From the IMG/VR virus record IMGVR_UViG_3300034118_000659, positions 1-36,568 of that record: a stretch of 36,568 bases of DNA. One strand, written 5' to 3'. This document shows positions 1-36,568 of this stretch, one piece after another (position 1 is the stretch's first letter; every line of letters begins with the position of its first letter). The stretch is from a virus. The notes below the pieces were generated by a model, which ran no database searches, was not told where the DNA came from, and saw only the letters and a program-made list of their open reading frames with translations. The translations under genes were made by a program, and so were the position numbers.

Positions 1-584
1 GACCAGATCCAGAGCCAGAAGATAATCCTTGGACTGAACCAGATGTAGAAATCAAAGATGAAGTATTAGCAGCCCTAATTCCTGAAAAGGGAACTGGAAC
101 TTCAGAAGATTTATCTGGAGTTATTGCTAACCTTACAAGCAAGGATAATAAGTTAGTTACTCTTTCCCCTGAACAAATTACAGCAGTAAGTCAAACACTC
201 AAAGCATTGACGCAAGAAGCAAAAGTAGAAGTTGCAGAAGACCTTGGTATTAAGCCGTCAGAAGTTGCACAGATTGCTGAGCAGATGAAGTCTAACCCAG
301 CACTTGCAGAAGCATTTGTTGAGTTCTCAGATAGAGCAGGGGATGCAGGAGAAACCCCAATGCCATTTACATTAGCAGATGCAGTAACAGAAGTGCAAAC
401 AGAAGAATTCTTAGCAGACCCATTTGGAGCAGTATTTGAAGTGGATGTTACAGAACTCCTATCTAATTTCTCTGAATTAGGTATGGACATGACAGATGAT
501 CAGAGAGAAAAGGCCCAAGAAGTCATTATCCCAGTAATCATTGTTTCACAGATTGCAAATGTAATGATTGGGATGAGGAGGTAA
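1..584 (+). CDS. C-terminal part of a probable structural protein (partial)
   Basis: The frame is open from base 3, so the gene starts before the window. The visible 193 or so residues begin with an acidic proline-rich linker (PDPEPEDNPWTEPD) and continue as a soluble, alanine/glutamate-rich helical region; the last 20 residues are hydrophobic and end in MRR. Long proteins with P/D/E linkers next to holins and endolysin are usually tail or fibre proteins, so a structural role is inferred, not shown. No family motif is recognisable. The stop is 2 bp before the next start, whose ribosome site (GAGGAGG) lies inside this gene's last codons, so the two are probably co-transcribed. Confidence 0.6.
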   Translation, partial: PDPEPEDNPWTEPDVEIKDEVLAALIPEKGTGTSEDLSGVIANLTSKDNKLVTLSPEQITAVSQTLKALTQEAKVEVAEDLGIKPSEVAQIAEQMKSNPALAEAFVEFSDRAGDAGETPMPFTLADAVTEVQTEEFLADPFGAVFEVDVTELLSNFSELGMDMTDDQREKAQEVIIPVIIVSQIANVMIGMRR

Positions 585-586
585 GA

Positions 587-793
587 ATGAAAATAATAAC
601 AAAGGTTGTGAAGGGATTCTTCACATGGCTTAAGGACGCAGGCATGGAAGTAATTGCACAAGCATTTACCCTCCTTGGATTCTTTATCGCATGGTTAACT
701 TTGACGGGATCAGCAAGAGATATTGTTGGAATTGCTGTAATGGCAACAACAATTATTTGGCTAATTACAATCCCGCTAAGGAAGGAGAAATAA
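587..793 (+). CDS. small two-helix membrane protein, holin-like
   Basis: 68 residues. An amphipathic N-terminus (MKIITKVVKGFFTWLKDAG) is followed by two hydrophobic segments at about residues 22-40 and 45-62 and a short basic tail (PLRKEK). Size, two membrane spans and a charged C-terminus fit small phage holins or antiholins. It sits between a probable structural gene and another holin-like gene (next start 2 bp after the stop), with a strong GGAGG ribosome site. No family signature separates holin from another inner-membrane protein, so the function is inferred from topology and position. Confidence 0.6.
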   Translation: MKIITKVVKGFFTWLKDAGMEVIAQAFTLLGFFIAWLTLTGSARDIVGIAVMATTIIWLITIPLRKEK

Positions 794-794
794 A

Positions 795-1079
795 ATGGCA
801 ACTAAAAAAATAGTAGAACCCCCAAAGAAAGAACACCCACAAAAAGCAGTAACAAATATCTTGATGAGAATTCTTGCGGTATTCGCAGCATCAGGACTAT
901 CAGTCCTAGGAGCAGGAGCAGTAGTAGGAATTGATACTATGCAGGCAGTATTCTTAGCAGGACTATTAGGCGTAGCAACAGTCGTTGAAAGGCTGGCTAG
1001 GGCTTTTTTGGACGATGGAAAACTCACATTGGCAGAGATCAATGATGCGTTTAAGACGGTAGACAAAAAGGCTAATTAG
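795..1079 (+). CDS. holin-like membrane protein
   Basis: 94 residues. A basic N-terminal stretch (KKIVEPPKKEHPQK) leads to two hydrophobic, glycine/alanine-rich segments at about 24-45 and 50-68, then an acidic-basic soluble tail. Layout and composition resemble the protein at 12568-12843 (SVLGA followed by a second hydrophobic stretch and a lysine-rich end), suggesting two distant paralogues of one phage holin type. It ends the first rightward cluster and is followed by a terminator-like hairpin. Holin is the likeliest role given an endolysin further downstream, but there is no diagnostic motif. Confidence 0.6.
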   Translation: MATKKIVEPPKKEHPQKAVTNILMRILAVFAASGLSVLGAGAVVGIDTMQAVFLAGLLGVATVVERLARAFLDDGKLTLAEINDAFKTVDKKAN

Positions 1080-1095
1080 TCATTATTGACGGTAG

Positions 1096-1125
1096 TTGAC
1101 AGCCCTCTCTAGGTAATGGTATACT
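1096..1125 (+). promoter_or_regulatory. sigma70-type promoter with extended -10
   Basis: TTGACA at 1096-1101, an 18 bp spacer and TATACT at 1120-1125, preceded by TGG (extended -10). Predicted start near 1132. It drives the Ntn-hydrolase gene at 1159. The -10 box lies in the loop of the hairpin at 1101-1151. Confidence 0.8.
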
Positions 1126-1151
1126 TGAGTATCACCTATCTGGAGAGGGCT
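1101..1151 (+). terminator. terminator-like hairpin enclosing a promoter
   Basis: AGCCCTCTC (1101-1109) pairs with GAGAGGGCT (1143-1151), extended by AGGT/ACCT inside, followed by only three T residues. It ends the 1-1079 cluster. RNA starting at the nested promoter (about 1132) contains only the right arm, so it would not fold this way. Confidence 0.6.
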
Positions 1152-1158
1152 TTATGCC

Positions 1159-1683
1159 ATGACTTGTATTGCTGTAGTAAAACATGAAGATAAGATCTAC
1201 ATGGCTGGAGATCGTGGAGCATCAGATGATGGAACGATTCTATCACTTTCTGCTCCAAAAGTTTGGAAGATTGGTCCATATCTGATTGGGTATGCAGGAT
1301 CAATGGACGGAGAAAGAATCCGTTATAACTTTAAGCCAACCCCTCCCAACATTAAAGATACAGATAAGTTTATGCAAACAAAATTTATTAAAGAACTTAA
1401 AGAATTTTATAATGAGTTCTGGGTTGACACATCCAAAGATGGAGATCTTGGTTTGATTATCGCAGTCCGTGGAGAAATCTACGAACACAGTTCTGCAGAT
1501 ATGTCTTTGTCTAAATACTCACTTCCATATTTGGCTATGGGATCAGGTGCAGAATATGCTTTTGGAGTTCTGTATGCAACAGATAAACAAAAAAATGCTA
1601 GAAACCGTGTTGTTTCAGCGGTGACTGCAGCAATTAAATTTAACCCATCCTGTATGGGTCCAGTTGACGTTGTCAGTCTTTAA
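1159..1683 (+). CDS. proteasome beta/HslV-like Ntn hydrolase
   Basis: 174 residues beginning MTCIAVV, so removing Met exposes a threonine as the N-terminal nucleophile. The typical proteasome-fold landmarks follow: GDRGAS (the conserved Asp near residue 18), K at about 35 in PKVWKIG as the candidate Lys33 equivalent, and YLIGYAGS matching the strand and Gly-rich turn after it. Phage members of this family are known, but their targets are mostly unknown; processing of virion proteins or host proteins is possible. The gene is a single cistron under its own promoter. ATG at 1153 is out of frame, so 1159 is the start. Family assignment is good; substrate is unknown. Confidence 0.75.
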   Translation: MTCIAVVKHEDKIYMAGDRGASDDGTILSLSAPKVWKIGPYLIGYAGSMDGERIRYNFKPTPPNIKDTDKFMQTKFIKELKEFYNEFWVDTSKDGDLGLIIAVRGEIYEHSSADMSLSKYSLPYLAMGSGAEYAFGVLYATDKQKNARNRVVSAVTAAIKFNPSCMGPVDVVSL

Positions 1684-1692
1684 GGGTATACT
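1664..1692 (+). promoter_or_regulatory. promoter of a leaderless gene, with TGTCAG
   Basis: TTGACG (1664-1669), 17 bp, TATACT (1687-1692), then 6 nt to the ATG at 1699. TGTCAG at 1671-1676 lies exactly 10 bp before the -10, as in the early-region promoters. It overlaps the end of the upstream gene. Confidence 0.7.
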
Positions 1693-1698
1693 TTATAT

Positions 1699-1902
1699 AT
1701 GGATCACATTCACGAAGATTTATCTCCAGAAGAGCAAGAATTTGGTATCTGGCTGTCAAGTGGCATTGATAGAGGTTGGGTAACCCCTCCTTATTGCAAT
1801 ACCCATGATGGTGGATACGAATATATGGGTGAAGAAGAGTTAGAAGAGTGGGACGCAGGTGGCGACCCATGTTGTCATGTCATCAGATTGATGATATCGT
1901 AA
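1699..1902 (+). CDS. small acidic protein, unknown
   Basis: 67 residues, not recognised. It is acidic (HEDLSPEEQEF, GEEELEEWDAGGD) with several histidines and three cysteines (YCNTH, DPCCH), so metal binding is possible but unproven. The start codon sits 6 nt after the -10 box of its promoter, so it should be translated from a leaderless mRNA. It ends 16 bp before the secreted-protease gene. Confidence 0.65.
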   Translation: MDHIHEDLSPEEQEFGIWLSSGIDRGWVTPPYCNTHDGGYEYMGEEELEEWDAGGDPCCHVIRLMIS

Positions 1903-1918
1903 ATAGAAAAGGAATAAA

Positions 1919-2695
1919 ATGAAGAAGATCGTAGCACTAGTAGCAGTATTATTTTCAGTAGTAATCCCAGTTCAATCACAAGCAGCAGTTGGTGAAAGAG
2001 TTGTAATCATTGATAATGCATTTAATTTATCTCAGATCAGCGGTAGTGTTGAGTTTGTTTGCGTGGCATCAGATCGATGTGTCAATAAAACAAATTCTAC
2101 TATGGATCATGGAACTCAAATGGCACTTGTTGCTCGTCAACAAAATCCAACAGCAACTTTGGTTTTAGTTCAAGGTGCTCCAGTAAGCAAGAAGGGAACC
2201 TCTTCAGAGGTTAATTTAATTGGTCTAATCTCCGCACTTGATTTTGTAAACAGCAATCCATCTAATGTTTCTTCTGTTTCTTTTTCAAGGTTTGTTAACA
2301 ACACTACTGCGAAGTTGGTAGGTCAGTGTTTCCCACCAGCCACAGCACCATATACACCGCAGACAGGATTTGATCGAGTTAAGTCTTCTGTTGTTTCACT
2401 AAACTCAAAGGGTATTCAGGTATATGCAGCAGCAGGAAATACTGCATCAAAGCCTATTGATTTTCCAGCATGCGTTTCAGAGGTAGTATCTGTTGGCTCA
2501 TACATTTATGGAAAAACATATAAGACTGGTGAAGTAGATATGCTTGCATCTCTTGTAACACCAGATAAAACTTCAACAATTAAAAACCTTATTCAGGGTT
2601 CTTCTATTCAGTTTTCAACTTCAGTAGCAACTGCTGCTGTTGCTGCTAACTCAGTCAGTCCATCTTTAAAGGTGGCGACAATCCTCTCTAACTAA
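1919..2695 (+). CDS. secreted subtilisin-like (S8) serine protease
   Basis: 258 residues. An N-terminal Sec signal peptide is clear (MKKIVALVAVLFSVVIPVQS then AQAA-type cleavage near residue 23). Motifs then come in S8 order: VVIIDNAF (Asp), MDHGTQMA (His), AAAGNTASKP (oxyanion Asn region) and FSTSVATAAVAAN, matching the GTSxAxP serine block in degenerate form. It is about 235 residues after cleavage, compact for the family. Weaker matches around the serine mean activity needs a test. A secreted phage protease beside holin and endolysin genes could act on the envelope during lysis or be carried on the virion; both are inference. Ribosome site AAAAGGAA precedes the start. Confidence 0.75.
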   Translation: MKKIVALVAVLFSVVIPVQSQAAVGERVVIIDNAFNLSQISGSVEFVCVASDRCVNKTNSTMDHGTQMALVARQQNPTATLVLVQGAPVSKKGTSSEVNLIGLISALDFVNSNPSNVSSVSFSRFVNNTTAKLVGQCFPPATAPYTPQTGFDRVKSSVVSLNSKGIQVYAAAGNTASKPIDFPACVSEVVSVGSYIYGKTYKTGEVDMLASLVTPDKTSTIKNLIQGSSIQFSTSVATAAVAANSVSPSLKVATILSN

Positions 2696-2703
2696 GAGGG
2701 TGG

Positions 2704-2776
2704 TGGGGTGTAACTCAGATGGTAGAGTGCCGAACTGTTAATTCGGATGTCGCAGGATCGATGCCTGCCACCCCAG
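2704..2776 (+). tRNA. tRNA-Asn (GTT)
   Basis: Complete 73 nt cloverleaf. Acceptor TGGGGTG pairs with CACCCCA; D arm ACTC/GAGT; anticodon arm CCGAA-CTGTTAA-TTCGG; T arm GCAGG/CCTGC. The 3' CCA is not encoded (GCAA follows). Confidence 0.95.
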
Positions 2777-2780
2777 CAAA

Positions 2781-2789
2781 TGGTATACT
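2781..2789 (+). promoter_or_regulatory. extended -10 promoter (leaderless gene)
   Basis: TGGTATACT with the -10 hexamer at 2784-2789, immediately after the tRNA-Asn gene and 6 nt before the ATG at 2796. No good -35 is visible; the spacer would lie in the tRNA. Confidence 0.6.
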
Positions 2790-2795
2790 TGTTAA

Positions 2796-2879
2796 ATGAG
2801 CATAATTAAAAAAATTAAATGGTATATCTGGCAAAGAAAATATAAAAAGAAGATGAAAAATAAAAGGTATATTTACTAG
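2796..2879 (+). CDS. 27-residue basic peptide ending YIY
   Basis: Starts MSIIKKIKWYIWQRK and ends KRYIY; more than a third of the residues are Lys or Arg and many of the rest are aromatic. The start is 6 nt from the promoter's -10 box and the TAG stop overlaps the GTG of the carbamoyltransferase by one base, so translation is probably coupled. A second peptide of the same type lies at 5162-5251 after the SGNH gene. It may be a leader peptide or a membrane-active basic peptide; function unknown. Confidence 0.6.
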   Translation: MSIIKKIKWYIWQRKYKKKMKNKRYIY

Positions 2880-4300
2880 TGATTATACTTGGCATAAATG
2901 AGACATCTCATGACGCATCTGTTTCTTTAATTAAGGATGGCGAGATACTTTTTGCAGGGCATGCAGAAAGATATAGCAAACAAAAAAATGACTGGTATGT
3001 CAATGATAGTTTAATAAAAGATGCTTTGCAGTATGGTAGACCAGATCATATTGCTTACTATGAAAAACCCCTTCTAAAGGCCTCTAGGCTGGCTCTAAAG
3101 GGTGGTGTAGGAGAATGGAAACCTAGATTTAATATACCAGGAATTCCTAGAAAATCATTTAGCCATCATTATTCACACGCAGCAGCAGGATACTTTACAA
3201 GTGATTTTAACAATGCAGTAATTGTTGTTTTGGATGCAATGGGGGAATACAATACTTCTACAGTTTGGGTTGGAGAAGGAAACAACATTAAACTAAAATA
3301 TAAGCAGAACTATCCAGTGAGTTTTGGATTGTTCTACTCTGCATTTACTCAACTTATAGGGCTAATGCCAAACCAAGAAGAATACATCATGATGGGTATG
3401 GCTGCATATGGAGACTGGACAAAGCATTATAAAAAAGTTAATGAGTATTTTCCTTCTTACGATCAACAAAAGTATAACTTTCATAAGGGCATTACAGATT
3501 GGGGCTGGATATCAGAAGAAGATAAATTTGATATAGCAGCAGCAGTCCAAATGGTTTACGAACAAAGACTTAACGATTTTATGCGTATGGCAAAGTCAAT
3601 TACGGGCAAAAAGAATTTAGTTTTTATGGGTGGATGTGCCCTTAACTCTTCAGCCAATACTTTGCTGTGGAAAATATTTGATATGATTTGGATTATGCCA
3701 AACCCTGGAGACGCTGGAAGTTCTTTAGGAGCAGCAGCAGCATTATATGGTAAGCATCTTGAATGGAAGAATCCATATCTTGGTTATGATCTTGGAGGAA
3801 AATATCCAATTCAGGAAATAGTTGACGGTATATTAAAAGACGGAATTGTAGCAGTAGCATCAGGCCGAGCAGAATATGGTCCAAGAGCATTGGGAAACAG
3901 AAGCATACTTGCAGATCCAAGAGATCCAGACATTAAGGACAAGGTTAATCTTATTAAGCAGAGAGAATTATTTAGACCATTTGCCCCTGTAGTTATGGCT
4001 GAGTATGCGTATAAATGGTTTGATATGGACTTTGAAAGCCCTTATATGCAGTATACGGTTAAATGCTTAAAGCCAGACAAGATACCTTCAGTTGTCCATG
4101 TCGATGGAACTTCCAGAGTTCAAACAGTTACAAAAGAACAACACTACGGCCTATGGAGAGTTCTTAATAAATTTTTTTTGCAGACTGGTGTTCCAGTATT
4201 ACTTAATACAAGTTTAAATATTAAGGGCCAGCCACTGCTAAATGATGGAAATGATCTTGCTGAATGGGAAGTGCATTATGGAAGTAGGATAGTTACATGA
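2879..4300 (+). CDS. NodU/CmcH-type carbamoyltransferase
   Basis: 473 residues, GTG start. Family landmarks in order: MIILGINETSHDAS at the start, SHHYSHAAAGYF near residue 98 (the conserved His pair), VLDAMGE near 118, MMGMAAYGDW near 172, FMGGCALNSSANT near 250, NPGDAGSSLGAA near 273, and the C-terminal YGPRALGNRSILADPRD and LNTSLNIKGQP blocks. Such enzymes move a carbamoyl group from carbamoyl phosphate (via carbamoyl-AMP) to a hydroxyl of a sugar or natural product. At 473 residues it is shorter than many members (about 550-600) but holds both domains. Its stop overlaps the SGNH gene by 4 bp, implying a joint job, for instance decorating a glycan. Confidence 0.9.
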   Translation: MIILGINETSHDASVSLIKDGEILFAGHAERYSKQKNDWYVNDSLIKDALQYGRPDHIAYYEKPLLKASRLALKGGVGEWKPRFNIPGIPRKSFSHHYSHAAAGYFTSDFNNAVIVVLDAMGEYNTSTVWVGEGNNIKLKYKQNYPVSFGLFYSAFTQLIGLMPNQEEYIMMGMAAYGDWTKHYKKVNEYFPSYDQQKYNFHKGITDWGWISEEDKFDIAAAVQMVYEQRLNDFMRMAKSITGKKNLVFMGGCALNSSANTLLWKIFDMIWIMPNPGDAGSSLGAAAALYGKHLEWKNPYLGYDLGGKYPIQEIVDGILKDGIVAVASGRAEYGPRALGNRSILADPRDPDIKDKVNLIKQRELFRPFAPVVMAEYAYKWFDMDFESPYMQYTVKCLKPDKIPSVVHVDGTSRVQTVTKEQHYGLWRVLNKFFLQTGVPVLLNTSLNIKGQPLLNDGNDLAEWEVHYGSRIVT

Positions 4301-5178
4301 ATTTTTTAAAAGAGTTTGATGATGACTTTTTAGTTGGGACAGAACTAACAAGAGAACAAAGTGAATATGCAAAATTACACAGAACAGAAAATGATTATTT
4401 ATATACAGATAATATAGGATGCTTTGGAGTTATAGAAGGTCCACAGGTTGTATATAAAATAAATAAAGATGGTTTTAGATCTAATCATTTCAGTGAATTC
4501 AACAAAGATAAGGATAGCATTCTCTTTGCTGGATGCTCTATTACTATGGGGGAGGGTCTACCAGAAGATCTGACGTGGTATAAGCAAATTTCTAAAGAAC
4601 TATCTATAGATAGTTTTTATAATGTATCTTCAACTGGGGCATCTACAAGACTTATAGTAAAAAATATACTTACTTTTATTAGGAAGTATGGCTCTCCTAA
4701 ATTTATATTTGTATTATTCCCAGATTTTGCAAGAGATTTACAATATGACCCAACATCCAAAAAGATAGTCAGTTGTTTAGTTCATCCACAATGGATAAGC
4801 GCTCCCAAAAAGTTTATAACTCACAAAGTTTATACATTAAACTATCGTGAAGAGTATGGTGCATTTAATGCCATTGAGCATATAAGGATATTAGAGGATG
4901 TCTGTGATTATTTAGGCATAAAACTAATTTGGTCTAATTGGAGTAAGCCAGCAAACGATGTTCTTGAAAATATAAAATTTAGGAATTACTTTAAGATCGA
5001 TGGTTCTTTTTCGTTTAATGATAAAGATAAGGCGTATGATTCAAATAAAATAGATGAGGATGTTCCTTATTGGTCAGTTGCACAAGATGGGATTCATCCA
5101 GGATCTGGCTGGAATAAAAGGGTCGCAGAAAATTTCATTAATGAGTTTAATAGGATGGGCTATGATAAAAAAGATTAA
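4297..5178 (+). CDS. SGNH/GDSL-like hydrolase
   Basis: 293 residues. The hydrolase blocks are visible: ILFAGCSITMGEGL near residue 74 (GxS; the GDS Asp is Cys), NVSSTGAST near 107 (Gly block), and AQDGIHPGSGW near 267 (the DxxH pair). SGNH enzymes are esterases or O-acyltransferase partners acting on acylated glycans and lipids. The ATGA overlap with the carbamoyltransferase indicates coupled expression and a shared substrate, perhaps a surface polysaccharide. No signal peptide or membrane segment is seen, so it should act in the cytoplasm or on the virion. Confidence 0.75.
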   Translation: MNFLKEFDDDFLVGTELTREQSEYAKLHRTENDYLYTDNIGCFGVIEGPQVVYKINKDGFRSNHFSEFNKDKDSILFAGCSITMGEGLPEDLTWYKQISKELSIDSFYNVSSTGASTRLIVKNILTFIRKYGSPKFIFVLFPDFARDLQYDPTSKKIVSCLVHPQWISAPKKFITHKVYTLNYREEYGAFNAIEHIRILEDVCDYLGIKLIWSNWSKPANDVLENIKFRNYFKIDGSFSFNDKDKAYDSNKIDEDVPYWSVAQDGIHPGSGWNKRVAENFINEFNRMGYDKKD

Positions 5179-5251
5179 GTTTTTATGGTTTGTTGTCAGA
5201 CACCCCAAAAAATATAAAAGAATCAAAAAGTCGACAAATTATATTTACTAA
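5162..5251 (+). CDS. 29-residue basic peptide ending YIY
   Basis: MIKKIKFLWFVVRHPKKYKR, then a lysine-rich stretch ending TNYIY. It starts inside the last codons of the SGNH gene. Composition and ending match the peptide at 2796-2879, so the pair brackets the carbamoyltransferase/SGNH unit. The hydrophobic FLWFVV core among basic residues could be membrane-associated. Recognised only by this similarity. Confidence 0.5.
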   Translation: MIKKIKFLWFVVRHPKKYKRIKKSTNYIY

Positions 5252-5254
5252 ATA

Positions 5255-5263
5255 TGGTATAAT
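5255..5263 (+). promoter_or_regulatory. extended -10 promoter of the endolysin gene
   Basis: TGGTATAAT (hexamer 5258-5263) without a good -35 at 17 bp. It is followed by a strong ribosome site, AAGGAGG (5277-5283), for the start at 5291. Confidence 0.65.
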
Positions 5264-5290
5264 AATAAAAAGGTCTAAGGAGGACTAAAG

Positions 5291-6001
5291 ATGGCAACAA
5301 AAGGTAGTCTAGAAGCAATCATAGAGGTTGCAAAGAAAGAAGTTGGGACCATCGAAGGTCCAAAAGATAATGAAACAAAGTATGGAAAATGGACTGGAAT
5401 GAATTTTCAGCCATGGTGCCAGTCATTTGTTTCTTGGTGTGCATTTACATCTGGATTAGATGCAAAGAAGTATCCAAAGTCTGCATCAACAGTAGCAGCA
5501 TCAGATTGGTTTAAGAAGAATAATCGTTGGGCAGATGCTCGTAATGATGATCCAACACCAGGAGACTGGATTTATTTTGATTTCCCAGAAGATGGTGTAA
5601 ATCGCATTTCACACGTTGGTATTTGCATTAAGAATAACGGAGATGGAACCATTCAAGTTATTGAAGGAAATACTTCAGGAACTGCAAAGGGAGATCAACG
5701 CAACGGCGGAATGTGCGTAGAAAAAACTCGTGCATATGTCAAGAACAACAAGAAGAAGTTAATTAATGGCATTGTTGGCTGGGGTCGCCCAGTTTATACT
5801 GGTGAAGAAAATGCTCCACTACTAAACAAGTTGGCCTCTGATAAAATTAATACTGGAGAGGTTGTTCCACTAACATACTGTCCATCACTTGGAAGAAATG
5901 TTCCTACAAGTGGATTCCCAGGAAACTGCCCAGGAGCATCAACTACCCCTGCTAAAAAGGCAGCGCCAGTTAAAAAGGTTGCTCAAAAGAAGGCAAAGTA
6001 A
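5291..6001 (+). CDS. endolysin with CHAP domain
   Basis: 236 residues. The N-terminal CHAP (cysteine/histidine amidohydrolase-peptidase) domain runs to about 165: PWCQSFVSWCA (catalytic Cys near residue 42), ISHVGICI (His near 106) and IEGNTSG (third polar residue). CHAP enzymes cut peptidoglycan cross-links or amide bonds. The C-terminal part has CPSLGRNVPTSGFPGNCPG, with paired cysteines, and a Lys/Ala/Pro-rich tail (KKAAPVKKVAQKKAK) likely to bind the anionic wall. The same type of tail ends the holin-like protein at 12568. There is no signal peptide, so export needs a holin. Its TAA overlaps the next ATG. Confidence 0.9.
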   Translation: MATKGSLEAIIEVAKKEVGTIEGPKDNETKYGKWTGMNFQPWCQSFVSWCAFTSGLDAKKYPKSASTVAASDWFKKNNRWADARNDDPTPGDWIYFDFPEDGVNRISHVGICIKNNGDGTIQVIEGNTSGTAKGDQRNGGMCVEKTRAYVKNNKKKLINGIVGWGRPVYTGEENAPLLNKLASDKINTGEVVPLTYCPSLGRNVPTSGFPGNCPGASTTPAKKAAPVKKVAQKKAK

Positions 6002-6867
6002 TGATAACACCTCTGTATGCAAATCATCCAAATCCTGATAACATTGACTGGAAGTATTCTTCTAAGGAAGAGTATATTGCTGTTGAAAAAACACTAACAG
6101 ATGATGTAGTATTTTTTGAGCCATTCTTGGTAGAGGATTTCTTTCCTAAAGAGATGTTTGATGAATTAGTAGAGATATTAACCTCATATAAACTTGACAA
6201 CGTAGATTTTTCTCATCAGATGAATAAGTGGGAAGAGGGAGTTAATATACCTCAAAAGTTTATTGATTATGCTGTAGAAAAGGTTAAGATTTTAGTTGGT
6301 GTTGAAGACGTTGAGTTTGGATATCATATGTATGCTCACCATCAGATAACCTCTGAAGGTAGAGTTCCAAGACTGCCTTTGCACATTGATCACGCTCCAG
6401 GACCATACATGGTTGACTTACATATTGGCGGAAACCGTGACTGGGGATTTGTTGCTGGTAATACAAACTTTATTACCAAGCCAAATCAGGCTATTATCTG
6501 CCAGCCACAGTTTGATTATCATTATAGACCATCTTGGAATAATGACGATCCAGCCGAATATTACCAGGCATTATTTTTTCACTTGATTAACAAAAATCAC
6601 TGGTGCGTTCCAAATGAAAGCCCAACTCAATCAAGGCCAAAAGAAATTAATGATATGTTTCAGTTTGGTAAACTTTTTAGAGAAAGTGAAGCGTTTAACA
6701 ACTTTGCCATGCAAAGAAGATACATGTTTGACAAACTTTATTTAGATGAGAATACAAAAATTGGTTTACCTCCAATACCTTGGTCTGAAATTCCTACTGC
6801 AGAGGATGCAGACATTCACCAAAGAAAGGGCGTAAGCCCACTATCTGATCTTGACAAAGACAAGTAA
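6001..6867 (+). CDS. 2-oxoglutarate/Fe(II) oxygenase-like protein
   Basis: 288 residues. The N-terminal VVFFEPFLVEDFFPKEMFDEL is typical of these enzymes. The iron ligands are likely LHIDHAPG (HxD near residue 129) and the distal His in FDYHYRPSW near 178, in a jelly-roll context (QAIICQPQ). An Arg for 2-oxoglutarate is plausible in YRPSW. Family members hydroxylate proteins, sugars or nucleobases; the substrate here is unknown. Start overlaps the endolysin stop (TAATG). It is one of four or five such proteins in the window. No membrane segment is seen. Confidence 0.6.
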   Translation: MITPLYANHPNPDNIDWKYSSKEEYIAVEKTLTDDVVFFEPFLVEDFFPKEMFDELVEILTSYKLDNVDFSHQMNKWEEGVNIPQKFIDYAVEKVKILVGVEDVEFGYHMYAHHQITSEGRVPRLPLHIDHAPGPYMVDLHIGGNRDWGFVAGNTNFITKPNQAIICQPQFDYHYRPSWNNDDPAEYYQALFFHLINKNHWCVPNESPTQSRPKEINDMFQFGKLFRESEAFNNFAMQRRYMFDKLYLDENTKIGLPPIPWSEIPTAEDADIHQRKGVSPLSDLDKDK

Positions 6868-6879
6868 GGCTGGTATAAT
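6851..6879 (+). promoter_or_regulatory. consensus sigma70 promoter for the 6886-12843 run
   Basis: TTGACA (6851-6856), 17 bp spacer, TATAAT (6874-6879) with an extended TGG. The -35 lies in the last codons of the oxygenase gene. The ATG at 6886 is 6 nt after the -10, so the first message is leaderless. Confidence 0.9.
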
Positions 6880-6885
6880 TGTATT

Positions 6886-7086
6886 ATGGAATCAACTAAA
6901 AGAACACTGCTAAAAACAGCAAGTTGGGAAACCTTTCACCTTGTTGGTGTTGCTGGAGTTATTTATTTATTTACTGGTGAATGGGAGTATGCTAGTTTAG
7001 GTGCTCTTATTTATATTGGGTGGGAAGCCCTTGGATATTTTCTACATGAGAGGGTCTGGGCTAAGTTCGGACATAAGGTAAAATAA
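6886..7086 (+). CDS. DUF2061 membrane protein
   Basis: 66 residues. Features of DUF2061: KRTLLKTASWETFHLVGVAG at the start, two hydrophobic helices (about 18-31 and 37-55), and the conserved LHERVWAKFG end. The family is small, predicted inner-membrane, of unknown function. A second copy with the same ending (FHERGWNKVKWG) lies at 8676-8879. It heads the long rightward run and is expected to be leaderless. Its TAA shares a base with the next ATG. Confidence 0.85.
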   Translation: MESTKRTLLKTASWETFHLVGVAGVIYLFTGEWEYASLGALIYIGWEALGYFLHERVWAKFGHKVK

Positions 7087-7190
7087 TGAGAATTAAAATT
7101 ATTAAGTTTGTTGTAAAGGCACTTGGATACGAATGGGGCGGGGATCAACTTAAGGCTCCAGTCTGGACAGTTAAAGCAAAGAAGAAGTAG
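7086..7190 (+). CDS. 34-residue basic protein, unknown
   Basis: Begins MRIKIIKFVVKALGYEWGG and ends VKAKKK. It is coupled on both sides: TAATG with the DUF2061 gene and TAGTG with the ferredoxin gene. It is short and basic with an amphipathic start; no family recognised. The tight couplings are the main support that it is translated. Confidence 0.6.
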   Translation: MRIKIIKFVVKALGYEWGGDQLKAPVWTVKAKKK

Positions 7191-7495
7191 TGCCATATGT
7201 TGTAACTGACGCATGTATTGACGTCAAAGATAGATCATGCATTGCAGAATGCCCAGTTGACTGTATATACGAAGGTGGAAGAATGTTATACATTAATCCA
7301 GAAGAGTGTATTGACTGCGGGGCATGCGAACCTGCTTGTCCGACAGATGCAATTTATTGGGCAGATGATTTGCCAGAAAATAAAAAAGAATTTAAAAGGA
7401 TAAACAAAGAATTTTTTATACCGATTGGCAATCTTCACGGATCAAACAAACTAAAAGATACCACTATGGATCATCCAGAGATAAAGGATAGGTAA
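7190..7495 (+). CDS. fdxA: 7Fe-type ferredoxin (FdxA-like)
   Basis: 101 residues, GTG start. The actinobacterial 7Fe ferredoxin pattern is nearly complete: ACIDVKDRSC and AECPVDCIYEGGRM give the ligands of the 3Fe-4S cluster (plus one shared Cys), and CIDCGACEPACPTDAIYW gives the 4Fe-4S cluster. These small cytoplasmic proteins carry low-potential electrons to cytochromes P450, oxygenases or other reductive enzymes. A phage copy could feed the Fe(II) oxygenases nearby or keep host redox metabolism running; both are inference. It is followed at once by an FmdB-type zinc ribbon and lies upstream of thioredoxin and WhiB genes. Confidence 0.93.
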   Translation: MPYVVTDACIDVKDRSCIAECPVDCIYEGGRMLYINPEECIDCGACEPACPTDAIYWADDLPENKKEFKRINKEFFIPIGNLHGSNKLKDTTMDHPEIKDR

Positions 7496-7680
7496 TGCCA
7501 TCATACGAATATGACTGTATGCCTTGTGGAACAAGATATACAAAAATTAGATCTATTTCGGAAGAAGATCCAGGGTATAAATGTGAGACTTGCAATCTGA
7601 CTCTAGTTCGTGTATACTCTAATGTAGGAGTTGTTTTTAACGGCTCTGGATATTATTCCACTGACAACAGAAAGAAGTAG
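7495..7680 (+). CDS. FmdB-type zinc ribbon protein
   Basis: 61 residues. MPSYEYDCMPCGTRYTKI and YKCETCNLTLVRVY give two CxxC knuckles about 20 residues apart, as in the FmdB/CxxC_CxxC_SSSS family of putative regulators. The start shares a base with the ferredoxin stop. Function is unknown; zinc binding is very likely. Confidence 0.85.
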   Translation: MPSYEYDCMPCGTRYTKIRSISEEDPGYKCETCNLTLVRVYSNVGVVFNGSGYYSTDNRKK

Positions 7681-7684
7681 TATA

Positions 7685-7915
7685 ATGTTTACAATGATTA
7701 AAGATGAGGTTAAGCAAGAATGGCAACTATCTCCACATGACCGTTGTGATAGATGTAGTGCGGAAGCCTTAGTTAAGGTAACTGGTATTAGCGGAGACCT
7801 TTTATTCTGTGGGCATCACTATAATAAAATTATGGCAATCCCAGATGGATATAACAGCATGATGTCGTTTATGATTAGCATCATCGATGAGCGAGAAAAA
7901 CTAGTTAAGGAATAA
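7685..7915 (+). CDS. DUF7455-like zinc-binding protein
   Basis: 76 residues from ATG at 7685 (an alternative ATG is at 7694). RCDRCSAEALVKV and LLFCGHHYNKI form a CxxC...CxHH metal site like the short actinobacterial DUF7455 proteins, followed by a hydrophobic/acidic tail. The longer reading from 7631 would overlap the FmdB gene and is less likely. Function unknown. Confidence 0.75.
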   Translation: MFTMIKDEVKQEWQLSPHDRCDRCSAEALVKVTGISGDLLFCGHHYNKIMAIPDGYNSMMSFMISIIDEREKLVKE

Positions 7916-7917
7916 AA

Positions 7918-8679
7918 ATGATTATTCAGATTATTGGCCTACCTGGTTCTGGTAAAACAGAATTAGCAAAAGCCCTAAAAGAGCGTATTAATGCTATCCA
8001 CCTTAATGCAGATGAAGTCCGTGCAACTGTAAATTCAGATTTAGGGTTTAGCCCTGAAGATAGAATTGAACAAGCACGACGCATGGGAGAGATAGCAAGA
8101 CTTATCTCTAAACAGGGTGTTGCGCCAGTAATCGTTGATTTTGTTTGTCCAACAGATTTAACTCGTGCAGCATTTGGTAAGCCAGATATTCTTATTTTTA
8201 TGGATACAATTGCTGAGGGTAGATTTGACGATACAAATAAAATGTTTGAGCGACCAGAAGAAGCCAATTTCTATTTTACTAATCATGAACAAAACGCTGA
8301 AGAAAAGGCATCTCGTATTATTGAAAAGTTTAGGCTACACGACTGGTCTGCTCCTACAACACTTATGCTGGGAAGGTATCAGCCCTGGCATGAAGGCCAC
8401 CACGCTCTTTACAAAGAGGCAGGGAAGAGAACAGGGCAAGTCCTTCTTGGAGTCCGTAATACATACAATACAAGCGAAAAGGATCCCCTTAAGTTTGATC
8501 AGGTAAAAGAATATATTGCCAAGGATGAATTTATGGATGGTGCATTAGTCCTAAGACTACCTAACATTACTAACATTGTATACGGCAGAGATGTTGGATA
8601 CAATATTGAACAGGTTGATTTAGGATCAGATATCCATGCTATCTCTGCTACACAAAAGCGCAAGGAGATGGGTATATGA
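7918..8679 (+). CDS. APS-kinase-like / nucleotidyltransferase fusion
   Basis: 253 residues, two domains. The N-terminal half (1-140) resembles adenylylsulfate kinase: P-loop GLPGSGKTELAK, HLNADEVRATVNSDLGFS, EDRIEQARRMGEIARL and VIVDFVCP. The C-terminal half (about 142-253) is an HxGH nucleotidyltransferase: LGRYQPWHEGHHALY with a C-terminal ISATQKRKEM in place of ISxTxxR, closer to NadM/cytidylyltransferases than to ATP sulfurylase. The kinase half could make PAPS for the sulfotransferase-like protein at 16670; alternatively the pair activates another small molecule. Domain calls are firm, the reaction is not. ATGA overlap with the next gene. Confidence 0.8.
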   Translation: MIIQIIGLPGSGKTELAKALKERINAIHLNADEVRATVNSDLGFSPEDRIEQARRMGEIARLISKQGVAPVIVDFVCPTDLTRAAFGKPDILIFMDTIAEGRFDDTNKMFERPEEANFYFTNHEQNAEEKASRIIEKFRLHDWSAPTTLMLGRYQPWHEGHHALYKEAGKRTGQVLLGVRNTYNTSEKDPLKFDQVKEYIAKDEFMDGALVLRLPNITNIVYGRDVGYNIEQVDLGSDIHAISATQKRKEMGI

Positions 8680-8879
8680 ATGTAACCAAACAAAGATCAG
8701 CACTAAAAGCAATTACTTGGCGTATAATTGGAACAGCAGATACATTTGCTATTGCTTGGTTTATAACCAAAGAGCCAGTTACGGCAGGTGCAATCGCAAG
8801 TTTCGAGGTAGTTACAAAAACAATCCTTTATTACTTCCATGAGCGTGGTTGGAATAAAGTTAAATGGGGGAGAAAATAA
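8676..8879 (+). CDS. DUF2061 membrane protein, second copy
   Basis: 67 residues. RSALKAITWRIIGTADTFAI and a second helix (about 34-48) end in YYFHERGWNKVKWG, the DUF2061 signature. It parallels the copy at 6886 with about 30% identity by eye, so the two look like old paralogues rather than a recent duplication. Overlaps the fusion gene by 4 bp and the nuclease gene by one base. Confidence 0.85.
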   Translation: MNVTKQRSALKAITWRIIGTADTFAIAWFITKEPVTAGAIASFEVVTKTILYYFHERGWNKVKWGRK

Positions 8880-9286
8880 TGTATGAATATTATGTAAGAA
8901 AAGTAGAGAACGTAGTAGATGGGGATACCATTGATGTTCTAATTGATTTAGGGTTTGATATTTTGTTTCAATCCCGTGTAAGATTGGCGGGTATTGATAC
9001 CCCAGAGTCTCGCACAAAGGATCTTAAAGAGAAGGCCCTTGGCCTTGAATCTAAAGAGTATCTAAAGAAGCACCTAAAGGATGCAAAGTCTGTTGTAATC
9101 AAAACTGAGAAGATGGACTCATCTGAAAAGTATGGTCGCATTTTAGGCTGGGTATATGTAGATGGTAATACAGAATCTCTTAATGATAAGATGATCAATG
9201 ATGGATATGCCTGGGGCTATATGGGTGACACTAAGGTTAAGGATTTTGAGGCACTTGCAAAGGCCAGAAAGAAGTCTGGCAAGTGA
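8879..9286 (+). CDS. thermonuclease-like (SNase) nuclease
   Basis: 135 residues from ATG at 8879, chosen because it overlaps the upstream TAA (TAATG); an upstream in-frame ATG at 8864 would run into that gene. SNase landmarks: NVVDGDTIDV (Asp), RVRLAGIDTPES (catalytic Arg and Asp), EKYGRILGWVYV (Glu and second Arg), LNDKMINDGYAWGY. Such Ca2+-dependent nucleases cut DNA and RNA. No signal peptide, so it may act inside the cell, for example in host DNA breakdown. Confidence 0.9.
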   Translation: MYEYYVRKVENVVDGDTIDVLIDLGFDILFQSRVRLAGIDTPESRTKDLKEKALGLESKEYLKKHLKDAKSVVIKTEKMDSSEKYGRILGWVYVDGNTESLNDKMINDGYAWGYMGDTKVKDFEALAKARKKSGK

Positions 9287-9537
9287 AGCATGTCCTATAC
9301 TTTACTGCAGAATGGTGCAAGCCATGCGAAAAAGTAAGGCCAGTAGTAGAGCAATTAAACCGTGATCAAATAACTGCTAGATTCTTTATGATTGACGCTG
9401 ATTCTGAGACTGAAATGGTTGAAGATTTTGGAGTTAGATCTATTCCAACCTTTATATTGATTGAAGATAATAAGGAAGTTGGAAGAACTAATGGTGCAAA
9501 AACAAGAGAAGAACTAATTACTTTTATAGAAGGATAA
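9283..9537 (+). CDS. thioredoxin-like protein
   Basis: 84 residues, GTG start overlapping the nuclease stop by 4 bp. YFTAEWCKPCEKVRPVVEQL is the active site, with Cys-Lys-Pro-Cys in place of Cys-Gly-Pro-Cys; DFGVRSIPTFILIEDN contains the cis-Pro. It is shorter than cellular thioredoxins (about 105) because the first strand and helix are missing, like many phage glutaredoxin/thioredoxin proteins. Likely a cytoplasmic disulfide reductant, for example for a ribonucleotide reductase encoded elsewhere. Confidence 0.9.
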   Translation: MKHVLYFTAEWCKPCEKVRPVVEQLNRDQITARFFMIDADSETEMVEDFGVRSIPTFILIEDNKEVGRTNGAKTREELITFIEG

Positions 9538-9538
9538 A

Positions 9539-9757
9539 ATGGATATAAAAAATCAAGCACTAGTTGAGCATCTACTTAATCAGGGTGCTATAGAGGTTGC
9601 AGGGATTGATAATGACGGCCTTCTTACTTATAAGATAACCGACAAACTTAAAAATGTTAGCCCATCTCTTTACGATGATTTACGGGATCAATTTGAGCAT
9701 CATATGTTTAGGTTAATTAAGCGTGGACCAGAAACAATGACTTGGAGACTAAGGTAA
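9539..9757 (+). CDS. unknown protein, paralogue of the next gene
   Basis: 72 residues. LVEHLLNQGAIEVAGIDNDG then LTYKITDKLKNVSPSLYDD. The same arrangement (DLILQGALEVAGID, LYNFTNKLQHINPKLHNE) is found in the next protein, so these are tandem paralogues that share an N-terminal module of about 55 residues. No family name is known to me. The TAA overlaps the next ATG. Confidence 0.7.
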   Translation: MDIKNQALVEHLLNQGAIEVAGIDNDGLLTYKITDKLKNVSPSLYDDLRDQFEHHMFRLIKRGPETMTWRLR

Positions 9758-10086
9758 TGGATGAAGAGTCAAAGATCATTGAAGATCTTATATTACAGGG
9801 AGCGCTTGAAGTAGCAGGAATTGACCTTGATACTGGAGAGCCATTATACAATTTTACAAATAAACTTCAGCATATAAACCCAAAACTTCATAATGAATTC
9901 TCTAAGTATTTTTCTTCAGAGACTATGGCTTTATGGGAGTATGGATTTCTTGATATGGATATAACAAATATAAATCCAATAGTAAGAGTTACAAAAAAGG
10001 CTTTTGATCCAGAAGCAGTTTCTAAACTAGAAAAGGGACATCAGTATACCCTTAAAGAAATTATCAGAGTTTTGCTGGAGGATTAA
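9757..10086 (+). CDS. unknown protein, paralogue of the previous gene
   Basis: 109 residues from the ATG that overlaps the upstream stop (TAATG); an ATG at 9742 lies inside the previous gene. The first 55 or so residues match the preceding protein; the rest (YFSSETMALWEYGF onward) is extra. Acidic, cytoplasmic, unknown. Overlaps the next ATG by one base. Confidence 0.7.
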   Translation: MDEESKIIEDLILQGALEVAGIDLDTGEPLYNFTNKLQHINPKLHNEFSKYFSSETMALWEYGFLDMDITNINPIVRVTKKAFDPEAVSKLEKGHQYTLKEIIRVLLED

Positions 10087-10487
10087 TGTCTTATTTTGTT
10101 GGAGCAATGACTACACTTATAGTATTTTTTGCTGCAACAAAGTTTGTAATGAGAACTAATACTATTAAGAAAAATACTGGGATAATTTATAGACAAAGTC
10201 ATATACACGAAATCGTTAGACCAATCCTTCCACTTATTGAATCATACCAAGAGCCTAAAATAATTAAGCGACAATCAAAGAACCATGAAAATAAAATAAA
10301 TGTAAAGGTTTTAATTGTAAATGATATCGCTTATTGGATTAAAGATAACGCATTTTATATGGCACCAATGAATGGATTTTTTATAGATAAGGATCAAGCA
10401 ACAATAGTTGACACAATGGGTATGGATAAGGTAGAATTAGATAAGATGCTTTTTATAATGGATGAACTAAGAAAGGATACAGAATAG
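10086..10487 (+). CDS. single-span membrane protein, unknown
   Basis: 133 residues. One N-terminal membrane helix (about 3-22, YFVGAMTTLIVFFAATKFVM) is followed by a basic cytosolic stretch and a globular part (VLIVNDIAYWIKDNAFYMAP). The end is acidic. No family recognised. Its stop TAG shares a base with the next GTG. Confidence 0.7.
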   Translation: MSYFVGAMTTLIVFFAATKFVMRTNTIKKNTGIIYRQSHIHEIVRPILPLIESYQEPKIIKRQSKNHENKINVKVLIVNDIAYWIKDNAFYMAPMNGFFIDKDQATIVDTMGMDKVELDKMLFIMDELRKDTE

Positions 10488-10837
10488 TGATTGTTGTAAT
10501 TCAAGGCACACAGGCTTTTGCTGACTATCAGGTCTTTTTAAGAGCAATGGGTGTAGCGATGTCTACAATTAAAGATGATGATCCATACTTTTATGTTTAT
10601 TCTGCAGGACCAGGAAATATAAACGCTATGGCATCAGAATTTACTAACCTATCTGAGCGTGGAATGAAGGCTCGTGGTAAGAAAATAAAGTTATACAAGG
10701 TTGCACCAAGTTGGGTTGAAGAAAACATAAAGGATGTTAATTACTTTGCTTTTCTTTCAAACCCAAAAGAGCCAGTCTCCAAACTTGCTGCTACTGCCCA
10801 ACTCAAAAATATTGATGTTGGATTATTTAGATACTAG
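10487..10837 (+). CDS. SLOG/Rossmann-like protein, unknown
   Basis: 116 residues, GTG start. MIVVIQGTQAFADYQVFLRA, then YFYVYSAGPGNINAMASEF, recall the first strands and the glycine motif of YpsA/SLOG nucleotide-binding proteins, which bind or cleave nucleotide derivatives; a later KIKLYKVAPSW strand fits. Similarity is by fold-like pattern only. Cytoplasmic. Confidence 0.6.
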   Translation: MIVVIQGTQAFADYQVFLRAMGVAMSTIKDDDPYFYVYSAGPGNINAMASEFTNLSERGMKARGKKIKLYKVAPSWVEENIKDVNYFAFLSNPKEPVSKLAATAQLKNIDVGLFRY

Positions 10838-10845
10838 GGAGAAAA

Positions 10846-11055
10846 ATGCTAGTAAAGTCGTTAGAACAAATGGAGACAATTGTCTCTAAGTCACCAATCC
10901 TATCGTGGGATGGATGGTCAGTTATTGAATTACAGCGCTCTGAAAAGGGTAGAACATCAGCAAGTGGTGTTTATGTTAACGGTAAGTGGCACCTAAAAAA
11001 GGTTTTTGATCCTTCACGCATGGGGTGGGAGATTCCAAATAAGTATGTGATGTAA
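10846..11055 (+). CDS. small protein before WhiB, unknown
   Basis: 69 residues with ribosome site GGGAGAA. SWDGWSVIELQRSEKGRTSA and VYVNGKWHLKKVFDP suggest a small beta-rich domain. It abuts the WhiB gene without a gap, so the two are probably expressed together; no family recognised. Confidence 0.7.
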   Translation: MLVKSLEQMETIVSKSPILSWDGWSVIELQRSEKGRTSASGVYVNGKWHLKKVFDPSRMGWEIPNKYVM

Positions 11056-11340
11056 ATGAAAAGGCATGATTGGAAAGATGATGCTGTCTGTTTAGATTAC
11101 GACACAAATTTATTTTTTGAAAAATATGAAGATGATGAGACACTTCGTCCTGCAATAGATAGGCTATGCTCTGAATGCCCTGTAAGGAAACACTGCTTTG
11201 CTGTTGGTGTTTCACAAAAAGAATGGGGAGTTTGGGGAGGAGTTTATCTAGAAAATGGCTCTATATCTAGAGAGTTTTCTCGTCACAGATCCAAGGCAGC
11301 CTGGGCTGAAACTTGGCAAACCCTTACGCTAGGAGATTAA
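11056..11340 (+). CDS. whiB: WhiB-family iron-sulfur transcription factor
   Basis: 94 residues. Four cysteines in the Wbl pattern: AVCLDYDTN (first), LCSECPVRKHC (CxxC then Cys after five), and the following GVWGGVYLE turn that Wbl proteins use to contact the sigma factor. The cysteines hold a redox-sensitive 4Fe-4S cluster. WhiB proteins are confined to actinobacteria and their phages, making this the strongest host marker here. Phage copies can rewire host transcription by binding the principal sigma factor. The C-terminal basic stretch (SRHRSKAAW) could contact DNA. Contiguous with 10846-11055. Confidence 0.95.
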   Translation: MKRHDWKDDAVCLDYDTNLFFEKYEDDETLRPAIDRLCSECPVRKHCFAVGVSQKEWGVWGGVYLENGSISREFSRHRSKAAWAETWQTLTLGD

Positions 11341-11343
11341 TTT

Positions 11344-11574
11344 ATGATTCAATGGATTGCTGACTATGCACACTGGGTCCTTGCTTGTATTGGCGTATCT
11401 GGTATATATTTTGTTGGAAGAAAAACTCTTTGGGGGTGGTTTGTTCTATTATTCAATGAGTGTTTATGGATAGCCTATGCCTTAGTGACAGACCAATATG
11501 GTTTTATCTTTGCAGCAGTAGCGTATGGCGCTGTCTATATTAAATCATACCTACATTGGAGAAGAGAAGATTGA
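11344..11574 (+). CDS. three-helix small membrane protein
   Basis: 76 residues. Hydrophobic segments at about 9-25, 29-46 and 51-67, ending HWRRED. The NECLWIAYALVTDQYGF pattern is like one repeat of PnuC-type or similar small transporters, but it is far too short for a full transporter. Unknown function; overlaps the next ATG (TGATG). Confidence 0.7.
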   Translation: MIQWIADYAHWVLACIGVSGIYFVGRKTLWGWFVLLFNECLWIAYALVTDQYGFIFAAVAYGAVYIKSYLHWRRED

Positions 11575-11810
11575 TGTATACAGAACAAATGCGTATGGCA
11601 TTTCACTCAATCCGTGCTCCTAAAAACTTTAAGTTGACTATTGTAGACAATGATCACTTTATAACTGTTCGTGCTTCTGAAAAAGACTTTGTAGTTCTAT
11701 CACATGATGACAAAATTCAAGCAGTTGAATACATGATTAGGGTAAAAAAGGCTCTTGAAGACAATGGGGCAATAGTAATGCTAGTTAGAGAAGGAGGAAA
11801 AGATGTTTGA
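11574..11810 (+). CDS. unknown soluble protein
   Basis: 78 residues from the ATG overlapping the upstream TGA; an earlier ATG at 11556 lies in the previous gene. MYTEQMRMAFHSIRAPKNFK then HFITVRASEKDFVVLSHDD suggest a small alpha/beta domain. Not recognised. It overlaps the next gene by 8 bp. Confidence 0.7.
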   Translation: MYTEQMRMAFHSIRAPKNFKLTIVDNDHFITVRASEKDFVVLSHDDKIQAVEYMIRVKKALEDNGAIVMLVREGGKDV

Positions 11811-12240
11811 TTTTATTTTTTTTATATTGTTTATGTCTTTTTTCTTTTTAATTATTGTTGATAATGTAAAAATGAGAATTAATCAAAAGGAGTTGTTGGT
11901 AAAACTTGCTCAGGCTGATGCTGATAATGAATTGCTTTTAAATAAAATTAGTATGAATTATGATAAAGATCAGATTGAAAATACAGATGGATTTGTAAAG
12001 TTTTTAAATCAGTCTAGGGATTGGGCATTTGACTATATCTACACAGTTCAAAGCGGAATATATGATTTTACTCAGAAGGTTGGATCAGAGATAGCCTACT
12101 TTGATAAATATGGAGATGCTATATGGACCCCATTAACAGATCATATGAAAAAAATATCAGAGGCCTATAAGGATCTTGAAAAACTTATACCAGATGATTA
12201 CTCTAGGGCTATTGAGGATTATGGTAAACTAGATACATGA
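11803..12240 (+). CDS. N-terminally anchored coiled protein, unknown
   Basis: 145 residues. A very hydrophobic, phenylalanine-rich N-terminal helix (FDFIFFILFMSFFFLIIV) anchors a long helical part (MRINQKELLVKLAQADADNE; KISEAYKDLEKLI). This is the plan of spanin-like or structural membrane-anchored coils, but nothing specific supports that. The ribosome site GGAGG lies at the end of the previous gene. Confidence 0.65.
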   Translation: MFDFIFFILFMSFFFLIIVDNVKMRINQKELLVKLAQADADNELLLNKISMNYDKDQIENTDGFVKFLNQSRDWAFDYIYTVQSGIYDFTQKVGSEIAYFDKYGDAIWTPLTDHMKKISEAYKDLEKLIPDDYSRAIEDYGKLDT

Positions 12241-12401
12241 TAACCTTTAAGTCATATAATGATCTTGCCTTTGATGCATTTTATTCTTGTCATGTATTAG
12301 GATGTGAACTTGAAGCAGAAAAATTATATTCAACAGAGACACAAATAAGAGATGTATGTTTAAATCATTATAAAGAGTTAGCAGAAAAGGAATACAAGTG
12401 A
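12237..12401 (+). CDS. small protein with two cysteines, unknown
   Basis: 54 residues: MITFKSYNDLAFDAFYSCHV, then LGCELEAEKLY and DVCLNHYKELAEKEYK. The SCHVLGCE...VCLNHY spacing (CxxxxxC...CxxH) could bind zinc, like short YgiT/host-treble-clef proteins. It overlaps the upstream stop (ATGA) and the following GTG, which supports it despite its size. Confidence 0.6.
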   Translation: MITFKSYNDLAFDAFYSCHVLGCELEAEKLYSTETQIRDVCLNHYKELAEKEYK

Positions 12402-12556
12402 AAGAAATTATATTATCAGTTATAACAGGTTTTGGATGTGGCATTATATTTGCTGCATTCAAATTGCCAGTGCCAGCACCACCAGTTTTTGCGGGAGTCG
12501 CAGGAATTATTGGTTTATGGCTTGGCTATGATATACTAGTAAGAATCATATCCTAG
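12398..12556 (+). CDS. XapX-type small membrane protein
   Basis: 52 residues, GTG start overlapping the previous stop by 4 bp. Two hydrophobic helices separated by FKLPVPAPPVFAGVAGIIG, the diagnostic core of XapX-domain proteins. These are very small bacterial membrane proteins of unknown role. In a phage lysis/membrane gene cluster next to a holin-like gene it might affect the membrane, but that is inference. Confidence 0.8.
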   Translation: MKEIILSVITGFGCGIIFAAFKLPVPAPPVFAGVAGIIGLWLGYDILVRIIS

Positions 12557-12567
12557 GAGGAATAAAT

Positions 12568-12843
12568 ATGAATAAGCAAATCAAAGCAGCACTAGCGTCA
12601 TACGGAAGATCAGTTCTTGGAGCAGCAACAGCAATGTATGCCTCTGGAGTAACAGATCCGCAGACACTAGCATACTCACTACTTGGAGCACTTGTCCCCG
12701 TCGTATTGAGAGCAGCAAACCCTTCAGATACTGCATTTGGCAAGATGCCATCAGTAGAAGAAGTGGATAGAGCAGTAAAGACTGCTAAGGTAGTAAAGAA
12801 GTCACCTGCTAAGAAGGCTGCCCCTAAGAAGGCTGCAAAGTAG
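12568..12843 (+). CDS. holin-like protein with Lys/Ala tail
   Basis: 91 residues, strong ribosome site (TAGGAGGAATAAAT). YGRSVLGAATAMYASG and TLAYSLLGALVPVVLRA form two weakly hydrophobic helices; a soluble region and the tail KKSPAKKAAPKKAAK follow. The tail mirrors the endolysin tail at 5291-6001, suggesting a common origin or a common target at the wall/membrane. Resembles 795-1079 in plan. Holin role inferred. It ends the long rightward run and a terminator follows 5 bp later. Confidence 0.6.
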   Translation: MNKQIKAALASYGRSVLGAATAMYASGVTDPQTLAYSLLGALVPVVLRAANPSDTAFGKMPSVEEVDRAVKTAKVVKKSPAKKAAPKKAAK

Positions 12844-12847
12844 TTGG

Positions 12848-12875
12848 TAGGGGCATCTGAAATATGGTGCCCCTA
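12848..12875 (+). terminator. hairpin after the rightward run
   Basis: TAGGGGCA (12848-12855) pairs perfectly with TGCCCCTA (12868-12875), loop of 12. No T-run follows; instead the right arm runs into TATAAT. Confidence 0.6.
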
Positions 12876-12879
12876 TAAT
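12874..12879 (+). promoter_or_regulatory. -10 box at the edge of a hairpin (leaderless gene)
   Basis: TATAAT 5 nt before the ATG at 12885. It shares two bases with the hairpin arm. No -35 or TGN element is visible, so it is a weaker call than the other leaderless promoters. Confidence 0.45.
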
Positions 12880-12884
12880 TAATT

Positions 12885-13442
12885 ATGCTATATAACGACA
12901 ATTTTTTAAATGAAGATGACATTAAAAAACTACAAAAGGTTTTTTATGAAGACTCTAACTCACTTTTTCCATGGGTTATAGATAATAGTAATTTTAAATC
13001 AGGAATTTTTAGACTTACCCATAAAGCAATTGTAGATAAAAAGACAGTGAGCCCACTTTCAGACGAATCCAAAAGAATACTTTCTAACTTTTGTTATGAG
13101 AAGATGATAAAGTTGGGGGAGATACTTGAATCAGAAGCGCAACTACATATCTTTGGATTAAATGGAGTTGACTTATCACTAGAAGAACAATTACCAAAAG
13201 AAGATCAGCATCTTTTTATATATTTTGTTAATGAGTCTAGTGCTAAAATAAAAATAACAAATGATGTCACCAACGCTGAAGAGATCCTGTCTGCTAAATC
13301 AGGACGTGCTGCCTTAATTAAAGCAGGAGAGAAAGTGTTTATATCTCCTTCAGGACCTAACGAATTTCAGTCAATTCTTTTAGTATTGTTTACTGGCCAT
13401 GTTCCAGAGTTTGTATTGTCTAACATAGTTATATCAAACTAA
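12885..13442 (+). CDS. unknown protein, oxygenase-like N-terminus
   Basis: 185 residues. MLYNDNFLNEDDIKKLQKVF is the typical opening of 2-oxoglutarate oxygenases, but the HxD...H ligands are not clear in the rest (IFGLNGVDLSLEE, KIKITNDV, VFISPSGPNEFQS are jelly-roll-like strands). It may be a degenerate or non-catalytic member. The stop overlaps by 9 bp the stop of the leftward gene at 13434. Confidence 0.5.
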   Translation: MLYNDNFLNEDDIKKLQKVFYEDSNSLFPWVIDNSNFKSGIFRLTHKAIVDKKTVSPLSDESKRILSNFCYEKMIKLGEILESEAQLHIFGLNGVDLSLEEQLPKEDQHLFIYFVNESSAKIKITNDVTNAEEILSAKSGRAALIKAGEKVFISPSGPNEFQSILLVLFTGHVPEFVLSNIVISN

Positions 13443-14132
13443 ATTATTTTTAATTTCTTCTATTAGGGCTTTGTGCTTTTTATTTAAAATAAATCTATTA
13501 TAGTTTTCAGCCAAAGGCAAGTTTGGGAATTTATCTTTCATCATCACACATTCATGCATAATTTTTTTAATTTGTTCCGTTTCTTTGAATTGTTTTAATA
13601 TAACCTTTTTGTCAGTAATAAAATTAACATAGGCTAAAGGATCATCCTTAGATATCACCAATTCTCTTGAAGAATCCCATAACGAAAATGTTGGAACAAT
13701 GGGCCTAAACCATTTACTAATATTGAATTCACCACTCAGGACTGTGGCATATTCTGATGCCTTTGTCTTATGAAAGTATGGTGGGGTTAACTGAATATTA
13801 ATGTCATCCTCAGAAAAGAATAGCCATCTAGAGTCGTAGTCTACTGCAGGACCATCTTCAAATACTGGCATTCTTGGTCTAAATTTTTTAGCATCTCTAG
13901 TATTCAATAATTTACCACCACTAAACAATATGTGAAGATTTTCTGTAGATGGAAGTATAAAAGTATTATTAAACATTTCTTGTGCAGACTTACATTTATA
14001 ATATGAAGATCCAGGATCAGTATTCTTATTTCTTTCGCTAACAACACTATTAAAAAGTGGCAGGATGGGCTTAGACGGTCCTAAAGTGGGTAGGTCAGTA
14101 TCTATACACCAATATACTGCAGAAGTGTCCAT
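13434..14132 (-). CDS. unknown protein after tRNA-Arg
   Basis: 232 residues from the ATG at 14132, preceded by AAGGGGG. Reading further upstream would run through the tRNA-Arg gene and is rejected. The start MDTSAVYWCIDTDLPTLGPS and the segments LFFSEDDINIQLTPPYFHKT and ISKWFRPIVPTFSLW resemble conserved phage proteins of unknown role; no catalytic motif can be named. Transcribed with the tRNA from the promoter at 14237-14266. Confidence 0.7.
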   Translation of the reverse strand: MDTSAVYWCIDTDLPTLGPSKPILPLFNSVVSERNKNTDPGSSYYKCKSAQEMFNNTFILPSTENLHILFSGGKLLNTRDAKKFRPRMPVFEDGPAVDYDSRWLFFSEDDINIQLTPPYFHKTKASEYATVLSGEFNISKWFRPIVPTFSLWDSSRELVISKDDPLAYVNFITDKKVILKQFKETEQIKKIMHECVMMKDKFPNLPLAENYNRFILNKKHKALIEEIKNNLV

Positions 14133-14155
14133 AATCCCCCTTAGAGTCTTTCTAG

Positions 14156-14228
14156 CACCCCTGGCAGGAATTGAACCTGCGACGCTTGGCTTAGAAGTCC
14201 AACGTTCTGTCCACTGAACTACAGAGGT
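14156..14228 (-). tRNA. tRNA-Arg (TCT)
   Basis: 73 nt. Acceptor ACCTCTG/CAGGGGT, D arm GTTC/GAAC, anticodon loop CTTCTAA, T arm GCAGG/CCTGC. The last pair of the anticodon stem is A-G (TTGGA/GCCAA). CCA not encoded. Confidence 0.93.
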
Positions 14229-14236
14229 ATACGCTA

Positions 14237-14266
14237 AGTATACACCCAGGAAGTCTTGTATGTCAA
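14237..14266 (-). promoter_or_regulatory. promoter for tRNA-Arg and 13434-14132
   Basis: On the minus strand TTGACA (14266-14261), 18 bp, TATACT (14242-14237), 8 nt before the tRNA. Confidence 0.85.
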
Positions 14267-14270
14267 ACTG

Positions 14271-14279
14271 TGATATAAT
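14271..14279 (+). promoter_or_regulatory. extended -10 promoter (leaderless gene)
   Basis: TGATATAAT, hexamer 14274-14279, 6 nt before the ATG at 14286. Divergent from the tRNA-Arg promoter with only 4 bp between. Confidence 0.65.
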
Positions 14280-14285
14280 TATAAA

Positions 14286-14615
14286 ATGTCTGAAAATCCA
14301 ATAATGCCAACAAGCACATACCAAGGCTGCGAATGTGAGACCTGCAAAGAACTTAATGTAGACTGCCCAGACTGCCCTGTATGCTCTCCAAACGCCGATT
14401 CAGAGGTTGCTATGGCCATGTATGACTCATCAATTGGGAAGGCTGATCCGTGCTGGGATGGGTATGTCCAGCGTGGGATGAAGCCAGGAGAAGATGGTAG
14501 CCCAGTCCCTAACTGCGTTCCAGTAGAAAAAAATGAATCATTGTTTAGTGCAATAAAAGAAGATGCAAAAGATTATTCAAAAGATACAAGAATTACTAGT
14601 TTATTTAAGGGGTAA
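14286..14615 (+). CDS. cysteine-rich phage protein, unknown
   Basis: 109 residues. The N-terminal third has cysteine pairs (GCECETCKELNVDCPDCPVC), likely metal-binding. The middle, DPCWDGYVQRGMKPGEDGS then VPNCVP, is a conserved short module seen at the end of various phage structural or morphogenesis proteins, here in an isolated small protein. The C-terminus is charged. Leaderless start. Function unknown. Confidence 0.7.
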   Translation: MSENPIMPTSTYQGCECETCKELNVDCPDCPVCSPNADSEVAMAMYDSSIGKADPCWDGYVQRGMKPGEDGSPVPNCVPVEKNESLFSAIKEDAKDYSKDTRITSLFKG

Positions 14616-14617
14616 GA

Positions 14618-14749
14618 ATGCCAAAGAAAAAAGCAACAGCGTTTAATCCAATTCAGATAAAAGATGGATGGATTGTAAGACTATATAAAGATGGTCGTGT
14701 TAAGTCTAAGATTGCACCATATGAACCAAAGCACCCTAAGAAGTCTTAA
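14618..14749 (+). CDS. 43-residue basic protein, unknown
   Basis: MPKKKATAFNPIQIKDGWIV, then RLYKDGRVKSKIAPYEPKHP. A short beta-rich basic protein, 2 bp after the preceding stop with a GGGGTAAG ribosome site. Its end overlaps the end of the leftward GDPD gene by 14 bp. Similar tiny basic proteins are common in actinophages. Confidence 0.6.
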   Translation: MPKKKATAFNPIQIKDGWIVRLYKDGRVKSKIAPYEPKHPKKS

Positions 14750-15182
14750 GTAGCAATACCTTATCACTACAAATTCCATAAATATTATTGTAGTTTCTTG
14801 TATCAGTTGTTTCTAGATCAACTATAATTGAGTTGGGTCCAACTTCCATTCCTGGATATGTCCATACCTTGTTATTACTTGTTAATGTAAAATCATCTAA
14901 TTGATGCCAAAAGTAATTGTATGTTGGAAAATATTTGATGAAATGGTTTAAGGCTTCTAGATTTTTACAATGAAACCAGGAGTGACTAGATATCCTATAA
15001 AAGTCTTCTGGTGAAAGTAAATGTTTAGGTTCATCGTGTCCAAGGTATAGTTTGCCATCTATTGCCCAAATATCTACTTCAACATTAAACCCTAGGTTGA
15101 TAGCACTTGTTAGTTGATCTACCGTGTTTTCTGTTTCTGGGTTTGGACCAGAGATATTTCCTCTATGCGCTATTAATATCAA
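14736..15182 (-). CDS. glycerophosphodiester phosphodiesterase-like (GDPD)
   Basis: 148 residues from a TTG at 15182 that overlaps the upstream TGA (TTGA), with GGAG 8 bp before; a longer reading upstream would duplicate the end of the previous gene. LILIAHRGNISGPNPETENT (HRG and the Glu of the PENT block) and NVEVDIWAIDGKLYLGHD (metal-binding ExD and second His) are the GDPD active site. The protein is short for the family (usually 230 or more) and the C-terminal half is divergent, so activity is uncertain. Such enzymes release glycerol phosphate or sugar phosphates from diesters. Coupled to the HAD/nucleotidyltransferase gene. Confidence 0.8.
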   Translation of the reverse strand: MILIAHRGNISGPNPETENTVDQLTSAINLGFNVEVDIWAIDGKLYLGHDEPKHLLSPEDFYRISSHSWFHCKNLEALNHFIKYFPTYNYFWHQLDDFTLTSNNKVWTYPGMEVGPNSIIVDLETTDTRNYNNIYGICSDKVLLLKTS

Positions 15183-16516
15183 TTGTGCTTCTCCAAAAAT
15201 ATTGCAAGGTCCTCTGGAGTTCCAAGTCCCCACATCTCATAAATCTTTTCAGATTTAATAATCTTTTCATCTTTAATTGCCTCATTGTAGACTGGACATA
15301 TATAAAATTCATTATTTGTTTTATTTCCAGATGAAATCATTTGATTTGTATATTTAATAAAGTCTGCTCCAGTTTTCCAATAATATATGCCACACGTAGC
15401 CTCATCACTAATAGCATTTTTTTCAGCAACAGCCCCAACAAATCCAAACTTATTTTGTTTTACAAACGACCACTTGCTGTCAGTAGCAGAAAATGTTAGG
15501 ATTCCCCCATCAATACCACTTCTTATAAATTCTTTTATTGTCCTCTTACTATTCCATACAACATACTGATCAGAGTTTGCAATAATAAGTGGTGAATCAT
15601 TATCTATATAATCTTTTGCTAAAAGTGCAGATTTTGCAGCACCATCTAATCTGCCGTCTTGTAATATTAAGGTGAAGTCTTTGCACATTAGAGACAGATG
15701 ACCAGATATATTATGCTTATCTTCGTCTTCTTTTCTTGCAACAAAGATATAGTGAGCATCTATACCTATATTATCTATGACTAATTCAATCATACTTTTA
15801 TCGTTTACATTTATTAATGGTTTGGGCATATGATAACCAACCGATCTAAATCTAGATCCTTCGCCTGCCATTGGAATCAACACATTTGGCTTTTGTTTTA
15901 AACCAGATAATTCATTTTGTATTTTTGTTAAGGTTAGGTCTGATCTATTTTTTATTGTTACTAGACGTGCACCAGAAAGTATTGCTGCCGTTCTTCCAGT
16001 GTAACTATCTTCAAATATTGTTGTTGAATGCTTGCTTGCTTCAAGTTTATCTATGCACACATTATACATATCTGGGCTCGGCTTTGGATTGACTACATCC
16101 TCATTGCTTATATAGAAGTCAATTATATCAATAACTCCAAGAGATGTTAGACAGGCCTTAAGGGTTTTATTAATACTATTACTTGCCACTGCCAACTTTA
16201 TGTTATTATTTTTGATTGTAGTAAATATCTGAATAAGTTCTTCATCTTTTTTTAGCATCTCAAAAAAAGATATAGACTTTTCTTGCTTAGACTTCCAAAT
16301 TTGATCGTAATAGTGCTCTGGTAATCCACGTGTATCTGTAAGTATTTTTAATTTCTGATTTGTTGTTAATCCCTCAAAGGTATTCTTTTGATCATCCTCA
16401 TTGATAGTATATTTAGGGTCAACCTGCTCTAAGGCTTGGTTTAAAGATAGGTGGTGTATTTCTTTACTATCCACCAAAACACCGTCTAAATCAAAAACAA
16501 AAAGTTTATTGCTCAC
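15179..16516 (-). CDS. HAD phosphatase / sugar nucleotidyltransferase fusion
   Basis: 445 residues, GTG start. Domain 1 (1-205) is a HAD hydrolase: FVFDLDGVLVDS, VASNSINKTL and KPSPDMY...FEDSYTGRTAA. Domain 2 (about 210-445) is a GlmU/RmlA-like nucleotidyltransferase: VLIPMAGEGSRFRSVGYHMPKP, IANSDQYVVW and GIYYWKTG. This arrangement suits making an NDP-sugar or NDP-polyol from a sugar phosphate. It is followed by a coupled GDPD gene; together they look like a small surface-glycan or teichoic-acid-like precursor module (inference). Ribosome site AGGAAAG. The gene lies after the tRNA-Met gene, with a second possible -10 (TATAAT) between them. Confidence 0.88.
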   Translation of the reverse strand: MSNKLFVFDLDGVLVDSKEIHHLSLNQALEQVDPKYTINEDDQKNTFEGLTTNQKLKILTDTRGLPEHYYDQIWKSKQEKSISFFEMLKKDEELIQIFTTIKNNNIKLAVASNSINKTLKACLTSLGVIDIIDFYISNEDVVNPKPSPDMYNVCIDKLEASKHSTTIFEDSYTGRTAAILSGARLVTIKNRSDLTLTKIQNELSGLKQKPNVLIPMAGEGSRFRSVGYHMPKPLINVNDKSMIELVIDNIGIDAHYIFVARKEDEDKHNISGHLSLMCKDFTLILQDGRLDGAAKSALLAKDYIDNDSPLIIANSDQYVVWNSKRTIKEFIRSGIDGGILTFSATDSKWSFVKQNKFGFVGAVAEKNAISDEATCGIYYWKTGADFIKYTNQMISSGNKTNNEFYICPVYNEAIKDEKIIKSEKIYEMWGLGTPEDLAIFLEKHN

Positions 16517-16556
16517 AAAATCTCTTTCCTAGTCTATACTATTATACACCAGATAG

Positions 16557-16630
16557 TAGAGCAGGTAGGACTTGAACCTACGATAACCGAATTATGAGTT
16601 CGGGGCCTTAACCAACTTGGCTACTGCTCC
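16557..16630 (-). tRNA. tRNA-Met (CAT)
   Basis: 74 nt. Acceptor GGAGCAG/CTGCTCT, anticodon stem CCGAA/TTCGG with loop CTCATAA, T arm GTAGG/CCTAC. CAT could also be an Ile2 tRNA after lysidine modification; the first G-T pair and loop suggest elongator Met. CCA not encoded. Confidence 0.9.
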
Positions 16631-16640
16631 TTATACAGTA

Positions 16641-16669
16641 AGTATACTGTCGCTAGCGGCTATTGTCAA
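16641..16669 (-). promoter_or_regulatory. consensus promoter for tRNA-Met and the HAD/GDPD genes
   Basis: Minus strand TTGACA (16669-16664), 17 bp, TATACT (16646-16641). It starts one base after the sulfotransferase-like gene's stop. Confidence 0.88.
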
Positions 16670-17284
16670 CTATTGTTTGTTATATCTATCAATAACCTTA
16701 TTATAAAGTGATTCTGAAATAGAAAGATATTCTTTTATTTCTTTCAACTCTAAAATTTTTTGAACATTTTCAACACCCTTATCTGATTTGTCTCTTGGGT
16801 ATCTTCTTTTATCAGTAGTTAGACTATTTAATATTTCAGAAAGAGGATTATCAAAAAAGTTATTATTTTTTATTTTTGTTTTTTGAATTTCTGATAAATT
16901 ATTGTCTATTGCAAGTTTTATAAAAATATCTTTTGTCTTTGTTGTAAAGTCTTCAAATGACAATATGTAAAAATTTTCATTATCTAATATGTCATTAAAG
17001 TAACCTATCTGTCTATCAATTAGTTGTTTAGCAACAAAAGTTAGATCCTCTTCGTGTCCATACTCATTCTCATTTATTCCAAAAAGCAACGAAGACGTTA
17101 GTGTCTTTTTTGGATCCCTAGCAGTTACAAATACCTTGTAGTCTTTATAGTTTATATCTGTTCCAATTGTAGAGTCCTTGCTTTTATTGTGTGTAGTTAT
17201 TACATCATTAAATATATGATTAAGGCAGTGTGATACAAAATGGGTTCCAGTTCTTTCTAAAGTGTAAACAAGTATTGGCTTCAT
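16670..17284 (-). CDS. sulfotransferase-like protein
   Basis: 204 residues. ILVYTLERTGTHFVSHCLNH is a 5'-phosphosulfate loop-like motif, and KVFVTARDPKKTLTSSLLF matches the 3'-phosphate block (RxP...S) of PAPS-dependent sulfotransferases; FYILSFEDF follows as in the family. These enzymes move sulfate from PAPS to a hydroxyl or amine. An APS-kinase-like domain that could supply PAPS is encoded at 7918. The acceptor is unknown and the later half is divergent, so this is a family-level call. Lies in a leftward operon after 17293-17763. Confidence 0.7.
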   Translation of the reverse strand: MKPILVYTLERTGTHFVSHCLNHIFNDVITTHNKSKDSTIGTDINYKDYKVFVTARDPKKTLTSSLLFGINENEYGHEEDLTFVAKQLIDRQIGYFNDILDNENFYILSFEDFTTKTKDIFIKLAIDNNLSEIQKTKIKNNNFFDNPLSEILNSLTTDKRRYPRDKSDKGVENVQKILELKEIKEYLSISESLYNKVIDRYNKQ

Positions 17285-17292
17285 CTGATTGT

Positions 17293-17763
17293 CTACTGCC
17301 CCTTAGTTAATCTAATTACTTTGTCTCTAGAGATATCGCTTGTCTTGCTAAGTTCTCCATTTAAATACATATTTTTTACATCGTCAGATGTTACAGTCCA
17401 ATACTCAACAACAGGAAATGTTGTAATATCAGCAAGGAAATACCCATCAACCAGATCCAACTTATCAATGAAACCTTTTTCATCAAAACTTCTACCGCTA
17501 CCTTTCATATTGCTGGGGCAAAAATAAACTCCCTGTTTAGTAACTGATCTAACTTCCCATATCCTACCGCTGTGATCCTTAAAGTCATATGGAGCGCCTT
17601 CAGATTCTGGCAGGGTTCCAAAAGCAACTTCATTGCAAAGTCTGCGTTCAATTAAGAATGATATGCGCCTTCCATCAGTAAAATACTTTATTGTATCTTC
17701 TTCAGATATGCCCATTGCTGTTGAAAGTAGTTTAACATCCCAAATAAGAACGCCTTTATACAT
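17293..17763 (-). CDS. unknown, possible PD-(D/E)XK-type nuclease
   Basis: 156 residues. GAPYDFKDHSGRIWEVRSVT has the Asp...Glu-x-(Lys/Arg) arrangement of restriction-type nucleases, with Arg in the Lys position, followed by GVYFCPSNMKGSGR and a strand-rich DGYFLADITTFPVVEYWTV. The pattern is loose and a structural comparison could overturn it. It starts with an ATG overlapping the upstream TAA and shares an operon with three tiny proteins. Confidence 0.4.
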   Translation of the reverse strand: MYKGVLIWDVKLLSTAMGISEEDTIKYFTDGRRISFLIERRLCNEVAFGTLPESEGAPYDFKDHSGRIWEVRSVTKQGVYFCPSNMKGSGRSFDEKGFIDKLDLVDGYFLADITTFPVVEYWTVTSDDVKNMYLNGELSKTSDISRDKVIRLTKGQ

Positions 17764-17924
17764 TATTTGGCCAACAAACCGATTAGAAGGCCAATGAGAA
17801 AAGATCCAATACCAATTACCCAGTGATATGATTGTTTTAGATAATCTCTAATAATTCTAAGTTGAATATCTTCTGGAACATCAATCTCATACTTAGAATC
17901 AACATCGATAGTGTATATACGCAT
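17763..17924 (-). CDS. 53-residue tail-anchored protein, unknown
   Basis: MRIYTIDVDSKYEIDVPEDI is a soluble start; a C-terminal hydrophobic helix (WVIGIGSFLIGLLIGLLAK) should anchor it in the membrane. It is coupled by TAATG overlaps on both sides. No family recognised. Confidence 0.65.
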   Translation of the reverse strand: MRIYTIDVDSKYEIDVPEDIQLRIIRDYLKQSYHWVIGIGSFLIGLLIGLLAK

Positions 17925-18028
17925 TAGTGCTCCTTTTTAATATGACGATTAAGGGTTTCCATTGCAAATATTCCCCATCTAACTTCTATACCACGCTTAC
18001 ATTTTGGACAAGTAACTTCTCTACTCAC
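17924..18028 (-). CDS. 34-residue zinc-finger protein
   Basis: GTG start. TCPKCKRGIEVRW and NRHIKKEH form a CxxC...HxxxxH finger. Nested in a chain of overlapping starts and stops, which supports translation. Possibly DNA- or protein-binding. Confidence 0.6.
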   Translation of the reverse strand: MSREVTCPKCKRGIEVRWGIFAMETLNRHIKKEH

Positions 18029-18113
18029 CCTGATCAACTCCGTATGTCATTTGAATGTAGCATACTGCCCATCCCGCAAGAAAAGCGGGAATTAAAAATA
18101 GTGCGTGAATCAT
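18021..18113 (-). CDS. 30-residue membrane peptide
   Basis: MIHALFLIPAFLAGWAVCYI is one membrane helix, with a short polar end. It has a perfect AGGAGG ribosome site and a promoter upstream, and is the first gene of the operon. Function unknown. Confidence 0.65.
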   Translation of the reverse strand: MIHALFLIPAFLAGWAVCYIQMTYGVDQGE

Positions 18114-18140
18114 GTTATCCTCCTAAATGGTTATATATAA

Positions 18141-18169
18141 AGTATACTCCTACTTACTTAAAAAGTCAA
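18141..18169 (-). promoter_or_regulatory. promoter of the 16670-18113 operon
   Basis: Minus strand TTGACT (18169-18164), 17 bp, TATACT (18146-18141). Confidence 0.82.
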
Positions 18170-18171
18170 AT

Positions 18172-18198
18172 TGAGCAGTTTATAGACGACTGCTCAGG
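18172..18198. repeat. GAGCA/TGCTC hairpin, copy 1
   Basis: GAGCAG pairs with CTGCTC; ends in the family's CTCAGG. Unlike the other copies the loop lacks the TTTT run. Confidence 0.6.
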
Positions 18199-18233
18199 TC
18201 TATTAGCCACGAAGGTTCGACTCCTGCCAACTC
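18199..18233 (+). other. possible tRNA 3' fragment
   Basis: GGTTCGACTCC at 18214-18224 is a T-loop with flanking pairs, and CCAACTCTCCA ends like an acceptor plus CCA. The T stem GAAGG/CCTGC has one mismatch and no matching 5' acceptor strand (AGAGTTG) is seen upstream. Possibly a decayed tRNA or a tRNA-like 3' end. Confidence 0.35.
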
Positions 18234-18239
18234 TCCACT

Positions 18240-18387
18240 CGAAGGAGCATCCGTTGTAAAACCTTTTAAAGTCTCATAGCGGAATGCTATATATTATACT
18301 ATAGTTTTAATGAGCAGTTTTTTACAGTCATGCTCAGGACCATACCAGTTATTTATTGTCGCTGTCTCCCCCGACAATTAGATTATA
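18240..18387. other. non-coding spacer with one hairpin
   Basis: Between the operon promoter and the Hsp20 stop there is no convincing gene. It holds the second GAGCA-type hairpin and two sequences like TATAGTATAAT on the minus strand that could be weak -10 boxes. Confidence 0.5.
18311..18338. repeat. GAGCA/TGCTC hairpin, copy 2
   Basis: TGAGCAG, TTTTTT in the loop, then TGCTCAGG. Lies 49 bp after the Hsp20 stop (leftward). Confidence 0.65.
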
Positions 18388-18792
18388 CTATAGAATTTCT
18401 ATAGTCTTGGGTAGTTTGTCTTCTGGGATCTGCTTTTCAAGTCTGATATCTAGGATACCGTCCTTGAATTCAGCCCCAACAACTTCTACAAACTCAGGAA
18501 GGGTGAAGATATCTGTGAACTTGCGAGCAGCAATTCCCTTGTGTAGATACTCTGCGCCCTCTGGCAATTCAGCATCCTGCTTCTCGCCCTTGATTGTAAG
18601 TTTGCGATTGTCTAGCGATACTGAAACATCATCCTTAGAGAACCCAGCCAAAGCAAATGAAAGAATATACTCTGTATCATTTAGTTTGATTTGGTTATAA
18701 GGTGGATAGTTTGTTGTTGTTGTTACCTTCTGTAGATTTGAGAAGGTGTTAAAAAATGGATCATTAAAAAGATCCAGTGCTGTTTTTACCAT
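18388..18792 (-). CDS. Hsp20-type small heat-shock protein
   Basis: 134 residues with an alpha-crystallin domain from about 33 to 122: NQIKLNDTEYILSFALAGF, LTIKGEKQDAELPEG, and the C-terminal GILDIRLEKQIPEDK. It has the N-terminal phenylalanine-rich arm (LFNDPFFNTFSN) and an IEIL end that acts as the I-x-I/V anchor. ATP-independent holdases; phage copies are known in T4-like and cyanophages and help virion assembly. Start follows GGGGAATA; the promoter lies divergently over that of the GT61 gene. Confidence 0.93.
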   Translation of the reverse strand: MVKTALDLFNDPFFNTFSNLQKVTTTTNYPPYNQIKLNDTEYILSFALAGFSKDDVSVSLDNRKLTIKGEKQDAELPEGAEYLHKGIAARKFTDIFTLPEFVEVVGAEFKDGILDIRLEKQIPEDKLPKTIEIL

Positions 18793-18849
18793 ATTATTCC
18801 CCTTTCAAGCGAATAAGTTAATTTACCCCCCATTTGGGCAGGTATAAAT

Positions 18850-18878
18850 ATTATAGCACAGTATGCTACAATTGTAAA
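18850..18878 (-). promoter_or_regulatory. Hsp20 promoter, overlapping a divergent promoter
   Basis: Minus strand TTTACA (18878-18873), 17 bp, TATAAT (18855-18850) with extended TGC. Confidence 0.8.
18864..18872 (+). promoter_or_regulatory. leaderless promoter of the GT61 gene
   Basis: TGCTACAAT, hexamer 18867-18872, 6 nt before the ATG at 18879. It lies in the spacer of the Hsp20 promoter, so the two polymerases should exclude each other. Confidence 0.65.
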
Positions 18879-19814
18879 ATGAGTATAGAGTTTTATCTGG
18901 GAGTTGACAAATTTTTAGTTCAAAACAAGCCAAACGCCACAAATATTATCAATAAAGACCCATATAATATATATATAAACTTTTGGAGAGGTGGATACTC
19001 CAAACCTATCATTGAGTCTGTAACTTCATCAATGCCAAATCTCTACATATATGATCATTTAACTATTATAAGTGAAACGGACTCTGGAGTTGAAGAAGTA
19101 GTTAAGGTTGATACAAAGAATCCAACCCTCTTGTCTGTTTATAATTCAAATTATTTGCATTTTTTATATGAAACTATAGGAAGAGTATTGTATTTAAGAT
19201 ATTTGGGCTTAGACTTTTATACAAAGATATTGGTCCAGGGATATCTAGATAATTTAATATTTTCAAAGTCAAACTGGGAAGAGTTTGGAATTTTACAAGA
19301 TGATATATTATATACAACTCAATTTAAAGAATTAAGTTTGTCTAAATCAATTAACACATCTAGCAAAAGCCTCATACATTTAGAAAGTTACTCAATAACA
19401 TCTAAACTTTTAAGAGAAACCCTTAGATTGAGTGGTAGCCCAATTAAAGACATATACGTTTCTAGAAAAAATGCAATTAGCGATAAAAGGTTTATTAAGG
19501 ATGAGGAGTTGATAGAAGAATACTTTATTGGCCTTGGATATGAGATTGTGTATAATGAAGAACTAACATTTGATCAGCAGAGAAGTATTTATAAAGACGC
19601 AAGAACAATTGTTGGTATTTCAGGAACAGGTTTAGTTAATATATTGTTCGCCCCAGATGAATGTAAACTGATTGAGTTAAGAACAAGTGATTTTAGAAAC
19701 GATGATGTATTTAAGTATATATGTAAATTTTTAGATAATGAATACGAGTTAGTTGAGTGCTTTGACAGTAACAACAGTGCAGCGCCAGTTATTAATAAAC
19801 TTACTTCTTTATAA
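18879..19814 (+). CDS. GT61-family glycosyltransferase-like
   Basis: 311 residues from ATG 18879; the in-frame ATG at 18834 lies upstream of the promoter start. GT61/DUF563 marks: NSNYLHFLYETIGRVLYL (NxxHFLxE), IYVSRKNAISDKRF, GYEIVYNEELTFDQQRSIY, and ARTIVGISGTGLVNILFAP (GxHGAGL with Ser for His). The family transfers xylose or N-acetylglucosamine in eukaryotes and serves capsule synthesis in bacteria. Its end overlaps the end of the opposite oxygenase gene by 14 bp. Cytoplasmic, no signal. Confidence 0.82.
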   Translation: MSIEFYLGVDKFLVQNKPNATNIINKDPYNIYINFWRGGYSKPIIESVTSSMPNLYIYDHLTIISETDSGVEEVVKVDTKNPTLLSVYNSNYLHFLYETIGRVLYLRYLGLDFYTKILVQGYLDNLIFSKSNWEEFGILQDDILYTTQFKELSLSKSINTSSKSLIHLESYSITSKLLRETLRLSGSPIKDIYVSRKNAISDKRFIKDEELIEEYFIGLGYEIVYNEELTFDQQRSIYKDARTIVGISGTGLVNILFAPDECKLIELRTSDFRNDDVFKYICKFLDNEYELVECFDSNNSAAPVINKLTSL

Positions 19815-20349
19815 TAAATATCTGCAAACTAACTCTAAACTTATCTTTATTTAGAGTTGGAGTTGTGTAATGCATAAGACCACCGTTATTTACTACCATT
19901 GAGTTATACTTTGGAACAATTGTTTTCCACTCTCTAAGACTTTCGTTATACCAGTGAAACATTCCACCATCTTCAATATCCCAATCTTTATTTAAATAGA
20001 GTGTTATTGTTTTTCTATCTGGTCCATCACTATGCTTACCAATGTATGATCCAGGAGTCCAAACAAAAGCCATGCAACCACTACCATTATAAAAATCAGC
20101 ATCAGTTGCAAGGTCCATTAACCCAAGATCAACTAGTTTATTGGTTATTTTATCTGTTATGTTTTTAGGCAGTTTCATGCATATGACTGCAGAACTTTTT
20201 TGAACAAGATATTCTTCCCATGCATAATTAGTCCAAACATCTACCTTTTCTTCACTATTTACATTTTTACCAGTGATAGTTCCAATTGCAAAGTTATATA
20301 TGTCTTTGCATAATTCATCTGGTAGCGCATTGTTATATTGTTTCATCAC
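19801..20349 (-). CDS. 2OG-Fe(II) oxygenase, prolyl-hydroxylase type
   Basis: 182 residues. SYIGKHSDGPDRKTITLYLN gives the HxD ligands (near residue 118), followed by DGGMFHWY, NNGGLMHYTTP (distal His near 160) and KFRVSLQIF (Arg for 2-oxoglutarate). This matches P4H-like phage oxygenases that hydroxylate protein or small-molecule side chains. Two Met codons open the protein; 20346 is an alternative. The gene lies just after the tRNA-Glu and may be transcribed with the tRNAs. Confidence 0.85.
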   Translation of the reverse strand: MMKQYNNALPDELCKDIYNFAIGTITGKNVNSEEKVDVWTNYAWEEYLVQKSSAVICMKLPKNITDKITNKLVDLGLMDLATDADFYNGSGCMAFVWTPGSYIGKHSDGPDRKTITLYLNKDWDIEDGGMFHWYNESLREWKTIVPKYNSMVVNNGGLMHYTTPTLNKDKFRVSLQIFIIKK

Positions 20350-20350
20350 G

Positions 20351-20423
20351 TATCTCCAACGGGATTCGAACCCGTGTTGCCACCGTGAAAGGGTGGAGTC
20401 CTAGGCCACTAGACCATGGAGAC
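20351..20423 (-). tRNA. tRNA-Glu (TTC)
   Basis: 73 nt. Acceptor GTCTCCA/TGGAGAT, anticodon arm CCACC-CTTTCAC-GGTGG, T arm ACGGG/CCCGT. CCA not encoded. Only one base separates it from the next tRNA's CCA. Confidence 0.95.
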
Positions 20424-20424
20424 C

Positions 20425-20498
20425 TGGAGCGAGTGACCAGAATCGAACTGGCACTATCTGCTTGGAAGGCAGAGACACTACCATTATGTAACACTCGC
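20425..20498 (-). tRNA. tRNA-Gly (TCC) with encoded CCA
   Basis: Acceptor GCGAGTG/CACTCGC, anticodon arm TCTGC-CTTCCAA-GCAGA, T arm GCCAG/CTGGT. The only tRNA in the window whose 3' CCA is encoded (20427-20425). Confidence 0.95.
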
Positions 20499-20508
20499 TT
20501 GTTAAATA

Positions 20509-20514
20509 AGTATA
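20509..20514 (-). promoter_or_regulatory. -10 box for the Gly/Glu tRNA pair
   Basis: Minus strand TATACT, 10 nt before tRNA-Gly; TTACAT 16 bp upstream may be a weak -35. It faces the divergent promoter at 20524-20532. Confidence 0.55.
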
Positions 20515-20523
20515 TCAGATAAC

Positions 20524-20532
20524 TGCTATAAT
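20524..20532 (+). promoter_or_regulatory. extended -10 promoter (leaderless gene)
   Basis: TGCTATAAT, hexamer 20527-20532, 6 nt before the ATG at 20539. Confidence 0.7.
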
Positions 20533-20538
20533 GTAAAC

Positions 20539-21045
20539 ATGAACGTAAAAGTTATTAATCCTGTAATCACAAATAATATTATTAACAATAGCGAAATTGA
20601 AGAATTAAAAAATTTAATTAATAGCAATAAGCACTTGCTGCAGTATGACCCATATTATGGAAGAATGGTTGTAACGGATACGTTAATTCCAGAATTAATG
20701 CACTATTCTAATAAATTGAGGGATAAAGCCAGAGAGATTTTTGGCAGCAATACATTAGAACCAACCTATGTATTATTTGGACATTATTTTGGTAAAGATG
20801 CAAATTTAAAAAAGCATAAGGATAATTCTTTTGACTGTATGTATAATCTAGATGTTTGTCTATATCAAAATGATCCGTGGGATGTATATGTTGAAGGAAA
20901 GCCATATACCTTAAATCCAGGAGATGCTTTATCTTTTAATGGTGTTCACAACCTGCACTGGAGAGAATCATTTCCAAACCCAGAAACTAATGAAGTTGGA
21001 ATGCTTTTCTTTTTCTATACTGAACCAGAATACATTAAAAACTAA
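20539..21045 (+). CDS. 2OG-Fe(II) oxygenase-like protein
   Basis: 168 residues. NLKKHKDNSFDCMYNLDVCL provides HxD (near residue 94), KPYTLNPGDALSFNGVHNLHW the distal His and jelly-roll strands, and EVGMLFFFY the closing strand. It resembles other phage 2OG oxygenases; the Arg that binds the co-substrate is less certain. Leaderless start. It converges, with no gap, on the oxygenase at 21046. Confidence 0.75.
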   Translation: MNVKVINPVITNNIINNSEIEELKNLINSNKHLLQYDPYYGRMVVTDTLIPELMHYSNKLRDKAREIFGSNTLEPTYVLFGHYFGKDANLKKHKDNSFDCMYNLDVCLYQNDPWDVYVEGKPYTLNPGDALSFNGVHNLHWRESFPNPETNEVGMLFFFYTEPEYIKN

Positions 21046-21621
21046 TTACTTAACATACTTTCCCCATAATGGAAGGCTGTATCTGTGTCCGTATTCAATA
21101 GCATTAACGCCATGAGGGTATGTTAAATTCCCAGGGAATATAACGAGATCTCCCATCTCAGGCTTAATAGATATATTCTGATTAGGAAAAGTAATTTCTC
21201 CACCTCCATAGCCATCACTAAAATAGATTACGCCAGATACTTGTAATACGGACACAACATCATCATCTGCGTGAACACCCATATCATTTCCTACAGACCA
21301 TTTAACTATCCAATGATCATCTAGGCTATGTTCTAGTTTAACTCCATACTGATCCTGCATGGTTTGTAATGATTTATCTATATAGTATTTAACAATTGAT
21401 CTAACATTGTCTGGTAAATCATCTACCTGAATCTGTCTGCGATCATCTGGGTCAACATCTGGACCATCAGGAAGCAAAAAATCTACAGACTCAACTATAA
21501 GTTTAGAGTCTTCTGCAGAAACAAAAGACTTAAAGGTTTTTATATTATCTGAAGATTTGCCAATCTTGTTGGTGCCTTCGTAATAAGCGCCAGTTCTGGG
21601 GAGGCCTCTCCTAGTATCCAT
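21046..21621 (-). CDS. 2OG-Fe(II) oxygenase, P4H-like
   Basis: 191 residues from the ATG overlapping the upstream TAA; the longer frame to 21660 overlaps the zinc-ribbon gene. MGVHADDDVVSVLQVSGVIY holds the HxD (near residue 116), GYGGGEITFP the conserved GGEl/TxF turn, LTYPHGVNAIEYGHRYSLPL the distal His and Arg. A very complete active site. Such proteins hydroxylate prolyl residues or others; the substrate is unknown. Confidence 0.88.
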   Translation of the reverse strand: MDTRRGLPRTGAYYEGTNKIGKSSDNIKTFKSFVSAEDSKLIVESVDFLLPDGPDVDPDDRRQIQVDDLPDNVRSIVKYYIDKSLQTMQDQYGVKLEHSLDDHWIVKWSVGNDMGVHADDDVVSVLQVSGVIYFSDGYGGGEITFPNQNISIKPEMGDLVIFPGNLTYPHGVNAIEYGHRYSLPLWGKYVK

Positions 21622-21746
21622 TATGCTCCGATTGACGGCATAACTTGATCGCAAGGACATACGATTGATACTGGAAGATCGTGAACCTCAGTCTCAATAG
21701 AAATAATAGTATTACATTCACTACACTTGTATATTTTTTTAGTCAT
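21621..21746 (-). CDS. 41-residue zinc-ribbon protein
   Basis: IYKCSECNTIISIE and SIVCPCDQVMPS give two CxxC-like knuckles. The start lies 5 nt after a minus-strand TGGTATCAT, so it may be leaderless. It is coupled to the oxygenase gene (TAATG), perhaps a small regulator. Confidence 0.65.
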   Translation of the reverse strand: MTKKIYKCSECNTIISIETEVHDLPVSIVCPCDQVMPSIGA

Positions 21747-21763
21747 ACTAAATGATACCACAC

Positions 21764-21913
21764 CTACTGCTCGTGTCTTTTGCATTTAGGATAATTTCCT
21801 GGTGTTCCACGAAGTTTAGGACCACATATCTCACATTTTAGTCGCAGCATAAATTCAAATTTATCTAATTTATTGGCTAAATCTAGCATAGCCCTGGCCT
21901 TTTCTTCGTTCAT
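21764..21913 (-). CDS. 49-residue zinc-binding protein
   Basis: Start at 21913 overlaps the upstream TGA (ATGA). A helical start (MNEEKARAMLDLANKLDKFE) is followed by LKCEICGPKLRG and PKCKRHEQ, a CxxC...CxxH site. A longer frame to 21946 exists but overlaps the previous gene. Unknown function. Confidence 0.65.
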   Translation of the reverse strand: MNEEKARAMLDLANKLDKFEFMLRLKCEICGPKLRGTPGNYPKCKRHEQ

Positions 21914-22020
21914 GACGGCTGGACGGCTGTAAAATGTTTCTTGCATACACTTATGATCTGGCCATCTTCTTTGCGTGGCTGATTATATAATGCTTCTCTT
22001 TCGCAATATTCACAGTTCAT
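21910..22020 (-). CDS. 36-residue zinc-binding protein
   Basis: MNCEYCEREALYNQPRK and IISVCKKHFTAV (CxxC...CxxH). Leaderless: minus-strand TGCTATACT is 6 nt before the ATG. Confidence 0.6.
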   Translation of the reverse strand: MNCEYCEREALYNQPRKEDGQIISVCKKHFTAVQPS

Positions 22021-22025
22021 AATTT

Positions 22026-22037
22026 AAGTATAGCATA
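22026..22037 (-). promoter_or_regulatory. extended -10 promoter (leaderless gene)
   Basis: Minus strand TGCTATACT, 6 nt before the ATG at 22020. No good -35. Confidence 0.6.
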
Positions 22038-22082
22038 TATAGTATTTAAAGTTCGGCGCAAAATAGAGAGGGGTGAACAACT

Positions 22083-22424
22083 CTACGAGTCTTTCGACTC
22101 GCTATCTGTTTCTTTCTCCCAGTATGCTATACCGTCTTCATCGTAGTCGTTCCAACCATCACCTGACATATCTAAATTCATCTCACTTAATTCTTTCTTC
22201 CAAGCACCCATATCTATGGTGTAGTAAGTTCCCCACCATTCATAAGGCTTGTTTAGTATTCTATACATTTTTGCGTGGTATTTATAACGCCAACCAAAGT
22301 CTTCATCTTCATCCAGATTAACACACTTAACTAAATGATTACCAGCAAACTCTCCACATATATTGCCTATCCATCGTAATGGAAGTATTTTAGTTCTTTC
22401 TGTCTTGGTTGAATGATTTATCAT
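22083..22424 (-). CDS. unknown acidic protein
   Basis: About 113 residues from ATG 22424; ATG 22451 is possible, and both overlap the next tiny gene. LPLRWIGNICGEFAGNHLVK, KMYRILNKPYEWWGTYYT and an acidic end (DGWNDYDEDG; WEKETDSESKDS). Aromatic-rich and cytoplasmic, with no family recognised. Confidence 0.6.
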   Translation of the reverse strand: MINHSTKTERTKILPLRWIGNICGEFAGNHLVKCVNLDEDEDFGWRYKYHAKMYRILNKPYEWWGTYYTIDMGAWKKELSEMNLDMSGDGWNDYDEDGIAYWEKETDSESKDS

Positions 22425-22515
22425 CCTTTGGCACCCACACTTTCTTTCCATCTTTGTAGACAGGCCAATAGCCTAGGCTACGCCAGTCCATCTGTGCTAT
22501 CTTTGGTTCCTTCAT
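22390..22515 (-). CDS. 41-residue protein, unknown
   Basis: MKEPKIAQMDWRSLGYWPVY followed by KDGKKVWVPKDDKSF. The ATG has GGAG 7 bp upstream. GYWPVYKDGKKVWVPK looks like a small beta-hairpin module. Overlaps both neighbours in other frames. Confidence 0.5.
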   Translation of the reverse strand: MKEPKIAQMDWRSLGYWPVYKDGKKVWVPKDDKSFNQDRKN

Positions 22516-22621
22516 CCATACTCCTATCCCACAATATTAAGCACTTAGTGCATTGAATTCCTTCTTCACGCATATACCAAGTATGGCTACATTCTTTTTG
22601 CACACCACACCCTATAATCAC
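22478..22621 (-). CDS. 47-residue zinc-ribbon-like protein
   Basis: GTG start. GCGVQKECSHTWYMREEGIQ then CTKCLILWDRS, resembling small phage zinc ribbons that begin C..H and end CxxC. It overlaps 22587-22697 by 35 bp and 22390-22515 by 38 bp, so it is less certain. Confidence 0.5.
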   Translation of the reverse strand: MIIGCGVQKECSHTWYMREEGIQCTKCLILWDRSMDEGTKDSTDGLA

Positions 22622-22697
22622 TCATTGTCTGATGGTTATCCCAGTATTCAATGTTTTCTTTGTTCATTCCGCAGGTTTTGCAGATTCTTTCTATCAT
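22587..22697 (-). CDS. 36-residue zinc-binding protein
   Basis: MIERICKTCGMNKENIEYWD; CxxC near the start and a second Cys at WCAKRM. Start overlaps the upstream TAA. Confidence 0.55.
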   Translation of the reverse strand: MIERICKTCGMNKENIEYWDNHQTMSDYRVWCAKRM

Positions 22698-22840
22698 TAC
22701 CAGTCCTTATAGTTATCTTTGTTGTCTACGTTCCAAGATGCACTAATTTTTACTAACTCTTTATGAATAGCCATTGCTCTTTCCCACTCTTCATCAGAGT
22801 CATAGGCTGATCTATCAGAATTTGGCAGAAAGTTTATCAT
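22697..22840 (-). CDS. 47-residue acidic protein, unknown
   Basis: MINFLPNSDRSAYDSDEEWE, then RAMAIHKELVKISASWNVDN. Likely one or two helices. TAATG couplings on both sides. Confidence 0.6.
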   Translation of the reverse strand: MINFLPNSDRSAYDSDEEWERAMAIHKELVKISASWNVDNKDNYKDW

Positions 22841-22962
22841 TATTGTCTGTGTCGCTTTCTATTGCCAAACTTAGCCTTGATATCAGCCTTAGCCTGATCC
22901 ACAATGGCTTTAGTAATCTCTTCAACAGTAAACTCTTGGTCGAAGGTTTGTTCAGTATCCAC
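22840..22962 (-). CDS. 40-residue helical protein, unknown
   Basis: GTG start. FTVEEITKAIVDQAKADIKA predicts one long helix, with a basic tail (GNRKRHRQ). GTG lies inside the end of the upstream gene; the TAA overlaps the next ATG. Confidence 0.6.
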   Translation of the reverse strand: MDTEQTFDQEFTVEEITKAIVDQAKADIKAKFGNRKRHRQ

Positions 22963-23158
22963 CTAGGCACTCATTTCTTGTATGATATAGTCTAATCTTG
23001 GTCATTGTCTTTTTGTTGGGGGCATACAATTCTTCACCGCAACAAGCAGTCTTAAGATACCACTCTTTGGCAAAGAAGTCATAAACCATACCCTTATAGT
23101 TCTCATATTTCTTGGCTACAAAGGTCTCAAATGGGTCAGGTATTTCCATATTAATCAT
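22952..23158 (-). CDS. unknown protein, first gene of a leftward run
   Basis: 68 residues. FETFVAKKYENYKGMVYDFF, then YLKTACCGEELYAPNKKTMT; the CC pair and C near the end could bind metal. The first ATG, 6 nt after the promoter -10, is the expected leaderless start. Confidence 0.7.
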   Translation of the reverse strand: MINMEIPDPFETFVAKKYENYKGMVYDFFAKEWYLKTACCGEELYAPNKKTMTKIRLYHTRNECLGGY

Positions 23159-23164
23159 ACATCT

Positions 23165-23193
23165 AGTATAGCGGTTTTGGCGGGGGAAGTCAA
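23165..23193 (-). promoter_or_regulatory. promoter of the 22083-23158 run (leaderless)
   Basis: Minus strand TTGACT (23193-23188), 17 bp, TATACT (23170-23165), 6 nt before the ATG. It overlaps the 3' end of the glycosyltransferase gene. Confidence 0.85.
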
Positions 23194-23807
23194 TATGACC
23201 TATGATACTTATTATGTCTAACTATAGCCTCAGTGTTAAATACAATAGAGTATCTATCTCTTACTCTTAGTGACCAGTCAACATCTTCTTCTTGACCCCA
23301 TATGAGGTTTTCATTAAGTGGATGGTGCTCCATAACATATTTCTTGACTATCATATATGATCCAGATATATACATATGTTTGGTCAAAGACCAGTCATCA
23401 GTTGGTATCTGGGTATAGCGAGGAATCTTGGGATGATCCCAGATAACCCAATCATATCTATATCTAGAACCATCAATGTATAGTTGAGTGTTAGTTGCAA
23501 TATCCCAATCATTGCCAAAATCAAGAAAAGCAGAATACCACTTATAATCAAATATAAAGTAGTCGTGCATCAAAATAACATTTTCGTATTTGGCATTTCT
23601 GGATAAGATATTTTTCTTTTTAGTTATCCACATAGGGGTAGGTGAGTCAAATGGTATTTGGATTACATCTGGATCTATCTGACTATGGGCAGGACCAATG
23701 ATTAAAATCTCATAGTTAGGTATCTTTAAAGACTTTATGCTTCTTATAGTCTCAAGTAGGCGATCTACATTTTTGTAGTCAGTCGTAATCCCAAATGTAA
23801 AATCCAT
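23190..23807 (-). CDS. glycosyltransferase family 2-like protein
   Basis: 205 residues. FTFGITTDYKNVDRLLETIRS is the first strand-helix of a GT-A fold; KYENVILMHDYFIFDYKWY carries the DxD-like metal motif (MHDY), and WGQEEDVDWSLRVRDRY matches the EDxDWxxR block near the acceptor site. The usual second half is short. Such enzymes use NDP-sugars to glycosylate lipids, teichoic acids or proteins. A start 6 nt from TATACT suggests leaderless translation. Confidence 0.85.
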   Translation of the reverse strand: MDFTFGITTDYKNVDRLLETIRSIKSLKIPNYEILIIGPAHSQIDPDVIQIPFDSPTPMWITKKKNILSRNAKYENVILMHDYFIFDYKWYSAFLDFGNDWDIATNTQLYIDGSRYRYDWVIWDHPKIPRYTQIPTDDWSLTKHMYISGSYMIVKKYVMEHHPLNENLIWGQEEDVDWSLRVRDRYSIVFNTEAIVRHNKYHRSY

Positions 23808-23813
23808 CTAACA

Positions 23814-23842
23814 AGTATAGCCTATTTTGCGGGGGAGCATAA
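23814..23842 (-). promoter_or_regulatory. promoter of the GT2 gene (leaderless)
   Basis: Minus strand TTATGC (23842-23837), 17 bp, TATACT (23819-23814), 6 nt before the ATG at 23807. Confidence 0.75.
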
Positions 23843-23923
23843 GAGAGCATCGTAATCCCTAGTATAAGATATAAACCCCTATAGCCCCATATACCCAGTA
23901 ACAGGGTTTGATATCCCCTGGAT

Positions 23924-24010
23924 TTATTGAGTCATACGGATTTGTTGAAGATAGGCCATATAGTTAAGAAAAATGAATAGGCCAAGCATTATGATTAAGA
24001 AAGGTTTCAT
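23924..24010 (-). CDS. 28-residue membrane peptide
   Basis: MKPFLIIMLGLFIFLNYMAY, then LQQIRMTQ: one membrane helix. ATGA overlap with the preceding gene. No function known. Confidence 0.55.
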   Translation of the reverse strand: MKPFLIIMLGLFIFLNYMAYLQQIRMTQ

Positions 24011-24147
24011 TTGAAGAAGTCTATCCCCACATACCATTTAAAGAGATATAAGCCAATCTCCCATTCGTGTTTAATGGGATATCCCCAGTTAGCAACATAG
24101 ACCCCAATAGCATAGTTAGAGGTCATTCTGCCATAGTGTAGTTTCAT
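24007..24147 (-). CDS. 46-residue aromatic-rich protein, unknown
   Basis: MKLHYGRMTSNYAIGVYVAN and IKHEWEIGLYLFKWYVGID. Probably beta-rich. The ATG is 6 nt after a minus-strand TGATATGAT, matching the leaderless promoters. Confidence 0.6.
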   Translation of the reverse strand: MKLHYGRMTSNYAIGVYVANWGYPIKHEWEIGLYLFKWYVGIDFFK

Positions 24148-24153
24148 ATACCT

Positions 24154-24187
24154 ATCATATCATAAGAGTTATCCACAGGTGTATAAT
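24154..24187. promoter_or_regulatory. divergent leaderless promoters around a DnaA box
   Basis: Minus -10 TATGAT (24159-24154) for 24147 and plus -10 TATAAT (24182-24187) for 24194, each 6 nt from its ATG. TTATCCACA (24169-24177) lies between them, so DnaA binding could control both. Confidence 0.65.
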
Positions 24188-24399
24188 TAGTGTATGAAGA
24201 ACTTTATCTACACATATGTGTGTCCAGAGTGTGAGTCTGAACTTGAGTTTAAGTCAATGAATAAGGCATCAGATGAGGTTATGTGTATGTGTGGATCAAT
24301 GATGAAGTTGATTAGGTATTGGGCTATAAGTGCAGAGTTAGATAGTTATCCACAGCCTGATAAGCCAAAAATGTCATAGTTATCCACATGTTATCCACA
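24169..24399. other. candidate replication origin: four DnaA boxes
   Basis: Four exact copies of the DnaA-box consensus TTATCCACA, all on the plus strand, at 24169, 24346, 24380 and 24391 (the last two 2 bp apart). The AT-rich repeat array at 24507-24730 lies next to them. Further single boxes are at 23624, 29957 (minus), 33537 and 35053 (minus). Clustered DnaA boxes beside iteron-like repeats are the hallmark of a DnaA-dependent origin; transcriptional control by DnaA is the alternative. Confidence 0.6.
24194..24379 (+). CDS. zinc-ribbon protein beside the DnaA boxes
   Basis: 61 residues. YTYVCPECESELEF and VMCMCGSMMKLIRYW form an FmdB-like zinc ribbon. Leaderless start. The only rightward gene in the right third of the window; it carries a DnaA box in its last codons (24346) and another in its promoter, so it may be autoregulated or be part of a replication control unit (inference). 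Confidence 0.75.
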   Translation: MKNFIYTYVCPECESELEFKSMNKASDEVMCMCGSMMKLIRYWAISAELDSYPQPDKPKMS

Positions 24400-24420
24400 G
24401 ATTAATCTTACTGATTGTAT

Positions 24421-24743
24421 TGTTTAACATTCTAGAAGTGGAGTGAAGTGGAGGATAGTGGGGAATGGAACGCTTTTATAAGGGGGCTCGTAATCTTCTT
24501 GACGGCCAAACCTCAAACCTCCAAACCTTTATAGCCGCATTTTACCACAAACCTTTATATCTGTCAAACCTTTATATGCATGGTTTGGGCATTATAACCT
24601 ATAAATTATGGTTTGTCAAGCCCATTTCATGCAAAACCTTCATATAAAATTTGCTCAAATTTGCTCAGAAAATAAAGAAAACCTTTATAAAAATATATAA
24701 AGGTTTGATAAATCAGGAGAAAAGGTTTGAAACTGGAAAGAAA
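24421..24743. repeat. iteron-like CAAACC(TTTATA) array, no gene
   Basis: CAAACC at 24507, 24514, 24522, 24548 and 24565, several extended to CAAACCTTTATA, and the inverse GGTTTG at 24582, 24610, 24702 and 24725. AAACCTTTATA near 24679 and TATATAAAGGTTT near 24695 form an inverted repeat. An open frame at 24465 is an artefact of the repeats. Confidence 0.65.
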
Positions 24744-25004
24744 TTAGTTCTTCGTAATCTCTGCTTCTTTATTAGTGTATATGGTATACATCTTATTGAA
24801 GTCAGATAGTTTTTCTACTGGCAGTCCCCTGAAAAAAAGGCGGGAGTTATAGAAGGCATGCAAACCACTATACTTAAACAAACCTCTATTGACTCTATCA
24901 ATTAGTCTACCCATAGCCAAACCTAGTTCTCTTTGATCAGAATGATATGATGCCTTTGCATTTACATTTGAACCATTAAACCTTGCATTATTATGAGGAC
25001 TCAT
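24744..25004 (-). CDS. unknown basic protein beside the repeats
   Basis: 86 residues from ATG 25004, 6 nt after TATAAT; a start at 25037 lies before the promoter. MSPHNNARFNGSNVNAKASY, then LGLAMGRLIDRVNRGLF and LPVEKLSDFNKMYTIYTNK. No known family. Its own DNA still contains several CAAACC words. Position next to DnaA boxes makes a replication role possible, nothing more. Confidence 0.7.
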   Translation of the reverse strand: MSPHNNARFNGSNVNAKASYHSDQRELGLAMGRLIDRVNRGLFKYSGLHAFYNSRLFFRGLPVEKLSDFNKMYTIYTNKEAEITKN

Positions 25005-25010
25005 AAAACC

Positions 25011-25019
25011 ATTATACCA
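25011..25019 (-). promoter_or_regulatory. extended -10 promoter of 24744-25004 (leaderless)
   Basis: Minus strand TGGTATAAT (hexamer 25016-25011). The tandem repeats at 25059-25161 lie just upstream. Confidence 0.75.
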
Positions 25020-25058
25020 GGATATAAGATTTGACAAACCAAGGTTTGTATGGTATAA

Positions 25059-25161
25059 GGTTTGGGGAAAAATATTTGTCCTTCGTAATATAGGTTTGGG
25101 GAAAATAAAGGTTTGATCGTAATATCCAGGTTTGGGGAAAAATTTTTGATCGTTCGTAATA
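25059..25161. repeat. three tandem 32-33 bp repeats
   Basis: GGTTTGGGGAAAA...CGTAATA at 25059-25090 and 25129-25161; the middle unit (25093-25124) begins GGTTTGGGGAAAAT and ends TCGTAATA. Two degenerate copies are at 28617-28679. The period is 34-36 bp. Read leftward: TTACGA, about 14 bp, TTTTCCCCAAA. Confidence 0.75.
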
Positions 25162-25233
25162 TAGTTGACAAAAAAATGTAATGGTTTGGATATGTCCGAT
25201 TTGTCTGAATCCTCGGGGATTTCCCCAGCCTTT

Positions 25234-25545
25234 TTACAGGTCTGGGGTATCCTCAGAAGTTTTCTTTTTGTTGAATGCGTATTGTAAAAGAAACCCTAAT
25301 TCAATTTCTTCAAGTTCATCTACTTCTTCTTCTTCAACCTTTAGCAAACCGATAAGCATATCAAATGTTTCTTCAATATACTGTTCTCCAAGTGGTGTTG
25401 CCTCTTTAACCAAACCCTGCGCCATCATATACGCCATTGGCAAACCAATATCGTTATACTCCACAAAATTCTTGAAGTCTGGGTCTTCTCTAAATTCGAT
25501 CCATAGTTGCCCTAGGATTCCTGCTTTATCTGCGAGTAGTGCCAT
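25234..25545 (-). CDS. acidic unknown protein, early region
   Basis: 103 residues. MALLADKAGILGQLWIEFRE, then DIGLPMAYMMAQGLVKEAT and a highly acidic IGLLKVEEEEVDELEEIE. Likely a helical cytoplasmic protein. It overlaps the end of 25526-25771 by 20 bp. This type of acidic protein is common in actinophages and has no known job. Confidence 0.7.
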   Translation of the reverse strand: MALLADKAGILGQLWIEFREDPDFKNFVEYNDIGLPMAYMMAQGLVKEATPLGEQYIEETFDMLIGLLKVEEEEVDELEEIELGFLLQYAFNKKKTSEDTPDL

Positions 25546-25771
25546 TGTGTGTCCCTTTCATCTCTAACATAAGTTTATCATACTCTTCCATTGCTGCGAG
25601 GCTCATTACCTCAAACCTGTGGTAATTTATTAGTGGTAGGTTTCTTACTAAGTAAAATCCTACTCTTTCTAAATCAACCGCAAAATCTTGGGTAAGGAGT
25701 CTGCCTAACTGCTCTGCTGCTCGTGTTTCTTTTGTCTTGCTTGCTTCGCTTCGTCTAATTGAATAAGCCAT
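25526..25771 (-). CDS. unknown basic protein
   Basis: 81 residues, ribosome site AGAGGAG. MAYSIRRSEASKTKETRAAE, then LGRLLTQDFAVDLERVGFYL; basic at both ends, a helix in the middle. Probably paired with 25234-25545, which is acidic, but no interaction evidence exists. Confidence 0.7.
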   Translation of the reverse strand: MAYSIRRSEASKTKETRAAEQLGRLLTQDFAVDLERVGFYLVRNLPLINYHRFEVMSLAAMEEYDKLMLEMKGTHNGTTRR

Positions 25772-25788
25772 AGTTACTCCTCTCTTTC

Positions 25789-25837
25789 ATTATACCAAAA
25801 AAGTAGGGGGAGCGCAAGACTGCAGGTCTCACGCCCC
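25789..25837 (-). promoter_or_regulatory. terminator overlapping a promoter
   Basis: Minus strand: hairpin GGGGCGTGAGAC / GTCTTGCGCTCCCC (25837-25807) followed by T6 is a good terminator for the 25865 gene. TTGCGC (25817-25812), 17 bp, TGG and TATAAT (25794-25789) is the promoter of 25771, inside the same stem and T-run. Confidence 0.7.
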
Positions 25838-25864
25838 ACCCTTTATTACTAGGGGACCCACTCC

Positions 25865-26230
25865 CTAGATTTGCTCAGCCAAAACCTTTGGGGCATATGC
25901 ATTAATAAAATCTCTCCAGTTGACAACGTTTCCATTATCATCAATGATAGTCTCTTTAGACACATCGATAATGACAGTGGTGTCACCTAAATCAAAGTTG
26001 GTGCCCTTGACAGCATAAATTCCAAATCCTGTTTCATCCAAGATTGAATCTTGCATAAGATAACTAATCATCATACGGTTAAAGTAAGCGTTATCGCTCC
26101 ACCTAGGCTTTGAATGCTCTAGGGCCATTGCTAGGTCCCGCTGCCATTCTGTCTCTCCCCAGTGGCTATACAGCACTACAGATGCCTCGTCTTCAACATC
26201 CTTGAATACAAAATGAATACGTGCCCCCAT
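25865..26230 (-). CDS. unknown phage protein
   Basis: 121 residues from ATG 26230; the frame to 26254 overlaps the upstream gene. MGARIHFVFKDVEDEASVVL, SHWGETEWQRDLAMALEHS, and IDVSKETIIDDNGNVVNWRD. Alpha/beta, cytoplasmic. Similar proteins are frequent in actinophages, function unknown. Confidence 0.72.
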   Translation of the reverse strand: MGARIHFVFKDVEDEASVVLYSHWGETEWQRDLAMALEHSKPRWSDNAYFNRMMISYLMQDSILDETGFGIYAVKGTNFDLGDTTVIIDVSKETIIDDNGNVVNWRDFINAYAPKVLAEQI

Positions 26231-26231
26231 T

Positions 26232-26414
26232 TTAGTCCTCTTCCTCTTCTTCAATTGATTGAATTTCTAAAGGATACCAGTCAATGGCATATACTTCAAC
26301 ATCTTCGTCCCGTTCGATTCTTTCGATCTCAGCAAGGGCATCTTCTTCAGTCTCCGCCTCAATCTCAAAATCATATTGTGTTTCTCGTGTGGCCTCAATT
26401 TTAAACATTGGCAT
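26232..26414 (-). CDS. small acidic DpnD/PcfM-like protein
   Basis: 60 residues. YDFEIEAETEEDALAEIERI is the [VI]xxEAxxxEDAxxxI pattern of DpnD/PcfM-type C-terminal domains; a second copy is in 30102-30518 (TVNARTEEDATNAIHD). Very acidic end (IEEEEED). Start at 26414 or 26408. Role unknown. Confidence 0.68.
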   Translation of the reverse strand: MPMFKIEATRETQYDFEIEAETEEDALAEIERIERDEDVEVYAIDWYPLEIQSIEEEEED

Positions 26415-26862
26415 TTCTATTCTCCAGTCCTACTAGGGTTATCTCTTCAAGGGTAGCACATTCAGGGCACTTTTCCAAATCGTGCTCATCGAATGCATCT
26501 CTAACTATATTATCAGGGTCCTCAAACTCAGCGCTACAGTTCTCACAGTAGAACCAATTATAACTAACACGAACCTGTATTGTTACATTATCTGGGCAAG
26601 GTTTATCAGTGATAAAATAACCAAGCCTATTAACAAAGCCCCAACCAGACCAGATATAACTTCCACCGTCGTCTCCATCTCCATACATCCATATTTTGTT
26701 AGCGTCCTGTGCTTTTACAAACTCTACCTCATCGCCATATGTCTCAAACATAATGCCACCATCCCCATTATCAAATGAGGCATTTGGGTCTATATGATTA
26801 ACGATTGGCTTATAGGTATCACACCACTCATCAAAGTCCATCTCAATAAAGTTATCTATCAT
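26401..26862 (-). CDS. unknown protein with C-terminal zinc ribbon
   Basis: 153 residues. The N-terminal part is acidic (MIDNFIEMDFDEWCDTYKPI). The end FYCENCSAEFEDPDN and LEKCPECATLEEI form a CxxC...CxxC ribbon about 25 residues apart. Otherwise unrecognised. ATG overlaps the previous stop. Confidence 0.7.
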   Translation of the reverse strand: MIDNFIEMDFDEWCDTYKPIVNHIDPNASFDNGDGGIMFETYGDEVEFVKAQDANKIWMYGDGDDGGSYIWSGWGFVNRLGYFITDKPCPDNVTIQVRVSYNWFYCENCSAEFEDPDNIVRDAFDEHDLEKCPECATLEEITLVGLENRNANV

Positions 26863-27071
26863 TATTCCTCCAGTGAAACGGGCGGGTTGTATTCCTTATC
26901 AAATATTATATGGTATGCCACTGACAAACCGTCAACAAATCCCTGTGCCTCTGTGCGCTCCATAGATTGCATTGCGTCGCCATAGTCATTGTCTTCTTCC
27001 TCCTTAGCAATCGCTAAGAAATCTAAAGTAGCCTTGTCAATCATTTGCTCTAACATTTCTTGTGGTTTCAT
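26862..27071 (-). CDS. unknown helical protein
   Basis: 69 residues. MKPQEMLEQMIDKATLDFLA, then QGFVDGLSVAYHIIFDKEYN. Acidic. The AQGFVDGLSVAYHII pattern recurs as FLQGYLQALTNCYVLTY in 27202-27441, so the two may be relatives. Overlaps the zinc-ribbon gene (ATGA). Confidence 0.68.
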   Translation of the reverse strand: MKPQEMLEQMIDKATLDFLAIAKEEEDNDYGDAMQSMERTEAQGFVDGLSVAYHIIFDKEYNPPVSLEE

Positions 27072-27205
27072 TTAATTACCACCAATTTACATTGAGGGCA
27101 GTTATCAGGAATAACCTTATCAGTTAAGACGTATCCACACTCAACACATTTCTTTACCTTGATAGGCTTTTCTCTATTAAGTAGTTTCCTTAATTCATCG
27201 TTCAT
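27068..27205 (-). CDS. 45-residue zinc ribbon
   Basis: KKCVECGYVLTDKVIPDNCP, then QCKLVVIK: a rubredoxin-like CxxC...CxxC knuckle pair, preceded by a basic helix (LRKLLNREKP). ATGA overlaps on both sides. Confidence 0.7.
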   Translation of the reverse strand: MNDELRKLLNREKPIKVKKCVECGYVLTDKVIPDNCPQCKLVVIK

Positions 27206-27441
27206 TGGGTCTCCTCTAGGTGCTTTCTGTCTATAGATAAATTATACGTCAAGACATAGCAGTTTGTCAAGGCCTGCAGATATCCCTGCAAAAATCTGTC
27301 ATCGTTATCTCCGTCAAGCAGTTGCTCAACATCAAGCATTTCATTCTTAAGATAACCGTGCATTAGATCGATTAATGGAATAGAGATATCCTCTAATCCT
27401 TTTTCTAGATAGTCAGGTAGAAAAGGATACTTATCGCTCAT
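27202..27441 (-). CDS. unknown helical protein
   Basis: 79 residues. YPFLPDYLEKGLEDISIPLI, then MLDVEQLLDGDNDDRFLQGY. Resembles 26862-27071 near its end. Cytoplasmic. Confidence 0.68.
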   Translation of the reverse strand: MSDKYPFLPDYLEKGLEDISIPLIDLMHGYLKNEMLDVEQLLDGDNDDRFLQGYLQALTNCYVLTYNLSIDRKHLEETQ

Positions 27442-27592
27442 CCAATACTCCTAGTAAGTGATTGCATAGTGCAATCTCTGCCTCTTTGACTCTGTAGAAG
27501 TGATGACTGTTAACATAGTCAATCTTTTCTTGGTCTTGCTCTAGTGATATCTTATGTATCTTTAAATACTCTCTGAATGTATCTAGGTTCAC
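27431..27592 (-). CDS. 53-residue helical protein, unknown
   Basis: GTG start overlapping the upstream TGA. MNLDTFREYLKIHKISLEQD, then VKEAEIALCNHLLGVLDER. Helical, perhaps dimerising. Confidence 0.6.
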   Translation of the reverse strand: MNLDTFREYLKIHKISLEQDQEKIDYVNSHHFYRVKEAEIALCNHLLGVLDER

Positions 27593-27822
27593 TTTGTGTG
27601 CCACTCTCCTAGTTCAGGTAGGAATACATTTTCTTCTATATCCCATTGAGCGTCATCCCAACTAAGTTCATCAGTCATTATCTTGGCAATCTCATCTATG
27701 AAGGTTTGCATAACGGCTTCTGCGTGGTGTTTATTCTTAGCCTTGATATTTGTAATAGAGATAGCAAGGTCGCAAGAGTAGTAGTCTTGTAGCATTGGGT
27801 CTGATATTGTTTGGGTTGTCAT
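27589..27822 (-). CDS. unknown protein
   Basis: 77 residues. DLAISITNIKAKNKHHAEAV looks like a strand followed by a helix as in the DpnD/PcfM-type domain (xIxAxxxxxAExV), then ELSWDDAQWDIEENVF. Overlaps the next gene by 4 bp. Confidence 0.68.
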   Translation of the reverse strand: MTTQTISDPMLQDYYSCDLAISITNIKAKNKHHAEAVMQTFIDEIAKIMTDELSWDDAQWDIEENVFLPELGEWHTK

Positions 27823-28037
27823 ACATATTCCTTTTCGTAGGCTGAGTGGGATGTTACTACTAATTCTAGCATTTCGTCAGGGTATCTGTCAAGCACCCAA
27901 GTAAGGGCCTCTCCAGCAGTCTTAAAGTCAGAGGCGGTAGTGCTATTGCCATAGCCTTGAATAGTTGCTTCCCAGCAGTCAACGCCACCAGGAGAGCAGG
28001 AGTAGTTCATTTCATATATTGCTACTTGTTTCGTCAT
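27819..28037 (-). CDS. unknown protein
   Basis: 72 residues. VAIYEMNYSCSPGGVDCWEA, then TAGEALTWVLDRYPDEMLEL. Beta strand and helix; two cysteines. No family recognised. A minus-strand TTGTAA (28064-28059) with 17 bp to TATAAT near 28041 may give it its own promoter. Confidence 0.68.
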   Translation of the reverse strand: MTKQVAIYEMNYSCSPGGVDCWEATIQGYGNSTTASDFKTAGEALTWVLDRYPDEMLELVVTSHSAYEKEYV

Positions 28038-28040
28038 ATA

Positions 28041-28271
28041 TTAATTATAGGGGTTTGTGTTGATTTTTACAACTTCTCTGGGTGTGATCTTCGTCACATC
28101 TGCAAGGATAGGCTCCCAAGCATCTTCATAACTAATATAGTTTAACTTCCTACCACATGGGCAGGTCATTTCCACAACCCCCAGGGGAAAGCCAAAGCCA
28201 TCCCTAGCAGTAAACTCAACGAGGGCATCACACTCATCAGGGTCACAAACAAATGTATACTTAATCCACAT
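28041..28271 (-). CDS. unknown protein with zinc-ribbon pattern
   Basis: 76 residues. IKYTFVCDPDECDALVEFTA and VVEMTCPCGRKLNYISY (CxxxxC...CxC), a zinc-ribbon-like fold of the kind found in many phage small proteins. The end (ITPREVVKINTNPYN) is basic. Confidence 0.7.
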   Translation of the reverse strand: MWIKYTFVCDPDECDALVEFTARDGFGFPLGVVEMTCPCGRKLNYISYEDAWEPILADVTKITPREVVKINTNPYN

Positions 28272-28432
28272 TAGAAGTATCCCTCTGCCATTAGTCCTTC
28301 AAGGAAGTCTTTGGTTTTCCACAGGGTATTGTAAAGCCAAGGGTCATCATCAGAGTTAATAGTAGTCATAACAGACTGAACTCCCAAGATCATATCTAGT
28401 GCATCTACTTCTTCATATCCTACTAGTGGCAT
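28271..28432 (-). CDS. 53-residue acidic protein, unknown
   Basis: Start at ATG 28432 overlapping the upstream TAA; a frame to 28501 overlaps the previous gene. MPLVGYEEVDALDMILGVQS, then YNTLWKTKDFLEGLMAEGYF. Two helices. Confidence 0.65.
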   Translation of the reverse strand: MPLVGYEEVDALDMILGVQSVMTTINSDDDPWLYNTLWKTKDFLEGLMAEGYF

Positions 28433-28599
28433 TATTCTCCTACCTCTATTCCAGCATAAAATGCTATAGTGTTTAGTGTTGTATGTATGTGGCAGTCGCA
28501 AGCCTCTCCACCCATATTTTCTTCAAACTCTAGGTGAGAGTAGTTGCTTTCATATATTTCATTGATTAGGTCGTCTATCGTATTCATTGTTTGGGTCAT
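28432..28599 (-). CDS. 55-residue protein, first of the leftward run
   Basis: MTQTMNTIDDLINEIYESNY, then EENMGGEACDCHIHTTLNTI. The CDCHIH cluster could bind metal. ATG lies 6 nt after TACAAT (leaderless). Confidence 0.65.
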   Translation of the reverse strand: MTQTMNTIDDLINEIYESNYSHLEFEENMGGEACDCHIHTTLNTIAFYAGIEVGE

Positions 28600-28605
28600 A
28601 GATTA

Positions 28606-28634
28606 ATTGTAGCAAAGATTGGGGAAAAAATCAA
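28606..28634 (-). promoter_or_regulatory. promoter of the leftward run (leaderless)
   Basis: Minus strand TTGATT (28634-28629), 17 bp, TGC and TACAAT (28611-28606). The -35 overlaps a copy of the TTTTCCCC repeat. Confidence 0.8.
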
Positions 28635-28679
28635 ATCTATCGTAAAGAAATTTGGGGAAAAATATCATTCCTTCGTAAA
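28617..28679. repeat. two degenerate copies of the 32 bp repeat
   Basis: ATTGGGGAAAAAAT...CGTAAA ending at 28646 and TTTGGGGAAAAAT...CGTAAA ending at 28679, related to the array at 25059-25161. Confidence 0.65.
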
Positions 28680-28701
28680 ATTATTTTATTAAAAATATTA
28701 T

Positions 28702-28717
28702 GTGACCCACATCACAT
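28702..28717. promoter_or_regulatory. CRP-like palindrome 1
   Basis: TGTGACCCACATCACA (TGTGA-N6-TCACA), perfect arms. Confidence 0.65.
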
Positions 28718-28743
28718 TTCCTCGGGGCCCCATTCACGCTCAG

Positions 28744-28817
28744 CGATTCCAACGGGACTTGAACCCGTAGCCTCTACCGTGACAGGGTAGCGATCTAACC
28801 AATTGATCTATGGAACC
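28744..28817 (-). tRNA. tRNA-Asp (GTC)
   Basis: 74 nt. Acceptor GGTTCCA/TGGAATC, anticodon arm CTACC-CTGTCAC-GGTAG, T arm ACGGG/CCCGT. CCA not encoded. Lies downstream of the DUF932 gene and may be processed from its transcript. Confidence 0.95.
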
Positions 28818-28820
28818 TTG

Positions 28821-28845
28821 CGAGCAGTTTTAATTCTTGCTCAGG
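28821..28845. repeat. GAGCA/TGCTC hairpin, copy 3
   Basis: CGAGCAGTTTT...TGCTCAGG, between the DUF932 stop and tRNA-Asp. Confidence 0.65.
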
Positions 28846-28856
28846 AATTTTTTTTG

Positions 28857-29879
28857 TTATGCTAAAGACATAACATTCTGAACTACTTTTAGCAAACGAT
28901 TTTTTTCTGCGTTGATAGCAGGGTCAAAACCACTTGCGCTTGCGAGAATAGATTCGTTAGAACCACCACGAGCAGAACGATACCAGTCAAGGCGTTCAGT
29001 AAGCGCATTAAACGCACCCCACGCATTACCAGCAATCATTCCATTAAATTCACCTGTGTAGATGTCGTTAATGGTATCAACTTTATTTTCCCATTTCTTT
29101 ACGGCACCCTTAGCATCTTTTTCAGGCTTTGGATAAGCAGCAAGAATGATGTCGTTGAATTGCTTAGCAGAAACTTCTTTCTCAATCATAGCCTTAGCCA
29201 TAACATCAAATTCGTCCATATAAGCATTAGCAAGACCAAGAGTTTCACGAGCAATAGCAACCTTGCCGTTAGCGGTCTGTGTGTGGCGAATCTTGAAAGA
29301 TTGCTTGATTCCCTTATTTTTCTTACGACCTACGCCACCAAGCGCAAGGTTAAGAGTATTAGCGCACACTACACGAACAGGTGTAATGCTTGCTTGAATA
29401 GCGATTGAGCCATCGTGTGATGTGTTGATGAGCAAATAAGTTTTTACCTTATCACTTACACCATTAGGGTCAAGAATTGTTTCACGCTCTAAAGCAAGAG
29501 CGCCAAATACTACACGCCCACCTTTAATTGAGCCAGCAGTTTCCCAACGACCACCGCCGTCTAGGATATTATCACCAAATGAAAATAAATCTTCATTTTG
29601 TAAAACGTGATAGCGCTCACCTACGACACCAAGAATGTCTGTCTGTGAATTGTCTGTCGGATTTGTGCGAAGAACATATTGGTATGCCTTGTCGCTTGTT
29701 AGGTGTGTAGGTGTTTCTAAATCTTCAAGGCGAACATTCCACCCATTAAGATTAGCAGCAGCAAGCATTTCGCTTGTTGTTTTTTCTTCTGTGAATACAG
29801 TTCCCAATCCGTGCCAAGCAGGTTCTCTGAATGATGCGAATGAGGTCTTGCCATTTTGTGTTTCTAAATCGTGAGCCAC
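28857..29879 (-). CDS. DUF932 (TIGR03299-type) phage/plasmid protein
   Basis: 340 residues, GTG start after AAAGAAGGAATATC. FREPAWHGLGTVFTEEKTTS opens the family's typical sequence; VGERYHVLQNEDLFSFGDNI, LLINTSHDGSIAIQASITPV, and VRVVCANTLNLALGG (xRVVCxNT) are its conserved blocks. Length is normal. DUF932 proteins are common in phages and plasmids of many bacteria, function unknown, probably early. Codon usage appears more GC-rich than that of its neighbours, so it may be strongly expressed or acquired separately. Confidence 0.92.
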   Translation of the reverse strand: MAHDLETQNGKTSFASFREPAWHGLGTVFTEEKTTSEMLAAANLNGWNVRLEDLETPTHLTSDKAYQYVLRTNPTDNSQTDILGVVGERYHVLQNEDLFSFGDNILDGGGRWETAGSIKGGRVVFGALALERETILDPNGVSDKVKTYLLINTSHDGSIAIQASITPVRVVCANTLNLALGGVGRKKNKGIKQSFKIRHTQTANGKVAIARETLGLANAYMDEFDVMAKAMIEKEVSAKQFNDIILAAYPKPEKDAKGAVKKWENKVDTINDIYTGEFNGMIAGNAWGAFNALTERLDWYRSARGGSNESILASASGFDPAINAEKNRLLKVVQNVMSLA

Positions 29880-29912
29880 GATATTCCTTCTTTCTGTTGT
29901 GTTGATATTTCA

Positions 29913-29934
29913 AGTATAGCAGGACTGACTGACA
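29913..29934 (-). promoter_or_regulatory. DUF932 promoter, TGTCAG type
   Basis: Minus strand TGTCAG (29934-29929), 10 bp, TGC and TATACT (29918-29913). TTGCTT at the -35 position. Confidence 0.78.
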
Positions 29935-30031
29935 TAAGCAAATCAGGATAGTTAGATGTGGATAAAATGGACATTTCGTAAAAGATCACCCCCTAGGCTA
30001 CGGCGTGTCGACTTGACAAACAAAGCCTGCG

Positions 30032-30051
30032 CCCCGAGGATTTTTGCGGGG
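30032..30051. repeat. CCGAGG hairpin, copy A
   Basis: CCCCGAGG, TTTTT loop, CGGGG. Directly before GAGCA hairpin copy 4. Confidence 0.6.
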
Positions 30052-30058
30052 AACTGAG

Positions 30059-30083
30059 TGAGCAGTTTTTAAACGTGCTCAGG
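30059..30083. repeat. GAGCA/TGCTC hairpin, copy 4
   Basis: TGAGCAGTTTTT...TGCTCAGG, 18 bp after the stop of 30102-30518 (leftward). Confidence 0.65.
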
Positions 30084-30101
30084 TTTATTAGTAGCCCCCT
30101 A

Positions 30102-30518
30102 CTAAATATCCACTCTGTCAATTGATGATGACAAATAAGCAATTGAATCTGAATTGTAATCAACAGTATCAAAATCAATATCGTGAATTGCATTTGTTGC
30201 GTCTTCTTCAGTGCGAGCATTAACAGTAACAGAATACATAACTGTAACTTCAACTTCGAATTCTTTTGTTAATTCAAAGCCCATAATTTCTGCAATTTCT
30301 TCTGCATTTGTTTCTGATATCTCACGCTCTTCTAATGCGTTGAGTGTCCATTCTTGCATTGATTCAACCATACGATTCTTATCTGCAGAATCAAGGTATG
30401 AGCGCTGAGTTACTTTTGAGATATGCTCTTCAAGTTCTGCAACACGAAGAGTTGCTTTTGCTAGCGAATCACGAAGAAAATCTTCTGTCGCATTTACTAC
30501 TGTTACTTTTTGGTCCAT
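30102..30518 (-). CDS. coiled-coil protein with DpnD/PcfM-like end
   Basis: 138 residues. A helical coiled-coil (FLRDSLAKATLRVAELEEHI) and a second helix precede FEVEVTVMYSVTVNARTEED, the xVxAxxxEDAxxxI motif also found in 26232-26414. Ends in DYNSDSIAYLSSSID. Probably dimeric; function unknown. Ribosome site AAAGAGG. Confidence 0.72.
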   Translation of the reverse strand: MDQKVTVVNATEDFLRDSLAKATLRVAELEEHISKVTQRSYLDSADKNRMVESMQEWTLNALEEREISETNAEEIAEIMGFELTKEFEVEVTVMYSVTVNARTEEDATNAIHDIDFDTVDYNSDSIAYLSSSIDRVDI

Positions 30519-30550
30519 TGGGGGCCTCTTTCTGTTAGTTGGTTAATTTA

Positions 30551-30580
30551 ATTGTATCGCAGGGCACTGACAAATGTCAA
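30551..30580 (-). promoter_or_regulatory. promoter with both TTGACA and TGTCAG
   Basis: Minus strand TTGACA (30580-30575), 18 bp, TACAAT (30556-30551). TGTCAG (30572-30567) lies 10 bp before the -10. It reaches into the last codons of the next gene. Confidence 0.85.
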
Positions 30581-31078
30581 TTACCAAGATGATGAGTAAT
30601 AGAATGATAACTTATCTACTTCAGGCAGAGCAAAAATTCGCTCTAACTGATTAATAGTATTAGTAAGGTCGTTCCAATACCATTCATCAATATCTGTTCC
30701 ACCAAAGAAAAATCCTTCTTGTGGTGGCAATAGGCTTGGGTCCTTAGTTTCAAGTGCGTGTTCGCAGATAACCTTTAGTTCTGTTAGTTTATCTTGTGAG
30801 ACATAGTATTCACCGCAGTTATCATTACCGTTTTGGACTTCTCTTACGAACCAAGAGTGTATCTGATTAGCCTTACGCCAATAGGCACAAGTGACTTCTA
30901 CGCTTGCTCCATAGATATCTGTTGCGACATCTGTAAGTTGTGTTATTTCCATTAGGTCATTAAACTTAGGATATACCGCTTCAGGTGAGTTATAAGTTAA
31001 TTCATCATTAGCCTGTAGTGCTTGCCAATTAACCTTGGCTAGGTGCTTTCTTGCGTTTAGATACATATCTAATCCCAT
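30581..31078 (-). CDS. conserved phage protein, unknown
   Basis: 165 residues. MGLDMYLNARKHLAKVNW, then CAYWRKANQIHSWFVREVQN, CGEYYVSQDKLTELKVIC, and GGTDIDEWYWNDL. This set is very conserved in phages of many hosts but has no known function. A regular length and the clear ribosome site (AAGAAGG) make it a secure gene. Invariant W, H, C and Y residues suggest an enzyme. Confidence 0.85.
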   Translation of the reverse strand: MGLDMYLNARKHLAKVNWQALQANDELTYNSPEAVYPKFNDLMEITQLTDVATDIYGASVEVTCAYWRKANQIHSWFVREVQNGNDNCGEYYVSQDKLTELKVICEHALETKDPSLLPPQEGFFFGGTDIDEWYWNDLTNTINQLERIFALPEVDKLSFYYSSSW

Positions 31079-31108
31079 TGGGGGCCTTCTTTCTGTTTGT
31101 TTCTTTTA

Positions 31109-31130
31109 ATTATACTAGAGGGGTCTGACA
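31109..31130 (-). promoter_or_regulatory. promoter of 30581-31078, TGTCAG type
   Basis: Minus strand TGTCAG (31130-31125), 10 bp, TATAAT (31114-31109). No -35 is visible. Confidence 0.75.
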
Positions 31131-31262
31131 AATTGGGTGATAGGGGTAGGCACGGCCGTTAGTCTGGAACCCACCCCTATCAGATCCCCAGGGGACGCTT
31201 GCTATAAATAGCGTGGAACTCAGGGGATAGTGAGTGGGGCTTTTACACCCCACCCAATCTCA
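31131..31262 (-). ncRNA. structured 3' region with three stacked hairpins
   Basis: Leftward after the 31264 stop: GTGGGG/CCCCAC with an 8-nt loop; ATCCCC/GGGGAT enclosing GCTATTTATAGC; then TGATAGGGGT paired with ACCCCTATCA around a large loop. Three independent stems in 132 bases, with no reading frame. Could be a small RNA, a terminator or an RNA-processing element. Confidence 0.5.
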
Positions 31263-31263
31263 C

Positions 31264-31686
31264 TTATAGATAGCGAGCAACCGCATTGTATGTGGAAGTA
31301 TTTACAACTTCCTCATCTGTCATTTTGAGGATACGAATTGCGTTAGACATTTCCTCTTTCTGCTCACGATAGTTGTGCTGATGGATTTGCTCAAAGTTGC
31401 GCTCAGGCTCAGCAGGAAAGTCCTTATCTGAACCTACAATGTCAAAATCAACATTGAGAGTTTTGTTCCAAGAACGATAGTTTGTTCTGATGTTCTCAGC
31501 CTTTGAGAAGTGTGCGATAGCGAAGTCTGCTAGTTCTTTCTGCCAAGCCTTGTAAGCCTCTTGATACTTTGCTTCGTTTTCGTCTTGTGTTTTGTAGTTA
31601 GCCTCTAGTTCTGCTAACTTAGTTTCTAGTGCGGTGATTACTCGTTGAGTAGGGATTTTTACTGAGATTGCTTTTCCTCTTGCCAT
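31264..31686 (-). CDS. unknown coiled-coil protein
   Basis: 140 residues. VKIPTQRVITALETKLAELE starts a long helix to about residue 60 (YQEAYKAWQKELADFAIAHF); the end (MSNAIRILKMTDEEVVNTST) is another. Related actinophage proteins exist, without a function. Ribosome site AAAAGAGAAAAAC is weak. Confidence 0.72.
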   Translation of the reverse strand: MARGKAISVKIPTQRVITALETKLAELEANYKTQDENEAKYQEAYKAWQKELADFAIAHFSKAENIRTNYRSWNKTLNVDFDIVGSDKDFPAEPERNFEQIHQHNYREQKEEMSNAIRILKMTDEEVVNTSTYNAVARYL

Positions 31687-31721
31687 TTGTTTTTCTCTTT
31701 TCTTTTTGTGGGTTAGTTTCT

Positions 31722-31743
31722 ATTATAGGGGGTGGGTCTGACA
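31722..31743 (-). promoter_or_regulatory. promoter of 31264-31686, TGTCAG type
   Basis: Minus strand TGTCAG (31743-31738), 10 bp, TATAAT (31727-31722). Confidence 0.75.
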
Positions 31744-31754
31744 TTTTACTTAGG

Positions 31755-31779
31755 TGAGCCTTTTCACAACTTGCTCAGG
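31755..31779. repeat. GAGCA/TGCTC hairpin, copy 5 (variant)
   Basis: TGAGCCTTTT...TGCTCAGG; one arm base differs. It lies directly before the promoter. Confidence 0.5.
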
Positions 31780-31846
31780 TTGTCCCACTCTATTTATTTA
31801 GACACGCATTTCTGTGGGGCGTGTGTTGCTTTAGCGTTGTGCTAAA

Positions 31847-32014
31847 TTACTTTGCTGTCCAAGTTGTCCAGCGTGTGTTGCCATTTACATCTAACTTAAC
31901 ACGAACGCTCTGTCCGTCAATGTTTGGCTTGATTTCCAAGATAGTTCCTGTCACCTTTGACTTCTGTGAAGTGTAGAGGTCGCCCACCTTGTATGTGTTT
32001 GTTGCTACTGTCAT
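31847..32014 (-). CDS. small beta-rich protein (with longer in-frame form)
   Basis: 55 residues from ATG 32014 with AAAAAGGAG before it: MTVATNTYKVGDLYTSQKSK, then TGTILEIKPNIDGQSVRVKL. This looks like an SH3/KOW-like barrel. The frame stays open to ATG 32125, itself 6 nt after a strong TATAAT, so a 92-residue leaderless form with a 37-residue hydrophobic/basic extension is possible from the second promoter. Either form is a guess at function; the short form is better supported. Confidence 0.7.
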   Translation of the reverse strand: MTVATNTYKVGDLYTSQKSKVTGTILEIKPNIDGQSVRVKLDVNGNTRWTTWTAK

Positions 32015-32045
32015 TTTGTTTCTCCTTTTTGTAGTTGATAATCCA

Positions 32046-32067
32046 AGTATAACATTTCCTACTGACA
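32046..32067 (-). promoter_or_regulatory. promoter of the short form, TGTCAG type
   Basis: Minus strand TGTCAG (32067-32062), 10 bp, TATACT (32051-32046); TTGTAT at the -35 position (17 bp). Confidence 0.8.
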
Positions 32068-32131
32068 AATACAAATTATGCCAGAAAAATCTCACATTTT
32101 GGACTATGTAGGTTTTTTCCTTCATATTATA

Positions 32132-32160
32132 ATTATAGCAAAAAAATCCCAGAAATACAA
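32132..32160 (-). promoter_or_regulatory. promoter of the long leaderless form
   Basis: Minus strand TTGTAT (32160-32155), 17 bp, TGC and TATAAT (32137-32132); 6 nt to the ATG at 32125. Confidence 0.78.
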
Positions 32161-32180
32161 ATCCAATCTCGTAATTCAGG

Positions 32181-32196
32181 TGTGATAAATATCACT
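32181..32196. promoter_or_regulatory. CRP-like palindrome 2
   Basis: TGTGATAAATATCACT, one arm base off. It lies 20 bp upstream of the 32132-32160 promoter; TTACGA occurs on both sides (minus strand). Confidence 0.6.
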
Positions 32197-32237
32197 TCGT
32201 AAATGGGCGTGTTGGGCTTGACAAATGACTGGTCAGG

Positions 32238-32257
32238 CCCCCGAGGATTTTCAGGGG
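32238..32257. repeat. CCGAGG hairpin, copy B
   Basis: CCCCCGAGGATTTTCAGGGG, followed on the plus strand by ATTTTTAG. Confidence 0.6.
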
Positions 32258-32261
32258 ATTT

Positions 32262-32333
32262 TTAGTTCCCTGATCCTCCTAGTATGCTAATCATTACAAT
32301 TAAAATCATTGCAACGTAGAACCAATCGCTCAT
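32262..32333 (-). CDS. 23-residue membrane peptide
   Basis: MSDWFYVAMILIVMISILGG then SGN: one membrane helix. ATG touches the Gp88 stop (TAAATG). Small one-helix proteins of this kind also end other units here (36398). Confidence 0.55.
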   Translation of the reverse strand: MSDWFYVAMILIVMISILGGSGN

Positions 32334-33068
32334 TTATTTTTTACTCGCACTGAATATGATATCACTCTTAGAGTATACACACAATGAGCAAGAAACGCAA
32401 GCGCTACCATTAGTTGAGATAAGTGGAATTTGTTTATTATTCTCAGGACACTTAGCAGCAGGACGGCCAATCATTTCTTTTACATCTGCTTGACCTATAG
32501 CAAAATTCTTAGCAAGGTATGCCATACGAACACCGCTATTAATTTTTAGATCAACGGCAGTTTTAACATTCTCACTATCAGCAGAAAAATACAATGATAG
32601 ATTAGATACATCCTTAAGTATAAGAGCAGCAGCCTTAACACGTGTATATACCCAGAATTGAATATCAGGATTGTTAGTGATTACATTCTTCCAGGCGTTG
32701 GTATACTCATCGTTAAAGAAGTCACCGTCCCAATGAATGCGGAATAGCATAGGTGCGTCTTTCTTTACACAGTCTGCCTTGAAGTCATTAATCATATCAG
32801 TTAACAGTGTCTCCATAGTTAATTGATCAGCGTCTTTGAGCAGGGCCCAATTGTGTAGTAGGTTAGCCCTTACTCCCTTGAAGAGTTTTTCAAGTTTTCC
32901 TGCGTAGCAAACGCTTTCACAAACACTAGTGGCACCAGGGCACGAGAAAGCCTTTCCAGCAGGTAGGCCGAATGTATTTGCGATTGCTGCTTGTTTTCCA
33001 TTTTTTGTGACAAGGTTAGCCACCTTTCTATCGTTAGAACGTTTTAGTTTAAGTGTATTAGTAGTCAA
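32334..33068 (-). CDS. Gp88-type actinophage protein
   Basis: 244 residues, TTG start, overlapping the previous gene by 11 bp. IANTFGLPAGKAFSCPGATS, then VCESVCYAGKLEKLFKGVRA is the diagnostic start of the Gp88 family (first described in mycobacteriophages); LFRIHWDGDFFNDEYTNAWK and FWVYTRVKAAA follow, and a C-terminal CPENN...CVSCSLC adds cysteines. The cysteine set (SCPGATSVCESVC) and the later cluster suggest a metal or iron-sulfur site. Function not known. Confidence 0.9.
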   Translation of the reverse strand: MTTNTLKLKRSNDRKVANLVTKNGKQAAIANTFGLPAGKAFSCPGATSVCESVCYAGKLEKLFKGVRANLLHNWALLKDADQLTMETLLTDMINDFKADCVKKDAPMLFRIHWDGDFFNDEYTNAWKNVITNNPDIQFWVYTRVKAAALILKDVSNLSLYFSADSENVKTAVDLKINSGVRMAYLAKNFAIGQADVKEMIGRPAAKCPENNKQIPLISTNGSACVSCSLCVYSKSDIIFSASKK

Positions 33069-33234
33069 GGCCTAGACTCATTTCTAGAGCAATGTCTTCA
33101 TTATAGGTTGCGGACATTTCTTCTAGTAAGCAATGAGTGCACTTTTCTTCATATTCATCAACCGCATTTTCACGGCAAGAGGGACAGGTTGTTGCGTAGT
33201 ATTCATCATAGAATTCATCTGCGATATTTCCCAT
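33058..33234 (-). CDS. 58-residue zinc-binding acidic protein
   Basis: YYATTCPSCRENAVDEYEEK, then CTHCLLEEMSATYNEDIALE: CxxC...CxxC. Ribosome site AAAAGGAG. Overlaps the Gp88 start, so they are coupled. Confidence 0.7.
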   Translation of the reverse strand: MGNIADEFYDEYYATTCPSCRENAVDEYEEKCTHCLLEEMSATYNEDIALEMSLGLDY

Positions 33235-33239
33235 AGGGG

Positions 33240-33386
33240 CTATTCTCCTTTTTGTTGATATTTATATTCTAGCAGGGCGGACTGACATTTTTTACGGTTG
33301 TAAGCCTTTTTAGAAGGAACGGCAGAAGCAGCGTTAGACCTACGGAGTTCCATAAGCCTGCGTAATTCCTCATTTGTTTTCTTCAT
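33240..33386 (-). CDS. 48-residue basic protein spanning a promoter
   Basis: MKKTNEELRRLMELRRSNAA, then VPSKKAYNRKKCQSALLEYK. Leaderless: ATG 6 nt after TAGTAT. The TGTCAG promoter of the next gene lies within its codons. A basic helix that might bind nucleic acid; function unknown. Confidence 0.55.
   Translation of the reverse strand: MKKTNEELRRLMELRRSNAASAVPSKKAYNRKKCQSALLEYKYQQKGE
33266..33287 (-). promoter_or_regulatory. promoter of 33058-33234, TGTCAG type
   Basis: Minus strand TGTCAG (33287-33282), 10 bp, TGC and TAGAAT (33271-33266). Inside a coding region. Confidence 0.72.
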
Positions 33387-33392
33387 ATAGTA

Positions 33393-33422
33393 ATACTAGC
33401 ACACATATCCTAAAAATGTCAA
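33393..33422 (-). promoter_or_regulatory. promoter of the leaderless 33240-33386 gene
   Basis: Minus strand TTGACA (33422-33417), 18 bp, TGC and TAGTAT (33398-33393). Confidence 0.78.
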
Positions 33423-33432
33423 ATCCAAATCG

Positions 33433-33448
33433 TGTGATTAAAATCACA
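33433..33448. promoter_or_regulatory. CRP-like palindrome 3
   Basis: TGTGATTAAAATCACA, perfect arms, 10 bp before the -35 at 33422-33417. Confidence 0.65.
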
Positions 33449-33572
33449 AAAAAATTTTTCTGCGCCCAGGATCTGGGAAAATAAAATGAGCCATCTTAAA
33501 GAAGTTTTATAGTGGTTACTGGTGAGTAGACTAAAGTTATCCACAGTCTGTCCACAGACACGCCCATCAGCG

Positions 33573-33589
33573 CCGAGGCATTTTCTCGG
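33573..33589. repeat. CCGAGG hairpin, copy C
   Basis: CCGAGG-CATTTT-CTCGG; GACACGCCC and a DnaA box (33537-33545) lie just to the left. The rest of 33387-33602 has no gene but also CCCAGGATCTGGG near 33466. Confidence 0.6.
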
Positions 33590-33602
33590 GCCCCAATTTT
33601 AA

Positions 33603-33845
33603 CTATTCTTCATCATATAAAAAAACATAAAGAGAAATTAAATCAGTGTAAGAAAAAGTAATTATTTCTTTTTCACCAAATTCATTTTGCGTTTCAATTG
33701 CGTAGTTATCGCCAGTAGAATCACTTTCAATAAAAACAATCTCAACAATGTCATCTCCCGTTTTTATTAAATCGCCAATCATTAACTGATCTGGCGTTAG
33801 ATTATCTGCGTGTATTAATTCCATAGCATTCATTGTAGCAGTCAT
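33603..33845 (-). CDS. unknown protein
   Basis: 80 residues from ATG 33845 (3 bp overlap region with previous stop TAAAATG); longer frame to 33869 would overlap. MTATMNAMELIHADNLTPDQ, then DDIVEIVFIESDSTGDNYAI. Probably a small beta barrel. The C-terminal SLYVFLYDEE is hydrophobic/acidic. Confidence 0.7.
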   Translation of the reverse strand: MTATMNAMELIHADNLTPDQLMIGDLIKTGDDIVEIVFIESDSTGDNYAIETQNEFGEKEIITFSYTDLISLYVFLYDEE

Positions 33846-33846
33846 T

Positions 33847-34134
33847 TTATTCCTCATCTTCATATTCATCTACTGGGTCAATAAACCAAGACAAGTGGTG
33901 TTGGTCTACAATAGCGTGGGCAGGTGCGTGGCTCATTCCCTTATAGAATACGCCTTCAGGCATAGCAATAAATCTATTGTAGTCCTCATCATAGTAAGCG
34001 TCAATAGCCTCAATACAAGGCTTAACCATAGATAGTGGAACGGGTGGGTAGTGATTACCCTGTAAGTGATAGGCTAATTGTGTTTCTAAATCTAACACGC
34101 TATCTGCTAATCCAATTGCTGTTATGCTTCCCAT
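33847..34134 (-). CDS. unknown protein, aromatic/acidic
   Basis: 95 residues. MGSITAIGLADSVLDLETQL, then KPCIEAIDAYYDEDYNRF, SHAPAHAIVDQHHLSWFID. Three close His motifs (SHAPAHAIVDQHH) could bind metal. Overlaps the previous ATG. No family known. Confidence 0.7.
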   Translation of the reverse strand: MGSITAIGLADSVLDLETQLAYHLQGNHYPPVPLSMVKPCIEAIDAYYDEDYNRFIAMPEGVFYKGMSHAPAHAIVDQHHLSWFIDPVDEYEDEE

Positions 34135-34274
34135 TATTTTATTTCCTCAATTTCTGCGACATAGACATCGCTTCTGTTTATTCCTGTTTCTAGTTTATAG
34201 TCAAAGACATCTATTGCGTCATCATAGTTTTCTGCTTGGATAGTTATGAAAGTGTTGAAAGAATAAAATTCCAT
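34134..34274 (-). CDS. 46-residue protein, unknown
   Basis: MEFYSFNTFITIQAENYDDA, then DVFDYKLETGINRSDVYVAE. ITIQAENYDDAIDVF is again the strand-xAxxxDDAxxxx pattern of DpnD-like domains. TAATG overlaps on both sides. Confidence 0.65.
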   Translation of the reverse strand: MEFYSFNTFITIQAENYDDAIDVFDYKLETGINRSDVYVAEIEEIK

Positions 34275-34492
34275 TATTTACCTCCAACCTTTCCATTACG
34301 ATAAAGAATTTTTGTGTGTAATTTACCTGAAGGTTCAGATAAATTAACTGTGCGATACTCTAACGCAAATCCGTGGTCAATAAAAGAATTATAGACATTT
34401 ACTGCGTCAAGGGCGTTAGAATAGCGACCAACCCATTTAGGCTGAGCCTCACTATCATTAGTGCTAGTAACTGCGTATAGGTATTCGTTCAT
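34274..34492 (-). CDS. unknown protein
   Basis: 72 residues. YAVTSTNDSEAQPKWVGRYS, then NALDAVNVYNSFIDHGFALE. Strand-helix-strand. Overlaps its neighbours by one base each (TAATG). Confidence 0.68.
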   Translation of the reverse strand: MNEYLYAVTSTNDSEAQPKWVGRYSNALDAVNVYNSFIDHGFALEYRTVNLSEPSGKLHTKILYRNGKVGGK

Positions 34493-34644
34493 TAGTTATT
34501 CTCCTTAGTGATAAATAATTGGTGTGGATTACAATCGCAAGACTCTGTATCAAAGTCCTCACCCTGTGCCCAAAATTGCCAACCTTGCCCATAGCATTTT
34601 TCGCAATTTTCTATTTCTGTGTATAGTGTTTTCATTGTTCCCAT
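34492..34644 (-). CDS. 50-residue zinc-binding protein
   Basis: MGTMKTLYTEIENCEKCYGQ, then SCDCNPHQLFITKENN; CxxC...CxC. An internal ATG (third residue after the first) is a possible alternative start. Confidence 0.65.
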   Translation of the reverse strand: MGTMKTLYTEIENCEKCYGQGWQFWAQGEDFDTESCDCNPHQLFITKENN

Positions 34645-34645
34645 T

Positions 34646-34849
34646 TTAATTCTCTACCTTTACTGCTACTGTGCGACATACGACTTTTCCAAAATTACTA
34701 GGGCGCACTTCCACTAGATAACTTTCGCAACCTTGATACCATACGGCTTTAGGGTGTATCTCTGCTGAGATAATTTCTCCAGTTAAAGTCTTGGAGCGAT
34801 ACTGTGTTCCTACTAGTAGGTGTTCTATTGTATAGACATTTGCTGACAT
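34646..34849 (-). CDS. unknown beta-rich protein
   Basis: 67 residues. VYTIEHLLVGTQYRSKTLTG, then EIHPKAVWYQGCESYLVEVR. Likely an SH3/KOW-like barrel, as in 31847-32014. Ribosome site AAAGAGG. Confidence 0.7.
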   Translation of the reverse strand: MSANVYTIEHLLVGTQYRSKTLTGEIISAEIHPKAVWYQGCESYLVEVRPSNFGKVVCRTVAVKVEN

Positions 34850-34881
34850 TTGCCAACCTCTTTCTTTTTGTTGATAATTCT

Positions 34882-34903
34882 ATCCTACCATAGGGGTCTG
34901 ACA
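34882..34903 (-). promoter_or_regulatory. promoter of 34646-34849, TGTCAG type
   Basis: Minus strand TGTCAG (34903-34898), 10 bp, TGG and TAGGAT (34887-34882). Confidence 0.72.
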
Positions 34904-35026
34904 TTTCTGCTAGACACGCCCAAAGTAAATAGACTTTCTTTTTTACTTACTATGTAAGTCTAGCCTATTAGACAGAAAATATCAAATTACTAGCCAGTAA
35001 GTCCAAATAGTAAGACGCTCAATCTA

Positions 35027-35042
35027 TGTGATAAATCTCACA
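35027..35042. promoter_or_regulatory. CRP-like palindrome 4
   Basis: TGTGATAAATCTCACA, perfect arms. Confidence 0.65.
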
Positions 35043-35085
35043 CGAATAGCCCTGTGGATAAGTCTGTGGACGACACGCCCGAATG

Positions 35086-35106
35086 CGCCGAGGAAAATCT
35101 TCGGCG
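35086..35106 (+). repeat. CCGAGG hairpin, copy D
   Basis: CGCCGAGGAAAATCTTCGGCG (CGCCGA pairs with TCGGCG), followed by ATTTTTAG on the plus strand. As a plus-strand terminator it would block RNA entering this region from the left; on the minus strand there is no T-run. Confidence 0.6.
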
Positions 35107-35123
35107 ATTTTTAGTTGAAACTT

Positions 35124-35148
35124 TGAGCAGTTTTAGATCTTGCTCAGG
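35124..35148. repeat. GAGCA/TGCTC hairpin, copy 6
   Basis: TGAGCAGTTTT...TGCTCAGG, 12 bp after the stop of 35161-35313 (leftward). Confidence 0.68.
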
Positions 35149-35160
35149 ATTCCTATTCAT

Positions 35161-35313
35161 TTACTTTTTAAGTCGCTCAGTTCGCAACGCAATTTGTAAT
35201 CTGCGAATTTCTTTTTCTAATCGCATTTGATTTTTCATTGAGTAAATAATTACAACGCAACACATTGTTAGCGCAATAAAAATTGAAACAATTGCTCCAG
35301 TGTCTAAAGTCAT
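35161..35313 (-). CDS. 50-residue membrane/coiled protein
   Basis: MTLDTGAIVSIFIALTMCCV continues as a membrane helix (to about 24), then a basic coiled helix (MRLEKEIRRLQIALRTERLK). ATGA overlaps the preceding gene. Small anchored coiled-coil; may be a spanin-like or regulatory protein. Confidence 0.65.
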   Translation of the reverse strand: MTLDTGAIVSIFIALTMCCVVIIYSMKNQMRLEKEIRRLQIALRTERLKK

Positions 35314-35495
35314 TTAGCCATCTCCATATCTACGCCACACGCAATTTTAAAAGTGAGTGGGTTAAATCGTGGGTTATCTGATAAGAACATATCTGAAAAA
35401 TCATAGATTAAATCTTCAAAAGTAAATTGGTCAATTAGACCTGAATAACTTTTTAGAATTTCAGCAGTTGCCACATAGTCTTTTCGTGTCATCAT
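35310..35495 (-). CDS. conserved small actinophage protein
   Basis: 61 residues. MMTRKDYVATAEILKSYSGL, then SDMFLSDNPRFNPLTFKIAC. This TRKDY...ADNPRFxxxxFxxAC pattern is frequent in actinophages. It has a helical fold and an unknown role. Confidence 0.8.
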   Translation of the reverse strand: MMTRKDYVATAEILKSYSGLIDQFTFEDLIYDFSDMFLSDNPRFNPLTFKIACGVDMEMAK

Positions 35496-35701
35496 TATTC
35501 TGCCACCTTAAGAATTGCGTAAGTGCCTCGCTCATTGATTTCATCAATTACTGGCTTTAGTTTTGGAGTTAGTAAATCCTTTAGCATTGACTCTAAAAGA
35601 TGAATTTGAGAAACATCATCAAGGCGCAAGAATTGTTGTGCCACTGGATGAGTTTCGTCAAACTCTGTTACGAAACGAAGTGCGTGTTCTACTTTTATCA
35701 T
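35495..35701 (-). CDS. unknown helical protein
   Basis: 68 residues. VEHALRFVTEFDETHPVAQQ, then LRLDDVSQIHLLESMLKDLL. Helical throughout. TAATG overlap with the next gene. Confidence 0.7.
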   Translation of the reverse strand: MIKVEHALRFVTEFDETHPVAQQFLRLDDVSQIHLLESMLKDLLTPKLKPVIDEINERGTYAILKVAE

Positions 35702-35721
35702 TTTTATTTATTTCCTATTCT

Positions 35722-35919
35722 TTAATTTGAGTAAGTGAGTTTTGAAGTGCCACGAAGTGTGCCACTAATTCCTAGAGTGTCGCAAGCGACTTTTACAGAT
35801 ACGCCAACAGGTAATTGTGTTGGGTAAGTTGAGATGAATTGAGCAACCGCACCTCTTGAGGGCAGGCTGATTTTTTTGGTAGAACCATTAAAGGTTTCTA
35901 GCGTTACAATGTAGTTCAT
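35722..35919 (-). CDS. unknown small beta-rich protein
   Basis: 65 residues from ATG 35919, which has AAAGGTGG upstream; the frame to 35976 would start before the promoter. MNYIVTLETFNGSTKKISLP, then VAQFISTYPTQLPVGVSVKV. Probably a small beta-grasp or barrel. Confidence 0.7.
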   Translation of the reverse strand: MNYIVTLETFNGSTKKISLPSRGAVAQFISTYPTQLPVGVSVKVACDTLGISGTLRGTSKLTYSN

Positions 35920-35953
35920 TAGAACCACCTTTCTTTTTTTAAGTGATAAGACT

Positions 35954-35975
35954 ATCCTATCACAGGGGTCTGACA
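35954..35975 (-). promoter_or_regulatory. promoter of 35722-35919, TGTCAG type
   Basis: Minus strand TGTCAG (35975-35970), 10 bp, TAGGAT (35959-35954). Confidence 0.72.
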
Positions 35976-35985
35976 TTTTGGCTAC

Positions 35986-36037
35986 TTATTTGCTAAGGCT
36001 CACTGTGATTTACATCACATTTATTTGCTTAGGCTCA
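35986..36037. repeat. direct repeats flanking a palindrome
   Basis: TTATTTGCTAAGGCTCA (35986-36002) and TTATTTGCTTAGGCTCA (36021-36037) flank palindrome 5 with one base on each side. Confidence 0.75.
36004..36019. promoter_or_regulatory. CRP-like palindrome 5
   Basis: TGTGATTTACATCACA, perfect arms, 28 bp upstream of the TGTCAG element at 35975. Confidence 0.68.
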
Positions 36038-36127
36038 TTAGCCAATTTGTCCTTTATTTAGTTTTTCTTATGTAGTAAGACTATCACACTAGGGGCAAAA
36101 AGTCAAGACGACACGCCGTCTAGTTTT

Positions 36128-36143
36128 TGTGATTTACATCACT
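36128..36143. promoter_or_regulatory. CRP-like palindrome 6
   Basis: TGTGATTTACATCACT. Its right end overlaps the stop codon of 36139-36243. Confidence 0.6.
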
Positions 36144-36243
36144 TTTTTAGGGATTCAGCGTAGGCTGGGTCTGAAACGCTTTCAGCGCCAAACTCCTCAT
36201 AAATTTCAAGGTAAATTTCATCATAGTAGTCGTTATAGTCCAT
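36139..36243 (-). CDS. 34-residue acidic protein, unknown
   Basis: MDYNDYYDEIYLEIYEEFGA, then ESVSDPAYAESLKK. Acidic, tyrosine-rich helix. Ribosome site AAAGGAG at the right distance. Resembles the acidic start of 33058-33234 (DEFYDEYYA). Confidence 0.65.
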   Translation of the reverse strand: MDYNDYYDEIYLEIYEEFGAESVSDPAYAESLKK

Positions 36244-36292
36244 TTGGACTCCTTTCAATTTGAGAACCTTTCTCAATTTTCTTTATACTAGA

Positions 36293-36321
36293 AGTATAGC
36301 AGAGAAATCTCAAAAAGTCAA
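36293..36321 (-). promoter_or_regulatory. promoter of 36139-36243
   Basis: Minus strand TTGACT (36321-36316), 17 bp, TGC and TATACT (36298-36293). Confidence 0.85.
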
Positions 36322-36352
36322 GTTTAGACACGCACAAAACGGACATTTTTAG

Positions 36353-36368
36353 TGTGATTTACACCACA
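36353..36368. promoter_or_regulatory. CRP-like palindrome 7
   Basis: TGTGATTTACACCACA; one arm base differs. Confidence 0.6.
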
Positions 36369-36374
36369 AACGGG

Positions 36375-36390
36375 CCGAGGAAAATCTCGG
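36375..36390. repeat. CCGAGG hairpin, copy E
   Basis: CCGAG-GAAAAT-CTCGG, 6 bp to the right of palindrome 7. Confidence 0.6.
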
Positions 36391-36397
36391 GGAAAAT

Positions 36398-36487
36398 TTA
36401 TTCAGTAACGAATAAATAAAATCCACTTATTAAACAGATCATAGAAAACCAAAAGAGAGCATTACCGCTTACAAAAAAGTCAATCAT
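36398..36487 (-). CDS. 29-residue membrane peptide
   Basis: MIDFFVSGNALFWFSMICLI, then SGFYLFVTE: one membrane helix. ATGA overlaps the upstream stop. Follows the same end-of-unit position as the 23-residue peptide at 32262. Confidence 0.6.
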   Translation of the reverse strand: MIDFFVSGNALFWFSMICLISGFYLFVTE

Positions 36488-36568
36488 TTATTTTCCTCAA
36501 TCTCATCTAGTAAATCCCAAAGTATTGGTTCTAATTCTTTAGCAACCAAATCTAGTTTAGTTTGTAAA
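36484..36568 (-). CDS. C-terminal end of an unknown protein (partial)
   Basis: Only the last 27 residues are in the window (LDLVAKELEPILWDLLDEIE, then ENK); helical and acidic. The gene begins beyond the right edge. Confidence 0.6.
   Translation of the reverse strand, partial: LQTKLDLVAKELEPILWDLLDEIEENK

Follow-up and report, generated by a model that had tools for sequence, protein, structure and literature searches.

A conserved tandem DnaA-box element, a candidate replication origin using host DnaA, beside a predicted terminal repeat in freshwater actinophages

Bacterial origins have been described with a box-spacer-trio architecture, the basal unwinding system (BUS) (PMC8287927). On the genome of phage P1, oriL likewise combines an AT-rich region with flanking DnaA sites, although there the phage protein RepL drives replication, and mutating the DnaA sites beside the AT-rich region left RepL-driven amplification unaffected, i.e., these sites were dispensable in a plasmid test (PMC9948254). 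Phage T5 carries a long terminal repeat of early genes with repeats near its boundary, and its DnaA boxes are restricted to that repeat. For three Streptomyces phages of the Stanwilliamsviridae (cluster BE1), namely NootNoot, Jay2Jay and Samisti12, read pile-ups gave the positions of the genome ends (PMC5764925), and we found no mention of DnaA in that report.

Here we analyze a conserved element in a stretch of 36,568 nucleotides from the IMG/VR virus record IMGVR_UViG_3300034118_000659 (hereafter the window). Like the bacterial system, the element consists of tandem boxes, a short spacer and an AT-rich, NAN-patterned stretch, and its box is that of the dnaA region of a candidate host family. 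Unlike bacterial oriC, it belongs to a lytic-type phage genome, is followed by phage repeats, adjoins a predicted terminal-repeat junction and has lost its boxes in some relatives; judged from its letters, it is a candidate for unwinding of the bacterial kind. The Streptomyces phages resemble the window's group in their colinear genomes, in the DUF932 and gp8 homologues within the repeat and in having TTATCCACA boxes at the syntenic junction, and differ in their inverted boxes, in the lack of recognizable AGTGGAG or CAAACC arrays and in their host genus. T5 would be similar in boundary topology, given the terminal repeat predicted below, but is an unrelated phage with boxes inside rather than just outside the repeat and with no tandem pair.

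The window represents about one third of a freshwater actinophage genome of 112–119 kb. In IMG/VR, 80 loci encode close relatives of its DUF932 protein, and five long relatives (112–119 kb), read as whole genomes, are colinear with NootNoot, which they match in helicase, primase, SSB, PolIII, RecA, RuvC, terminase, portal, major capsid and WhiB. NootNoot gp3 (DUF932) and gp8, both within its 10,787-bp terminal repeat, match early leftward genes of the window. A search for close matches to the right half of the window in a phage collection returned none. Between 2704 and 28817, the window encodes six tRNAs (Asn, Arg, Met, Glu, Gly and Asp). Pfam was run on 20 window proteins in total; ten of these were further ORFs, most of them close to the element or within the early region, and gave no match above curated cutoffs. 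A conserved 103-aa neighbor (25234–25545) has a confident predicted structure (pLDDT 91) and was rejected as a candidate initiator, two fold searches yielding no match with E ≤ 0.001.

Table 1 Features of the element and its surroundings in the window.
Feature	Position	Strand	Basis
Box between zinc-ribbon gene start and divergent small ORF	24169..24177	+	Exact TTATCCACA
Zinc-ribbon-like ORF, 61 aa, one box in 3' end	24194..24379	+	Pfam Zn_ribbon_8
Third box, 34 bp upstream of the pair, last codons of zinc-ribbon ORF	24346..24354	+	Exact TTATCCACA
Distal box of conserved tandem pair	24380..24388	+	Exact TTATCCACA
Proximal box of tandem pair, 2-bp gap	24391..24399	+	Exact TTATCCACA
AT-rich stretch, T mid-triplet in seven successive triplets (DnaA-trio pattern, other strand)	24405..24425	+	Sequence
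Three AGTGGAG-type repeats, 10-bp period, third copy AGTGGGG	24437..24463	+	Sequence; conserved in relatives
Predicted left boundary of terminal repeat / genome terminus, ~24473	24465..24490	.	Inferred only
Conserved TCGTAAT	24488..24494	+	Relatives aligned
CAAACC / GGTTTG repeat array, CAAACCTTTATA units	24507..25188	.	Sequence
Single box upstream of DUF932 gene	29957..29965	-	Exact TTATCCACA
Single box, early spacer upstream of leftward genes	33537..33545	+	Exact TTATCCACA
Single box, early spacer, beside CRP-type palindrome	35053..35061	-	Exact TTATCCACA

Exact TTATCCACA occurs eight times in the window against 0.34 expected (≤3 in 100 shuffles). Since the looser TTWTNCACA is far more weakly enriched (13 versus 5.6 expected), this excess is almost wholly one of the exact box. 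The first-pass annotation had placed four exact boxes on one strand within 24169–24399; these are borne out, all on the plus strand (24169, 24346, 24380 and 24391) with the last two 2 bp apart, as are the single copies it listed at 29957, 33537 and 35053 and the AT-rich repeat array beside the cluster (45 CAAACC in the window versus 17.5 expected). A fifth plus-strand copy (23624–23632) lies within a leftward 205-aa ORF and is absent from the conserved element. Of the boxes assigned to the last codons and 3' end of the zinc-ribbon gene, the one at 24346 does lie there, while the one at 24380 begins directly after the stop codon. The encoded protein matches Zn_ribbon_8 with E=0.0006, below the curated cutoff, and was found in five relatives, in one of them by its last 12 residues only. 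The 24169 box stands outside the widely conserved element, with counterparts seen only in relatives that have the zinc-ribbon gene (matching boxes in L002 and L003). By eye, TATAAT precedes the ATG at 24194 by ~7 bp and a TATGAT-like -10 precedes a leftward 46-aa ORF starting at 24147, so that two divergent leaderless candidate promoters around 24169 are plausible. In L006 and L070, the last zinc-ribbon codons are joined to different upstream sequence with their 3' end adjoining the element, a possible recombination seam at its edge.

Aligned on the last box, the relatives share an element of ~120 bp, which includes the last two boxes of the window's four-box cluster and reads TTATCCACA, 2–3 bp, TTATCCACA, an AT-rich stretch around ATCTTACTGAT, and then repeats, in the order three AGTGGAG at a 10-bp period, TCGTAAT and CAAACC repeats. 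Both boxes are exact, at an 11- or 12-bp offset, in 110 of 130 distinct elements; eight further elements combine one exact with one single-mismatch box, three have the proximal box only, and nine (~7%) lack an acceptable pair but retain the AT-rich core and the repeats. Because box-bearing sequences were part of the input to this set, a fairer sample is provided by the 82 distinct elements on contigs found through AGTGGAG repeats alone, where 70 have the tandem pair, eight a single box and four none, against 0.02% for shuffled boxes. Conservation rules out chance as the source of the boxes, for in most relatives the pair occupies the same position and strand. An exact third box stands 33 or 34 bp upstream in about 46 of the 110 pair-bearing elements, and conservation amounts to 0.25 bits in the upstream flank versus 1.55 bits in the AT-rich part. 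The core profile also matches relatives whose boxes differ; in L083 and L181 it matched box pairs with no TTACTG core after them. Three relatives with boxless elements (G014, G082 and G086) hold one, zero and zero boxes in all, and five others (G009, G081, G083, G084 and G085) keep boxes elsewhere, so that element boxes are common, not universal.

Outside the element, the three single boxes (29957, 33537 and 35053) resemble sites upstream of promoters rather than parts of an origin. Many relatives have a box or tandem pair ~80–160 bp upstream of the DUF932 start, in either orientation (29957 in the window), and DnaA may control early transcription from there. If the locus held no origin, and the boxes drew DnaA away from the host oriC by titration or placed phage transcription under DnaA control, this would account for the additional boxes ahead of early genes, in many cases at one site preceding DUF932, and for the 24169 box between two divergent starts; in E. 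coli, DnaA boxes carried on plasmids titrate the protein, with an effect on initiation (PMC5835720). However, the fixed orientation, the spacing and the attached AT-rich core of the element are left unexplained, and several relatives retain promoter boxes without element boxes, i.e., the two box sets are separable. We therefore hold it improbable that titration or regulation is the whole role of the boxes. The same early region contains CRP/GlxR-type palindromes (GTGA-N6-TCAC), nine versus 0.4 expected in the window and all within 28–36 kb (28084–36143), two of which (36004 and 36128) share TGTGATTTACATCAC; the five long relatives have 5–10 each.

The tandem boxes adjoin a candidate unwinding site, the AT-rich stretch of Table 1, as in a DnaA-opened (BUS-type) origin. 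Across 121 cores, the T fraction at the trio-phase columns outside the anchor was 1.00, 0.97, 0.73 and 0.85, as compared with 0.02 to 0.99 in the columns between them, the six anchor columns being set by the way in which cores were selected. Hand-counted column permutations gave ~0.02 for this phase, one of three, which is marginal: the run of NAN triplets is present and largely conserved, with marginal permutation support. The trio region shows only moderate duplex instability, and the local stability minimum falls in the CAAACC / GGTTTG array, whose units are candidate protein-binding iterons and whose CAAACCT copies lie mostly within 24507–25130. Single-strand folding of the element revealed nothing special (z = 1.09). 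TCGTAA is also enriched (25 versus 10 in the window, 85 versus 38 in NC_042009.1), with copies near the repeat boundary. Cumulative GC skew, one of the checks named by the first-pass annotation, did not favor an origin at the cluster: it makes no turn there and falls steadily through the junction, an outcome that corresponds to half of the refuting result given in that annotation. This test is weak because the skew follows gene orientation, and block-wise GC3 skew gave mixed signals; both were discarded as origin markers.

A phage contig with an 83% identical DUF932 protein occurs in a single Actinomycetota MAG, a link to that MAG's family which is suggestive only, and an actinobacterial host agrees with the WhiB homologues of the phages (PMC10202952). 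Across 30 dnaA loci from this candidate host family, TTATCCACA occurs 91 times versus 0.68 expected and in 30/30 loci, tandem pairs at 10, 11 and 12 bp are also present, and TTGTCCACA occurs seven times. The phage box is hence the box of the candidate host's dnaA region, with the host link consisting of one MAG contig. No DnaA domain was detected in six complete phage genomes (the five relatives and NootNoot), and the five relatives encode helicase, primase, SSB, PolIII and RecA homologues. Built like a bacterial replication start site, the element suggests that the virus may borrow the DnaA of its host.

The position of the boxes relative to genome ends can be examined in five Streptomyces relatives, where they stand outside a terminal repeat of ~11 kb, 71–114 bp from its start. 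Relative to the right repeat start, TTATCCACA is found at -93 in NootNoot and Jay2Jay, -94 in Samisti12 and Daubenski and -114 in Bmoc (deposited ends taken unchanged for Daubenski and Bmoc), and four of the five have an inverted partner box at -70 or -71. This would place the element at a genome-terminus junction, and makes a role in packaging or in a T5-like injection stop possible. By analogy, adding 93 bp to the distal box puts the boundary in the window at ~24473, and the early region to the right of ~24.47 kb would be terminal repeat.

If the element were a packaging site, a terminase subunit would recognize the phased AGTGGAG repeats and cut just beyond them, with DnaA acting as a host architectural factor or the boxes being there for another reason. 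The short distance from boxes to the first base of the right repeat in the five Streptomyces phages is consistent with this, as are the persistence of core and repeats where boxes are lost and a BLAST search with the NootNoot junction (47 Streptomyces records), in which only the boxes-to-boundary stretch still aligns in many distant relatives. Three IMG/VR contigs also end 7–9 bp past the repeats; however, this region is generally prone to assembly breaks, and none of the contigs begins at the predicted boundary, so that the contig-end pile-up was rejected as a terminus map, and the freshwater phage terminus is a predicted position only. Since a terminase has no need of tandem boxes and trio-patterned AT DNA, we consider a packaging site unlikely, albeit a serious contender. 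In a T5-like injection stop, by comparison, the terminal repeat with the early genes would enter first and entry would pause once the boundary element is reached, with host DnaA perhaps assisting there in retaining or freeing the DNA. The T5 stop region is described as containing DnaA boxes along with repeats and palindromes (PMC13250531), the exact boxes of T5 all fall within its terminal repeats, one of them (9510) within the annotated stop signal, and the window's early genes are also transcribed toward the element. Two-step entry is not known for this phage family, though, the element lies outside the repeat in the Streptomyces relatives and flanks the right copy only, and the element folds without particular strength, which together leave an injection stop with little probability.

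Taken together, tandem boxes, trio-patterned AT DNA, repeats and strong conservation make an origin opened by host DnaA the best single reading of the locus, further supported by the use of the candidate host's own box, by a phage replisome without a phage DnaA and by the boxes that mark the syntenic junction in Streptomyces relatives. The first-pass proposal of a host-DnaA phage origin is thereby supported in part, and is weakened by the lack of a skew turn, the boxless elements, the marginal trio phase and the moderate duplex instability. It is also weakened by the Streptomyces relatives, where boxes are inverted, trios are not obvious and TTATCCACA is present even though Streptomyces DnaA is reported to prefer TTGTCCACA, and by the precedent of P1 oriL, where DnaA sites next to an AT-rich region can be dispensable (PMC9948254). 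On balance, we think it somewhat probable that the element (~24346–24510) is a phage replication origin using host DnaA, and infer DnaA binding, opening and origin function from its composition. Host DnaA would bind the tandem pair, with the third upstream box in many relatives, and spread onto the adjoining trio-patterned stretch, where the duplex would open; a putative phage protein may bind the AGTGGAG and CAAACC repeats, and the phage helicase, primase, SSB and PolIII-type polymerase would then load. The element lies at the meeting point of the unique region and the predicted terminal repeat with its early genes.

If this origin assignment is true, a widespread group of freshwater phages would start replication with the host initiator at a compact oriC-like element adjoining the probable packaging cut, and the control of host replication would be linked to the replication of the phage and to the formation of its terminal repeat. 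A more specific and improbable extension is that an origin fired by host DnaA at the repeat boundary serves to copy the repeat, thereby providing two copies per packaged genome, in which case a single site would couple the start of replication with the making of genome ends.
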